DNA of 38,706 bases from positions 1-38,706 of IMG/VR virus record IMGVR_UViG_3300036790_000213; one strand, given 5' to 3'. Shown here in pieces: positions 1 through 38,706 of the stretch. Origin of the DNA: a virus. The translations under genes were made by a program, and so were the position numbers. Each line of letters starts with the position of its first letter. Positions within the stretch are counted from its first letter, which is position 1. The notes under the pieces are model-generated. The model ran no database searches. It was given only the letters and a program-made list of their open reading frames with translations, and was not told the origin of the DNA.

Positions 1-31
1 CTCCCTGCACTGTATCTATGCTGGCTTGACG

Positions 32-139
32 GGCGTTCGGCTCTCACTTGGCCGGCGTTCCGCGCTCACTTGGACGCCTGATAATGGGAGGGTATCCCTC
101 CTTGCGATGTCATCTCGCACCTGTTCCGCACTCACTCTG
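32..139. repeat. Iteron-like direct repeats
   Basis: GGCGTTCGGCTCTCACTTGG (32-51) and GGCGTTCCGCGCTCACTTGG (54-73) match at 18 of 20 positions with a 22-bp period. A diverged third copy, GTTCCGCACTCACT, lies at 123-136. The 22-bp period equals that of the iterons at 38313-38406, although the sequences are only loosely alike. They could be accessory initiator or regulator sites. Confidence 0.55.
87..101. promoter_or_regulatory. Perfect inverted repeat GGAGGG-TAT-CCCTCC
   Basis: Arms 87-92 and 96-101 are perfectly complementary around TAT. It resembles the GGGG/CCCC sites at 176-199 and 38570-38593 in having G-run and C-run arms about a TAT centre, and may bind the same protein. No function can be read directly. 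Confidence 0.45.
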
Positions 140-175
140 CCCCCAATTCGCTGGGATAACCACAATGATTACCGC

Positions 176-199
176 TTGTGGGGTATGCCCCCATTTTAT
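176..199 (+). promoter_or_regulatory. Operator-like dyad (GGGG-TATG-CCCC), left copy
   Basis: TTGTGGGGTATGCCCCCA followed by TTTTAT ends three bases before the -35 element of the left promoter. It matches 21 of 24 positions with the reverse complement of 38570-38593. Two of the three differences are in the central tetranucleotide, which reads TATG here and CATA there. Placement beside a promoter fits an activator or repressor site. Confidence 0.5.
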
Positions 200-201
200 C
201 G

Positions 202-229
202 TTGACACGCGAACGAGTATTGCTATACC
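202..229 (+). promoter_or_regulatory. Promoter of the left accessory operon
   Basis: TTGACA (202-207), a 16-nt spacer and TATACC (224-229) look like a sigma-70-type promoter pointing at the genes from 284 onward. The operator-like site at 176-199 lies just upstream. The transcript would carry a leader of roughly 45 nt containing the hairpin and ribosome site at 251-275. Confidence 0.6.
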
Positions 230-250
230 TTCATAGCTGTAATCGTTATT

Positions 251-275
251 TGGGCAATGCCCAGCCCCGAAAGGA
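251..275 (+). promoter_or_regulatory. Structured ribosome-binding leader, copy 1
   Basis: Hairpin TGGGC-AAT-GCCCA (251-263) runs into the block CCCAGCCCCGAAAGGA (260-275), which ends exactly 8 nt before the ATG at 284. The block and the spacing are identical at 1261-1276 and 1710-1725. It fixes the start of the ATPase gene at 284 rather than at the ATG at 257. Confidence 0.7.
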
Positions 276-283
276 CGTATCCC

Positions 284-838
284 ATGAACACGCTCTTTGC
301 ACCTTCCGCGTCATCCACTGACATCCTTACTGAGAAATACCGCCCAACGCGCATTGCCGACTTTGTTGGCCTTGATAAGCCACGCCGCATCGCCGCGAAG
401 ATGGCATCCACTCCACCTCGCACCGCTGGCCTGTTGTTCATCGGCGAGACGGGCATCGGTAAGACAACCCTCGCTCTCGCTATCGCCGAAGAGATGCCGG
501 CCGAGCTTCACCACATCGCATCGCAGGATTGCAACGTTGAGCGTATACGGCAGGTCGTGAGCAATTGCCATTACGTTCCGTGTGCCGGCTGCAAGCGTCA
601 CATTGTGTTGATCGATGAAGCGGACCAGATGAGCAACGCCGCGCAGCTCTACATGCTATCTGTATTGGACAGCACCGCACCGGCGCCCGACACACTTTTC
701 ATCCTCACGGCGAACAGCACCGACAAGCTACAGGATCGCCTCATCTCACGCTGCATCCCTGTACAGTTCTCATCTCACGCTGCATCCCTGTACAGTTCTC
801 ATCTCACGGTCAATCCACCGACACCGCGGCACTCCTAG
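284..838 (+). CDS. Clamp-loader-like AAA+ ATPase, C-terminus frameshifted
   Basis: A 184-residue product resembling the ATPase domain of clamp-loader small subunits (RFC/DnaX type). Visible motifs are an N-terminal TEKYRPTRIADFVG signature, Walker A GETGIGKTT (about 54-62), Walker B HIVLIDEADQ (106-115), a sensor-1 LTANSTDKL segment, and the SRC arginine-finger motif (155-157) typical of clamp loaders. A 29-bp tandem duplication at 741-798 shifts the frame after about residue 162 and gives an unrelated tail ending at 838. Collapsing one unit restores a 218-residue protein ending at 969. The family loads sliding clamps; here it might adapt the host replisome or act in partition. Whether the shortened product works is unknown. 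The start is set by the leader at 251-275. Confidence 0.8.
   Translation: MNTLFAPSASSTDILTEKYRPTRIADFVGLDKPRRIAAKMASTPPRTAGLLFIGETGIGKTTLALAIAEEMPAELHHIASQDCNVERIRQVVSNCHYVPCAGCKRHIVLIDEADQMSNAAQLYMLSVLDSTAPAPDTLFILTANSTDKLQDRLISRCIPVQFSSHAASLYSSHLTVNPPTPRHS
741..808 (+). repeat. 29-bp tandem duplication that frameshifts the AAA+ gene
   Basis: The unit beginning TCATCTCACGCTGCATCCCT occurs at 741-769 and again, identically, at 770-798. A partial third copy, TCATCTCACG, lies at 799-808. A 29-bp insertion is not a multiple of three and changes the reading frame. The 10-bp flanking repeat is the kind of sequence that promotes slipped-strand duplication or deletion, so the change may be reversible. 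An assembly or polymerase artefact is possible. Confidence 0.9.
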
Positions 839-969
839 AGCGCGTCTGGGATGCAGAAGCGCCGCAAACGGCCAAGCGTCCCAACTTCGCCCGCATCGTC
901 AAAGAGGCCTGCAACAACGTTCGCGCCTCACTCATGCAGCTCCAAACCGAACTTCTACTCGCAGACTGA
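802..969 (+). pseudogene. Displaced C-terminal segment of the AAA+ ATPase
   Basis: Read in the frame starting at TCT 802, this encodes SSHGQSTDTAALLERVWDAE and continues to LQTELLLAD followed by TGA at 967-969. It contains helix-forming, lid-like sequence and joins smoothly to RCIPVQF of the upstream gene if one 29-bp unit is removed. In the window as given it has no start codon or ribosome site of its own and is probably untranslated unless frameshifting or slippage occurs. Confidence 0.75.
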
Positions 970-1000
970 ATTAAAAACTAATTTATTAGGAGATAGCGCA

Positions 1001-1219
1001 ATGATGAACAATCAGACATTCAAATCGATAAAGATAGGTGACAAGGTACGCAAGGACGGAACCAAAACGATACGCACGGTACAAGCTGTGAACGATTACG
1101 GCATGTTTCGCACCGTGATCCTCGTGATGAAGGGTGGGCAAATAAACGCAATACAAAACACCTCTACGGCTACGACGATTCCCAGCTTCTATCACAACTG
1201 GCACATCGTCGAAGACTAG
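1001..1219 (+). CDS. Small hypothetical protein (72 aa)
   Basis: The start ATG at 1001 follows TTAGGAGATAGCGCA, a good ribosome site. The same frame is open further upstream to 851, but that part overlaps the displaced ATPase tail and lacks a ribosome site, so I reject it. The product begins MMNNQTFKSIKIGDKVRKDG and looks like a compact beta-rich (SH3/KOW-like) fold with a basic first half. No family recognised. It sits between the broken ATPase and the 34-residue membrane peptide in the left operon. Confidence 0.65.
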   Translation: MMNNQTFKSIKIGDKVRKDGTKTIRTVQAVNDYGMFRTVILVMKGGQINAIQNTSTATTIPSFYHNWHIVED

Positions 1220-1249
1220 ATTTCAAACCCCTGGTGCAATATCAACCCC

Positions 1250-1276
1250 TGGGCATCGCGCCCAGCCCCGAAAGGA
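1250..1276 (+). promoter_or_regulatory. Structured ribosome-binding leader, copy 2
   Basis: Stem TGGGC (1250-1254), loop ATCGC, stem GCCCA (1260-1264), extendable by one C-G pair, runs directly into CCCAGCCCCGAAAGGA (1261-1276). The block ends 8 nt before the ATG at 1285, as in copies 1 and 3. Its presence is the main evidence that the very short frame at 1285 is a real gene. Confidence 0.7.
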
Positions 1277-1284
1277 ACCACACC

Positions 1285-1389
1285 ATGAATCTCTTCCTCG
1301 CAATCATCTTCGCTCCGTCTATCCTCGCGGCTGTATCCATGATCGGCCTGTACGTTCGCCCGCTCCTCACAGACAAAACCAATCTCTAA
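1285..1389 (+). CDS. 34-residue single-pass membrane peptide
   Basis: The frame ATG 1285 to TAA 1389 begins MNLFLAIIFAPSILAAVSMI and continues GLYVRPLLTDKTNL. Roughly residues 3-24 form one strongly hydrophobic helix, followed by a short polar tail. It carries the same leader as the ATPase and the diguanylate cyclase, which argues that it is translated. Candidate roles are a small membrane regulator or a holin-like peptide; the sequence does not decide. No homolog recognised. Confidence 0.6.
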   Translation: MNLFLAIIFAPSILAAVSMIGLYVRPLLTDKTNL

Positions 1390-1424
1390 TCGACGTTTGC
1401 CCTATCAAAGGAAAGAGGAATTTC

Positions 1425-1688
1425 ATGATTGACCTTACTTCGCACCAACTCGATGGCCTCATCTACGCCCTGGAAATAGCTGCGGACGATCAGGAAAACT
1501 ATTTTGCTACTGTCAACCCGATAATCGATTACACATCCGAAGATCTGAGAACAAAAGCAACATCTTTCAGAAACATTGCGGAGTCGGTGCAGGCCCTAAG
1601 CCAACCTGCTCTCCGCATGCGATTTGAAGAGCTGGCCGACACCGCAGATATGCTAGCGACTTCTTCCGAAGTGGCCGAAGCAATCTAA
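1425..1688 (+). CDS. Small acidic helical protein (87 aa)
   Basis: The start at 1425 is supported by AAAGGAAAGAGG about 8 nt upstream. The product begins MIDLTSHQLDGLIYALEIAA, is rich in Asp, Glu and Ala, and appears entirely alpha-helical with a C-terminal ELADTADMLATSSEVAEAI helix. No family recognised. It is followed within 15 nt by the hairpin leader of the diguanylate cyclase gene, so it belongs to the same transcript. Confidence 0.7.
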   Translation: MIDLTSHQLDGLIYALEIAADDQENYFATVNPIIDYTSEDLRTKATSFRNIAESVQALSQPALRMRFEELADTADMLATSSEVAEAI

Positions 1689-1700
1689 CCGCACCACCCT

Positions 1701-1725
1701 TGGGTTTTACCCAGCCCCGAAAGGA
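1701..1725 (+). promoter_or_regulatory. Structured ribosome-binding leader, copy 3
   Basis: Hairpin TGGGT-TTT-ACCCA (1701-1713) followed by CCCAGCCCCGAAAGGA (1710-1725), 8 nt from the ATG at 1734. Relative to copies 1 and 2 the pair next to the loop is T-A instead of C-G, a compensatory change that keeps the stem paired. This supports a conserved RNA structure and not just a copied sequence. Confidence 0.7.
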
Positions 1726-1733
1726 CGTACAGC

Positions 1734-2366
1734 ATGTTTCTAACTCTTCCCGCCGCACCACCCCAACCCACCACCTTGCAGGACGCGCACCAACTCATCG
1801 CCACGATGCGCGCCGAGCTCGAGCAGCTCCAAGCCCTCGCGCGTCTCGATCCACTCACCGGCATCGCCAACCGCCGCGCCTTCGACGAACGGCTCGCCCA
1901 GGCCTTCGCGCACGCACGCCGCACGCGCACCACGCTGGCCGTGGCCGTCATCGATCTGGACAACTTCAAACGCCGCAACGATACCTACGGCCACGCCGCC
2001 GGCGATCGCTGCCTCAGTCTCCTCGCCGCGCAGCTCGCGGCCCACTCGCGTGCCGGCGACGTCGTCGCGCGGATCGGCGGCGAAGAGTTCGCCGTCATCA
2101 TGCCAGGCACCGGCCAGGTCGACGGCGCGGAGCTCTGCCGGCGCATCGCCTTCACCCTCCGCCAGGGATGCGCCGCTGGCGGTCCTCTCACCTTCTCCTG
2201 CGGCGTGGCGGATCTGGACGCCACCATGCTGCATCCCTCCACCATCCTCGATCGCGCCGACCGCGCCATGTACCATGCCAAGCAGTCCGGCAAAGATCGC
2301 GTGTGCATCCACCAAACCACCTTCAACCGCGCCGCAGCGTTCTTCGGCAGACTAGGGATTCGCTAA
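1734..2366 (+). CDS. Standalone GGDEF diguanylate cyclase
   Basis: A 210-residue protein predicted to make cyclic di-GMP from two GTP. After a short helical N-terminus (about 15-35) comes a complete GGDEF domain: DPLTGIANRRAFDERL (39-54), the metal/nucleotide segment VIDLDNFKRRNDTYGHAAGD (72-91), GGEEF at 115-119, and C-terminal DRADRAMYHAKQSGKDRV. An inhibitory-site motif RxxD (RAGD, 106-109) lies exactly five residues before GGEEF, so product inhibition is expected. There is no sensor domain or membrane segment, so it should be cytosolic. The hairpin leader at 1701-1725 controls its translation, and its stop overlaps the next gene (TAATG). Such enzymes are common in bacteria but unexpected among phage or partition genes; it may be a captured host gene. 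Confidence 0.93.
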   Translation: MFLTLPAAPPQPTTLQDAHQLIATMRAELEQLQALARLDPLTGIANRRAFDERLAQAFAHARRTRTTLAVAVIDLDNFKRRNDTYGHAAGDRCLSLLAAQLAAHSRAGDVVARIGGEEFAVIMPGTGQVDGAELCRRIAFTLRQGCAAGGPLTFSCGVADLDATMLHPSTILDRADRAMYHAKQSGKDRVCIHQTTFNRAAAFFGRLGIR

Positions 2367-2818
2367 TGGCCCTCTTCAGAATGACAGTCACGGCCACCGC
2401 TTCCACCACGTACATCGCCGAAGTCGAGGCACCGGACGAAGAAACCGCCGAGGCCATGGCAGCCTCGCGCGAGATCTTCGGTAAAAATTCCTCCGAGGAC
2501 TTTCAAGTCGACGCAAAAGATTGCGCGTTCGACTTTGAGACTGAGCAGCTCACAGACGAATGCCCAGACTGCGGAGAATCGCACCTGATTATGCACGACG
2601 ATCTGGCTGTGTGCTATTGCCAAGCGTTTGGCTTCAATCCTTATGCGGGTACTCCCGAAAATCCTAACGGGCGCGCTCCCCTTCATCCTCATCTCATCAT
2701 CGATGGTGTTTGCACACCTGAGCCCTGGTGGTATGAAGATCAAGACTATTGCGCCGCCTGCGGCGCTAAGATCGAAGCCGAAGAGAAAGCCGGGGAGGCC
2801 TTCCGCAATGCCCAATGA
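2366..2818 (+). CDS. Zinc-ribbon-like hypothetical protein (150 aa)
   Basis: The ATG at 2366 overlaps the stop of the diguanylate cyclase gene (TAATG), indicating translational coupling. The frame stays open upstream to 1700, but that part is only the alternative frame of the cyclase gene. The N-terminal 45 residues (MALFRMTVTATASTTYIAEV and onward) suggest a beta strand followed by an acidic helix. Two Cys pairs, CPDCG and CAACG, lie on either side of a middle segment with CYC and look like zinc-binding knuckles. No named family recognised. Probably cytosolic. Confidence 0.7.
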   Translation: MALFRMTVTATASTTYIAEVEAPDEETAEAMAASREIFGKNSSEDFQVDAKDCAFDFETEQLTDECPDCGESHLIMHDDLAVCYCQAFGFNPYAGTPENPNGRAPLHPHLIIDGVCTPEPWWYEDQDYCAACGAKIEAEEKAGEAFRNAQ

Positions 2819-2990
2819 CGAGCTAACCAAAGTGGAGTATCTGGGCGATGGCCTGTACGCTGAATGCACGGGCGACATGATCCGTCTCTTCGCCTCGAAC
2901 GGTGTCACCACCACCAACGAGGTCTATCTTGATCCAGCTGTGCTGCAGGCCTTCCTCAACTACGTCAAAACGATCCGGGAAAGAAGTTGA
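2808..2990 (+). CDS. Small hypothetical protein (60 aa)
   Basis: The ATG at 2808 follows GGGGAGG (2792-2798) and overlaps the end of the preceding gene by 11 nt. The product begins MPNDELTKVEYLGDGLYAEC and ends LNYVKTIRERS. The segment LGDGLYAECTGDMIRLFASNG looks like a small beta sheet, followed by a helix beginning at LDPAVLQAFL. Short proteins of this shape are frequent in phage accessory operons. Function unknown. Confidence 0.7.
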   Translation: MPNDELTKVEYLGDGLYAECTGDMIRLFASNGVTTTNEVYLDPAVLQAFLNYVKTIRERS

Positions 2991-3151
2991 AGTTGACTAC
3001 ACCGCCTAAACCCGCGCCGCAAAACTACTCACCCGTTGGCCCTCGCGTCATGCTGGGCGACAAGGCGATCTGCACGGCCGTCAGTAACACGATGGCCAAG
3101 CGGATCGCCGCCGCGCTCAACCATCACACACCCGATCGCCGCGGCATTTAG
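2987..3151 (+). CDS. Small phage-type protein (54 aa, TTG start)
   Basis: The frame starts at TTG 2987 (an in-frame TTG also occurs at 2993) and overlaps the preceding stop by 3 nt; GGGA at 2977-2980 could be its ribosome site. The product is about 54 residues and contains VMLGDKAICTAVSNTMAKRI followed by a short helix and DRRGI at the end. The pattern 'K-A-I-C-T-A-V-S-N-T-M-A-K-R-I-A-A-A-L-N' is typical of short orphan phage proteins of unknown function. The stop at 3149-3151 overlaps the end of the convergent minus-strand gene by 4 bp, so the two opposing operons abut here with no visible terminator. Confidence 0.6.
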   Translation: MKLTTPPKPAPQNYSPVGPRVMLGDKAICTAVSNTMAKRIAAALNHHTPDRRGI

Positions 3152-3525
3152 ATTTGATCGCTGCGCCTATTCCAATTCTCATAAAATTTCTTCACCACCT
3201 CAGCGGATTCGTCGTAGACGGCCATTGCGTTGCCATGCTCGTCACATCCAAGGTGGTAGCTCACCGATTCACCGATGGTCATATCTGCCGCACAGATTCC
3301 GCTTTTTCCCTTTTGCCGCAAGTCGGTCAAGACATACCAATCAGCCCCACGATTCAGATAGGTTGTGCTCGGTCCCACTGGAACTCCATCTCTCACCCGG
3401 ATTCTCTTGGTTGAGTCTAGTGGCATTCCCGCCGAAAACGTTACTCTATAGGCCGTCTTCCCCAGCCCCGCTATGTACCGCGCTCGGCGCAGAGCCTTGC
3501 GCATTTGTTTGGTCGGCTCCCTCAT
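3148..3525 (-). CDS. Hypothetical protein (125 aa), end of early operon
   Basis: The start is supported by GGAGGAGCAAA upstream. The product has a basic N-terminus (MREPTKQMRKALRRARY), a central beta-rich segment and an acidic C-terminal helix with SAEVVKKFYENWN. No recognised domain. It is the last gene of the leftward early operon and ends 4 bp into the convergent plus-strand operon. Confidence 0.7.
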   Translation of the reverse strand: MREPTKQMRKALRRARYIAGLGKTAYRVTFSAGMPLDSTKRIRVRDGVPVGPSTTYLNRGADWYVLTDLRQKGKSGICAADMTIGESVSYHLGCDEHGNAMAVYDESAEVVKKFYENWNRRSDQI

Positions 3526-3540
3526 TTTGCTCCTCCGAAT

Positions 3541-3876
3541 CTACTCACTGAACAACTCCAAAGTCTGCTTCTGCGCCCGGCGCCGGCGTTGCCGATTCAC
3601 CAAGCGATGGTGCGCATCATAGCGATTGTGGTGCAGCTGGCAGCCAGCCCTAAGATTTTCATCTCCGCAGTCTTCCGGCTTATGGTTCAAATGCGCCACG
3701 GTCAAGCAAACAATCGCGCCGGTGTACGGGTGCCGATGGCCATGCAGAGCCGTGCAGCGGTTGCCATCCTCGGTCAAAAACTCGCACTGCCCCTGCGCGC
3801 GTTCAAACCGGATGCGATCGCTGATCGCCGGCCAGTCCTTCGGATACCGCCCGCGCTCTTCTTTCAGGATAGGCAT
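3541..3876 (-). CDS. HNH-type endonuclease
   Basis: A 111-residue protein with a recognisable HNH (beta-beta-alpha-metal) core: AHLNH (His62, His65), GDENL (Asn74) and LHHNRYDAHH (His82, His83, Asn84, Asp87). Four cysteines (31, 41, 70, 79) could form a structural zinc site. The C-terminus is very basic (RQRRRRAQK). HNH proteins cut or nick DNA. In many phages one lies beside the terminase and assists packaging, but this one is about 27 kb from it, at the end of the early operon, which fits a role in DNA metabolism or host DNA attack better. Ribosome site AAGGAATCGA. Confidence 0.85.
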   Translation of the reverse strand: MPILKEERGRYPKDWPAISDRIRFERAQGQCEFLTEDGNRCTALHGHRHPYTGAIVCLTVAHLNHKPEDCGDENLRAGCQLHHNRYDAHHRLVNRQRRRRAQKQTLELFSE

Positions 3877-4163
3877 TCGATTCCTTCGTCAAAATCGTAC
3901 GTATCTGCAAAGATTGCGAGTGAAGAATCATTCGCGAGCTGCATGTGCTTTATATTTTCGTCAACCCTTCCGCACCACGGACATTCGACTGATGCATAAA
4001 AGCTACGGTCCGACCGAATCTCCAAAACCTCTCCAGATGCCGCAGCCTTTCTCATGTGCCAAGTCATTGCCTTACAGCACAACACCCACGCAGGCAAGTG
4101 ATCGAAGGCTTTCATGCGGGCTCGGACAACAATCGAGACGTTAGGATTAGTTTGCTTCAGCAT
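3864..4163 (-). CDS. Zinc-knuckle hypothetical protein (99 aa)
   Basis: The start ATG at 4163 follows GGGAGGAGAATCTGG. The centre contains ECPWCGRVDENIKHM, a CxxC pair followed by His, likely metal-binding, and the C-terminus is acidic (YDFDEGIECLS). Two further Cys occur near residues 29-30. It overlaps the HNH gene by 13 bp, indicating coupled translation. No named family. Confidence 0.65.
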   Translation of the reverse strand: MLKQTNPNVSIVVRARMKAFDHLPAWVLCCKAMTWHMRKAAASGEVLEIRSDRSFYASVECPWCGRVDENIKHMQLANDSSLAIFADTYDFDEGIECLS

Positions 4164-4462
4164 CCAGATTCTCCTCCCTCACACTCGCCAGCCAGGGCGC
4201 GACCTTCATAGATGAAGCTGAGTCCACTGGCGGAACGTATTTGTCTTAGTTGGATGCGCCCCTCCCGTCGTAGCCTAGCTACGACATATAGAACGATCCT
4301 CGCTTGGAACGGCAGCTCAAAAATTGGGATCTGCCACCATTCTCCCGGTCCTTTTCTACGCAAATATTCGACGATGCCATCGATAGCGTTCTGGATTTCT
4401 CGTTCGTCCAGGACCCCGCGCTGCAAATTGGGGAACGGGGTTTCATCAGCTTGCTTCGGCAT
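4157..4462 (-). CDS. Hypothetical protein (101 aa)
   Basis: I place the start at 4462 (MPKQADETPF) because GGAGAGGAGAATCAAG lies just upstream; the longer frame to 4483 would encode that ribosome site. The product looks alpha-helical, with LDEREIQNAIDGIVEYLRRK and a segment FQARIVLYVVARLRREGRIQ that could be a winged-helix-like core. It ends in GECEGGESGC. No family recognised. Confidence 0.65.
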   Translation of the reverse strand: MPKQADETPFPNLQRGVLDEREIQNAIDGIVEYLRRKGPGEWWQIPIFELPFQARIVLYVVARLRREGRIQLRQIRSASGLSFIYEGRALAGECEGGESGC

Positions 4463-4817
4463 CTTGATTCTCCTCTCCAACACTTAGCAGCCAGGTCACT
4501 CCCAGATCCGTCAACCGCTCGATCGTGCGTCCATCCTCGCCTCTGGCCCAGTCGATCAGGCGTCCACCGCGTCCTGTACGTCCCGCGAGGAACAGACCCG
4601 CCATCAGCGTCATCCGCAGCGCCTCGATGCGTTCTGCCGGGCAATCCGTGGCCGCGCGGAGCATCTCTTCAATCGCCACTCGCGTCTGCGGCGTCCGCAC
4701 AAACTCCAGGTAGCGGATCTCGAGGAGGCGGAGCTGCGCGGGCTCAACGTACACGCGGTACGGCCGGTTACTGAAAACCCACCGGGTCACTTCCCAACGC
4801 TTGGGACCGTTGCGCAT
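4446..4817 (-). CDS. Hypothetical protein (123 aa)
   Basis: Ribosome site GGAGAAAAAGCC precedes ATG 4817. The sequence has a basic N-terminal segment with aromatic residues (RWEVTRWVFSNRPYRVYV), a helical middle and a C-terminal ERLTDLGVTWLLSVGEE. It overlaps both neighbours (17 bp downstream, 31 bp upstream). Function unknown. Cytosolic by appearance. Confidence 0.65.
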   Translation of the reverse strand: MRNGPKRWEVTRWVFSNRPYRVYVEPAQLRLLEIRYLEFVRTPQTRVAIEEMLRAATDCPAERIEALRMTLMAGLFLAGRTGRGGRLIDWARGEDGRTIERLTDLGVTWLLSVGEENQDAEAS

Positions 4818-5008
4818 GGCTTTTTCTCCGGAGCCAGGGACATAGGTGGTTTGGCCCTCCCATATTCCAAGAGGTCATCGAGCATCTTGACGAGGAGAGC
4901 CCAGTGATGCCGCACGGTTCGCGAAGCTTGTGTCTCGAAGCGCAAAGCTCGCTTGTACTCATCACGTCGCTCGATGATGTCATTTTCTGTATAGTTTGGC
5001 AGCTTCAT
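4787..5008 (-). CDS. Small hypothetical protein (73 aa)
   Basis: The start at 5008 (MKLPNYTENDIIERRDEYKR) follows TGTGGAGAGCCAACC; the longer upstream frame has no ribosome site. The first 50 residues look like a charged alpha-helical hairpin, and the C-terminus KPPMSLAPEKKP is extended. It overlaps the upstream gene by an ATGA junction. No family recognised. Confidence 0.6.
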   Translation of the reverse strand: MKLPNYTENDIIERRDEYKRALRFETQASRTVRHHWALLVKMLDDLLEYGRAKPPMSLAPEKKPCATVPSVGK

Positions 5009-5295
5009 GGTTGGCTCTCCACAGTCGTATTTCGCTGAGCTTTTTCCCACGCTTCCCGCGCCGCGCAGAATCTCCCAAACCCTTCGGCGTCGATCGTGTC
5101 GGGGGTGAACAGATATCCACCATCCGGCCACTCATACACCAGGCAACCGAGATCCCACGCGAGCTCGCACACAAACTGCCTCCGCTGCGCCACAGGCGGC
5201 TGCAGGGTGTCCAGCAGGATCGATGAAACCACCGCACTCTCCTCAGGGCCCACGACCATCGCCAGGATGTGATTTTGGATCTTCTCTCTTGTCAT
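5005..5295 (-). CDS. Hypothetical protein (96 aa)
   Basis: ATG 5295 overlaps the preceding stop (ATGA), with GAGGAAGTGAACCG as ribosome site. The product contains VAQRRQFVCELAWDLGCLVY and WPDGGYLFTPDTIDAEGFGR and appears to be a small alpha/beta protein. It lies in a chain of overlapping early genes. No family recognised. Confidence 0.65.
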   Translation of the reverse strand: MTREKIQNHILAMVVGPEESAVVSSILLDTLQPPVAQRRQFVCELAWDLGCLVYEWPDGGYLFTPDTIDAEGFGRFCAAREAWEKAQRNTTVESQP

Positions 5296-5429
5296 CGGTT
5301 CACCTTCACTTCCTCAAGCACCATCGGCATGAAGCATTTCTTGCAGTACGGTTGCTCGCGGCACTCAGCTGCGAGACGTTTCTCGATCGTTCCGCAGCCC
5401 ACACATTTCAGCTTGAAGGTTGCGCTCAT
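5292..5429 (-). CDS. Small zinc-ribbon protein (45 aa)
   Basis: The start at 5429 (MSATFKLKCVGCGTIEKRLA) is chosen because GGGAGAGAACCCGAA lies upstream and because the longer frame to 5519 is occupied by two better small genes in other frames. Cys pairs CVGC and CKKC, about 19 residues apart, form a typical zinc ribbon. It may bind nucleic acid or be a structural stub. ATGA overlaps join it to both neighbours. Confidence 0.6.
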   Translation of the reverse strand: MSATFKLKCVGCGTIEKRLAAECREQPYCKKCFMPMVLEEVKVNR

Positions 5430-5491
5430 TTCGGGTTCTCTCCCAGCTTGCACAAAAGCAGAAAGATAAGAATCAACCAAACGGTATGCAT
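5426..5491 (-). CDS. 21-residue hydrophobic peptide
   Basis: The frame MHTVWLILIFLLLCKLGENP-K lies between a TGATG overlap with the upstream peptide gene and an ATGA overlap with the zinc-ribbon gene. Residues 4-14 are entirely hydrophobic, enough for a short membrane insertion. The double overlap fixes the reading frame and suggests coupled translation. Candidate roles are a small membrane toxin, a holin or antiholin peptide, or a leader that couples translation of the next gene. Confidence 0.45.
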   Translation of the reverse strand: MHTVWLILIFLLLCKLGENPK

Positions 5492-5610
5492 CACTTGGGT
5501 TCCTTTTCGTCATCCTCATCTTCGCGCGTTTCTGGCAACGGCGAAAACAGTCCCCACAGCACGCTGAAAAACAGCAACACGCAAAAAATGATGTAAATGG
5601 TATCGATCAC
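5491..5610 (-). CDS. 39-residue membrane peptide with acidic tail
   Basis: GTG 5610 follows GGGAGGCGAA. The product has one transmembrane segment (IYIIFCVLLFFSVLWGLF, about residues 5-22) followed by a strongly charged tail (ETREDEDDEKEPK). The shape resembles tiny phage membrane regulators or holin-like peptides. It is joined by GTGA and TGATG overlaps to its neighbours, so the frame is well supported even though the gene is very short. Confidence 0.55.
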   Translation of the reverse strand: MIDTIYIIFCVLLFFSVLWGLFSPLPETREDEDDEKEPK

Positions 5611-5795
5611 TTCGCCTCCCTCAGATTCGCGAGAAAATCCTCGATCGTCTGCTGGATCTCCATCGCCAAATTGTCAACGTTATCCTGAGAATCGATCTTC
5701 GCGTCGACGTGGCCTGCTGTTACTGCCGTACTCGCTTCGTCTCTTAGAAAGAACGTGGCTAGTTCGAAACATTTTTGGTCGTAAAGTTTTTTCAC
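5607..5795 (-). CDS. Small hypothetical protein (62 aa, GTG start)
   Basis: The start GTG at 5795 (MKKLYDQKCFELATFFLRDE) follows TTGGAGGCGAA; the frame continues upstream to 5873 without a ribosome site. The product is helical, with DNLAMEIQQTIEDFLANLRE at the C-terminus. Both ends overlap neighbours through GTGA junctions. Function unknown. Confidence 0.6.
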   Translation of the reverse strand: MKKLYDQKCFELATFFLRDEASTAVTAGHVDAKIDSQDNVDNLAMEIQQTIEDFLANLREAK

Positions 5796-6031
5796 TTCGC
5801 CTCCAACGCCAAGCGGCGTTCTTCCTTTTCGTCTTCCGTCAGCTCTAATTCGTCGATCGCGCACTGCGGGCAATAGTCATTGCGCTTCGTCCTGAGCCAT
5901 CCTGCAGCTTTCGCGCGGCGGCGGATCTCCGCAACGGTAAGCATGCTGATGTAATCCCCATCCTCAGGGAAAAACACGTCACCCACACCGTGCTCGTTAT
6001 CGCAATAGATCTTCTTCGCAGTGCGAATCAC
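5792..6031 (-). CDS. Zinc-binding hypothetical protein (79 aa, GTG start)
   Basis: GTG 6031 follows GGAGGTGACGAA. The segment KKIYCDNEHGVGDVFFPEDG gives a first Cys/His site and NDYCPQCAIDELEL a CxxC pair, together a plausible zinc ribbon. Between them is a helix (TVAEIRRRAKAAGW) resembling a DNA-binding helix. The C-terminus is acidic and basic in alternation. It may be a small regulator, but no family is recognised. Confidence 0.6.
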   Translation of the reverse strand: MIRTAKKIYCDNEHGVGDVFFPEDGDYISMLTVAEIRRRAKAAGWLRTKRNDYCPQCAIDELELTEDEKEERRLALEAK

Positions 6032-7428
6032 TTCGTCACCTCCGTCACCACCACCTCATCCCCACTCGCCTCGCCATCCTCCATCACCACGCCCACGCTG
6101 CCGCTGGCGTCCACGCGCTCGATCCACACCTGGAAGCCATGCTTGTCGGCCGCCTCCGTCACCAGCGCCATGCTGTCGGCATCGAGCAGGCTTCCATCCT
6201 TGATCAGCAGCGCGCGCAGCTTGGGGTTGCTGGCCATGCCCAGCGCCATACTCACGCGGATCTGCTCGGCGTTGCTCGCCTGCCCGAACGGCAGTCCCTG
6301 GTAGAGCACTTCCTCGTTGCCGATGCTCAATCCCTCGATCGGCATCTTCGCGCGCGCCAGGGCGTCCTCCAGATCCTTCGTGCGGCCCTTCACGATCGCG
6401 TCCAGCCGCTCCCATTCCGCATTGGAGTCCGAAACCTCATCCTCCGCCGTGTGATAACCAAAGGCCGCGCGGATTTTGTTATTGGTGTCCACGGCCGTCG
6501 AGATCTCCGCCGTCAGATCCGCAGTGTTCACCTCCTCCTCAATCCAGACGTTGGCGGCACTCGCCAAGGCCTCCGCGCCCTGGTTGACGCTCTCTACAGC
6601 CTCGGCCTCCAGTTCGTCGGCTCTACGGCGAAGATCAATGGCCTCTTTGCGTTGATTTGCAGCTTGCTGTGCGTATGACTGTGCGCGCTCCTCATGGCCC
6701 ACTTTCCTTGCTCTCTGCTGGGCGGCGATGGTGTTGTGGTTGGCCGCGCCCTCCAGCTTCTTTGTGATCTCCGTCACGTCGACGAGCTTCTCCGGCAATC
6801 CATCCTCCGGCTTCGCCATCGCCGAAAGCCGGGCCTTGGCGCTGTCGAAGATCCTTCCCGCATCCCGCCGTTCGTCATAGGCCGTTTTAATCTCGGCCTG
6901 CACCGCCTCAAGATCGATGTCGAACGTCACCAGCTTCCGCAGCGTCTCCAGCTGCTTCTTATCCTCCATCCGTATAAACTCCAGCGGATCGAAGCTGAAC
7001 TTACCCACCACGCCATTCAGCACATCCTGGGGCTGCCGGTAGATCTCCCGGTTTTTCCCCTCCACCACCAGCTTCGTGAGAAAGGTATTTCCCTTGGCGC
7101 TCTTCTCCGGGTCGACGCGGGTAAAGTAGCGCGTCACGATGAAATCGCCGATGTCGGCCTTGATCATTCCCACGCGCTGGCCGGCGCGGATCGGCTGGCT
7201 GGGCACGTCAGAGGTGCCCAGCAGCAGCCACGCGATCGCGCGCAGCACGCTGGTCTTGCCCTGGCCGTTCTTCCCGGTGATCTGCACCACGCTGCCCTTG
7301 GGCTTGATGTGCGCGACGCGCACCTTCATGATGTTCTCGACCAGCAGCTCCACGATGTGCGAGCCCTCCGGAACCTTCTCGATCTTCGTCTCGGCCGCTT
7401 CGTTCTTCGCACTCTTCTTATTTGGCAT
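6028..7428 (-). CDS. RecF/SbcC-like AAA ATPase with coiled coil
   Basis: A 466-residue protein of the SMC/RecF/SbcC ATPase group. Start at 7428 (MPNKKSAKNE) after AGGAGAAAGACG. Walker A is GKNGQGKTS (about 52-60). A charged coiled-coil segment occupies the middle (about 180-320). A signature-like FGQASNAEQIRVSMALGMA and a Walker-B-like RALLIKDGSLLDADS follow near the C-terminus. The family couples ATP binding to DNA-end or recombination-intermediate handling. No separate nuclease partner (SbcD-like) is seen nearby, although HNH and RusA proteins are encoded elsewhere. Roles could be phage DNA recombination, replication-fork repair or nuclease inhibition. It is the main gene of the early operon. 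Confidence 0.8.
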   Translation of the reverse strand: MPNKKSAKNEAAETKIEKVPEGSHIVELLVENIMKVRVAHIKPKGSVVQITGKNGQGKTSVLRAIAWLLLGTSDVPSQPIRAGQRVGMIKADIGDFIVTRYFTRVDPEKSAKGNTFLTKLVVEGKNREIYRQPQDVLNGVVGKFSFDPLEFIRMEDKKQLETLRKLVTFDIDLEAVQAEIKTAYDERRDAGRIFDSAKARLSAMAKPEDGLPEKLVDVTEITKKLEGAANHNTIAAQQRARKVGHEERAQSYAQQAANQRKEAIDLRRRADELEAEAVESVNQGAEALASAANVWIEEEVNTADLTAEISTAVDTNNKIRAAFGYHTAEDEVSDSNAEWERLDAIVKGRTKDLEDALARAKMPIEGLSIGNEEVLYQGLPFGQASNAEQIRVSMALGMASNPKLRALLIKDGSLLDADSMALVTEAADKHGFQVWIERVDASGSVGVVMEDGEASGDEVVVTEVTK

Positions 7429-7828
7429 CGTCTTTCTCCTCGGGTTTGGCAGATGGGCTGGGCTTCTTTTGGGAATAGGCGGGTGTCCAGGTGATAGTCC
7501 CGTCTTTGACTTCATTTTCTTGCGAAAATGCTGGCTCATTATTTCCGCTTAGGCCGGTAGGTACAGCCGGCAACGGCTCATCCTCATCGCAGATGCGAAC
7601 CCACGTCGGATGCTCCGGATGCCGCTCGATCAGCCGCCGCGACTCCAGATAAGCCATCGCATCGCTGAGATCCGCGTCGGCCGTCGCGAGATCATGCCAG
7701 TCGAGCAGCGGCTCTTTGTTTTTCGCATAACTAGGAAGCGTTTCGCTGTCGATCCAGCTACTCGCCAGCTCATACGCGAAGCTCAATTCAATCTTCCGGA
7801 GTTCCTCTGCGCTGTACGCTTTGCTCAT
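7418..7828 (-). CDS. Hypothetical protein (136 aa), first gene of early operon
   Basis: I choose ATG 7828 (MSKAYSAEELRKIELSFAYE). There is no Shine-Dalgarno sequence, but a -10 element ends only 6 nt upstream, so the mRNA is probably leaderless. The N-terminal 80 residues form an acidic helical domain (ELASSWIDSETLPSYAK, DADLSDAMAYLESRRLIERH) that resembles a winged-helix fold; the C-terminal 50 residues are Pro/Ser/Lys-rich and disordered. It overlaps the ATPase gene by 11 bp. It may be a regulator of its own operon, but this is speculative. Confidence 0.65.
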   Translation of the reverse strand: MSKAYSAEELRKIELSFAYELASSWIDSETLPSYAKNKEPLLDWHDLATADADLSDAMAYLESRRLIERHPEHPTWVRICDEDEPLPAVPTGLSGNNEPAFSQENEVKDGTITWTPAYSQKKPSPSAKPEEKDDAK

Positions 7829-7865
7829 GGGGCTATCATAACCCCATACCATGCTCATGTGTCAA
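7829..7865 (-). promoter_or_regulatory. Leaderless-type promoter of the early operon with overlapping dyad
   Basis: On the minus strand: TTGACA (7865-7860), a 19-nt spacer, TATGAT (7840-7835), AGCCCC and then ATG at 7828. The inverted repeat ATGGGG (7827-7832) / CCCCAT (7842-7847) brackets the -10 element. The design is the same, base for base in spacing, as the plus-strand promoter at 35184-35220. Confidence 0.6.
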
Positions 7866-7866
7866 A

Positions 7867-7895
7867 CAAAAAGAGGCCTCCGACGCGCGGAGGCC
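7867..7895 (-). terminator. Intrinsic terminator of the late operon
   Basis: On the minus strand GGCCTCCG, a CGCGT loop and CGGAGGCC form a perfect 8-bp GC-rich stem followed by TCTTTTTG. It ends transcription coming from the virion genes immediately before the early-operon promoter. Confidence 0.9.
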
Positions 7896-7935
7896 AATCT
7901 GCCAAAAGGATTGCAATGCGTCTACTATCGCACGG

Positions 7936-8037
7936 TCACCAACCGAGCTGCCGCCATTCGGCGCGTTCTTCTTCGGTAATGGGGCGTCTCACGTCCTCCC
8001 AATACTGTTTGAGCCATCGTAAAATCGTCTGCTTCAC
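7936..8037 (-). CDS. 33-residue hypothetical protein, last gene of late operon
   Basis: GTG 8037 follows GGAAAGGAGGGACA and overlaps the upstream stop (GTGA). The product begins MKQTILRWLKQYWEDVRRPI and continues TEEERAEWRQLGW: an amphipathic, Trp-rich helix followed by a charged helix. The strong ribosome site and the terminator 40 bp downstream support it. It could be a membrane-active or protein-binding peptide. No homolog recognised. Confidence 0.6.
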   Translation of the reverse strand: MKQTILRWLKQYWEDVRRPITEEERAEWRQLGW

Positions 8038-8429
8038 TGTCCCTCCTTTCCATCCATGACAGGGTCCAGCAGCCGCCACGCCGCCCCCACAATCACCGGC
8101 CCGTAGATCTTGCCGATACGTTCCTTGATCAAGGTGATCTCCTCCGGATGAAGCACCACATGCTTCCTCCCGTAGATCTTGCGGGCCAGCTCATCGAGCT
8201 TGAATTTTTCCAGGCCACTGGCATTCTTATCGCTGTCCGTCATGTCCTCGAGCGCCGCCACGGCCGCATCTCCCAGGGTGAACGGGGTTTTATCCGCCGT
8301 CAAGCTGATCGGCTTGCCGTCCAGCCCGTTCAGCGTCGCGGTAAAGTCGATCGCAGGGACGGGGGCTGCGGGCGTTTGGGCATAGGTTACGGCCGTCAGC
8401 AACAAAAAAATGAGTACGACGTTTCGCAT
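8034..8429 (-). CDS. Secreted or exported phage-type protein (131 aa)
   Basis: Start at 8429 with GGAGAGATAC upstream; the frame to 8462 has no ribosome site. The first 18 residues, MRNVVLIFLLLTAVTYAQ, are a clear signal peptide ending in a likely cleavage site. The mature part has LNGLDGKPISLTADKTPFTL and EEITLIKERIGKIYGPVIVG followed by AWRLLDP. This matches in outline a small, widely distributed phage/prophage protein family of unknown function ('GLDGKP... A-E-E-I-x-L-I-K... W-x-L-L'), which normally lacks a signal peptide. It lies downstream of the fibre gene in the late operon. Confidence 0.6.
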   Translation of the reverse strand: MRNVVLIFLLLTAVTYAQTPAAPVPAIDFTATLNGLDGKPISLTADKTPFTLGDAAVAALEDMTDSDKNASGLEKFKLDELARKIYGRKHVVLHPEEITLIKERIGKIYGPVIVGAAWRLLDPVMDGKEGQ

Positions 8430-8451
8430 GTATCTCTCCTCGAAATCATAG

Positions 8452-10650
8452 TTAATAGCCAACCAGCCCGAATGTTCCTGTGCTGGTCGTTCCCGTTACC
8501 GTCACCGCTGTAGTGGAAACACTGCTCGCCAACGAGGTCAATCCCGAAGTCCCATAAGGCGAAGGCGCGGCCGTATAGGCGGTGGGGAAGGTATAGCTCG
8601 CCGTTCCCAGGCAGGCGCTCAGCGTGATGATCGCCACCTTCTGGCTGCTTCCCTGCATGGTCTGGGAAAAAACGGCCGTGCCGGAGGTGGAGCAGCTCAC
8701 CGTGGTCTGCGCAGAGGTCGGATTGAAGCCGGCCGCCGTCTGAGCTCCCGTCGTCGTCTGGCTCACGATGCCTGAGGCCGAGGTCCAGGTCACGCCTACA
8801 GGGCCGGTGTTGTTGAAGCGCAGATAGAGCGTATTGGGTCCTGCCCCATTGTCCGCGCCGGTCGTGCAGTTGGCGTTGGTGTCGCCGATGTCCCACACGT
8901 TCGTGCTGCTGCCGTTGGCTCCAATGCGTATGGCGGCCATCGCGCAGCTTCCTCCCGTATAGCTGTTCGTCAAGGTAAGCGTCTGGAAGAAAAGTCCGCT
9001 GCTGTTTGTCGAGATAGAAGAGATTGCCCCAGTGCTCGCGAATCCAGCGGCGAACATAGCCACCGCGCCATATTCCACGCAGTTGGCCGCGATGCAGCCC
9101 AGATTGTTGTTTTGGTTATAGTTCGTCGCGTTGTTCTGGTAGACCGTGTAATAAGGGATGGACGTCGAGCTCAGGGAGTAGCCGATATTCACCTGGTCCA
9201 CCACACTGGTGGAGCTGGTAAGAGATGCTGGGGGCGTTCCCCAGTAGCCTCGCGTCACGCCCATCAGCGTGCTGCCGGAGATAGAGGTATACGCCACATA
9301 TTCCCCCGTCGATCCCCCACTTAAAAAAAGGGCAACCACTCCACTCGGGGAAAGGCAACTGGTGCTCGTAACAGGAATCGTCGTCTGCGAGCTCGTGATG
9401 CTTGAAGAGAGCGACGTCGTGGTGGAGCAAGGCGCGAAGTTGATCTGCTGCACCCCGCAGCTCGGTCCTGGGCAGCTTGCCGTGATGCCTGCAATCGAGC
9501 TCATCACGCCGTTAGAAGCGATCTGGAGAAAGCTCATGCCGGAACTGGGAATCAGTGTCGCCGGCGCATAGATGCCGGTTCCACCTATCCCCCCCCCTGT
9601 CCCGGTAAAGGTGGCAATCTCATTCGCGCTGAAGCCGCTGTTCGCCACCGTCGCCGCATAGGTCAGGCCTCCTGTAGCCGTTAGGATCGCGGCGGTTCCC
9701 AGGGTGTTGCTGCTCGCTCCTGCAGGCAAAATCACGGCGCCCTGCACGCTGGTGGTCGCCGCCGGCAGATCCGCGCCCACGATCGCGCGCGGCGTCATCG
9801 CTCCTGTGCTTCCATTCGGAGCCGCCAGAAAGAAGTTGGCGGACTCACTCGTGCCCGTCACCGTAAGCGTCCCGTTGGTGGTGATCGGGCTCCCGCTGAT
9901 ACTGAAGTAGGTGGGCATGCTCAATCCCACGCTGGTCACGGTTCCGCTTCCGGGCGTGAGCGAATTGCATCCGAAGCCCGCTCCCGTCGTCCACGTCAAA
10001 GCGTTCGTCGTTCCATTGCAGGTCGGCATGGCCAGCGCGCTCGGCGTGGTCGCCGTCAGCGCTCCCAGCACGCTATTGGCGCTCATGGTTCCCAGGTTGG
10101 CAAAGGGGATGCCGGTCGGCAGGTCGCCGGTCACCAGCGCGCGAAAGCTATAGGCTCCCGTCCCTCCGGCGGTGGGCCCCGCCAGCACGGCATTCTGCGC
10201 GGCGGTAGCGGGCGTATAGGTCTGCACCGGCGTCGTCGTGGCAGTCGCTACGCTGGTGGTGAACAGCGGCGCCAGATTGCCGGAGCTGAAGCTCGTCACG
10301 GTCCCTCCGCTCACGCCGGCCACGCACGCACTGCTGGTGTAGGGTCCAGCGCTGCCCCAGGTGTAGCAGGTAGTCACGCTCGCCTGCACCACGATCGTCA
10401 CGCCGGCACAGCCGGTCGCTGCGGTGGGGCCATCGGTAGGGCTCACCCCTGGCGGTACAATCACCTGGCCGCTGTGCGCCGTGGCCGCGCACGCGGCCGT
10501 TACCGCGCTCTGGATGGTCGTGTTGTAGGGAGACGTGCCCACAAAGAAATACGCCTTGTTCAGCTGCGGCGTATTGATCGGCCCGCTGCTCTGGGCAGTG
10601 GCCAGCGGCACATACAGCATCACCACGACAAACCATAGAATCTTCTTCAT
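8452..10650 (-). CDS. Large repetitive fibre or adhesin-like protein with signal peptide
   Basis: A 732-residue protein with a strong ribosome site (AGGAGGCGAGAGC). It starts with a textbook signal peptide (MKKILWFVVVMLYVPLATAQ). Next comes a segment like the opening of a pectate-lyase-type beta-helix (SGQVIVPPGVSPTDG). The long remainder is rich in Thr, Ser, Gly and Ala, with fibre-like patterns such as GTVTSVGLSMPTYFSISGSP and TNGTLTVTG, low in Lys and Glu. Position after the ejection and hydrolase genes, and next to another fibre-like gene, suggests a tail fibre or receptor-binding protein. A secretion signal on such a protein is unusual. It could instead be a surface adhesin made by the host cell. 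Confidence 0.65.
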   Translation of the reverse strand: MKKILWFVVVMLYVPLATAQSSGPINTPQLNKAYFFVGTSPYNTTIQSAVTAACAATAHSGQVIVPPGVSPTDGPTAATGCAGVTIVVQASVTTCYTWGSAGPYTSSACVAGVSGGTVTSFSSGNLAPLFTTSVATATTTPVQTYTPATAAQNAVLAGPTAGGTGAYSFRALVTGDLPTGIPFANLGTMSANSVLGALTATTPSALAMPTCNGTTNALTWTTGAGFGCNSLTPGSGTVTSVGLSMPTYFSISGSPITTNGTLTVTGTSESANFFLAAPNGSTGAMTPRAIVGADLPAATTSVQGAVILPAGASSNTLGTAAILTATGGLTYAATVANSGFSANEIATFTGTGGGIGGTGIYAPATLIPSSGMSFLQIASNGVMSSIAGITASCPGPSCGVQQINFAPCSTTTSLSSSITSSQTTIPVTSTSCLSPSGVVALFLSGGSTGEYVAYTSISGSTLMGVTRGYWGTPPASLTSSTSVVDQVNIGYSLSSTSIPYYTVYQNNATNYNQNNNLGCIAANCVEYGAVAMFAAGFASTGAISSISTNSSGLFFQTLTLTNSYTGGSCAMAAIRIGANGSSTNVWDIGDTNANCTTGADNGAGPNTLYLRFNNTGPVGVTWTSASGIVSQTTTGAQTAAGFNPTSAQTTVSCSTSGTAVFSQTMQGSSQKVAIITLSACLGTASYTFPTAYTAAPSPYGTSGLTSLASSVSTTAVTVTGTTSTGTFGLVGY

Positions 10651-10662
10651 GCTCTCGCCTCC

Positions 10663-11424
10663 TTACGGATAGTAGCCTGGCGACATCAGGGTATCGTCGC
10701 TATCGCAGATCGCGGACCAAACCGTCTTTCCATCGGCCACCGGGTTTACCGGCGTAATCGCATTCAACGCACTGGCTGGCCAGGTGAACTCCCAGTCTCC
10801 GGTACCGTCCTGCACGATGATGAAGGTATAGCTCGCACCAGGGGTGGGCTCATTGAAGTTCACCGTCGTCACATTCTGGTCCAGCACGATGCGGAAGACG
10901 GTGCCGGCACTCAAGTCAAATGTCGCCTCTCCACCGGAAGGCACCACGTCGATGATCGATGCAGAGAAGTTGATCGACCCTGTTACCTCGAGGTCCCCAT
11001 CGATCACAATGCTGCTGTGGATCGTCTGTGTGGCTGCGCCGGGAGGGTTGGTGAGCACCGCGATCGCGGGGGATGGCGGCAGCGGTGGCGGGTTGTACGG
11101 CGTCGCGGAGCTCAGATCCACCGTCTCAGTTCCCGAGAATTGGTAAGCATTGATCTGTACCGCATTACCGTTCGCATCCACCACGCGGATGGTATAGAAC
11201 GTGCCGGCCGGAAGAATCACATCGTTGCCCCACAGCTTGAAGCTGTACGCTCCTCCCGTCGCGGTGATCGCGAGCGGTGCTGTCTGCGCGATCACGGCCG
11301 TGCCGCTCACGCGTGGGAGCTGCGAGCCAAACACACATAGCTGCACAATGAGCGTGGCTGTCTCGGCATCTCCGAAGAGGTCCGCAAGGTTGCCCGCGAT
11401 CGTAATCTGTGGAGTGCTCGGCAT
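10663..11424 (-). CDS. Tail-fibre or appendage-like protein (253 aa)
   Basis: No signal peptide. The N-terminal 100 residues are beta-rich (ITIAGNLADLFGDAETATLI). A Pro-rich linker (YNPPPLPPSP) follows, then a C-terminal beta-domain with DGDLEVTGSINFSASIIDVV and a segment, TVFRIVLDQNVTTVNFNEPT, of a kind seen in phage fibre and tailspike heads. Start ATG 11424, ribosome site AGAGGCACC. It is probably a virion appendage working with the 732-residue protein downstream. Confidence 0.6.
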   Translation of the reverse strand: MPSTPQITIAGNLADLFGDAETATLIVQLCVFGSQLPRVSGTAVIAQTAPLAITATGGAYSFKLWGNDVILPAGTFYTIRVVDANGNAVQINAYQFSGTETVDLSSATPYNPPPLPPSPAIAVLTNPPGAATQTIHSSIVIDGDLEVTGSINFSASIIDVVPSGGEATFDLSAGTVFRIVLDQNVTTVNFNEPTPGASYTFIIVQDGTGDWEFTWPASALNAITPVNPVADGKTVWSAICDSDDTLMSPGYYP

Positions 11425-11431
11425 GGTGCCT

Positions 11432-11845
11432 CTATCGAAAGAACGTTACGGGTCCCACGGTGGCAACCATTGGGTGATCTTCTCGATTCTTGAGAATGTT
11501 TTGCTTGAACCACTCTCCATCAACGCGGTGCAGTTCGCAATAGAAAAGCGCGCCGGCGGAAAGATCAACGTCTTCGCTGCCATCATAGATGTCATCGATA
11601 CGCTGAAGAAACTGCCGTACGGAGGGATCGCGCAGATTGATGGCGCCGGACGCATAGGATCTCGTGCCGGCGCGCTCGGTAGCGTTTTGCAGGATCTCCA
11701 TCCATTCCCCTCCATACCACCCGGCATTCGCGCGGTTGCGCATCACCATCGCGACGGCGACTATGTTGTTTACGCCACCGTGCAACGCACCCTCGCGTAT
11801 AGCCAGTGCCGCGAGCTGGCCTTTGATGAATACATCTGGCGTCAT
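11432..11845 (-). CDS. SleB-like cell-wall hydrolase or virion lysin
   Basis: A 137-residue protein starting at 11845 with an ATGA overlap. It resembles SleB/cell-wall-hydrolase domains: an N-terminal helix with a candidate catalytic Glu (LAALAIREGALHGGVNNIVA, Glu about 17), AVAMVMRNRANAGWYGGEW corresponding to the family's 'AVAxVVLNR' motif, and a C-terminal DLSAGALFYCELHR ... WF ... VATVGPVTFFR matching 'GALYF ... IGxHxF'. It would cleave peptidoglycan. There is no signal peptide, so it either rides in the virion with the ejection proteins or needs a holin for lysis. It is the only lysin candidate in the window. Confidence 0.6.
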   Translation of the reverse strand: MTPDVFIKGQLAALAIREGALHGGVNNIVAVAMVMRNRANAGWYGGEWMEILQNATERAGTRSYASGAINLRDPSVRQFLQRIDDIYDGSEDVDLSAGALFYCELHRVDGEWFKQNILKNREDHPMVATVGPVTFFR

Positions 11846-12150
11846 GATGGTTCCAATCGGTTTTTCAGTGTCGCAACCATCCAATGCATTTCTTCGAGGC
11901 TATCGGGGCCTACCGCATACATCTTGATCGATTTGCGAAAAGAGCCTTCTTCAAAAGTGGAGAGAAGGACGATGCCGTTGCGCACGCTGCCCACCTCGCC
12001 ATTCTCGATTGCACGGGCAAGATGGCGCAACTTTCCGGGGATATCGTAGAGGGTGCCTTGGTCAATCGCCCTTATGCTGCGCTTCGCCTTCAGTTGGCCC
12101 TTTAGCTTTTCCTGTCGAATCGCCCTCTCTGGCGCGAGAATCTTACTCAT
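11842..12150 (-). CDS. Hypothetical protein (102 aa) in the ejection cluster
   Basis: ATG 12150 follows GGGGGTGAAGCA and overlaps the upstream stop (ATGA). The N-terminus is basic and helical (MSKILAPERAIRQEKLKGQL), followed by IRAIDQGTLYDIPGKLRHLA and a beta-rich C-terminal half. It may be a DNA- or membrane-associated virion or assembly factor, but the sequence does not show it. Its gene is coupled to the hydrolase gene downstream. Confidence 0.6.
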   Translation of the reverse strand: MSKILAPERAIRQEKLKGQLKAKRSIRAIDQGTLYDIPGKLRHLARAIENGEVGSVRNGIVLLSTFEEGSFRKSIKMYAVGPDSLEEMHWMVATLKNRLEPS

Positions 12151-12953
12151 TGCTTCACCCCCATGCTGAGATTCCGCTGGATCTGTAACTGCATCTGGTA
12201 AAACTCACTGGCCGCTCCTCGCCCTTCCCCAAAGGCTTTGTGCGCTTCTTTTTCGGTCAGCACGCCCGCGATGATAAGCACCAGCAACGTTGTGCGCCAT
12301 CCGCGATACTTCTCTTTCTTCGGGATGTTGTATTGGTCGAAGCGCATTACGCTCCATTCCTGCCCGTAAGGATATTGCAAGCTGGTGACTGTCTTCTCAA
12401 TCATCATCCCCGTTGCTTCGTCCTTCACCCACGCATTCACACCGACGAGGCCTCGGTTGCTTCCGTGATTCAGCCAAAGCCGTGCGCTCGAAATCGTCGG
12501 CGTCACAAAATGCTTCAGCACGCCGCCTTCTCCTTCCACCCATTTCAGTTGAGTGGGCGTGTCAATCCGGGCATCGACTCCACTGCGCCGCAGAATCTCC
12601 ATAAACGTGTAAGCGTGCATCACGCGGCCGCGCCGCATCTCTTCGGCCTCCTTGCCCATCCATCGCAGCTGCCCGTCCCACCGTTGCTTACGCGTGGCCT
12701 CGCTGCAATAGTTCTCCTCGAATCGCTGCAGCATCATCTCTACCGCTTCCTCGCTGCTTTCGGTGGTGTAGCGCAGCTGCTCCATCTCGCGCTTCATCGC
12801 CTCGTCATACACCGGCGTCATCTCTTCGTCGTAATCTTTGAACCATTGGTCCGAATGCTTCGAGCTGCGCACGCTGCGCATCACCTGCGCTGTGCGCAAC
12901 TCTTCTACCTTCGGCGCGGCCTGATGTTCGGGGCGGATGATGACGTTTGCCAT
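12147..12953 (-). CDS. Hypothetical late protein (268 aa)
   Basis: Start ATG 12953, ribosome site GGAGCAATAA. The N-terminal 100 residues are highly charged and helical (DEEMTPVYDEAMKREMEQLR, AVEMMLQRFEENY). The middle is a mixed alpha/beta region (TPTISSARLWLNHGSNRGLV) and near the C-terminus is a short hydrophobic stretch (WRTTLLVLIIAGVL). Placement between the long ejection proteins and the hydrolase suggests an internal virion protein. No family recognised. Confidence 0.65.
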   Translation of the reverse strand: MANVIIRPEHQAAPKVEELRTAQVMRSVRSSKHSDQWFKDYDEEMTPVYDEAMKREMEQLRYTTESSEEAVEMMLQRFEENYCSEATRKQRWDGQLRWMGKEAEEMRRGRVMHAYTFMEILRRSGVDARIDTPTQLKWVEGEGGVLKHFVTPTISSARLWLNHGSNRGLVGVNAWVKDEATGMMIEKTVTSLQYPYGQEWSVMRFDQYNIPKKEKYRGWRTTLLVLIIAGVLTEKEAHKAFGEGRGAASEFYQMQLQIQRNLSMGVKQ

Positions 12954-15404
12954 TTATTGCTCCTGATATCCCGCGCTGCCGGGGTCGGTCACAGGCGGCT
13001 TCGGTTCGTTGCGTTGCGATCGCAGGATCTCGGCTGAGATAAGCGGCGCGTAGATCCTCGGATTGACGGCGTTGCGTGCGGCGAAATCTAAGAGCTGTCC
13101 CACGCGCGGGTTAGTGGCGGCGAGCTGCAGGACATACCGCTCTGCCTTCGCTCCCATGAGCGCGCCCGCGGCTGCGCCCTCATAGCCGCCCAGCCCATGT
13201 CCCAGCGCAGTGCCAGCAAAGTGGCCCGCGACTCCGCCAGCTGCGGCTCCGACTTTGCCATGCAAAAGATTGTGGTAGATGTTGAGCGTCATCTGCTGCA
13301 TCGCACCTTTCGGCTGCGTCTTCAGCAGGTCGGCCATGCGCGTCATGTTCTGCATCCCATCTTCGCCGATCACGCTCTCGATGCGCGGCCGTCCATACTT
13401 CGTCACGAGCTTGTTGAGGTTGTTCTGTAGTTTTGATCCGCTCACCACGCGGCCGCCGGCAACCTGCTTCGCATAGGCTTCATTCACGTTGGAAGCGCTT
13501 TCGATCGCGTCGTTCAGCGAACCCAGGATCTTCGACTTGGACCATAGCTGGGTAGCTTGGGCGCGCTCTGCGGGCGTGATGCCCGGTGCGGATTCGACTA
13601 GCTTGTCGATCTGGTCCTCAATCTCGAATTTCTGGTCCAATGCACCGCGCTTGCCGGCCGCCGCACGCTTGAGGTTAAGCTTATTGAACTCGCCGTTCGT
13701 CGCCTCATCGAGTTTCTGATAGATCGGCTTGGCTGCGTTCTGCAGCTGATCTTCCGCCTCTCCAAACGTTCCCACTCCCGCCGCTGCCTTCGCCGAGTCG
13801 ATCGGAAGGAAGTTGGGAAGCGTGCGTTCATGCGCGTGGTACATGTCGAGCTGGTCCTGTAGGCTGTCGCGCGCGGCGGTGATGGCTTTGAGTTGCGGAC
13901 CCTTCACGCTGGGCGGCGGATTGTCGACCAGATCGTTGAGCCGGCTGAGATGCATCTGCGCCGTCTCCGGATCTGTGACGTGGAGATCTCCCCCTCCGGT
14001 GAGGATGTCATGCGCCGCCACCCGCGGTGTGCTGGTAGCGATGTCCGCGCCGGTAGATCCTTCCACGCCTGGCATAGCGGGCTTCGGAGCGGAACTTGTC
14101 GTATAGGTTGGCGGCTTGAATGCTGCTTGATCTGCCTTCGCTGCGGGCTGCGAGATTTCGCCGGCTGTGGTGGCTTCGGTTCCGGTACCGGGGATGACGA
14201 ATTTGTACGGCTGCGATCCCTCCGGAGCTGGAAGTAAGCGGGATGGCTCGGTGATCGTGGGGTTCACACGTCCCGCGTTCGCTTCCTCCAGCGCGTCATG
14301 GGTCGCCCGCTGTGCCACGCTCTGAAATACCTTCGGCGCGGCTGCTTGCTGCGCTCGGGCAACCTTGGGCACTTCTGCCGTCGTCACGTCGCCTCTAGCC
14401 CCTGTTCCGGGCCGCTGTGAGGCCAGCGTCTGCACATCTTGCCCTGCGATATCTTCCACGGCCGGCGCCGTCTTCGCGGCGAAACCGCTCATCCGGCGAC
14501 TCACCCCTCCTAGAGCGAGATCCGCCGCGCCGCCAAATCCCGCACCTTCCGCGCCGGCCTCCAGCGCCTCCTCGCCGGTTGCGCCGTGAGCTCCCGCCTG
14601 CCCTGCTGTAACCAGTCCACTGCGGATCGCGGTACCCAGCGCCTGCGCAAGTGCGGGGTGTGCGGCCGCAGCTTTCAGGATCGGCGTAACTGCCTTCAAT
14701 TTCTCGGCATAGTTCGCGCCTTTTACCAGCGAAGTGAGGCCTTCCCCCAAATATTTCAGCTCCGCATCGCCCACGGCAAACTCACCCACGTTCTCTGCCA
14801 GGCGTCCCACCCCTGCGCCTTCATCGGCTGGCTGCGCGATCGTCTTGTCGTCTCTGGCTATCTGCTCGTCAAGGCCTGCATGCTTGCCCAGCTCTTCACC
14901 CACCACAGGGATATTGCGTATGCCATGCTCAATCGTGCGGAACGTTTCCGTCGCCGCTTGCTTGGCCCCTCCTGCCGCATTGCGCAGATATTGGGCATCT
15001 GTTGTATTGCCGCTATCGTTCGCCATGCTCAGCGGCCGTGCGCCCCCTCCGATGCGTGCCGGATCTGCGCGATAGTCACTTACAAATCGCCCGTGCTCCT
15101 GGTCGTTGGCAAAGGTGTACCTGTTGTCCAGCGCAGAGCGCACGTTGCTATAGGGGATGGCGGCAGCGCCGTTCGCGCCCTTCATCTGGTAGACGCCTTC
15201 ATGATTTGGGTTCGCCGTGAGGCTTGCAGGGGAAGGCTGTGTCGGTGCCGGCGCTGTCGCGATTGCGCCCGATTGCTTGGCCAGCGCCGCATAATCGATC
15301 CCTGTATTGCTCGATGCCGGCGCGCTGCTTGTCGGCGGCGCACTTGAAATCGCGCCGGCCTGTTGTGCCAGCGCGCCATAATCGATGGTTGCGCCGGGAG
15401 CCAT
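12954..15404 (-). CDS. Large internal virion (DNA-ejection-like) protein, 816 aa
   Basis: The start overlaps the upstream stop (TAATG). The N-terminus has a duplicated short motif (IDYGALAQQAGAI and IDYAALAKQSGAI) separated by Ala/Ser/Pro linkers. Long alpha-helical, Ala-rich stretches follow. The C-terminal part has glycine-zipper segments (GAAAGGVAGHFAGTALGHGL, EGAAAGALMGAKAE) like those of membrane-inserting ejection proteins. Size, composition and position after the tail-hub gene match the ejection proteins of short-tailed phages (P22 gp16/gp20 or T7 gp15/gp16 in role, not in sequence). No lytic motif is seen. Confidence 0.65.
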   Translation of the reverse strand: MAPGATIDYGALAQQAGAISSAPPTSSAPASSNTGIDYAALAKQSGAIATAPAPTQPSPASLTANPNHEGVYQMKGANGAAAIPYSNVRSALDNRYTFANDQEHGRFVSDYRADPARIGGGARPLSMANDSGNTTDAQYLRNAAGGAKQAATETFRTIEHGIRNIPVVGEELGKHAGLDEQIARDDKTIAQPADEGAGVGRLAENVGEFAVGDAELKYLGEGLTSLVKGANYAEKLKAVTPILKAAAAHPALAQALGTAIRSGLVTAGQAGAHGATGEEALEAGAEGAGFGGAADLALGGVSRRMSGFAAKTAPAVEDIAGQDVQTLASQRPGTGARGDVTTAEVPKVARAQQAAAPKVFQSVAQRATHDALEEANAGRVNPTITEPSRLLPAPEGSQPYKFVIPGTGTEATTAGEISQPAAKADQAAFKPPTYTTSSAPKPAMPGVEGSTGADIATSTPRVAAHDILTGGGDLHVTDPETAQMHLSRLNDLVDNPPPSVKGPQLKAITAARDSLQDQLDMYHAHERTLPNFLPIDSAKAAAGVGTFGEAEDQLQNAAKPIYQKLDEATNGEFNKLNLKRAAAGKRGALDQKFEIEDQIDKLVESAPGITPAERAQATQLWSKSKILGSLNDAIESASNVNEAYAKQVAGGRVVSGSKLQNNLNKLVTKYGRPRIESVIGEDGMQNMTRMADLLKTQPKGAMQQMTLNIYHNLLHGKVGAAAGGVAGHFAGTALGHGLGGYEGAAAGALMGAKAERYVLQLAATNPRVGQLLDFAARNAVNPRIYAPLISAEILRSQRNEPKPPVTDPGSAGYQEQ

Positions 15405-17221
15405 TATTGAATTCCTGCAAGCTTTTTGAATTTATCCGCATCGGCCTGGCTGCCGAAGATGTGTGTACCGCCCTTGGGGTCGGTGACGGTGATCTGTGTC
15501 TGGCCACTTCCATACCACTGGGTCAGATAACGGTTATCGCCGATCATTTCTTTCTTGCGATTGCCAAGGAGATCCCGCATTGTATTTGCGACTGCAGCCA
15601 TTTGTTGGGTATTGAACCCTCGGTCCAATAAGTCTTGTGCCTGCTCGAGTTTTTTATCACTGGTTCCGTTGCCCGTCCCTCCGCCTTGCAGGATCTTCGC
15701 GATCTGATCGCTCGTTTCGACCAATGCGGCGCGATAGGCTGCCACCTGCGGATTGCCGCTGGAGAGTTTCGCCCACTGATCCGCATCATTCAGCGCCGGA
15801 AACTTTCCTTGATGCAATGCGGTGGACAGTTGAATAACGGTGCCCAGGTTACCGCCATTGTTATCGCGGCCGGTAAGAGAGTTGAGGTAATTGAGTGTGT
15901 TTTTCGTCTGCGGATTGCTGGCGAATTTGTAATCGGCCGTGGCCTTAGCGGTATCGAAAGGTTTTCCTGTCTCGCGCATGGAAATATCATTTGCCGCAGC
16001 GAGAGTCGCATCATAGGTTTTACTGCGTTTGCTGAGATTTGCAGGGTCCATCGAGCCATGAACGAGCTGCGCGGCGTTGGATTGGATCGTGGCCGTATCG
16101 CCAGCTTCGTTCAGCTGCTTCGCTTCCACGTTATTTTTATTAGCCTCGCTATTGGCTTCGCGAGTTTGGGCCTTCTTGTAATTTTCTTCCACGACATCGC
16201 CCTCAGCCTTCGCTCGTTGGGCCACAGTCGCCAGCACCGCCGCGTTGTAATCGCTGTTCTTGATCGTGCCGGCAGGAATGGTCTCAGTCTCCCACGTTGC
16301 CGGCTTGCCGTCTGCTCCCGGTACCATGCGGTCGATCGGGAGGTCCTTGTCGTTAAGTTGGTTGCCCCACTGGTCGGGCACGCGCGCTACATCGATGCCG
16401 GTCACTTGCTGGTGTTCTGTCCCGTCTTCAGCTTTCACATTCTCGATATGGGGTGTAACCGCGATGCGTCCATGCGCGATATCGGCCGCGAGCGCAGGAT
16501 CGTTTTTCGCATACTGGCTCACGGCCGCATAGTCTTTGAAGGTGCCTACCTCACTTCCGCCGTTGTCTTTGATCCAATCCATGTGATCATTCAGCATCTT
16601 TGAGTCGAGCGCTTCCGCGTTCACCTTAGCTCGTTCCAATGAGAAGGACGATGCGGCGGTTTGTACGGCGATCTGCTGCAACTGCGCCTTGCGCACAAGT
16701 GTCTTCTGCTGCTCGTCGTAATCCGCGTTCGCCGCATCGACCTTCGCCTTCTGCTGTTGCTGCGCCTGCTGCATTCCGGCATTGATGCCGGCGCCGGCCG
16801 CGCGGCCGAATTTACCGGGTCCCACTTGGCCAGCTCCTCCCGCAAGGCCGGCGAGTGCGCCTCCGATGATCTGCTTCCACTGCGCGCCAGGCGTTTTTGC
16901 GACCGATGTTGCAATCATCTTTCCCGATGCATCGCGAGAGAGCTGGACATCGTTCGTTCCTCCCAGCGCGTCGAGGATGCCGTGATATACGCGCGAAGGA
17001 ATGCTCTGCGGCCGCGCTGTGCCGTCCGGACTGACGGTTACGCCGGAGGGTTGTGCGGGGGGAGCCTGAGGGGTCGGCGGAGGGTTTTGGCTCTCGATCG
17101 GCGAGGGAGCGGGTTGCGGCGGAGTGGTTGCCGGCGGAGGCGTGCTGCTGCCCATGCCCACTGGCCCCAGATCGGGAGTGGATTGTGGATCGACAAAAGG
17201 TATATTCGCCGTATTGCCCAT
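15404..17221 (-). CDS. Internal virion / ejection-like protein, 605 aa
   Basis: Start ATG 17221 after GGAGGGTAGAGACCT, which also contains the upstream stop. The first 70 residues are Pro-rich and disordered. A glycine-rich hydrophobic segment (WKQIIGGALAGLAGGAGQVG) could insert into a membrane. It is followed by a long Gln/Ala coiled coil (GMQQAQQQQKAKVDAANADY) and a helical body with many Asn/Asp. This matches ejection proteins that form the channel for DNA entry. It is translationally coupled to the 816-residue protein. Confidence 0.65.
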   Translation of the reverse strand: MGNTANIPFVDPQSTPDLGPVGMGSSTPPPATTPPQPAPSPIESQNPPPTPQAPPAQPSGVTVSPDGTARPQSIPSRVYHGILDALGGTNDVQLSRDASGKMIATSVAKTPGAQWKQIIGGALAGLAGGAGQVGPGKFGRAAGAGINAGMQQAQQQQKAKVDAANADYDEQQKTLVRKAQLQQIAVQTAASSFSLERAKVNAEALDSKMLNDHMDWIKDNGGSEVGTFKDYAAVSQYAKNDPALAADIAHGRIAVTPHIENVKAEDGTEHQQVTGIDVARVPDQWGNQLNDKDLPIDRMVPGADGKPATWETETIPAGTIKNSDYNAAVLATVAQRAKAEGDVVEENYKKAQTREANSEANKNNVEAKQLNEAGDTATIQSNAAQLVHGSMDPANLSKRSKTYDATLAAANDISMRETGKPFDTAKATADYKFASNPQTKNTLNYLNSLTGRDNNGGNLGTVIQLSTALHQGKFPALNDADQWAKLSSGNPQVAAYRAALVETSDQIAKILQGGGTGNGTSDKKLEQAQDLLDRGFNTQQMAAVANTMRDLLGNRKKEMIGDNRYLTQWYGSGQTQITVTDPKGGTHIFGSQADADKFKKLAGIQ

Positions 17222-17227
17222 AGGTCT

Positions 17228-17899
17228 CTACCCTCCAAACATGCTCATCGGTACGCTGGGCACGCTTCCACTGCTCGCCGGCGTCGGTGTACCGCTTGGA
17301 ATATCTCCTACCGCCTCTCCGGCCACTCCGCCGAGCGCGCCCAATACGCTCGTCCAGATGGAATTGCTCTGCGCCGCAATCGTATTGGCTGTGGTCGCGG
17401 CCGCCGCTCCCGAACTCACGGCCGTGCTCGCTGTTCCCACGGGGTTCAGGGTGGTAGCCACTCCGCCCAGCACTCCGGCCGCAGTATTGAAGTTCTGCCG
17501 GCCCTGCGTATAATTGGCTTGCAGGATCTGTGATTGTTCAGCCGATTGTGACGATTCGGCAGTGGCGGCCAGGCTCTCATCCTCCGAAGCTTCCTCGCCT
17601 CCCGGCTCGAAGTTGTTGCCGCCTCCCTGCGCATCCTGATTTTCCTGCAACGTCCTTTGCGCCTGGCTGAAGTTCTCGGCAGTCTGGTCCGTGGCCTCGG
17701 TGTTGAGCGACGTATCCTCCGCATTGCTGAATCCGGTCTGGTTCGGCCCTTGCGCGAGGATCGGAGCATAGGTACTGTTGAGGGTTTGTAGTATCCCTTG
17801 GCTCTCCCCAAAGACCGTGGAATTCTCGCTCATAATTTGATTGGTCAGATTGATCTGATCAGCCTGAACCGTATTTTGGGCTGCGCTAGGACCGCACAT
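17228..17899 (-). CDS. Small ejection-like protein (223 aa, MCGPS start)
   Basis: The start at 17899 (MCGPSAAQNTVQADQINLTN) follows GGAGGAGAAGCCCC; the longer frame to 17953 is rejected. The product is Gln/Asn/Ala-rich and helical, with a C-terminal Ala/Gly/Ser region that could insert in membranes (TAVSSGAAAATTANTIAAQS). MCG(P)-starting proteins at this position are common in short-tailed phages, where they act as the first of three ejection proteins. Confidence 0.65.
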   Translation of the reverse strand: MCGPSAAQNTVQADQINLTNQIMSENSTVFGESQGILQTLNSTYAPILAQGPNQTGFSNAEDTSLNTEATDQTAENFSQAQRTLQENQDAQGGGNNFEPGGEEASEDESLAATAESSQSAEQSQILQANYTQGRQNFNTAAGVLGGVATTLNPVGTASTAVSSGAAAATTANTIAAQSNSIWTSVLGALGGVAGEAVGDIPSGTPTPASSGSVPSVPMSMFGG

Positions 17900-18410
17900 G
17901 GGGCTTCTCCTCCGCTGGCGCAGGTTGTGGGGCTGTGCCCCGCTCCCCACCAAACGTCACATGGCGCCGCTCTGGCTCTAGACTGCGTACCAGCTCTCCC
18001 GGCATCGCCTCGCAGCCCATGCGCTGAATCGCCAGTCGTCGCAAAAGCGGCGCAACCGACTCGAACAGGATCTCGGTAGCTCCTCGCGTGCCGCACTGGC
18101 CAGCGAGCCAGTCCATGCCACTCACCAGCGCTTCGCGATTGCGCTCGCGCTGCTCCGGGGTATCACTCGGCCCGAACTGCGAATCCAGCCGCACCACGTT
18201 GGAGGTCCGCCAGAAGTAGATCGGCCCCTGCGCGTCTAGTAGGAGGTAGCAGCCGACTCCCGGCTCATTGCGATAGAAGAACTCCGGCTGGATCTGCTTG
18301 GCCACATGTTCCGGATCGCGGGCAATCCACTGCGCGATCAAGTCGTGATCCTCGATCGTCGCTTCGCGCACACAATACGGTCCGAATTGAAAGAGATTCC
18401 CCGCCATCAT
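17886..18410 (-). CDS. GNAT-like protein in the ejection cluster
   Basis: A 174-residue product starting at the ATGA overlap (18410). The N-terminus, GPYCVREATIEDHDLIAQWI, resembles the first strand and helix of GNAT acetyltransferases. Strands follow with GCYLLLDAQGPIYFWRTSNV and a helical part with ATEILFESVAPLLRRLAIQR. The acetyl-CoA loop (Q/RxxGxG/A) is not clear, so enzyme activity is doubtful. GNAT-like proteins next to internal virion genes occur in several podovirus groups. The C-terminus is disordered. Confidence 0.45.
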   Translation of the reverse strand: MMAGNLFQFGPYCVREATIEDHDLIAQWIARDPEHVAKQIQPEFFYRNEPGVGCYLLLDAQGPIYFWRTSNVVRLDSQFGPSDTPEQRERNREALVSGMDWLAGQCGTRGATEILFESVAPLLRRLAIQRMGCEAMPGELVRSLEPERRHVTFGGERGTAPQPAPAEEKPHVRS

Positions 18411-18697
18411 GGCACCAACCCAACCGGCAGAAATCTCCGCTTCGGCAACGGCGCGCCGCCATAGAATTGCCTCGTATACACGTCGGCTCCGGATGCGGCG
18501 GGTGGCAAACTGCCCTGCATGATGCTGGACACTCCGGAATCTGTTGGCATCGTCGGAGCTGGGTGCTGTGCGGGCAGAGAAGCGGTGTTCATGCCCGGCG
18601 AGGATTGTGCCGGCTCCATCGTCTGCGGTTGTGCAGGGGCACTCTGCTGCTGGGCTTGTGCTTTCGGTGATTTGTAGGTCGGCGGCTTGTTTGCCAT
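18407..18697 (-). CDS. Low-complexity Pro/Gln/Ser protein (96 aa)
   Basis: Start ATG 18697 overlaps the stop of the hub gene (TAATG). About two-thirds of the residues are Ala, Gln, Pro, Ser or Thr, with KAQAQQQSAPAQPQTMEPAQ near the start; the end, YGGAPLPKRRFLPVGLVP, is more ordered. It may be a flexible linker or plug protein of the tail. No domain recognised. Confidence 0.6.
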   Translation of the reverse strand: MANKPPTYKSPKAQAQQQSAPAQPQTMEPAQSSPGMNTASLPAQHPAPTMPTDSGVSSIMQGSLPPAASGADVYTRQFYGGAPLPKRRFLPVGLVP

Positions 18698-21600
18698 TAT
18701 TGTGCCTCCGGTCGCAGCGTCCCGTATACCGTGTGCGTTAGCAGTTCATTGGCTTCGTCTTCCGCTATCCACTCGATCATGAGCTGCATGTGCCGGCAGC
18801 TTTGTTGATTCTGGTTTTGCGCCATGTGATAGCGATCACTATAGAGTGTCTGTGGGGCTGGCAGCAACGGAAGATCTCGCGCCGTCGCCTGCAACATCGT
18901 GAATGCCGGGGAATCGCTATATCCGCTGAGCTCTCCAAGGAGTACCCCTACAGTTGGACGTGTCCCAATCAGCAGCGAATCGAGGGTCACAAATTCTACC
19001 TCTGCCTCACTACCGGGTTGACACAGCAACAGGCTTCCAATCTTCAAATTCATCGGGTAGGGCGTGCCATTGTCGGCATAGGTGGAATAATCGCGTTGCA
19101 GGATTGGCCCGCTGGAGTTCGGTCCAATCAAGAGCATCTTCTGTCCTGGTGTCACTTCTACCGACTGGATGGCTCCGCACCCTCCGACGATCTGGCGCTC
19201 CGTGCTCCATACGTTTCCACTCTCGGGCGCTCCAAGGATGCCCATGCGATACCAGCCCGTAGCACCGTCGCCCACATAGAGCGCCATGTCTTCGCTCGAT
19301 CCTTCATGGAAGGTGAGATAGGCTGCGGCAGGGTCAAAATCCGCGTCGAACTGATCGCCGATAAAGAATCCTACCTCGACCTCGCCGGCGCCGGGGTCCC
19401 AGCTCACCACGCGGTTGGAGCTTGTCATCATGTACATGGTGCTGCCGTTCACGCACTCGGCATCGTAGCTCAGCAAACCGATCCCTTCTTGAAAAGTGGG
19501 TGGCTCGATGAACGGCGAAGCCGATGTGCCAAGACCTGTCTCGATATAGGCGTTGGCGGTGCTGTAAATCAACAGCCCTATGCTCGTCGATCGGCATTTG
19601 GTGAGCGCCTCCGGCATGTTGAAATAGTTGCCGGGTGGGAAGGCCTCATTGCCGCTGCCGGTCAGCGTATCCGGCCCTCCGGAATAAATCAACTTGTTGC
19701 CCACAAATCCCCAGATGCGGCCAAGGTGATATGCGCTGGGCAAGAACCCTGCCGGGGGTGGGTTGTTGGCTCCGCCGATCGCGGCCTGCACCAGTACATT
19801 CAGATCGGTATCGGGAATGACATCGTTATAGGTAAACGGCACGCCTCCGCCTGGGTTCGCGATCTCATCCGCCTCGAGCAAAATGGACCCTCCATCTGCC
19901 GTCTGATAGATCACAATCGTATCCACCTGCGGATCGGCGCTTCCGAAGCCCTGCACGTTGGCGTTATAACCTCCCAAAAGAAGAATCAGTGCGCTTTGCT
20001 GCGAAGCAGATCCAACGTGTTGCGTCACGCTGTTTTTGTAGGCATAGGCATAGTAACGGCCTGTCGTGCTGACCGGTGCATACGCCCCGATGTTCAGCCA
20101 CATGGTGGCTTCAATAAACGTCGCGATGCCGTTATCGCTGGTAGCGCCAATATCGCTAAGCGAAACCGGTTCGATCAAAATGACCGTTCCGGTATTGGAT
20201 GCCATAAGCCAGCTTCCGTTCAGATAGGTGCCTATGGTCAGTCCGGTGATGGCAAACGTTGTGCTGTTCCCTGGGTAGGGGTTTGGAAAGAAATTATTGC
20301 AATCAATAATTGCTTCGCCGCTATCAATTTCAAACCCAGTAATAGGCGCGGTGAGGGTTTCGGCGGTAAAAGCGGCCGTCGCTCCCCATAGGGGGGGGCT
20401 GCTCCCGCTAGACCATACACTGCCGTCCTGTACTTGTTGCAAATATCCATTGGAATCCAGAATCGTATTTGCGCTCGACACGTTACGCGACGGAGTGAAT
20501 TGCACATTTGAACCATAATCTGCAGCGATGCCGAGGCAGACCCAGACAATGCTTCCATCTTGGATTTGCGTTCCGGCCCCATAGGTCCATGTGGTCTGGC
20601 TGCTTCCTGAGATCCCTGCATTCTGTGCCTGAAACACATAGAAATTTCCACCTGGTGTTGCAAGCCCTGTATAGGCTCCTTTTGAATAGTCCGTCGCGGC
20701 GGTCCATACTCTTGGCCCTTCATAGGTCCATACGGCCGTGCCATCTGCGGTGGTATCTCCAATGTCCGTGGTGTTGAACGTCGGTGCTGTATCTCCAGTG
20801 ATTCCGGACGTGGTGAGTTTTAGGAGAGCGCCGGTGCCCAGCGTAATAAATCCCGAACGCCAATAGGTAGTATTCGGTTGCCATGCTGGATAGAGGGGCG
20901 GTGCCAGCGATTGAAAAATTGTGGGGGCTGCCGCCGGTGTCGCGATGCCCCACTTCTGGACGTAGCTGGATCGATTGATCCACTGCGCACCGCCGTCCTG
21001 CGTTACCGCCCAAAGTGTTTGTGCCCATGATGGCTGCGCGGTTCCCGTAATGCCCGTACCGCTCACTGCAAGGCCTGTGTCTGAGGCGCTAGTGTAATCC
21101 GCGTGCGTAAAGGCGGCGGTGATCTGGTTGCTCTCCTGGCCGCCTGGCAGGATGCTGAGAATTGTAACCACTTGGCCATTAAGAAACGTGGCTACGGTAA
21201 GACCGCTAAGCGTGAGCTGGACGCCTGCCATCTGGAATAAATTATCGGGTACCTGGACGGAGGTGCTGTTGAGGGTGGGGGGCGTCCCTTCGGCTGTGGA
21301 TGCGATTGCTGTCTGCGTAAAACTGTTGTTCGCCGTAGTGAAGTATGTTGTTTCTGCGCCAGAGGTTTGGGACGTATATACGCGATATCCAACCGCTCCA
21401 CTGAGTGCAGGCCACGTCCAATCAATCTGCGAAGCAGATCCGGTCGTTACGACAGCGGCAGACTCATTACCAGCCTCGGTTACATTGCCGGTAGGGTCCA
21501 CACCACAGATCCGGATGAAATTGTTGCCGGCTGGAAGATTGCCTCCCGTGGTAAGGGGCGTTCCCGTCGGGGTTCCGCTAGGATCTGCCAGCTGTGACGT

Positions 21601-22248
21601 ATCGAGGGTGAGGGTGAGGATGTTGTCGGTGATCGAAACATCGGAGATCAGTAGCGTGAATCCCCCCACTGCCTGTTGAATGTTCCCATTCGGATCGATG
21701 ATGAAATCGCCCAGCGTGGTATCGCTCGTAGCCGCGCCATCATAGAGCGTACTTGCTTCCCAGATCAGCTCGCTGAGAACCCACTTTTGTAAATCAAGGC
21801 CATTGCCAAAGAAAAGTTCATTACCCACCGGCTGAAATTGTGTTTTGCCTGAGCCTGCGCTCTTGTTCCAGATGTTGAGCTGGCCATTCGGGCCGGTGGC
21901 ATCGTAGACATTCCGCGCCGTGTCCGTCATCACATGGATCTCTTCGATCCCATTGACGATCGGTTTGAAGCTGCACCAGCGGTTGATGCGTCCAAAATTC
22001 TGCGAGTTATAAACCGAGCTGCCCGGCGATCGCACCATCGACAGCCGCACCGAGAGTTCGCAATTCACGCCGCCAATCAGCCGGTCATAGCGGGTCGCAG
22101 AATAAAACTTCTGTTGAATATAAGGAACGGCGCCCCCGGCCATCGGGTTCTGCTGGGTGATCAGGCCGGAGATATACGTCGACATGTTGAGCGGCGCGGA
22201 TCTGCTGGGGTCCTTCTGCGCTCCCATCGACTGTAAGCCGTCTGCCAT
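18697..22248 (-). CDS. Tail hub / stabilisation-like protein, 1183 aa
   Basis: The largest gene in the window. Start ATG 22248 after GATTGAGGAACG. The N-terminus carries a membrane-independent helical segment (LNMSTYISGLITQQNPMAGG) and then a long run of beta-rich repeats with many Asn, Thr, Gly and aromatic residues and repeated WTY/WTAATDYS, SGS and GNxxF patterns. It has the look of tail-hub or packaged-DNA stabilisation proteins of P22-type phages (beta-propeller or beta-sandwich modules), and it follows the two adaptor genes as those do. A segment near the C-terminus (VEVTPGQKMLLIGPNSSGP) recurs in such proteins. Assignment is by order and composition. Confidence 0.6.
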   Translation of the reverse strand: MADGLQSMGAQKDPSRSAPLNMSTYISGLITQQNPMAGGAVPYIQQKFYSATRYDRLIGGVNCELSVRLSMVRSPGSSVYNSQNFGRINRWCSFKPIVNGIEEIHVMTDTARNVYDATGPNGQLNIWNKSAGSGKTQFQPVGNELFFGNGLDLQKWVLSELIWEASTLYDGAATSDTTLGDFIIDPNGNIQQAVGGFTLLISDVSITDNILTLTLDTSQLADPSGTPTGTPLTTGGNLPAGNNFIRICGVDPTGNVTEAGNESAAVVTTGSASQIDWTWPALSGAVGYRVYTSQTSGAETTYFTTANNSFTQTAIASTAEGTPPTLNSTSVQVPDNLFQMAGVQLTLSGLTVATFLNGQVVTILSILPGGQESNQITAAFTHADYTSASDTGLAVSGTGITGTAQPSWAQTLWAVTQDGGAQWINRSSYVQKWGIATPAAAPTIFQSLAPPLYPAWQPNTTYWRSGFITLGTGALLKLTTSGITGDTAPTFNTTDIGDTTADGTAVWTYEGPRVWTAATDYSKGAYTGLATPGGNFYVFQAQNAGISGSSQTTWTYGAGTQIQDGSIVWVCLGIAADYGSNVQFTPSRNVSSANTILDSNGYLQQVQDGSVWSSGSSPPLWGATAAFTAETLTAPITGFEIDSGEAIIDCNNFFPNPYPGNSTTFAITGLTIGTYLNGSWLMASNTGTVILIEPVSLSDIGATSDNGIATFIEATMWLNIGAYAPVSTTGRYYAYAYKNSVTQHVGSASQQSALILLLGGYNANVQGFGSADPQVDTIVIYQTADGGSILLEADEIANPGGGVPFTYNDVIPDTDLNVLVQAAIGGANNPPPAGFLPSAYHLGRIWGFVGNKLIYSGGPDTLTGSGNEAFPPGNYFNMPEALTKCRSTSIGLLIYSTANAYIETGLGTSASPFIEPPTFQEGIGLLSYDAECVNGSTMYMMTSSNRVVSWDPGAGEVEVGFFIGDQFDADFDPAAAYLTFHEGSSEDMALYVGDGATGWYRMGILGAPESGNVWSTERQIVGGCGAIQSVEVTPGQKMLLIGPNSSGPILQRDYSTYADNGTPYPMNLKIGSLLLCQPGSEAEVEFVTLDSLLIGTRPTVGVLLGELSGYSDSPAFTMLQATARDLPLLPAPQTLYSDRYHMAQNQNQQSCRHMQLMIEWIAEDEANELLTHTVYGTLRPEAQ

Positions 22249-22261
22249 CGTTCCTCAATCG

Positions 22262-22486
22262 TTAGTGGGTGATCTTTTCGGTCAGCACGGGGCCCAGCAC
22301 GCCATTCGTGATCTTCAGATTGCGCAGTTCCTCCGCTCGCCAGCGCGCATATAGCACTTCGGTACTGCAGTCCGTCTCCCTCACGCTGGAAGCGAGTTTT
22401 GCGATGTACTCGCAATGTTGTGCACCGCGCTCGAGGCCTTCGTTGATTCCTCTGATAAACACCGCTTGGATCATTGGATCACTCAT
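22262..22486 (-). CDS. Small hypothetical protein (74 aa)
   Basis: ATG 22486 lies one base after the upstream stop, with GAGGACGTTCTAA as ribosome site. The product begins MSDPMIQAVFIRGINEGLER and is helical and charged, with three Cys-containing positions. It lies between the second adaptor and the hub gene. Function unknown. Confidence 0.65.
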   Translation of the reverse strand: MSDPMIQAVFIRGINEGLERGAQHCEYIAKLASSVRETDCSTEVLYARWRAEELRNLKITNGVLGPVLTEKITH

Positions 22487-23218
22487 TTAGAACGTCCTCG
22501 CTGTCACCCCCTGCTGTGCAGTGAGGCCCGCAACCGTTACCTGGCCTGTGCGCTGCAAGTAGGTACTCATGAAGATATTGATCTGCCGTTCCGTAAGTCC
22601 GCTCTGTGCGCTCAGCAGATGCCCCACGAATTTCTGACTGTATGCCGGCATACGCGGATCGTTCACCAGCATGGCCGCCATCGTGAGAAATCCCCAGTTG
22701 TAGATGTAGCTGTATTCATCCGGGATAGGTGCCCATGTTCCGGCCAACGATTGAATCAAGCTTGGTTTCTTCTGATAGGTCACCGTCGCCTCATAGGCCT
22801 GGTCTGGAGGCGGCGAGATTCGGAAGGTGATATCGCCCTGGTTATCATCGTTCTGCGCCGCGATGTATGCAGGGCGGTCCGGATTCGTGCCATCGAGCGC
22901 GAGAACCTTTTTGAAGGTAATCTCTTTGTTCAGGCCTGTAGTATCGGCAACGCTGGCAACCTCTTCAAAACCATAATCGTCAATGGTGACGGTGTAATCC
23001 TGCACCGCGAGAGCGGGTGGGTCGATCACAGCAGGGATGCAGTCGAAAGTGGCAATATTGCGATTCCAGCGCCATTGAAACGGCGGTCCGAGAATAAGCT
23101 GCAGCGTCATATTCGCGGCAGTAAGTGCGGGTTCCTCGCCGCCGATTAAGAGAGGTTGAAAGCGAATGAAGGGAGTTGTCCAGATGAGGGTAGAAAGGAT
23201 GTTCTTCGTGCTCGCCAT
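22487..23218 (-). CDS. Head-to-tail adaptor-like protein (243 aa), paralog of 23219-24238
   Basis: Start ATG 23218 after GGGGGAACTAA. The segment GPPFQWRWNRNIATF matches AKPFNWKWNSFNVPPF of the upstream gene product. APIPDEYSYIYNWGFLTMAA matches SPIPDEYQGYFRDGMIAYTY, and both are preceded by a strand of the type TVTYQKKP / NVVAQVKPP. The two genes are therefore duplicates of one ancestor. Location after the capsid and before the hub fits a P22 gp4-like adaptor or tail-completion protein. Confidence 0.6.
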   Translation of the reverse strand: MASTKNILSTLIWTTPFIRFQPLLIGGEEPALTAANMTLQLILGPPFQWRWNRNIATFDCIPAVIDPPALAVQDYTVTIDDYGFEEVASVADTTGLNKEITFKKVLALDGTNPDRPAYIAAQNDDNQGDITFRISPPPDQAYEATVTYQKKPSLIQSLAGTWAPIPDEYSYIYNWGFLTMAAMLVNDPRMPAYSQKFVGHLLSAQSGLTERQINIFMSTYLQRTGQVTVAGLTAQQGVTARTF

Positions 23219-24238
23219 TTAGTTCCCCCACCCTCTGCGCTGTGCCCAGTTATAGGGGTCCGCTGGCCCCATCGATCCACTGCCCAGCATGTCATTACCC
23301 ATAATGCTGCTCTGCGGTACAAAGCACGCGGCATCACGTTCGCGGTCGCCTTGCTTGCACGCATCCATCATCGCTGCCAGCCATTGTTGTTTCATCAAAG
23401 GAAACTGCGCTTTGATCTGCGGATCGGGTGAGTTGCGATAGGTATAGGCAATCATGCCATCGCGGAAATATCCCTGGTACTCGTCCGGAATGGGACTGAT
23501 GAACTGTCGCAGATTTGAAAAGGCCGGAGGTTTCACCTGGGCCACTACGTTCATCTGGTAGACGACACCTTGTTGCGGAGGCAGCGGTCCAACCCGAAAG
23601 CCCTGGCCGGTTGGATTGGCGAGCGTCCACACGCATGAACCGTCATTTTGTGTGGTGGTGGAAGTAGCTGTCCACGAATTTGCCGCCAGCACAGGTCCGC
23701 TTCCGCTAGATGCTGTGATGCCGTAGGTGGTCAGTATCCAATAATTGCCGTTGATGTCGACGATGTTTGTTGGAGGGTTATTCGGTGTCTGTGGAGCGCC
23801 GAGCGGGTTGGTGTAGACCTGACTGGGTCCTGGCCATACTTTGCCATTTAACGACCCGTTATAGAGCCAGCACACTCGCTCAGGGGGTGAGCTGGCCCAC
23901 GAATCGACCGGGAAATCGCGCACACATTCTGGGTAATAAATCGGCTTCGGAAGGGCGGTATTGTTGATGTCGACCGCGTTGCAGTTTTCCAGCCATCCAA
24001 TGTTGGTTAGGTTCGGAAACCAATAATCGTTCTGCCAGCTGATCGTATAGAACGGCGGCACGTTGAAGCTGTTCCACTTCCAATTGAAGGGCTTCGCGAG
24101 CAACGCGATCATTACGTCGGTGGCATTTGCGATCGCCGCCAGGGTGCTGTAGCCTCCAGCCGGCAACACAGGGCTGAGTTCGCCCTGTGTTGAGATGTAA
24201 TCGACCACACTCTGCAACGTTACGGTGCTGGAAGCCAC
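23219..24238 (-). CDS. Head-to-tail adaptor-like protein (339 aa, GTG start)
   Basis: Start GTG 24238 after GCCGAGGATTGCC. The N-terminus (VTLQSVVDYISTQGELSPVL) and ATDVMIALLAKPFNWKWNSF are followed by an inserted Trp/Asn-rich domain (about 90-210) absent from the shorter paralog, then FISPIPDEYQGYFRDGMIAY. The C-terminal 40 residues carry a Gly/Met-rich tail (SSIMGNDMLGSGSMGPADPY). With the paralog it probably builds a two-layer connector. Confidence 0.6.
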   Translation of the reverse strand: MASSTVTLQSVVDYISTQGELSPVLPAGGYSTLAAIANATDVMIALLAKPFNWKWNSFNVPPFYTISWQNDYWFPNLTNIGWLENCNAVDINNTALPKPIYYPECVRDFPVDSWASSPPERVCWLYNGSLNGKVWPGPSQVYTNPLGAPQTPNNPPTNIVDINGNYWILTTYGITASSGSGPVLAANSWTATSTTTQNDGSCVWTLANPTGQGFRVGPLPPQQGVVYQMNVVAQVKPPAFSNLRQFISPIPDEYQGYFRDGMIAYTYRNSPDPQIKAQFPLMKQQWLAAMMDACKQGDRERDAACFVPQSSIMGNDMLGSGSMGPADPYNWAQRRGWGN

Positions 24239-24250
24239 GGCAATCCTCGG

Positions 24251-24616
24251 CTACTTCTTTCCAGCTCTCGCCTGGCTGGCGCTGCGGGCTGCGGGCTTGA
24301 TGATCCGGAATGGCTGTCCGGCTGCGCTCTGCATGACGGTTTCCCCTTCGATCGTGATGCCACGATGCCGCAGCGCGATGACGATGTTGTCGATCCGTGC
24401 CTCGAGGCTGCTTGCAGGAGATTCCATTTGAGCCTTCTGGCTGCGGGGATCTGGCGTCGATTGTCCTGAAGCAGCGAACAGCTGTGGCTGGCCGACGGTG
24501 TGAGGGGTAGCTTTGGATGCCTTCAATGCGCGCGGTTTGCGCGCAGCTTTGGTTTCCTTCGCGGGCTTCGTTGCCTTTGTGGCCTTCATTATCTTCGTCG
24601 TCTTTCTCGTTGCCAT
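24251..24616 (-). CDS. Lys/Thr/Ala-rich basic protein (121 aa)
   Basis: Of two adjacent ATGs I choose 24616, spaced 6 nt from AGGAGG. The first 38 residues (TRKTTKIMKATKATKPAKET and onward) are a disordered, histone-tail-like stretch with about a third Lys/Arg. A short structured part follows (LEARIDNIVIALRHRGITIE). It may condense DNA in the head or bind nucleic acid in assembly. No named family. A perfect palindrome lies 24 bp upstream. Confidence 0.6.
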   Translation of the reverse strand: MATRKTTKIMKATKATKPAKETKAARKPRALKASKATPHTVGQPQLFAASGQSTPDPRSQKAQMESPASSLEARIDNIVIALRHRGITIEGETVMQSAAGQPFRIIKPAARSASQARAGKK

Positions 24617-24639
24617 CATGAGCCTCCTGATTTCATCTC

Positions 24640-24655
24640 GCGTGAAATTTCACGC
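24640..24655. promoter_or_regulatory. Perfect 16-bp palindrome
   Basis: GCGTGAAATTTCACGC is fully self-complementary. It lies in the 68-bp gap between two late genes, upstream of the basic protein gene. As DNA it could be an operator; as RNA it could form a 5-bp stem with a six-base loop, without a U-run, so it is not a normal terminator. Confidence 0.5.
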
Positions 24656-24684
24656 AAATGCTAAATTTTAACCATCTATGTCAG

Positions 24685-25209
24685 CTAAGCGCTGGTGCTC
24701 TGATATTCCATATCGAGCTGAATGTTAAAGATTGCCCCTCCGCTGGGGCTATTGTCCGTAGGAAGGTCGATTGCCCACTTGTACTCCTTCATCTTCTGGG
24801 CGTATACCCTCGGATCGGCCTTCTTCGCGGCGGAGACGCGCTTCGGATCGATCTTTCTCAGCATGAAATAGGGATCGCGCCATTCCTTGTAGCAACGCGA
24901 ACACATGACATAGGTTTCTCCCCAGGGCTCCGTATGCTTGATGACGGAATACTCCGGAGCGCCACCGGCAAAGACGCCCTTCACACCGGTTCCGGCCTTC
25001 TTATGAGGGCATGTATCTTGCTGGAGTTTCGTCTGCTGCCGGTTCGTCTCTTCTGTCTGCGCCTGGCGCTTGCGGTTGCGGGCGGCCTGATCTTTTTCCG
25101 CGTGGATCTTCGCGACGTTTTCCTTCAACACTTCGAGGCGATATTTTCGCTCTTCAAGATCAAGTTTTTCAAATTCGCTCATCTCGGGCGCTGCGGTTTT
25201 GTCTGCCAT
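24685..25209 (-). CDS. Hypothetical late protein (174 aa) with coiled coil and zinc site
   Basis: Start ATG 25209 after GGAGTCATGCA. The N-terminal 65 residues are a highly charged coiled coil (EKLDLEERKYRLEVLKENVA, RNRKRQAQTEETNRQQTKLQ). Then TCPHKK and MCSRCYKEWRD supply a C-x2-H / C-x2-C zinc-binding site. The C-terminus is beta-rich. It lies just after the capsid gene in transcription order, suggesting a head-assembly role, but no family is recognised. Confidence 0.65.
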   Translation of the reverse strand: MADKTAAPEMSEFEKLDLEERKYRLEVLKENVAKIHAEKDQAARNRKRQAQTEETNRQQTKLQQDTCPHKKAGTGVKGVFAGGAPEYSVIKHTEPWGETYVMCSRCYKEWRDPYFMLRKIDPKRVSAAKKADPRVYAQKMKEYKWAIDLPTDNSPSGGAIFNIQLDMEYQSTSA

Positions 25210-25238
25210 TGCATGACTCCTTGAGGTGCTGAAGCTTT

Positions 25239-25260
25239 GCCGGGATTTCAGGCTCCCGGC
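25239..25260 (-). other. RNA hairpin downstream of the capsid gene
   Basis: GCCGGGA (25239-25245) pairs with TCCCGGC (25254-25260) around an 8-nt loop. It lies in the 89-bp gap after the capsid stop. There is no U-run on the minus strand, so it is more likely an mRNA-stability or processing element than a terminator. A second hairpin lies on the other side of the gene. Confidence 0.5.
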
Positions 25261-25298
25261 CGGCCTTTGCCACTGTTGCGGTTGGTTGAGTTATTTGT

Positions 25299-26558
25299 CT
25301 AAGTAATCGAGCTAGGTGCATCGATATAGCGCAGCCGCATGGTGACATCGGGGGGCAACGTCGAAACAAAATTGACGTTGTATCCCGAACTGCCGGCGAT
25401 CATGCCCACCGGGTCGGCAACGGTGCCATCGCGGAGGCCATAGCGATTGGTGATCATCTTGAGATTCTGGCGGCGCCCGTCTCCAAAGCCCTGCTCTTTG
25501 CCGAGACTGATAGTGATGAGACCATCGTCGCCGAAGATGTAGGTGCGATAGGCGGTTACGCCAGAGTTGCCCAGATAGTTTTGCGTGATCGTCACCAGTG
25601 ACGATTCGTACCAGGTCACTCCAGCCAGATCGATCACCTCGATGCTGTCGCCGTCCGTGTTGCCGGGCAGCTCCTCGAGCTTCATCTGCCCTTCGATGGT
25701 GTGCTTGAGGATGTCCGTAAAGCTGTTGTTGGTGTTGTCATTCAGGAGGTCGCCCCACGGGAAGCTGTGCATGATCCCACAGAACTTCTGATTTTCCATC
25801 GGCATGATGTTCCGGCCACGCATGGAGGCCACGGCCGTGGTGATGTTGTTCTTGGCCAGTGGCACCGTGTATGCATTCTCGATCGCCACACTCGAATCGA
25901 TATTGCTGGCGCCGTCCGCTGTGTTCTTGGCCAGTGTCGAAAGCGACAAGGCCAACCGATAGGCCATTTCCGTCGCGCCGTTCTCGAGTGCCGGATCGAT
26001 CGCGGTTTGCAAGCTGAGCCGCGAATAGTTGATGTAATCGGCATAGTTGCCGATCGTCGACTGGTTCGACAAAACGGTGATCACGATACCGCTGCCGACC
26101 GTTCCCTCTGCAGCCTGGCTAATGTTCGCGCCGAAAGGCTCATACATGAACAGGACATTGTTCACACCGGAATTTTCAGGAAGCTCACGGCGGCTGCTCA
26201 CGCGGATGTAGGGCGTATTGGCCTTGAGGTTCTTGATAAATTTATTGTCGTAATGATTTACCAGCGCCTGCGGCAGATTGCCGGTATTCATGCTGGAGGG
26301 ACTGTATCCAGCGCTGAATTGTGGCTGGGTCGCATCGTTGGTGCAGGCGAAGGCGATATAGACGCCTTGGCCACAGCTCACGATGTGAGCGGTGTACGGT
26401 GCCAGTTGCTGCGCCGCCGCATAGCCGGACGTTCCCAGCATCAGGATGAGAAGCGCCCATGCGCGAATCACAAATAAAAACGGTTGGAGTAGTTTTGCGA
26501 CGGCCAATGCAAGCGGATCGACTCCGCGGTACTGGCTTGAGTGAGAGATCCTTTTCAT
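25299..26558 (-). CDS. N4-gp56-like major capsid protein with signal-like N-terminus
   Basis: A 419-residue protein starting at 26558 (MKRISHSSQYRG) after GGGGCGAGGTAACACC. From about residue 92 (NTGNLPQALVNHYDNKFIKN) it follows the N4-gp56 coat-protein pattern: RRELPENSGVNNVLFMYEPF, TIGNYADYINYSRLSLQTAIDPALE, AVASMRGRNIMP, GIMHSFPWGDLLND, and a C-terminal RTYIFGDDGLITISLGKEQ. Residues 1-91 are extra. They include a hydrophobic stretch (about 27-49, FLFVIRAWALLILMLG then TSGYAAAQ) that looks like a signal peptide or membrane anchor, and two Cys (62, 72). Another Met at residue 90 (26291) has no Shine-Dalgarno sequence. The scaffold gene lies directly upstream, as expected for a capsid gene. 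Confidence 0.8.
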   Translation of the reverse strand: MKRISHSSQYRGVDPLALAVAKLLQPFLFVIRAWALLILMLGTSGYAAAQQLAPYTAHIVSCGQGVYIAFACTNDATQPQFSAGYSPSSMNTGNLPQALVNHYDNKFIKNLKANTPYIRVSSRRELPENSGVNNVLFMYEPFGANISQAAEGTVGSGIVITVLSNQSTIGNYADYINYSRLSLQTAIDPALENGATEMAYRLALSLSTLAKNTADGASNIDSSVAIENAYTVPLAKNNITTAVASMRGRNIMPMENQKFCGIMHSFPWGDLLNDNTNNSFTDILKHTIEGQMKLEELPGNTDGDSIEVIDLAGVTWYESSLVTITQNYLGNSGVTAYRTYIFGDDGLITISLGKEQGFGDGRRQNLKMITNRYGLRDGTVADPVGMIAGSSGYNVNFVSTLPPDVTMRLRYIDAPSSIT

Positions 26559-26595
26559 GGTGTTACCTCGCCCCTGCATATTTTGTTGCCTCGGG

Positions 26596-26614
26596 GCGTT
26601 TCAATCCGAAACGC
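26596..26614 (-). other. RNA hairpin upstream of the capsid gene
   Basis: GCGTTTC (26596-26602) pairs with GAAACGC (26608-26614) around a five-base loop, in the 74-bp gap between scaffold and capsid genes. No U-run follows on the minus strand. Together with the hairpin at 25239-25260 it brackets the capsid message. Confidence 0.5.
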
Positions 26615-26632
26615 TTGCTACCCCATGCCGTC

Positions 26633-27439
26633 TTACTTTCGTGGTCCCAGCTCGTTCATAGCCTGGAAGAACCCCGGTTCTTCTTTCAACCGCCGCTGAT
26701 ACTCACGGTCGCCCATCTTGTCCACGTCCGCCCAAGTGTATTTCTTTTTCGTGCCGGGTGTTGGTGGTGTGCCATTGATATCACCCTCGCGGATACCCGT
26801 AGAAAATCCTGCTAGTCTCGGCCTCGTTCCGTTGGGCGGTGGCAATGGTACCGGAGTCACTTCGCCTTCCGGCGTCACCGGCTTCAGATCCGCATTGCCT
26901 GTGCTCTTCAACAGATCCCATGCGATGCCCATATTCTTCGCGGTGATCGCCAGTTGGTTTCCCTCGATGTAATTGAAGACTTCCGTCTTGTTCTTCGAGG
27001 TGGGGTGCCAATCTGGAGTCGCGGCGACAAATTGATTCGTCTCGTCGATCGCACGCTGCCTTTCCTCCTCTTCTGCCCTTGCATTCTCCCGCTGGGCAAC
27101 AATGGTGAGATCTCCATAGACGGATTCGGCGATTCGTTTGACGACGCTGTCGGCCTTGGCTGGATCGATGAGATCTCGTGAGAGCTGCATCCGCTCATCG
27201 GCGCTGAGCGGTTTCGGCTCGATTCTGGCCGTGACGTGCGCCGGATCTGGAGTGCGCTCTTTCTTGAGAGCGTCAATCGTGCGTGTGGCTGAGAATTGGG
27301 CGGCACCCAGGGCATCGGCCATCTCTTTGCGAGTCTTTGCCCGGAAGGTCTGGACCGGTGTGCCGTTCTCTGGATCGACATCGACAATGTAATCGCCCTC
27401 TTCGGTTTTTTCCCCGTTATTACGCCAAGTCACTGCCAT
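26633..27439 (-). CDS. Scaffolding-like protein (268 aa)
   Basis: The start at 27439 (MAVTWRNNGEKTEEGDYIVD) follows GGAGAGCCGAACT; the frame to 27454 is rejected. The protein is charged and largely helical, with RTIDALKKERTPDP and a coiled segment (VAQRENARAEEEERQRAIDE), followed by a Pro/Thr-rich linker and a basic C-terminus (KKKYTWADVDKMGDREYQRR). This composition and its position directly before the capsid gene match scaffolding proteins of short-tailed phages, which bind coat protein through a basic C-terminal helix. Confidence 0.65.
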   Translation of the reverse strand: MAVTWRNNGEKTEEGDYIVDVDPENGTPVQTFRAKTRKEMADALGAAQFSATRTIDALKKERTPDPAHVTARIEPKPLSADERMQLSRDLIDPAKADSVVKRIAESVYGDLTIVAQRENARAEEEERQRAIDETNQFVAATPDWHPTSKNKTEVFNYIEGNQLAITAKNMGIAWDLLKSTGNADLKPVTPEGEVTPVPLPPPNGTRPRLAGFSTGIREGDINGTPPTPGTKKKYTWADVDKMGDREYQRRLKEEPGFFQAMNELGPRK

Positions 27440-27464
27440 AGTTCGGCTCTCCAATTCGGTGAGT

Positions 27465-27878
27465 TTACAACCCTAAAATTTCCTGATCCGTTTCCTCATC
27501 GGGCACGGCTTCAGGGGCATTTTCCTTCATACGGATAGCAAGGAACTCTTCTCGTTCATACTCTACTTTCTTTTGAATTGCTACAAAAATCTGCCAAAAC
27601 GCTTTGGACATGCGGTGTTCGCTTAGCACCGTTTCCGGTTGGGCCGGGTCCGCATTGATGAGCTTTGTATCCTGCTCTACGCACGCCATCTCGATCACAT
27701 CGAGCAACACCTGGTATCCGGGCTGTTCGCTCAGCTGGTAGAGATGCCCCTGCTGCATCTTGCTCAGTTTGCTCCGCAGGCCTGCCGTGTTCGGCTGCCG
27801 CGTCACTTTGCCGTCGGCACGATTGCCTTGGAGGAAATTGAGCACACTGCGGAGGGTACGGCCTTTGCGGATGCTCAT
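27465..27878 (-). CDS. Hypothetical head-region protein (137 aa)
   Basis: ATG 27878 overlaps the upstream stop (TAATG). The N-terminus is basic (MSIRKGRTLRSVLNFLQGNR); the middle is helical (YQVLLDVIEMACVEQDTKLI) and the C-terminus strongly acidic (EAVPDEETDQEILGL). It lies between portal and scaffold. Function unknown. Confidence 0.65.
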   Translation of the reverse strand: MSIRKGRTLRSVLNFLQGNRADGKVTRQPNTAGLRSKLSKMQQGHLYQLSEQPGYQVLLDVIEMACVEQDTKLINADPAQPETVLSEHRMSKAFWQIFVAIQKKVEYEREEFLAIRMKENAPEAVPDEETDQEILGL

Positions 27879-28255
27879 TACATTTTCACCGGCGCATCGG
27901 TTAGGCGGTCGAAGTCTATCTGTGCCCGCGTCTTCGGTTTTTGTATATTTTGCATCAGCGCGTACCTAGCTTTACGTTTCACCAATCGCTTCTTTCGCTC
28001 GGCGTAGTAGTCCGGGTTGATAGCCAGCGCCAGCGCTTCCTGTACAGCATTTTGAGCAGCTTTGCCAATGGCCTCAGCATTATTCTGCAGGACGATCTCA
28101 CAAATGCGCACCATCCAATTTCTCATCTTAATTCTGTTTTCTAGCTGCGTCAGATCGAGACCTATGGGCAGATATCCCATAGCTTGATCGACGGTCTCTT
28201 CGACCGAGCGGATCGGCACACGCTTCAACGCCTCAGACTTGTTCGTCTTTGACAT
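27878..28255 (-). CDS. Hypothetical head-region protein (125 aa)
   Basis: Start ATG 28255 after GGAGTAA, adjoining the portal stop. Helical, with DLTQLENRIKMRNWMVRICE and a basic region (ERKKRLVKRKARYALMQNIQ) near the C-terminus that could contact DNA. Overlaps the next gene by one base. No family recognised. Confidence 0.65.
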   Translation of the reverse strand: MSKTNKSEALKRVPIRSVEETVDQAMGYLPIGLDLTQLENRIKMRNWMVRICEIVLQNNAEAIGKAAQNAVQEALALAINPDYYAERKKRLVKRKARYALMQNIQKPKTRAQIDFDRLTDAPVKM

Positions 28256-30415
28256 TTACTCCTCCGGTCCTGTGTTCAGCGCGGCCTCGTCGGCTGCGCG
28301 TTCGTTGTGCCGTTCGGCATACTCCATCGGAATGGTTGTTAGCTGGGTCGCGAGATTCGCCTCCGCCTTCTGGTCGATCTCGGCGGCGGCGGCCTGGTGT
28401 TTGGCTCCGATCTTTGCAACCTCGCCCTGAACCTTCTGTTGGGCCGGGTTGCTGGCGGCGAACTCCTGCTTTTCCTGTGCAGTTATCTTGCGGATTACCT
28501 GACGGCCGTTCTTCCATTCCGTCATCTCGTACACCATCTCGAGCAGCTCCTTCACGTCGATTGTCCAGCCCATGCGATTGAGCGTGGGGAGCAACTGCGG
28601 ATTATCGAGCATCTGGATGAGCATCGGCAGGATTTGCGCCATCGCTTTCTTCGCTGCCAGGTGGGCTCCGGCCAGGACCTCGAATTGATCCTCGGAGGTC
28701 ATGAAGTCATCGACATCGAGCTTGTAGTTGTCGCCCATCTCTTGCCCGAGAATCCGATGGATCTCGCTCAGTGGCAGGCGCTCCTTGTCCATCTCGTCGA
28801 GCATCTCGATAAACGGAAGCAGGATGCCCCGCACAAAATGCCCTACCGGCCCTTCGATCTTGGCAGCGTTCGCGCTGATGATGCCGCCTGCGCCTGTAGC
28901 GGTCCTTGCTGCGCTCGATCCGCCCTTGCCAGGCAAACTCCCCTGAGTGAAGGCTTCGTCGGCTCCTGTGACGCTCTGGGCGTTCTGGCCGGCCTCCTGT
29001 AGCACGGCGAACAGGGAGGGATCGACCTTTGGCTGCTCGACCAGGCTAAAGGCTTCCTTGGCCGGTCGGCCCGCTGGTGCGTCCACATCGATGATCCCGC
29101 CAAGCCTCTGTCGGATCGCCTGGGTCGGCGCGTTGGCTCCCCGATCGCGAACCCACTGCGGATTGACGATGAACGCCAAAAGGTTGAGTACGGCTTCGAT
29201 GGTTCCTTTTTCAATTCTCTGATCGTCGCCGGCCAGCCTCCCGACTCCGAGCCCGTACCCGCTGCCGGGGATGTTCCAGAAGTTTGCCGCGAAGTAAGGG
29301 ATGCACGGCAGCATGTGTTCCTCATTGCGGATGAGGACAACCTTCTCGCTTCCCTCTGTGACGAGGACAGTTTTTACATAAGTGCGGTCCCACCGTTCCA
29401 GCATCTTGATCGGATTTTCAAGCGGATCGGCGGAAGTCTTCTCGTTGTCTCCCACGGCTGCCATCGTGCCGCTATTCGCAGCCAACCGCGCCTGGATATC
29501 GGTAACAGTCTCCGCATTGGTTTCATGCTGGAAAAAATACTCTTTGAGCTGTTCTTCTGAGGGGATGTCATAGCCAGCGACCTTTTTGCCGGTATGGTCG
29601 TACATGGCTTGCTGGCGCAGCTCATCCAAGTCATTGAAGGTGGGGTACGAAACCTCGACAAGATATTTCGCTTTTTTATGCAGCCGATTAGGGTGCTTCC
29701 ACTTCGGATCAATCAGAATGGTGCCGAGTTCGCACTTTTGGAAGAATGGCCGGCTCTTCGTGATCGGTACCGGCGTCACTTCAAATTCATCGCTCTCTTT
29801 GGTGTTGATAGTGAGCGGGGGTTGGCCTAATGGCATATTGACGGTCAGCGGCTGCTTCTTCCGCAGAAACCGCTTGCGGATCGCGCTATACGTTTCCCAG
29901 CCGGCTTTACAGATAACGGTGCCCTGCAGCACCATCTCTTCCAGCGAGTCGACGCAGGTATCCTCGAAGTCGATGTCGTCGAGCTGTGCTCCGTAGAGGA
30001 TCTGTTTGGCTTGGGCAGTCTCTTCTTTGGTCGAAGGCCTCGGCCGGATCTGGAACGGCGGTGTCTCGTAGAAGATCCCGCTCTGCATGGGCTGCACAAG
30101 CGAATTGACAATGTTGGCCACGGTGAAGCGACTTACACTCGCTCCATCGTTCCATACGCGATAGGTGCGCGGCGATTGATATAGATTCGTGTTCTCACGC
30201 CAGTGAGCCGCCCACTGTTTATTATTCAGATACTCGGCAGCCTTTGCCGCGTCCTGCACTACCAGCTTGCACGCGCCATCATCCGTATACTTCGGATCGA
30301 GCTTCGAGCCTTGAAGTTGGATCTCCGTGCGTTCGATCTTGTCGTGCGCGTTGACATCCTGCACGGGCAATTCGCCGGTAATGGTTTCTGTTCTTCCGTC
30401 CGCGCCTATGCTCAT
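28256..30415 (-). CDS. Portal protein (719 aa)
   Basis: A portal of the P22-like, short-tailed type, forming the 12-fold ring through which DNA enters and leaves the head. Evidence is its position directly after terminase (4-bp overlap), its 719-residue length, and typical segments: TVANIVNSLVQPMQSGIFYE early; KSRPFFQKCELGTILIDPKW and HKKAKYLVEVSYPTFNDLDE in the middle; PCIPYFAANFWNIPGSGYGL with GDDQRIEKGTIEAVLNLLAF as the conserved wing/stem core; and a long C-terminal helical region (AQQKVQGEVAKIGAKHQAAA) that could form a barrel. The start ATG 30415 has only a weak ribosome site and is likely translated by coupling to terminase. Confidence 0.88.
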   Translation of the reverse strand: MSIGADGRTETITGELPVQDVNAHDKIERTEIQLQGSKLDPKYTDDGACKLVVQDAAKAAEYLNNKQWAAHWRENTNLYQSPRTYRVWNDGASVSRFTVANIVNSLVQPMQSGIFYETPPFQIRPRPSTKEETAQAKQILYGAQLDDIDFEDTCVDSLEEMVLQGTVICKAGWETYSAIRKRFLRKKQPLTVNMPLGQPPLTINTKESDEFEVTPVPITKSRPFFQKCELGTILIDPKWKHPNRLHKKAKYLVEVSYPTFNDLDELRQQAMYDHTGKKVAGYDIPSEEQLKEYFFQHETNAETVTDIQARLAANSGTMAAVGDNEKTSADPLENPIKMLERWDRTYVKTVLVTEGSEKVVLIRNEEHMLPCIPYFAANFWNIPGSGYGLGVGRLAGDDQRIEKGTIEAVLNLLAFIVNPQWVRDRGANAPTQAIRQRLGGIIDVDAPAGRPAKEAFSLVEQPKVDPSLFAVLQEAGQNAQSVTGADEAFTQGSLPGKGGSSAARTATGAGGIISANAAKIEGPVGHFVRGILLPFIEMLDEMDKERLPLSEIHRILGQEMGDNYKLDVDDFMTSEDQFEVLAGAHLAAKKAMAQILPMLIQMLDNPQLLPTLNRMGWTIDVKELLEMVYEMTEWKNGRQVIRKITAQEKQEFAASNPAQQKVQGEVAKIGAKHQAAAAEIDQKAEANLATQLTTIPMEYAERHNERAADEAALNTGPEE

Positions 30416-32184
30416 CCGGTTAGCCCTGGCATCATCTCTTCGAGTCCATCGTTGTTAGCTGGTGGTTCCCACTCTACATCAGCCGCCTCGCGTTCTTCCT
30501 GGCTGATCTCTGCCATTTCGGGCGGGATATTGTTCGAGGTGAACACACGCTCTCGCTGTGCCCGCTGTTGGATCTGCTCCCACAGCAAAGGATCTTCATA
30601 GCTGGAGGCCTCCACATCACCAATCATCTTGGGCAGGTGGCTGCACACCCGCGAGATCACATCGGCGATTTCGGTCTCGTCGATCATGCCGTAGTGGTAG
30701 AGCTGGCGGTGGACTTCGCGGATGATCCGGATGTCACGCGAGAAAAACAGGCGATCGTAGGCGAGGATAGGTTCGCAGCTCTTGATCCGCAGCGCCCGCT
30801 CCTTGTCGTCATTCTGGTAGGGCGTCCATGTGATCGAGAAATCCCAGTTCTGCCGCAGAGCCTCGTTGCGGATGGCGGTCTCGTTGAAGCGTGCCCCAGG
30901 TGTCTCCTCGATCGATACCTTATGGCATCCGTTCCGCTTCGCCATCTTCACGATCTTGAGCGCCTGGGTGGTGGGTGTCCAGCTCCCCTTCTCCACGTCA
31001 ACGACGTACATCCGGTTGTCGTGCTGCACGCCGCATGCGCCGGCCACCACGTCGCTGCTGCCCAACTCCAGCCGCCATGCGATATGGACGGTGCCGGTGA
31101 TGGGAAGCTTCTCCTCGTCGATCGTCGCGGTGAGTAGCTTCTCTTTCGGGAAGATCGGTTTGAATCCGCCCGTCGCGACGTTCATCTGTTGCGTCATGAA
31201 CGAATGCTCGTTCTCGTCGCGGTTGGACATGAGGGTTTCGTAGGGCAGGAATTCCGGAAAGAACAGCTCCCAGTCGTTCTCCTCGAGCGTCTCGAAGAGA
31301 TAGCTGTAATCCTCTGCACGCGCAACGAGCTTAGGGCGCTCTTTCCACACCCGCTCCTTCACTCTCATGGCCGGTTTCCAGAGTACCTTACCGATTTTGG
31401 CGTTCAACCGCTCGATCACCAGGCCGTATACATCCATCGGGCCGTAACGCGTGCCCGTCATCTCGCGGTATCCCCAGCTCATGAGCATCTTGAGGTTGAT
31501 GAACATGTTGGTCTTGACCTTGTTGATCTGAAAGCTGGTCTGCGAGTTGCGGTTGTCCTGGATGTCTTCGAGCTTGATGACGTCGAAATGCCAGCCGGAT
31601 AAGCTGCTCTCGATCGACGTGCCCATGAGCGTTGCATCACGCCGGTACTTTTTGCGTGCCGGCGTGACGAACCAACCCTTTTTTGGCATCTTGGTGATGA
31701 CGTACTCGGGGAAAAGCAGGTGGAGGGGCTTGGTATCCCGCTCTGCGAGCGAGAGGAAGTGCCGTGCAACCTCTTCCACGAACACATCGGCCAGCGGGCT
31801 ATCGTCTGTGTTAGCTGCGGTCAGCACGAGCATGGCGATGTCGGGGAAGGCGAGGATCCATTGCACGGCATCCACGATGTTGAACGTGGTTTTGAACGTT
31901 CCTCGCGGCATCAGGAGGAGCCGCTGCTTCACATCGTCCTGATCCTGGATCGGCCGCGCGGGGTTTTTGCGCACGAAGAATGCGGCAACCTCGCGATGAG
32001 TCTCTTCGGTGATGTTGGGATAGCAGGGGGAGCCGTCCTGTTCGACGAGTACCTTGGTTGCCAGCCAGTACAGATCGGTTTGCGCCCGCCAGCGAAGCCG
32101 ATTCTTGTACTCGTCATCGCGAGTGATGCGAACGAGGTCGATTTCTTCCTCGACGAGCTTACTTTTTGCCTTTTTCGCCGCCAT
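30412..32184 (-). CDS. terL: Terminase large subunit
   Basis: A 590-residue packaging motor and nuclease. The ATPase part has a Walker-A-like MPRGTFKTT (about 92-100), a following strand with IAMLVLTAANTDDSP, and a Walker-B-like FDVIKLEDIQ (about 200-209). The nuclease part has RNase-H-like elements: VHIAWRLELGSSDVVAGACG, where the usual first Asp seems to be Glu, then HKVSIEETPGARFNE and EIADVISRVCSHL. It starts at ATG 32184 after AGAGGGGTTCCATC, inside the end of the preceding small gene. No clear small subunit is seen; the 72-residue protein just upstream is a candidate only by position. Confidence 0.88.
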   Translation of the reverse strand: MAAKKAKSKLVEEEIDLVRITRDDEYKNRLRWRAQTDLYWLATKVLVEQDGSPCYPNITEETHREVAAFFVRKNPARPIQDQDDVKQRLLLMPRGTFKTTFNIVDAVQWILAFPDIAMLVLTAANTDDSPLADVFVEEVARHFLSLAERDTKPLHLLFPEYVITKMPKKGWFVTPARKKYRRDATLMGTSIESSLSGWHFDVIKLEDIQDNRNSQTSFQINKVKTNMFINLKMLMSWGYREMTGTRYGPMDVYGLVIERLNAKIGKVLWKPAMRVKERVWKERPKLVARAEDYSYLFETLEENDWELFFPEFLPYETLMSNRDENEHSFMTQQMNVATGGFKPIFPKEKLLTATIDEEKLPITGTVHIAWRLELGSSDVVAGACGVQHDNRMYVVDVEKGSWTPTTQALKIVKMAKRNGCHKVSIEETPGARFNETAIRNEALRQNWDFSITWTPYQNDDKERALRIKSCEPILAYDRLFFSRDIRIIREVHRQLYHYGMIDETEIADVISRVCSHLPKMIGDVEASSYEDPLLWEQIQQRAQRERVFTSNNIPPEMAEISQEEREAADVEWEPPANNDGLEEMMPGLTG

Positions 32185-32377
32185 GATGGAACCCCTCTAA
32201 GGTCTCGGCGAAGTGTGCCATTTTTGCGACGTGCGGATCTTCGGATTTCTTGGCGGCTGCGAGCTTCGCCGCTGGGATCGGCTCCCCCTCGGGCACTCCC
32301 AGCGCACGATGCAGCCCACCTTTTCTCATGTGGCTCAACGCATGGTGCAAGCCGGGAGGGTACTTGTCCTTTTCCAT
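32159..32377 (-). CDS. Small hypothetical protein upstream of terminase (72 aa)
   Basis: The start at 32377 (MEKDKYPPGLHHALSHMRKG) follows TTGAGGAACTCA. The segment GGLHRALGVPEGEPIPAAKL followed by a Lys/Ala-rich helix matches a recurrent short phage-protein pattern (L-H-x-x-L-G-x-P-x-x-x-x-I-P) of unknown function, often found near packaging genes. It overlaps the terminase start by 26 bp. Confidence 0.65.
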   Translation of the reverse strand: MEKDKYPPGLHHALSHMRKGGLHRALGVPEGEPIPAAKLAAAKKSEDPHVAKMAHFAETLEGFHHGGEKGKK

Positions 32378-32385
32378 TGAGTTCC

Positions 32386-32583
32386 TCAATTTGCGGGCTT
32401 TTCGCCGAACAGCTTTTGATTCATCTGCCGTCTCGTTTCGGCGCGATCTTTCATCGCGCAATCGAAACAGATTCGTTTACCGCCAGGACCGTAGGGACGG
32501 CATTCGGCTACCTTGTCGCAAAGGTGACAGATATCGTCTTCTTCTGCGCAGATGACCGGGATTCCGTTGATATTCTGGCTCAT
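32386..32583 (-). CDS. Zinc-ribbon protein (65 aa)
   Basis: ATG 32583 follows the upstream gene by 3 bp. The product contains DDICHLCDKVAECRPYGPGG and KRICFDCAMKDRAETRRQMN: two CxxC pairs about 22 residues apart, a typical small zinc ribbon. It resembles small conserved phage proteins of unknown role. Ribosome site weak, so translation may be coupled. Confidence 0.6.
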   Translation of the reverse strand: MSQNINGIPVICAEEDDICHLCDKVAECRPYGPGGKRICFDCAMKDRAETRRQMNQKLFGEKPAN

Positions 32584-32586
32584 GGT

Positions 32587-32937
32587 CTACTGGCCTGCTC
32601 CTGGCATCGGCGGTGCGCCTGCGCCTGCTGCGGCCGCTGGATCGGGAGCTGGCGGCGCTGGCTCTGCATTCGGATCGGCTTCGCCCTCATCTGGCTGGTC
32701 GCCCATGGCTTCATCAAGATGGTCATGGGCAGCGTCTTTGGTCGACGCGATCGATGTGTGATGATTCTCATGCTGTTCTTCGGGCTTCCCACCGCGCATT
32801 TCCTTGTGAACTGTAAAACCACCACCCCGCGCACGCTCGAAACTGATCTTGTGGACGTGGCGCTTTTCAGCTTTGGGCTTTTTCTCTTCTACTTCGCCCA
32901 TGTGCTTCATCGCCGCTTCTTTTTTCCCATCTTTCAT
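32587..32937 (-). CDS. His/Lys-rich low-complexity protein (116 aa)
   Basis: Start ATG 32937 after GAGAGGATCACACG. The first 60 residues are rich in Lys, Glu and His (RHVHKISFERARGGGFTVHK); the rest is an acidic Ala/Pro/Gly tail (DQPDEGEADPNAEPAPPAPD). It contains several His clusters (EQHENHHTS, DAAHDHLDE). Such proteins occur near packaging genes in phages, role unknown. Confidence 0.55.
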   Translation of the reverse strand: MKDGKKEAAMKHMGEVEEKKPKAEKRHVHKISFERARGGGFTVHKEMRGGKPEEQHENHHTSIASTKDAAHDHLDEAMGDQPDEGEADPNAEPAPPAPDPAAAAGAGAPPMPGAGQ

Positions 32938-33125
32938 CGTGTGATCCTCTCAAAATGCATTGCAGCGCCAGAATCCAAATACGAACTTCCACGTCGTTCG
33001 TGACGGATGGCCCACTTCGCTGGCACCGCAAACTTTATGACCATCCGGCTCGGCGCTTCGCACAGGATTTGGTCTCCGAAGAGCCTCTACCTGATGTTGA
33101 AGAGCCGAGCGCGGCGGTCATCTCG

Positions 33126-33713
33126 TTAGGAGCCTGCAGGCAAGAGGCTGAAGTCTCCGAGAGTTGCGCTGTTGCCGGCGTTGGCGGCGCTGAACGTCAA
33201 TCCGACTGCGATGTAGAACACGGGCTCGGCGGCAACCACAACCACAGATCCCGGTTGAGTGATGGTGTTGCTCGTACCATTCAATCCGGTGAGCCGGTTT
33301 GTGATCGCAGCGCTGGCCGTGGCGGAATTGTTGATGAGGGATTTGAAGGTACCCTGCAGGGTGCCTCCGATGCTCTCGAACATGAGATCGGAATCAATCT
33401 CCCAGGGAGCGGTGATGCTGGCGAGGCTGACTGCGGTACCCGCTCCCAGAAGTGTCCAGTTGGCTGCCGTGAAGGGCGTTCCCGGGATAACCTTGGCGAC
33501 GTAGAGGGTGGGGGTGATGGTGGCGGTGGTTCCGGTGGTGACGCTTCCGGATCCCCTCACCTTCCAGAGCTGCTGCTCCAGCCGGCCGGCACCGAGCACG
33601 TTGATGGTTGCGGGGAGTGCGGGGGTTTGTCGGTTTGCGAATAGCTGCGCTGTTGTGACGCCGCCTGCGAGTGTGGCGGCTGGATTCGCCCGGTAAAGTG
33701 CTCCTGCGCTCAT
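33126..33713 (-). CDS. Head decoration or fibre-like protein (195 aa)
   Basis: Start ATG 33713 after GAGAGGAAACGTAC. The protein is rich in Thr, Ala, Gly, Asn and Ser and almost free of Lys, typical of beta-rich virion surface proteins; examples are SGSVTTGTTATITPTLYVAK and TQPGSVVVVAAEPVFYIAVG. It lies upstream of the packaging genes instead of beside the capsid. It may be a decoration, head-fibre or minor capsid protein. Confidence 0.5.
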   Translation of the reverse strand: MSAGALYRANPAATLAGGVTTAQLFANRQTPALPATINVLGAGRLEQQLWKVRGSGSVTTGTTATITPTLYVAKVIPGTPFTAANWTLLGAGTAVSLASITAPWEIDSDLMFESIGGTLQGTFKSLINNSATASAAITNRLTGLNGTSNTITQPGSVVVVAAEPVFYIAVGLTFSAANAGNSATLGDFSLLPAGS

Positions 33714-33807
33714 GTACGTTTCCTCTCTAGGTGCTCATGGTGCTGTAAGGGCTGCTCTCCAGCACGCTACGCCAGGCCGGACGCGTTTGCAATCAAAAAT
33801 TGTGAAC

Positions 33808-34083
33808 TTATTGCATAAGCCTCGGCTTGCCGTCCCCGTCGGTGTGGAGTTTATGCATGTTGCTGATGATCGGCTGCTCGGGATTGACCGCGATCTTGAA
33901 CGCCACCAACACCGTAACGAATCCCATGCTGGCTACCATGCCGTGATCCTTGCGGTTGATGCCGGTGATGATCCCGCCATTCTCGATGTCGCGGATCTCC
34001 CCCACCACACTCTTCGAAATGATCTCCAGCATGACGGTGTCGCCCACCTTGATCTCGTTTTGCCTTGCGTCAAACATTCCCAT
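33808..34083 (-). CDS. Small SH3-like hypothetical protein (91 aa)
   Basis: Start ATG 34083 after AAGGAGAATCGA. The product begins MGMFDARQNEIKVGDTVMLE and continues with IRDIENGGIITGINRKDHGM. The pattern 'VGDTVML ... VGEIRDI' suggests a small beta-barrel of the SH3/KOW type. Followed by a 94-bp gap before the decoration-like gene, in which I see no clear promoter. Confidence 0.6.
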   Translation of the reverse strand: MGMFDARQNEIKVGDTVMLEIISKSVVGEIRDIENGGIITGINRKDHGMVASMGFVTVLVAFKIAVNPEQPIISNMHKLHTDGDGKPRLMQ

Positions 34084-34273
34084 TCGATTCTCCTTTGGTT
34101 GGTTGCTTCGCTTGCCGCAGGCTGCGCCGATCGACGATCGCCGTGTTGCCGTCGTCGAACCGCACCTGCACGTTCCGCTGGTTCGCCCCGCGCGGGTTCA
34201 CGATCTCGCACTGGGTGTCTTTGGGGATATGCCCCACAATCGTATACCGGACAGGTGGCGTGTCAGAGCACAT
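34070..34273 (-). CDS. Small hypothetical protein (67 aa)
   Basis: The start at 34273 (MCSDTPPVRYTIVGHIPKDT) follows GCCGGAGGCTGCTG; the longer frame to 34342 lacks a ribosome site and overlaps the upstream gene. The product is beta-rich (NVQVRFDDGNTAIVDRRSL) with a polar C-terminus. It overlaps both neighbours. Function unknown. Confidence 0.55.
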   Translation of the reverse strand: MCSDTPPVRYTIVGHIPKDTQCEIVNPRGANQRNVQVRFDDGNTAIVDRRSLRQAKQPTKGESNGNV

Positions 34274-34472
34274 CAGCAGCCTCCGGCGTTGTTTGAATGC
34301 TGGGATAACCTCGTGCGGTAAAGATCGCGTCAGCGCATGCAATGAGGATTCCCCTTGCCTGGAAGTGAACGACAGCCTCGTCGCGGCTCATCTTGATGTC
34401 GAATTGGCTTCTGAGGTAATCGACTGCGCGATGCAGGGTTCCCAACGCTTGAATATCGGATTCTTTACTCAT
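34263..34472 (-). CDS. Small hypothetical protein (69 aa)
   Basis: ATG 34472 lies in GAGGCCGCAGGCA context and overlaps the upstream gene by 8 bp. Product: MSKESDIQALGTLHRAVDYL and onward, helical, with a C-terminal extended segment. No family recognised. Confidence 0.6.
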   Translation of the reverse strand: MSKESDIQALGTLHRAVDYLRSQFDIKMSRDEAVVHFQARGILIACADAIFTARGYPSIQTTPEAADVL

Positions 34473-34824
34473 TGCCTGCGGCCTCCTCCGCTTCCCTGCG
34501 GCTCCTCATCCAATCGAGAAACTTTGCGGGCATTGGTACGTCGTCGATTTCGAGGTACTGCTTATATTCGTCCGGATATAGCAGCTCCGGTTGCTTCTTT
34601 TCGAGCTTGCTGAATCGCAGGAATGCCGCGCGCTGTTCCGGCGTGCTGGGCTTGCGGCAGTAGCGGCACGCTCCCTTATCCGCTCTGGATCGGATCATGT
34701 TTTTGCGCAGCGTGGCACATGCTTCGCTGCATGTGATCGCTTTGAACCGCCGCCGCTCATCTGGCACTAGCGCGGTACACATCAGGCAGTAGAGGGGAAG
34801 TTCATCATAGTTAGCTCTGGGCAT
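34465..34824 (-). CDS. Zinc-finger-type hypothetical protein (119 aa)
   Basis: Start ATG 34824 after GGAGGCGAAGGTTT. It has three Cys groups: PLYCLMCTALVPDERRR, FKAITCSEACATLRK and GACRYCRKPSTPEQ, consistent with one or two treble-clef-like zinc fingers. The C-terminal half is charged and helical. It may bind DNA. Overlaps rusA by 14 bp, so it is probably co-translated with it. Confidence 0.65.
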   Translation of the reverse strand: MPRANYDELPLYCLMCTALVPDERRRFKAITCSEACATLRKNMIRSRADKGACRYCRKPSTPEQRAAFLRFSKLEKKQPELLYPDEYKQYLEIDDVPMPAKFLDWMRSRREAEEAAGNE

Positions 34825-35203
34825 AAACCTTCGCCTCCGTAATCAAAATCTCTGTACGTGGGTTCTCACGGTCCCGATCTTTGTAAATGTGCATCTCCAC
34901 GACGGAATCGTCAGTCTCGATCACATGCGCTTTCACGAGGCCATCGAGAATGCACTTGCAAAAATTATCGACATCGCCGCGCTCGCCTTTGCCCAGGTAC
35001 ACACAAAACTCCACCCGCAGCCGATCTCCTGCAACGCTCTGTCCGCGTGCGAACGTCGCCACCGCGTCGTACCATGCTTTTGCTTCCGGAGTGAGCGTGA
35101 ACACACGGCGTCCGTCAGACCGAAACCGATTGGTGGGAGTCTTGTAATGATTCCCACTCGGAGGCGTCAGTGGAATTTCGAGGTTGACAGAGGCCGTACT
35201 CAT
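34811..35203 (-). CDS. rusA: RusA-family Holliday-junction resolvase
   Basis: A 130-residue crossover-junction endonuclease. The family's acidic and basic residues are all in place: RGDVDNFCKCILDGL gives Asp77, Asp79 and Lys83, and VIETDDSVVEM gives Asp98, with the same spacing as Asp70, Asp72, Lys76 and Asp91 of E. coli RusA. The N-terminus (PLTPPSGNHYKTPTN) matches the family start. It resolves four-way junctions during recombination-linked replication or before packaging. The start at 35203 lies 17 bp from the divergent plus-strand gene at 35221, so the two share a control region. Confidence 0.9.
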   Translation of the reverse strand: MSTASVNLEIPLTPPSGNHYKTPTNRFRSDGRRVFTLTPEAKAWYDAVATFARGQSVAGDRLRVEFCVYLGKGERGDVDNFCKCILDGLVKAHVIETDDSVVEMHIYKDRDRENPRTEILITEAKVYAQS

Positions 35204-35220
35204 GAGCCCATAATGGGGCT
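35184..35220 (+). promoter_or_regulatory. Leaderless-type promoter with overlapping dyad
   Basis: TTGACA (35184-35189), a 19-nt spacer, CATAAT (35209-35214), GGGGCT and then ATG at 35221. A near-palindrome AGCCCATAATGGGGCT covers the -10 element (35206-35220 and flanks). Spacing is identical to the promoter at 7829-7865. It overlaps the start of rusA on the other strand. Confidence 0.55.
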
Positions 35221-35424
35221 ATGAAGAAAAAAAAACAACTTAAAACTGGGGGTGTCGGTCCGATCTATCGCGAACACAAGCTCCGCGTGACGCAAGAGCA
35301 ATTCCGAGAGATCGAGCAAGCGGCAACGAAAGACGCGCGCGACCGGGAGATCACCTATTCCCGCAACAATTTCTGCGTCCGCGCGGTCCTCGCCGCAGCC
35401 CGTAAACTTCAGGATGCCAACTGA
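35221..35424 (+). CDS. Ribbon-helix-helix-like small regulator (67 aa)
   Basis: A lone plus-strand gene inside a minus-strand region. The start ATG 35221 has no Shine-Dalgarno sequence but lies 6 nt after a -10 element, suggesting leaderless translation. A basic arm (MKKKKQLKTGG) precedes a possible RHH fold: strand EHKLRVTQEQF, helix REIEQAATKDARD, helix SRNNFCVRAVLAAARKLQ. Such proteins repress their own promoters and often control phage switches. The dyad over its promoter is a candidate operator. It could also be a DNA-bridging accessory of partition. Confidence 0.6.
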   Translation: MKKKKQLKTGGVGPIYREHKLRVTQEQFREIEQAATKDARDREITYSRNNFCVRAVLAAARKLQDAN

Positions 35425-35427
35425 TGT

Positions 35428-35988
35428 TCAGGTCTTAGCTGCTTTCATCTCTTCCAGTTGTTCGAACAGCGCACGAACCTCTTCCGCGCTCTCGTCTTTC
35501 TCTATCACGTTTCGAGGCTCGTAGAGCCGCCCGAATTCATCCAGGTCATCCTCCAGGATCTTTGCCAGTGACACCAACGTCTCGCTGAGCGACTCCATCG
35601 TCTCGAAATTGATCTCCAGATGCCCGCGTTTGAGCTTCAACGTCTCAGGAATCCCGTAGATCGTCATGGGGTCGTAGTCGCGCTGGACCAGGTGACGCAG
35701 CCGCCGGCGCGAGACCGTTCCCTTCTCTGCGCGGATTGTCTTCATGAGCGCCGGCACATCCTCGGCATCGTTCACGCGGTCCAGGAAGGCTCCCAGCGTC
35801 TCGCGGGCGACGAGTTTGCTGGTGCCTACCAGGGTGGTTGGCAGGGCTTCCAGCAACCGGGCAGCCTCGCGAAGCTGGAGTTGGAAGAGAACTTGCAGCT
35901 CGGCGCGGCTGTAGTGGGATCGCACGGAGTTCGCTACCGATTGGCGAATCTCGTGCAGCCGTGGAAGCCACGAAAGCGGTCGCGCCAT
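35428..35988 (-). CDS. HTH-like hypothetical protein of host type (186 aa)
   Basis: The start at 35988 (MARPLSWLPRLHEIRQSVAN) follows GAGGTGTGAGG. The first 80 residues read as a compact helical DNA-binding-like domain (HYSRAELQVLFQLQLREAAR, LPTTLVGTSKLVARETLGAF, LDRV). The second half is charged and helical (LKRGHLEINFETMESLSETL, VRALFEQLEEMKAAKT). I associate the opening MARPLSWLPRLHEIR pattern with proteins encoded in soil Acidobacteriota; this is recollection, not a search. It ends 4 bp from the convergent RHH-like gene. Confidence 0.6.
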   Translation of the reverse strand: MARPLSWLPRLHEIRQSVANSVRSHYSRAELQVLFQLQLREAARLLEALPTTLVGTSKLVARETLGAFLDRVNDAEDVPALMKTIRAEKGTVSRRRLRHLVQRDYDPMTIYGIPETLKLKRGHLEINFETMESLSETLVSLAKILEDDLDEFGRLYEPRNVIEKDESAEEVRALFEQLEEMKAAKT

Positions 35989-36006
35989 CCTCACACCTCA
36001 ACGAAA

Positions 36007-36177
36007 TCAGCCTAACGAAGCTGGGGGATTACCGCAAGGTCCTGTCGAAATGAATATAAAGTGTCCGCGCGAACCGCACTGTGGGCATCGAGCGTGTCCC
36101 TTTGGGTAAAACTCATCCAACGGCGCAATCTTGCCGCACGAAGCACACTTCAACTCGGTTACCTTCTTCGCTTCCAT
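36007..36177 (-). CDS. Small zinc-ribbon protein (56 aa)
   Basis: The start at 36177 (MEAKKVTELKCASCGKIAPL) follows GGAGGAGGTAGCGAGGAT; the open frame to 36264 crosses the palindrome and is rejected. CASCGK and CPQCGS form a CxxC ... CxxC zinc ribbon. It is the first gene of the long leftward arm and is read from a promoter that is divergent from parA, so it may be co-regulated with partition. Confidence 0.65.
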   Translation of the reverse strand: MEAKKVTELKCASCGKIAPLDEFYPKGHARCPQCGSRGHFIFISTGPCGNPPASLG

Positions 36178-36203
36178 ATCCTCGCTACCTCCTCCATTGA
36201 GTA

Positions 36204-36256
36204 AGTATATACATACAGCTATACAGACGCACATCTGTATAGCTGTATGAGTGTAT
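36204..36256. promoter_or_regulatory. Partition operator/centromere: ATACAG-box palindrome with divergent promoter
   Basis: Arms ATACAGCTATACAGA (36213-36227) and TCTGTATAGCTGTAT (36234-36248) are perfectly complementary over 15 bp around a 6-bp centre. Each arm is two ATACAG hexamers at 8-bp spacing, and a degenerate box GTGTAT follows in phase (36251-36256). On the minus strand a -10 element TATACT (36209-36204) points at the 36177 gene. Phased short boxes are typical of RHH partition proteins, which use them as operator and centromere. Confidence 0.75.
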
Positions 36257-36266
36257 AGTCGCATAT
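36253..36266 (+). promoter_or_regulatory. Probable leaderless promoter of parA
   Basis: TATAGT (36253-36258) lies 8 nt before the ATG at 36267, and there is no Shine-Dalgarno sequence, so transcription probably starts at or next to the start codon. The palindrome covers the expected -35 region, so a protein bound there would control it. Confidence 0.5.
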
Positions 36267-36938
36267 ATGTCTCTACAAATCACCATCGCAAATCAAAAAG
36301 GCGGCTGCGGCAAGACGACGACAGCCATGAACCTGGCCGGCGTCTTCACCAAAATTGGCTACAGCGTGCTGGTCATCGACGCCGATCCGCAGAGGAGTGC
36401 CTTGCGCTGGTCTCGCGCCCAGGGAGAAGGCAACCTTCCTTTCCGCGTCGCAGATCCCGCGTCCGCAGAGGCCTCTCTGCAAGACAACTACGAGCTGGTG
36501 TTTGTGGACTGTCCTCCTGGCATGGAAGGAGATGCCCGCGCGGGAAGACAAGTGCGTAACTTCATCGCTCGATCGGATGGCATCCTCGTGCCGCTGATGC
36601 CATCCTCGCTGGACTATTCGGCAGCCACGTCGTTTGTGAACTTTCTGCGCGAGACCAAAGCTCCGGAGACGAAGACGGCCATCGTCCTCAACGCCGTGCA
36701 GCACAACCGGCTGGGTGCCCAGGCCGCCGCCGCCGCCGCCGCGCTCTTCGCCTCGATCCCCGGCGCCGTCGTTCTGCCCACTACGATCGGCCGCCGCACG
36801 CTTATCACCGAAGTCTCGGGTTCCGGCAAGACCATTCTGGACTATGCCGGTCCTCGTCACCTTGCAACCGCTGAATACACCAATCTAGCAAAGGACATCC
36901 TCCAATGGCTCACCAACGCGCCTCCATCGTCGCTGTAG
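36267..36938 (+). CDS. parA: ParA partition ATPase
   Basis: A 223-residue Walker-type partition ATPase of the small (type Ib-like) kind, with no N-terminal DNA-binding domain. The deviant Walker A is KGGCGKTTT (11-19, with the signature Lys11), switch I lies in VIDADPQRSA (37-46), and Walker B is ELVFVDCPPG (76-85). ATP-bound ParA dimers coat the nucleoid and move plasmid copies apart under control of a centromere-binding partner. The next gene (RHH) overlaps it by 34 bp and fits that partner, and the palindrome just upstream fits the centromere or operator. The absence of a ribosome site suggests a leaderless start. Confidence 0.95.
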   Translation: MSLQITIANQKGGCGKTTTAMNLAGVFTKIGYSVLVIDADPQRSALRWSRAQGEGNLPFRVADPASAEASLQDNYELVFVDCPPGMEGDARAGRQVRNFIARSDGILVPLMPSSLDYSAATSFVNFLRETKAPETKTAIVLNAVQHNRLGAQAAAAAAALFASIPGAVVLPTTIGRRTLITEVSGSGKTILDYAGPRHLATAEYTNLAKDILQWLTNAPPSSL

Positions 36939-37186
36939 ACCTCCACGACCTCAAAACCACCTTACCCACCCCGCGCCCTGTAGAAATCGTTCCTGCGGCC
37001 CCTGAGCCTCAGGAATCGCGTTCTCTGGCGATCCCCGAGCAGGATTATCTGATTCCGTTCAGTTGTCGGTTGCCGATGAGCCTCCACCAGAAGCTCGACG
37101 AGCTGAAGCGCGAGCGAGGCCTGGACAAGACCGAAGTCGTCAAAGCCGCCCTCGCTGCGCATTTGAAGAAACTGGGGAAGGGGTAG
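36905..37186 (+). CDS. RHH centromere-binding partner of ParA (ParB-like)
   Basis: A 93-residue protein with an extended N-terminal half (Pro-rich, likely flexible, a usual place for ParA-stimulating residues) and a C-terminal ribbon-helix-helix domain: strand IPFSCRLPMS, helix LHQKLDELKRERG, helix DKTEVVKAALAAHLKKL. It is not a ParB/HTH protein; it fits the small RHH partners (ParG/omega-like in role) of type Ib systems. Its start (ribosome site AAGGA at 36891-36895) lies inside parA, so the two proteins are coupled. It probably binds the ATACAG boxes at 36204-36256 and represses the divergent promoters there. Confidence 0.8.
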   Translation: MAHQRASIVAVDLHDLKTTLPTPRPVEIVPAAPEPQESRSLAIPEQDYLIPFSCRLPMSLHQKLDELKRERGLDKTEVVKAALAAHLKKLGKG

Positions 37187-37236
37187 GTTTCGCGACGCTC
37201 GCATGACACGTTTGGTTGCCTTGATCGTTAATTTTT

Positions 37237-38277
37237 ATGTGTTGTAGCCGACATTATGGAGTAATATCTCGACGAGTTACCAGAGGTGAGCGTTTGCGTA
37301 GAGATCCAAGCAAAAGTAGCAACTATGGCAGCGAGGCGAAGATCGCACGAGCAAAACTTTTTGAGGATATGTTGACCCAGCGGAAGCATCGTAATGCTGG
37401 GGAGGCTCGTGAAATCGTGCAGATGTCGACTATGTTGGTTCTCTCTGGACTTCCGTACAAACCGACTGATCAGACGGAGATTGTGAGGACCGCAAGGACG
37501 GCGCGCGGCTTTGAACGCACCACATTTTATGCACTAGGGAAGGATGCGAACGGCGACCGCGTGCCGATGGCATTTGGTTCTGATCGCACCTTTCTTCATT
37601 GGTGCATTGACCTGGCCATCAAGCGAAATGATCCGTTTGTGCCGCTTCCTATGGCACGATCTTTTTTTGACGATCTTAGTCTTTCGGTGGGCGGAAAAAG
37701 TTATATTCTCCTGCGCGAGTCACTTAATCGGCTTTCTGGACTAGCGGTTGTGGTGGAGGGCGGTACGCGTCGAAATATAACGACGATCATCGCTCATGCG
37801 CAGCTTCCAAAGGGCGCGAAATGCTCTGGGATCGACGATGGGCCTCCAGGTGTACGCTTTGGGGCCGATTTTTTTGCAGAGTTCAGTAAGCGTCATGTGC
37901 CATTCTTGTGGCCGTTACTTCGGGCTCTCCATAAAAAGCCCCAGATGCAGGACTTCGTTCTGTACCTGCATCGTCGGTGTAGTGATGCGAGATCGACTTT
38001 GGTGATTCCCTGGCCTATGTTGCGTGAGCAGCTTTGGCAAGCCGACAGCAATACGCGCCGGATGAGGGCACGAATGGCTACGGCGATCGAGATGTTCAAG
38101 GTGGCATGGCCTGAATTGAACGCTATAGCGCGATCGGAAGGACTAGAAATAGGGCCTCCCCTCAAGGGTCTCCATTTTATCCCCTTCGTCACGGCGGAAA
38201 CGAAGGGCGTCGAAGACACTGATCTGGGTGTATTGCGTAAAAGAAAAAGAAATTGGGGTTTTTCTTCAGGCGAATAG
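37237..38277 (+). CDS. repA: RepA-type plasmid replication initiator
   Basis: A 346-residue protein matching the 'plasmid encoded RepA' (RPA, PF04796-type) family in outline: MLVLSGLPYKPTDQTEIVRT and the following ARTARGFERTTFYALGK, then a winged-helix-like core with FLHWCIDLAIKRNDPFVPLP, DDLSLSVGGKSYILLRESLN and RLSGLAVVVEGG, then FVLYLHRRC and VIPWPMLREQLWQ. It binds iterons and opens the origin for the host replisome. Start ATG 37237 has no strong ribosome site; an in-frame TTG at 37294 follows AGAGGTGAGCG and could be the true start. The four iterons lie immediately after the gene. Codon use looks less GC-biased than the virion genes. Confidence 0.85.
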   Translation: MCCSRHYGVISRRVTRGERLRRDPSKSSNYGSEAKIARAKLFEDMLTQRKHRNAGEAREIVQMSTMLVLSGLPYKPTDQTEIVRTARTARGFERTTFYALGKDANGDRVPMAFGSDRTFLHWCIDLAIKRNDPFVPLPMARSFFDDLSLSVGGKSYILLRESLNRLSGLAVVVEGGTRRNITTIIAHAQLPKGAKCSGIDDGPPGVRFGADFFAEFSKRHVPFLWPLLRALHKKPQMQDFVLYLHRRCSDARSTLVIPWPMLREQLWQADSNTRRMRARMATAIEMFKVAWPELNAIARSEGLEIGPPLKGLHFIPFVTAETKGVEDTDLGVLRKRKRNWGFSSGE

Positions 38278-38312
38278 TCTTTACTGGTTTTTCCTTCATT
38301 TTCACAGGGTTC
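38278..38312 (+). other. T-rich segment before the iterons (possible unwinding region)
   Basis: The 35 bp after the repA stop are T-rich (TTTACTGGTTTTTCCTTCAT and so on), directly before the iteron array and, with the A-rich end of repA, the most AT-rich run of the neighbourhood. This is where a DNA-unwinding element would be expected, but nothing beyond composition supports it. Confidence 0.35.
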
Positions 38313-38406
38313 GTACGCTTCATCGTACTTCCGGGTACGCTTCATCGTACTTCCGGGTACGCTTCATCGTACTTCCGGGTACGCTTCATCGTACTTCCGG
38401 GTACGC
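38313..38406 (+). repeat. Iteron array (four perfect 22-bp repeats) of the replication origin
   Basis: Four contiguous identical 22-bp units starting GTACGCTTCATCGTACTTCC, at 38313, 38335, 38357 and 38379, plus a truncated copy GTACGC at 38401. A period of 22 bp is about two helical turns, so RepA molecules would sit on one face. Immediate position after repA is the usual place for iterons of this class. There are no spacers, so it is not a CRISPR array. Confidence 0.9.
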
Positions 38407-38420
38407 CTTAATATGGAAGC

Positions 38421-38485
38421 AAGTAGTTGCAGGTAGTTTCATGTGTCCGGGGCAGGTAGTTCACCCTGTGGATATTTGTGGATAT
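38421..38485 (+). promoter_or_regulatory. Origin accessory sites: GTAGTT repeats and DnaA-box-like pair
   Basis: GCAGGTAGTTTCA (38429-38441) and GCAGGTAGTTCA (38452-38463) are direct repeats, with a related AAGTAGTTG before them. TGTGGATAT occurs twice (38467-38475 and 38477-38485) exactly 10 bp apart. Each is one base from the DnaA box TGTGGATAA. Helical phasing of two boxes beside iterons supports an origin that recruits host DnaA. Confidence 0.65.
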
Positions 38486-38569
38486 CTGCAAATCTTCTCT
38501 TTCGCTCCCCACGCGCCTACCCAGCTTGTTGCTCCCTCTGTTGATCCTTTCATCTCCACAGACACCACT

Positions 38570-38593
38570 ATAAATTGGGGGTATGCCCCACAA
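38570..38593 (-). promoter_or_regulatory. Operator-like dyad (GGGG-CATA-CCCC), right copy
   Basis: On the minus strand it reads TTGTGGGGCATACCCCCA followed by ATTTAT, matching the left copy at 176-199 at 21 of 24 positions in the opposite orientation. If the molecule is circular the two sites are about 290 bp apart, flanking the joint and facing each other. A regulator could bridge them. Confidence 0.55.
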
Positions 38594-38706
38594 TGAGCCT
38601 GTTTGGTCTGAAAATGCGCTAAGAGGTCTCCAAAAGCGGTCCATGACGGCTATGTAGGATGCCTGTCTGCGAAAGGGTAAAACACTGCAAGGCTGCGTAA
38701 GCAGAA
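38594..38706. other. Right end, no feature recognised
   Basis: I see no gene, strong repeat or promoter in the last 113 bp. It contains only a 9-codon frame starting at 38594. No sequence here matches the first bases of the window, so end overlap cannot be used to prove circularity. Confidence 0.5.

Follow-up and report, generated by a model that had tools for sequence, protein, structure and literature searches.

A hairpin leader repeated at the start codons of selected genes in a phage operon and its possible role in translation

Three genes at the left end of the window share a leader

The stretch of DNA analysed here (the window) is a 38.7-kb phage record from IMG/VR. At its left end, genes for a clamp-loader-type AAA ATPase (positions 284 to 838), a 34-residue membrane peptide (1285 to 1389) and a GGDEF protein (1734 to 2366) lie on the plus strand and are probably transcribed as one polycistronic operon. 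A preliminary description had placed the same block 8 nt before each of these starts, and a pattern search agreed: the 16-mer CCCAGCCCCGAAAGGA is present in three exact plus-strand copies (260 to 275, 1261 to 1276 and 1710 to 1725). Allowing up to three mismatches gave no further match in the window, against 0.49 expected, and three matches were reached in 1 of 100 shuffles. The block comprises the last four bases of the 3′ arm of a hairpin with a 5-bp stem, the junction GCC, CC-GAAA-GG and the Shine–Dalgarno (SD) sequence AAAGGA. The hairpins have the sequences described earlier and share the form TGGGY-loop-RCCCA; they are TGGGC-AAT-GCCCA (251 to 263), TGGGC-ATCGC-GCCCA (1250 to 1264) and TGGGT-TTT-ACCCA (1701 to 1713), with the loops AAT, ATCGC and TTT. 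The C-G to T-A change that keeps the stem in the third copy is real.

The leader is selective, because two ORFs of the same operon and strand (1001 to 1219, with a plain SD, and 1425 to 1688) have ordinary ribosome-binding sites (RBSs) and no leader. Among the genes behind it, the 34-residue peptide proved to be a real gene: a 33-residue relative with 15 of 32 residues identical has its own leader in phage G004. The third gene, proposed to be a diguanylate cyclase, does encode a GGDEF protein. The proposed ATPase is of the clamp-loader AAA type, with the qualification that its frame is cut short in the window. Here an exact 29-bp tandem duplication (740 to 808, 2.4 copies) shifts the frame and removes a C-terminal part present in relatives; it may be genuine or may stem from faulty assembly. 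In both the window and L073 (2765 to 3391), the phage operon includes a stand-alone GGDEF protein, and GGDEF-like remnants in G001 and G007 are broken in appearance.

Upstream of the first leader, a promoter-like TTGACA ... TACCTT (202 to 231, plus strand) can be discerned, for which sigma-70 promoter scoring made no call. TTGAC lies upstream of the ATPase gene in 14 of 17 orthologues. Among the leaders called class I below, it precedes 8 of the 9 ATPase copies and a single one of the remaining 18, and its place is upstream of the leader repeat, not inside it. Degenerate, iteron-like direct repeats with 11-bp spacing (25 to 160 in the window, and at the left ends of L167 and L169) come immediately before the ATPase operon's promoter-like box; in this region lies one end of most contigs of the group.

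Rfam models gave no match at gathering score in the window or at the loci of eight relatives, and one chance-level match elsewhere. A search of the open PMC literature, in which subscription papers are mostly not included, found no description of the leader. Three simple readings were rejected. An upstream leader peptide starting at the NTG of NTGGGC would be thrown out of frame by loops of 4 to 5 nt in 5 of 27 copies, one copy has CTG, and no SD was seen ahead of it. An intrinsic terminator is contradicted by the lack of a T-run after the leader hairpins, and a terminator scan of positions 1 to 3200 found none there. A pseudoknot or ligand-binding loop does not fit a loop that is free in both sequence and length.

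The leader in close relatives

The ATPase led to five related IMG/VR phage records, and the leader to a further three. When 2.9 million viral contigs were scanned with the hairpin-plus-block pattern, only these eight relatives matched (nine stretches); the window's own record was possibly left out of the viral-contig scans. At up to two mismatches, class I comprises 27 copies in nine genomes (17 in six records and 10 in three), with two to four copies per genome. All 27 lie in sense orientation in the left-end operon with a start codon next, 6 to 10 nt from the SD, and none occurs elsewhere in the nine genomes, where the reversed pattern gave no match at the same threshold. A covariance model built from the 27 copies recovered them at E < 1e-13 from 675 kb, the next match having an E of 0.14.

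The leader is nearly identical throughout these phages, while their terminases are 74% identical to that of the window in one phage and 31 to 33% in the other seven. The genes behind it belong to about ten unrelated families, not all of them present in every phage: the ATPase (9 copies), ArdC (4), GGDEF proteins (4), a 78/80-residue protein (2), 33/34-residue membrane peptides (2), 49/51-residue membrane proteins (2) and single small genes (4), the names being given partly by similarity. The loop measures 3 nt in 22 copies, 4 nt in 3 and 5 nt in 2. By the MAFFT count, helix 1 is 100% paired and four of its five pairs are invariant; this count treats as paired two copies (G001 1032 and G007 888) in which an extra C creates a C.C mismatch or a slipped register. 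The sole double change is that of the third window copy. The 27 copies alone are therefore no proof of pairing, since the stem hardly varies.

Outside this group, the full leader pattern had two matches in genome contigs, neither in a leader-like context, and hence the leader is not a host one in that collection. The exact block without the hairpin was found in 15 stretches of viral contigs, none with a TGGG hairpin by eye, and we take these as chance; several precede start codons because the block contains an SD. In isolated phages, all ATPase matches were below 60% identity (29 to 35% among the matches listed). The best terminase match there was 28%, to Tunturiibacter phage Tunturi_3, which as a sequence match only hints at an Acidobacteriota host.

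The hairpin in distant relatives

To the covariation in the stem, distant relatives were more informative. An alignment-based search of viral contigs yielded ATPases about 50 to 56% identical to those of the window group; an ATPase alignment search that returned generic clamp loaders was left out. Downstream of the promoter-like box and ahead of the ATPase start codon, the distant phages carry AGGGC-ATG-GCCCT (L084), CGGGA-AGTTA-TCCCG (L183), CGGGC-CCA-GCCCG (G020), CGGG-TTCG-CCCG (G017 and G018) or TGGG-TTCG-CCCA (G016). In the 75 nt before the start, and with outer pairing not required, GGG-N3-9-CCC was present at this orthologous site, that of the first window hairpin, in 15 of 17 phages, and the flanking pair was Watson–Crick in all 15 (U-A in 10, C-G in 4 and A-U in 1). 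As background, a GGG/CCC hairpin with an outer pair was found before 14 of 513 other ORFs of 13 phages, a control set that includes spurious ORFs, and in 879 of 40,000 random windows. On an ATPase tree of 14 rows, four changes are needed to account for four labels including 'none', which means at least three outer-pair changes among the paired types.

ArdC provides a second orthologous site, with the hairpin in 7 of 9 cases, one of them the slipped G001 copy. Two copies within G028 differ by a swap of the inner pair (CGGGC/GCCCG versus CGGGA/TCCCG). Copy numbers are four in G017, three in G016, and two each in G018 and G028, and the CGGGTTCGCCCG form matched only G016 to G018 among viral contigs. 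In total, 41 leaders from 16 phages have a hairpin, a short junction and an SD in common, with free loops. The outer pair is UA in 28, CG in 12 and AU in 1; the inner pair is CG in 27, AU in 2 and UA in 1, mismatched in 2 and absent in 9. The first three bases 3′ of the stem read GCA in 23, TAC in 11, GCC in 3, CAC in 3 and GAA in 1. These numbers exclude the class II leaders described below and chance-level scan matches (two of which had an SD and a start, one belonging to a 14-codon ORF), as well as a mis-registered MAFFT alignment of the distant hairpins; for distant leaders at sites other than those of the ATPase and ArdC, the scans required an outer pair. One type of stem and junction is mostly common to all copies of a genome and differs between genomes, G016 being among those that mix stem types.

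Pair-preserving changes have thus arisen at the outer and inner pairs in independent lineages of distant phages, which answers the covariation test called for in the preliminary description; few pairs vary, and GGG/CCC is invariant. The hairpin is conserved, holds one position and orientation, precedes selected genes only and changes in a way that preserves pairing, and its structure is well supported. The expectation that relatives keep the stem, and not the block alone, was borne out in part. The hairpin stands at the ATPase site in 15 of 17 phages; the other two, L184 and L186, have no leader in the 75 nt before the ATPase start, and G029 (L175, about 256 to 290) keeps an RBS block, CTAACCCGCA-ACCCGAAAGGATCTCC, before a start without any hairpin. 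This hairpin-less site is where relatives carry a class II hairpin.

The class II leader, GGGCGGC-GCGTSA-GCCGCCC, was found in five copies in four phages before other genes of the same operon (L073 3401; L075 2266 and 2619; L079 3390; L068 1578, on the reversed strand). Its stem is different and longer and directly abuts the SD; the G005 stem has an A.C mismatch. Unrelated hairpins that abut an SD occur in G006 (36111) and in L184 and L186 (about 5700).

Folding of the leader

Ensemble folding of 38 leaders in context gave a mean hairpin-1 probability of 0.79, with 0.45 as the unpaired fraction of the SD. The latter was unchanged (0.44) when the hairpin's 5′ arm was blocked from pairing in silico. 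When downstream segments were folded alone, a small second stem that includes SD bases began exactly 3 bases after hairpin 1 in 13 of 17. Compared with shuffled spacers, which form a second stem nearly as well, the combined Fisher p was 0.008 over 17 non-independent rows, only one of which was below 0.05 by itself. The GAAA-capped mini-stem earlier suggested to hold the SD thus fared unevenly: each of the three class I segments that were folded is predicted to form it, and distant phages repeatedly show small second stems, but the single shuffling tests are mostly non-significant and predicted SD accessibility is indifferent to hairpin 1. Sequestration of the SD by the modelled CC(GAAA)GG mini-stem is at most a possible step. 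In G028, before ArdC (L174, about 19204, minus strand), CGGGA-TTTT-TCCCG is followed by CACCCC-CGGA-GGGGTG, a second stem of 6 bp that would hold the whole SD.

Discussion

Start-associated repeats have been known in several phage clusters since 2011, with a mechanism lacking. The nearest known kind are the SAS and ESAS elements of actinobacteriophages, in the accounts given of Cluster K mycobacteriophages (PMC3203893, PMC12699233, PMC11373665) and Microbacterium cluster EF (PMC7302621). In Cluster K a genome has 11 to 19 copies, of which about half are accompanied by an imperfect inverted repeat of 17 bp, and a role of SAS in translation initiation is suggested. Like these, the present leader is an unusually conserved repeat that is preceded by an inverted repeat and marks the RBS of some phage genes from different families, and as SAS lie a few base pairs upstream of starts in several families, so do all 27 class I copies before about ten families. 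The 13-bp SAS consensus GGGATAGGAGCCC, by contrast, matched the window once at up to two deviations (22722, off the leaders), where 0.86 matches are expected. Our phages have one to four copies per genome, and hairpins of 4 to 6 bp (class I arms, 5 bp) instead of 17-bp arms. Pairing is kept here by compensating changes, whereas for the first-described ESAS the authors judged RNA pairing of the arms unlikely (PMC3203893). Finally, ESAS is described as containing a SigA-like promoter (PMC11373665), while the TTGAC box studied here stands upstream of the repeat and is mostly confined to the ATPase copies. Because sequence, copy number and arm length differ, we do not file the leader as SAS.

Short dyads with a variable centre, kept between otherwise different phages, form a second parallel: cluster EG has inverted repeats 14 to 22 bp upstream of starts (PMC7302621), and the dyads of Cluster O measure 17 bp, their 3-bp centre being free (PMC4351075). 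The EG repeats, like ours, stand before genes at one genome end. Cluster O sites also occur within genes and without orientation, unlike the leader, and in these accounts spacing is fixed in both clusters and an SD-linked block is described for neither.

The translational operators of MS2 coat protein and T4 regA, where the RBS of one or more genes, or an RNA hairpin, is held by a protein, would work alike, with the binding protein putative in our case. The loop sequence is important in the MS2 operator; in the leaders it is free.

We give about even credence to a model in which the repeat is a start-associated RNA leader through which a trans-acting factor sets the translation of selected genes. 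On a polycistronic early transcript, only selected genes would carry the GGG/CCC hairpin, followed by a junction of roughly three bases left unpaired ([N]AC or GCA), a C-rich stretch that could pair weakly with the SD, and the start codon. A putative factor, probably phage-encoded, would recognise stem and junction and thereby alter how readily ribosomes reach the SD. Translation of the clamp-loader ATPase, ArdC anti-restriction protein, diguanylate cyclase and tiny membrane proteins might in this way be set together. Recognition by such a factor, control of translation and its direction are inferred. RNA action at translation is favoured by the single orientation, start proximity, selectivity and free loop length, and by the usual restriction of the promoter-like box to the first copy. 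That the copies of a genome mostly share one stem type would follow if a single factor read them all. More tentatively, a phage-encoded RNA-binding regulator of a kind not yet recognised may read the GGG/CCC hairpin together with the AC junction ahead of the SD and govern a translational regulon that links replication (clamp loader), anti-restriction (ArdC), small membrane proteins and c-di-GMP signalling; stem and junction would then have changed in concert across a genome's copies as the regulator itself changed. If real, such a regulator would define a phage translational regulon.

Our confidence in the trans-acting model stays near one half because G029 and class II favour a looser, cis-acting role. 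The leader could be a passive RBS stabiliser or insulator that travels with accessory genes as an expression cassette without any regulator, acting by 5′ protection, by blocking upstream pairing or as a processing mark. That class II and unrelated SD-abutting hairpins occupy the same place, and that loops are free, agrees with this possible though somewhat unlikely reading. Yet GGG/CCC and the junction are kept across terminases of about 31% identity, beyond the needs of a mere stem, blocking the stem in silico leaves SD accessibility unaltered, and neighbouring genes manage without a leader. The survival of stem core and junction through great divergence, together with the genome-wide stem shifts, leads us to favour a factor over a passive stem.

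An improbable explanation is that the conserved element acts as DNA, a phage repressor or partition-type protein binding the double-stranded TGGGC-N3-GCCCA as an operator or promoter-linked dyad. The dyad is perfect in most copies, the phage encodes a ribbon–helix–helix-type (RHH) protein, an analogous argument is in print for the ESAS repeats (PMC3203893), and similar dyads are described in Cluster O (PMC4351075) and EG (PMC7302621) phages. However, GGG and CCC are separated by anything from 4 to 7 nt in the leaders, and such variable loop length is more easily reconciled with an RNA hairpin than with a dyad in DNA. Moreover, each of the 27 class I copies lies close to a start, and all have the same orientation, the dyad occurs at only four places outside leaders in the nine class I genomes, and 17 of the 18 non-ATPase copies have no TTGAC box. 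It is less probable still, and in our view very doubtful, that the repeat is a recently spread mark of cassette borders, a recombination joint that hitch-hikes without a regulatory role. The ten or so unrelated families behind the leader and their variable presence are compatible with this, but pair-preserving divergence and retention at two orthologous genes indicate long-term selection on structure. Since pairing is kept by compensating changes, RNA-level action of the leader is directly testable in these phages.

At the other end of the window (36267 to 38406), genes for ParA, the RHH protein and a 346-residue protein are followed by 4.3 exact 22-bp repeats (38313 to 38406). The 346-residue protein had no Pfam or PHROG match and is possibly a replication initiator. 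As this region resembles a plasmid replicon, the phage may be a phage-plasmid.

Follow-up and report, generated by a model that had tools for sequence, protein, structure and literature searches.

Why does a putative phage-plasmid carry a complete diguanylate cyclase gene, and is the gene kept there to act on the host or was it acquired by chance? The window, i.e., the whole stretch of DNA analysed here (38,706 nucleotides), is a 38.7 kb IMG/VR virus record, a tailed-phage genome with TerL, a portal, and a major head protein. The features on which the argument rests are as follows.

250..286, + strand: first copy of the leader, that of the clamp-loader-like ATPase
284..838, + strand: clamp-loader-like AAA+ ATPase, frame broken (Pfam AAA 8.5e-15, DNA_pol3_delta2; PHROG clamp loader)
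1251..1287, + strand: second copy of the leader, that of the membrane peptide
1285..1389, + strand: membrane peptide of 34 aa, preceded by a leader
1425..1688, + strand: 87-aa protein of unknown function, directly 5' of the GGDEF leader (no Pfam match)
1700..1736, + strand: GGDEF leader, consisting of the inverted repeat TGGGT-TTT-ACCCA, AGCCCC, GAAAGGA (Shine-Dalgarno), then ATG
1734..2366, + strand: predicted stand-alone GGDEF diguanylate cyclase, 210 aa, with an N-terminal helix (about residues 15-36) and a GGDEF domain (37-193) (Pfam PF00990, AlphaFold2, Foldseek)
2366..2818, + strand: small zinc-ribbon-like protein, its start overlapping the GGDEF stop (TAATG)
36267..36938, + strand: ParA-type partition ATPase (Pfam, PHROG_164)
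36905..37186, + strand: ribbon-helix-helix partner of ParA (PF01402 RHH_1, E 4.8e-4)
37237..38277, + strand: plasmid replication initiator of the RepA type (plasmid homologues)
38313..38422, + strand: 22-bp iteron-like tandem direct repeats, GTACGCTTCATCGTACTTCCGG, 3' of the Rep gene

The initial annotation had placed the cyclase gene in a phage-plasmid, and this context stands: the head, portal, and terminase genes lie beside those for ParA, the ribbon-helix-helix protein, and Rep, and beside the iterons. With phage structural genes and plasmid replication and partition genes on one molecule, the classification is well supported. The tyrosine integrase family PF00589 had no match in the window or in nine relatives, while the positive controls were detected. 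A terminal repeat of 13-600 bases was not found in the record, which is linear, so that a circular form of the element is putative. The plasmid homologues of Rep are only RepA and hypothetical proteins of Granulicella tundricola (Acidobacteriota) plasmids, with up to 37% identity, and the gene order ParA, small protein, RepA also occurs on the G. tundricola plasmid pACIX905. A clamp-loader search, used as a host hint only, found one Acidobacteria MAG locus with 54% identity and ArdC alongside. The host is most likely a member of the soil Acidobacteriota. On the Acidobacteria MAG contig L084 (7078-8683), ArdC adjoins the clamp loader, with a resolvase and an integrase nearby; this locus may represent, in integrated form, a relative of the accessory interval described below. 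In a search for host-integrated copies, run without a positive control, the portal protein of the related element G006 matched nothing in 396 Acidobacteriota genomes.

The reading frame at 1734-2366 (+) proved to be complete, exactly as had been claimed: it starts with ATG and has 210 codons for protein. Its product matches PF00990 over residues 37-189 (Pfam, E 9.2e-42; 143 bits, the cut-off being 23.8), and positions 2-161 of the 161 in the profile are covered. As read from the sequence, the motifs comprise D74-L-D76 with F78/K79, N82, G86-H87, D91, the signature G115-G116-E117-E118-F119, and A175-D176-R-A-M-Y180-H-A-K183; among these, D74 is the predicted metal Asp, and N82 and D91 are the predicted guanine-binding residues. 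The I-site, R106-A-G-D109, is followed by VVARI and then GGEEF, with the RxxD motif five residues ahead of the latter. The catalytic, metal, and I-site motifs previously described as intact are all present, and the catalytic and I-site residues, including N82 and D91, are invariant in all four orthologues. The sensor domain is missing, as the initial annotation had also noted, and because Pfam gave no domain other than GGDEF, the protein is truly stand-alone.

The AlphaFold2 monomer model (mean pLDDT 84) has a helix at residues 15-36 followed by a GGDEF fold. Its top Foldseek match is the coiled coil and GGDEF structure of DgcB from Caulobacter crescentus (6ttr; TM 0.80/0.85, 32% identity), and others are WspR and PleD; the PDB matches of the protein are ordinary active cyclases (DgcR, WspR, DgcB, and PleD), together with GCN4-WspR and 6d9m. 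DgcB likewise has a helix or coiled coil before one I-site GGDEF domain, although its upstream part is longer and it is a host chromosomal enzyme rather than part of a mobile element. The matches to DgcB and GCN4-WspR suggest that the window protein may dimerise via its N-terminal helix. By profile, motifs, and predicted fold, the protein appears to be a canonical full-length diguanylate cyclase, and it would be expected to be enzymatically active. Two other assignments were rejected: a YuA-type short GGDEF protein (SGDEF or AGDEF, truncated C-terminus), because the window protein has GGEEF and is not shortened, and mCpol/Panoptes or another defence polymerase, because the canonical GGEEF is retained and a PADLOC match is absent (from a 2023 library that may lack Panoptes).

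The gene does not stand by itself. The initial annotation had reported a membrane peptide and an ATPase under the same type of leader, and exact copies of CCCAGCCCCGAAAGGA do precede the ATPase, the membrane peptide, and the GGDEF gene (three copies in the window, at 260, 1261, and 1710; with up to 3 mismatches allowed, 0.49 would be expected). In the more general form TGGGC-N3-GCCCAGCMCCGAAAGGA, 24 copies are found in eight related elements, a few bases ahead of the start codons of left-end genes; 21 of them lie outside the window (L024, L027, L030, L069, L072/L073, L074, and L077-L079). The genes behind the leader encode the clamp-loader-like ATPase, short membrane peptides, the GGDEF protein, and also, in four of the relatives, anti-restriction proteins of the ArdC type (PF08401 and PF18818; the L069 locus at 1175-2059 and the intervals of G014, G017, and G022). 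The arms of the leader pair in 96% of the cells compared, and one pair, that of the window's GGDEF leader, is changed on both sides; because only this pair shows a double change, an RNA structure is not proven. We rejected a stable RNA, given the weak covariation and a folding stability no better than that of shuffled sequences, and the leader matched no RNA family in Rfam. It may act as a binding site, in DNA or in RNA, or as a Shine-Dalgarno cassette. A sigma-70 promoter scan of window positions 1-3200 gave nothing above chance. The closest known analogue of the leader is the SAS/ESAS of cluster K mycobacteriophages, short conserved repeats at start codons that mark a subset of phage genes, some with an inverted repeat (PMC3203893). 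The sequence, host, and gene set differ, and the likeness concerns the leader only.

The neighbouring ATPase is indeed an ATPase behind a leader, of the clamp-loader-like AAA+ kind, but its reading frame is broken in the record by a perfect 29-bp tandem duplication (window 740-797) and is open again to about 969. The corresponding gene is broken in other ways in G006 and G002, where an HNH-like ORF after a truncated gene and an internal deletion are seen, respectively. A membrane peptide similar to that of the window, also ending in DKTNL, is present in G006. On the 3' side, a zinc-ribbon-like homologue follows the GGDEF gene in 4/4 carriers, and the homologue in G013 has a weak Zn-ribbon match.

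Is the GGDEF gene a regular component of such elements? The comparison covers eight elements of 38-41 kb, namely W (the window), G001, G002, G006, G013, G014, G017, and G022, which were gathered by protein and leader searches of IMG/VR and have the left-end interval as their common feature. In these records, which may be fragments, the gene is present in four (W, G001, G002, and G013) and absent from G006, G014, G017, and G022. The orthologues share 61-64% identity with the window protein, and each of the four genes sits behind its own leader copy in the same interval, 5' of the small Zn-ribbon-like gene; the site is thus shared with three of the window's seven relatives. The structural genes (terminases) of G001, G002, and G013 are only about 30% identical to those of the window, whereas G006, its closest relative by structural genes (TerL 74%), lacks the GGDEF gene and has membrane peptides in that interval. 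The interval of the four non-carriers is filled otherwise, with ArdC in three of them, and the interval of the carrier G013 holds both ArdC and GGDEF. The GGDEF gene is present or absent independently of the structural genes and therefore moves or is lost separately, yet it keeps one slot; because four of the eight elements lack it, it is dispensable. In other words, as judged from these genomes, the cassette is conserved yet not obligatory. In G002, transposase-like ORFs lie between the clamp loader and the GGDEF gene (L003 1050-1948), and the GGDEF gene downstream is intact. The GGDEF gene of a 58-kb element (L004/G003) was rejected as a member of the group, having an N-terminal sensor-like part and falling outside the clade. 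An SMC/RecF-like AAA protein (window 6028-7539; PHROG 1499, unknown function) is found in all eight elements, with 48-59% identity.

The substitution pattern indicates that the gene is under purifying selection. Between G001 and G002, 20 synonymous and 6 non-synonymous changes give a dN/dS of 0.09 (binomial p 5e-8), and wider ortholog pairs have values of 0.23-0.46, although dS is approximate where the pairs are distant. In the tree, all four phage proteins group in a single clade (support 98/98). None of the 30 best cellular matches exceeds 45% identity to the window protein, and they are C-terminal in larger proteins; because the 396 Acidobacteriota genomes searched were an even sample, a closer cellular relative may exist. 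Matches in the phage collection are mostly at most 46% identical, and many are in unannotated fragments, possibly of host DNA. These data fit an origin from a cellular enzyme that was stripped of its sensor and has long been kept in these elements, and a recent neutral capture does not fit them.

We favour, with moderate confidence, the reading that this sensor-free, product-inhibited cyclase of an optional cassette is made early and raises the c-di-GMP of its Acidobacteriota host. The soluble enzyme would dimerise through its short N-terminal helix and make c-di-GMP from GTP; it would be active once made, with the RxxD site letting the product hold it in check. Because an input domain is absent, its level would depend on how strongly it is expressed from behind the shared leader and on this product inhibition, and its timing would depend on the expression pattern. 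The cyclase would be one member of an exchangeable left-end accessory set, each gene behind a hairpin/Shine-Dalgarno leader and including ArdC in the relatives, and the kinds of gene in this set suggest early expression of those with a leader. In this way, the element may raise host c-di-GMP soon after entry or during plasmid persistence, and the rise may shift the host to a sessile state and/or alter its surface or the lysis-lysogeny outcome of the phage, presumably to the benefit of the element. That the gene is used to steer the host is probable because related viruses keep it at one place under selection.

Several observations bear on this reading. In its favour, the host phylum abounds in c-di-GMP enzymes, and a rise in c-di-GMP may act by routes seen in other phages: in the plasmid-like phage VP882, lysogeny shifts with the c-di-GMP pool (PMC11315295); the receptor of phage N4 is c-di-GMP-dependent (PMC8669472); and lysogens of the GGDEF-bearing Bordetella phage LK3 overproduce biofilm, of which the GGDEF gene is a possible cause (PMC8471281). 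Against it, the gene is dispensable, and neither a PilZ domain nor, among the Rfam matches, a known riboswitch was found as a c-di-GMP receptor in the element. The effect of one added cyclase may also be buffered in a host that has about 19 GGDEF proteins of its own. In VP882, high c-di-GMP lowered lysogeny on surfaces (PMC11315295), which runs opposite to a simple "settle and stay" story.

The view that a host GGDEF gene was acquired by chance and has not yet been lost could draw on its presence in only four of eight elements, its somewhat high third-position GC (0.82), and the many GGDEF genes of the Acidobacteriota, in which relatives occur in 366 of 396 genomes and one genome has 19 matches. 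We regard it as very improbable and largely refuted already: the genes share a site, a leader, and a single clade, they have long diverged from cellular genes, and their frames are intact under purifying selection. The initial annotation had taken absence from all close relatives as the mark of a chance insertion, and three relatives carry the gene. Its proposal of a conserved accessory role is thus borne out as to site and selection, but the role is an optional one, given that G006 and three other elements lack the gene. The effects on biofilm, superinfection, and signalling that it had also put forward are hypothetical. It is also quite improbable that the protein is a catalytically idle receptor or scaffold that mainly binds either host c-di-GMP at its I-site or a partner protein. 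Stand-alone I-site proteins can serve as receptors, and the forms in YuA and Bordetella FP1 are truncated, their motif reading SGDEF or AGDEF; degenerate receptors, however, usually lose their catalytic residues, every one of which is retained in the four orthologues. Production of cGAMP or another mixed dinucleotide, as by Hypr GGDEF enzymes, seems hardly credible, since all orthologues retain N82 and D91, the two residues with which the canonical enzyme binds guanine, and the serine that marks Hypr enzymes is absent, even though some GGDEF enzymes show altered base choice and 6d9m is among the PDB matches.

A role in counter-defence is unlikely but deserves to be set out. If made early, the cyclase might fill the cell with so much cyclic dinucleotide that nucleotide-based immune signalling meets competition or finds its receptors occupied, or it might otherwise shield incoming DNA alongside anti-restriction genes. 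The GGDEF gene shares its leader and interval with ArdC genes, the unrelated phage YuA also has a small GGDEF gene adjoining an anti-restriction gene, and nucleotide decoys or sponges decide phage-host contests in Panoptes (PMC12657218). On the other hand, ArdC and GGDEF occur together in only one of the eight elements (G013), the GGDEF protein has no defence-related match, and no defence system is documented as blocked by c-di-GMP in the literature covered, from which most subscription papers were missing. A broader idea, which we hold as tentative and rather doubtful, is that Acidobacteriota phage-plasmids use a dedicated leader-controlled cyclase, encoded with anti-restriction genes in an early accessory interval, to control the host or counter its defences by setting lysogeny, surface receptor display, or nucleotide immunity, with the pairing of c-di-GMP and anti-restriction recurring in YuA. 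Such a neighbourhood in unrelated phages amounts to two cases and could be a coincidence.

The initial annotation had held that a conserved accessory role would be new, but phage-borne cyclases, small stand-alone forms among them, have been recorded before, in YuA, Bordetella LK3/FP1 (PMC8471281), and SP-15. Pseudomonas YuA (Yuavirus; gp44) and Bordetella FP1/LK3 (Vojvodinavirus) are temperate phages with a small stand-alone GGDEF protein; the YuA and FP1 proteins differ in their length of 156 aa, their SGDEF or AGDEF, and the missing C-terminal part, and these phages are integrating siphoviruses, unlike the window phage-plasmid. SP15_150 of Bacillus phage SP-15 is also a stand-alone canonical GGEEF domain, but it has a hydrophobic N-terminal stretch and belongs to a large phage, amid glycosyltransferase genes. 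A Mu-like marine virus also encodes a diguanylate cyclase (PMC7785012). The c-di-GMP enzymes of SXT/R391 ICEs and genomic islands are likewise on mobile elements, which are conjugative or integrated and not phages; an island-borne diguanylate cyclase changes the biofilm and motility of recipients (PMC10672970).

Phage diguanylate cyclases have so far been mostly annotation entries. The gene described here is canonical and of full length. It belongs to a single clade, keeps to one site, and is under purifying selection, for which the evidence is better than in the phage cyclase annotations consulted. Acidobacteriota phage-plasmids show a compact, leader-tagged accessory interval in which anti-restriction and c-di-GMP synthesis alternate, and carriers and non-carriers of similar genome plan occur naturally, so that comparing them could reveal what a phage cyclase does to host c-di-GMP, to the surface state, and to lysogeny. 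In YuA, the small GGDEF protein gp44 directly adjoins the anti-restriction gene gp45 (L118 2932-3890).
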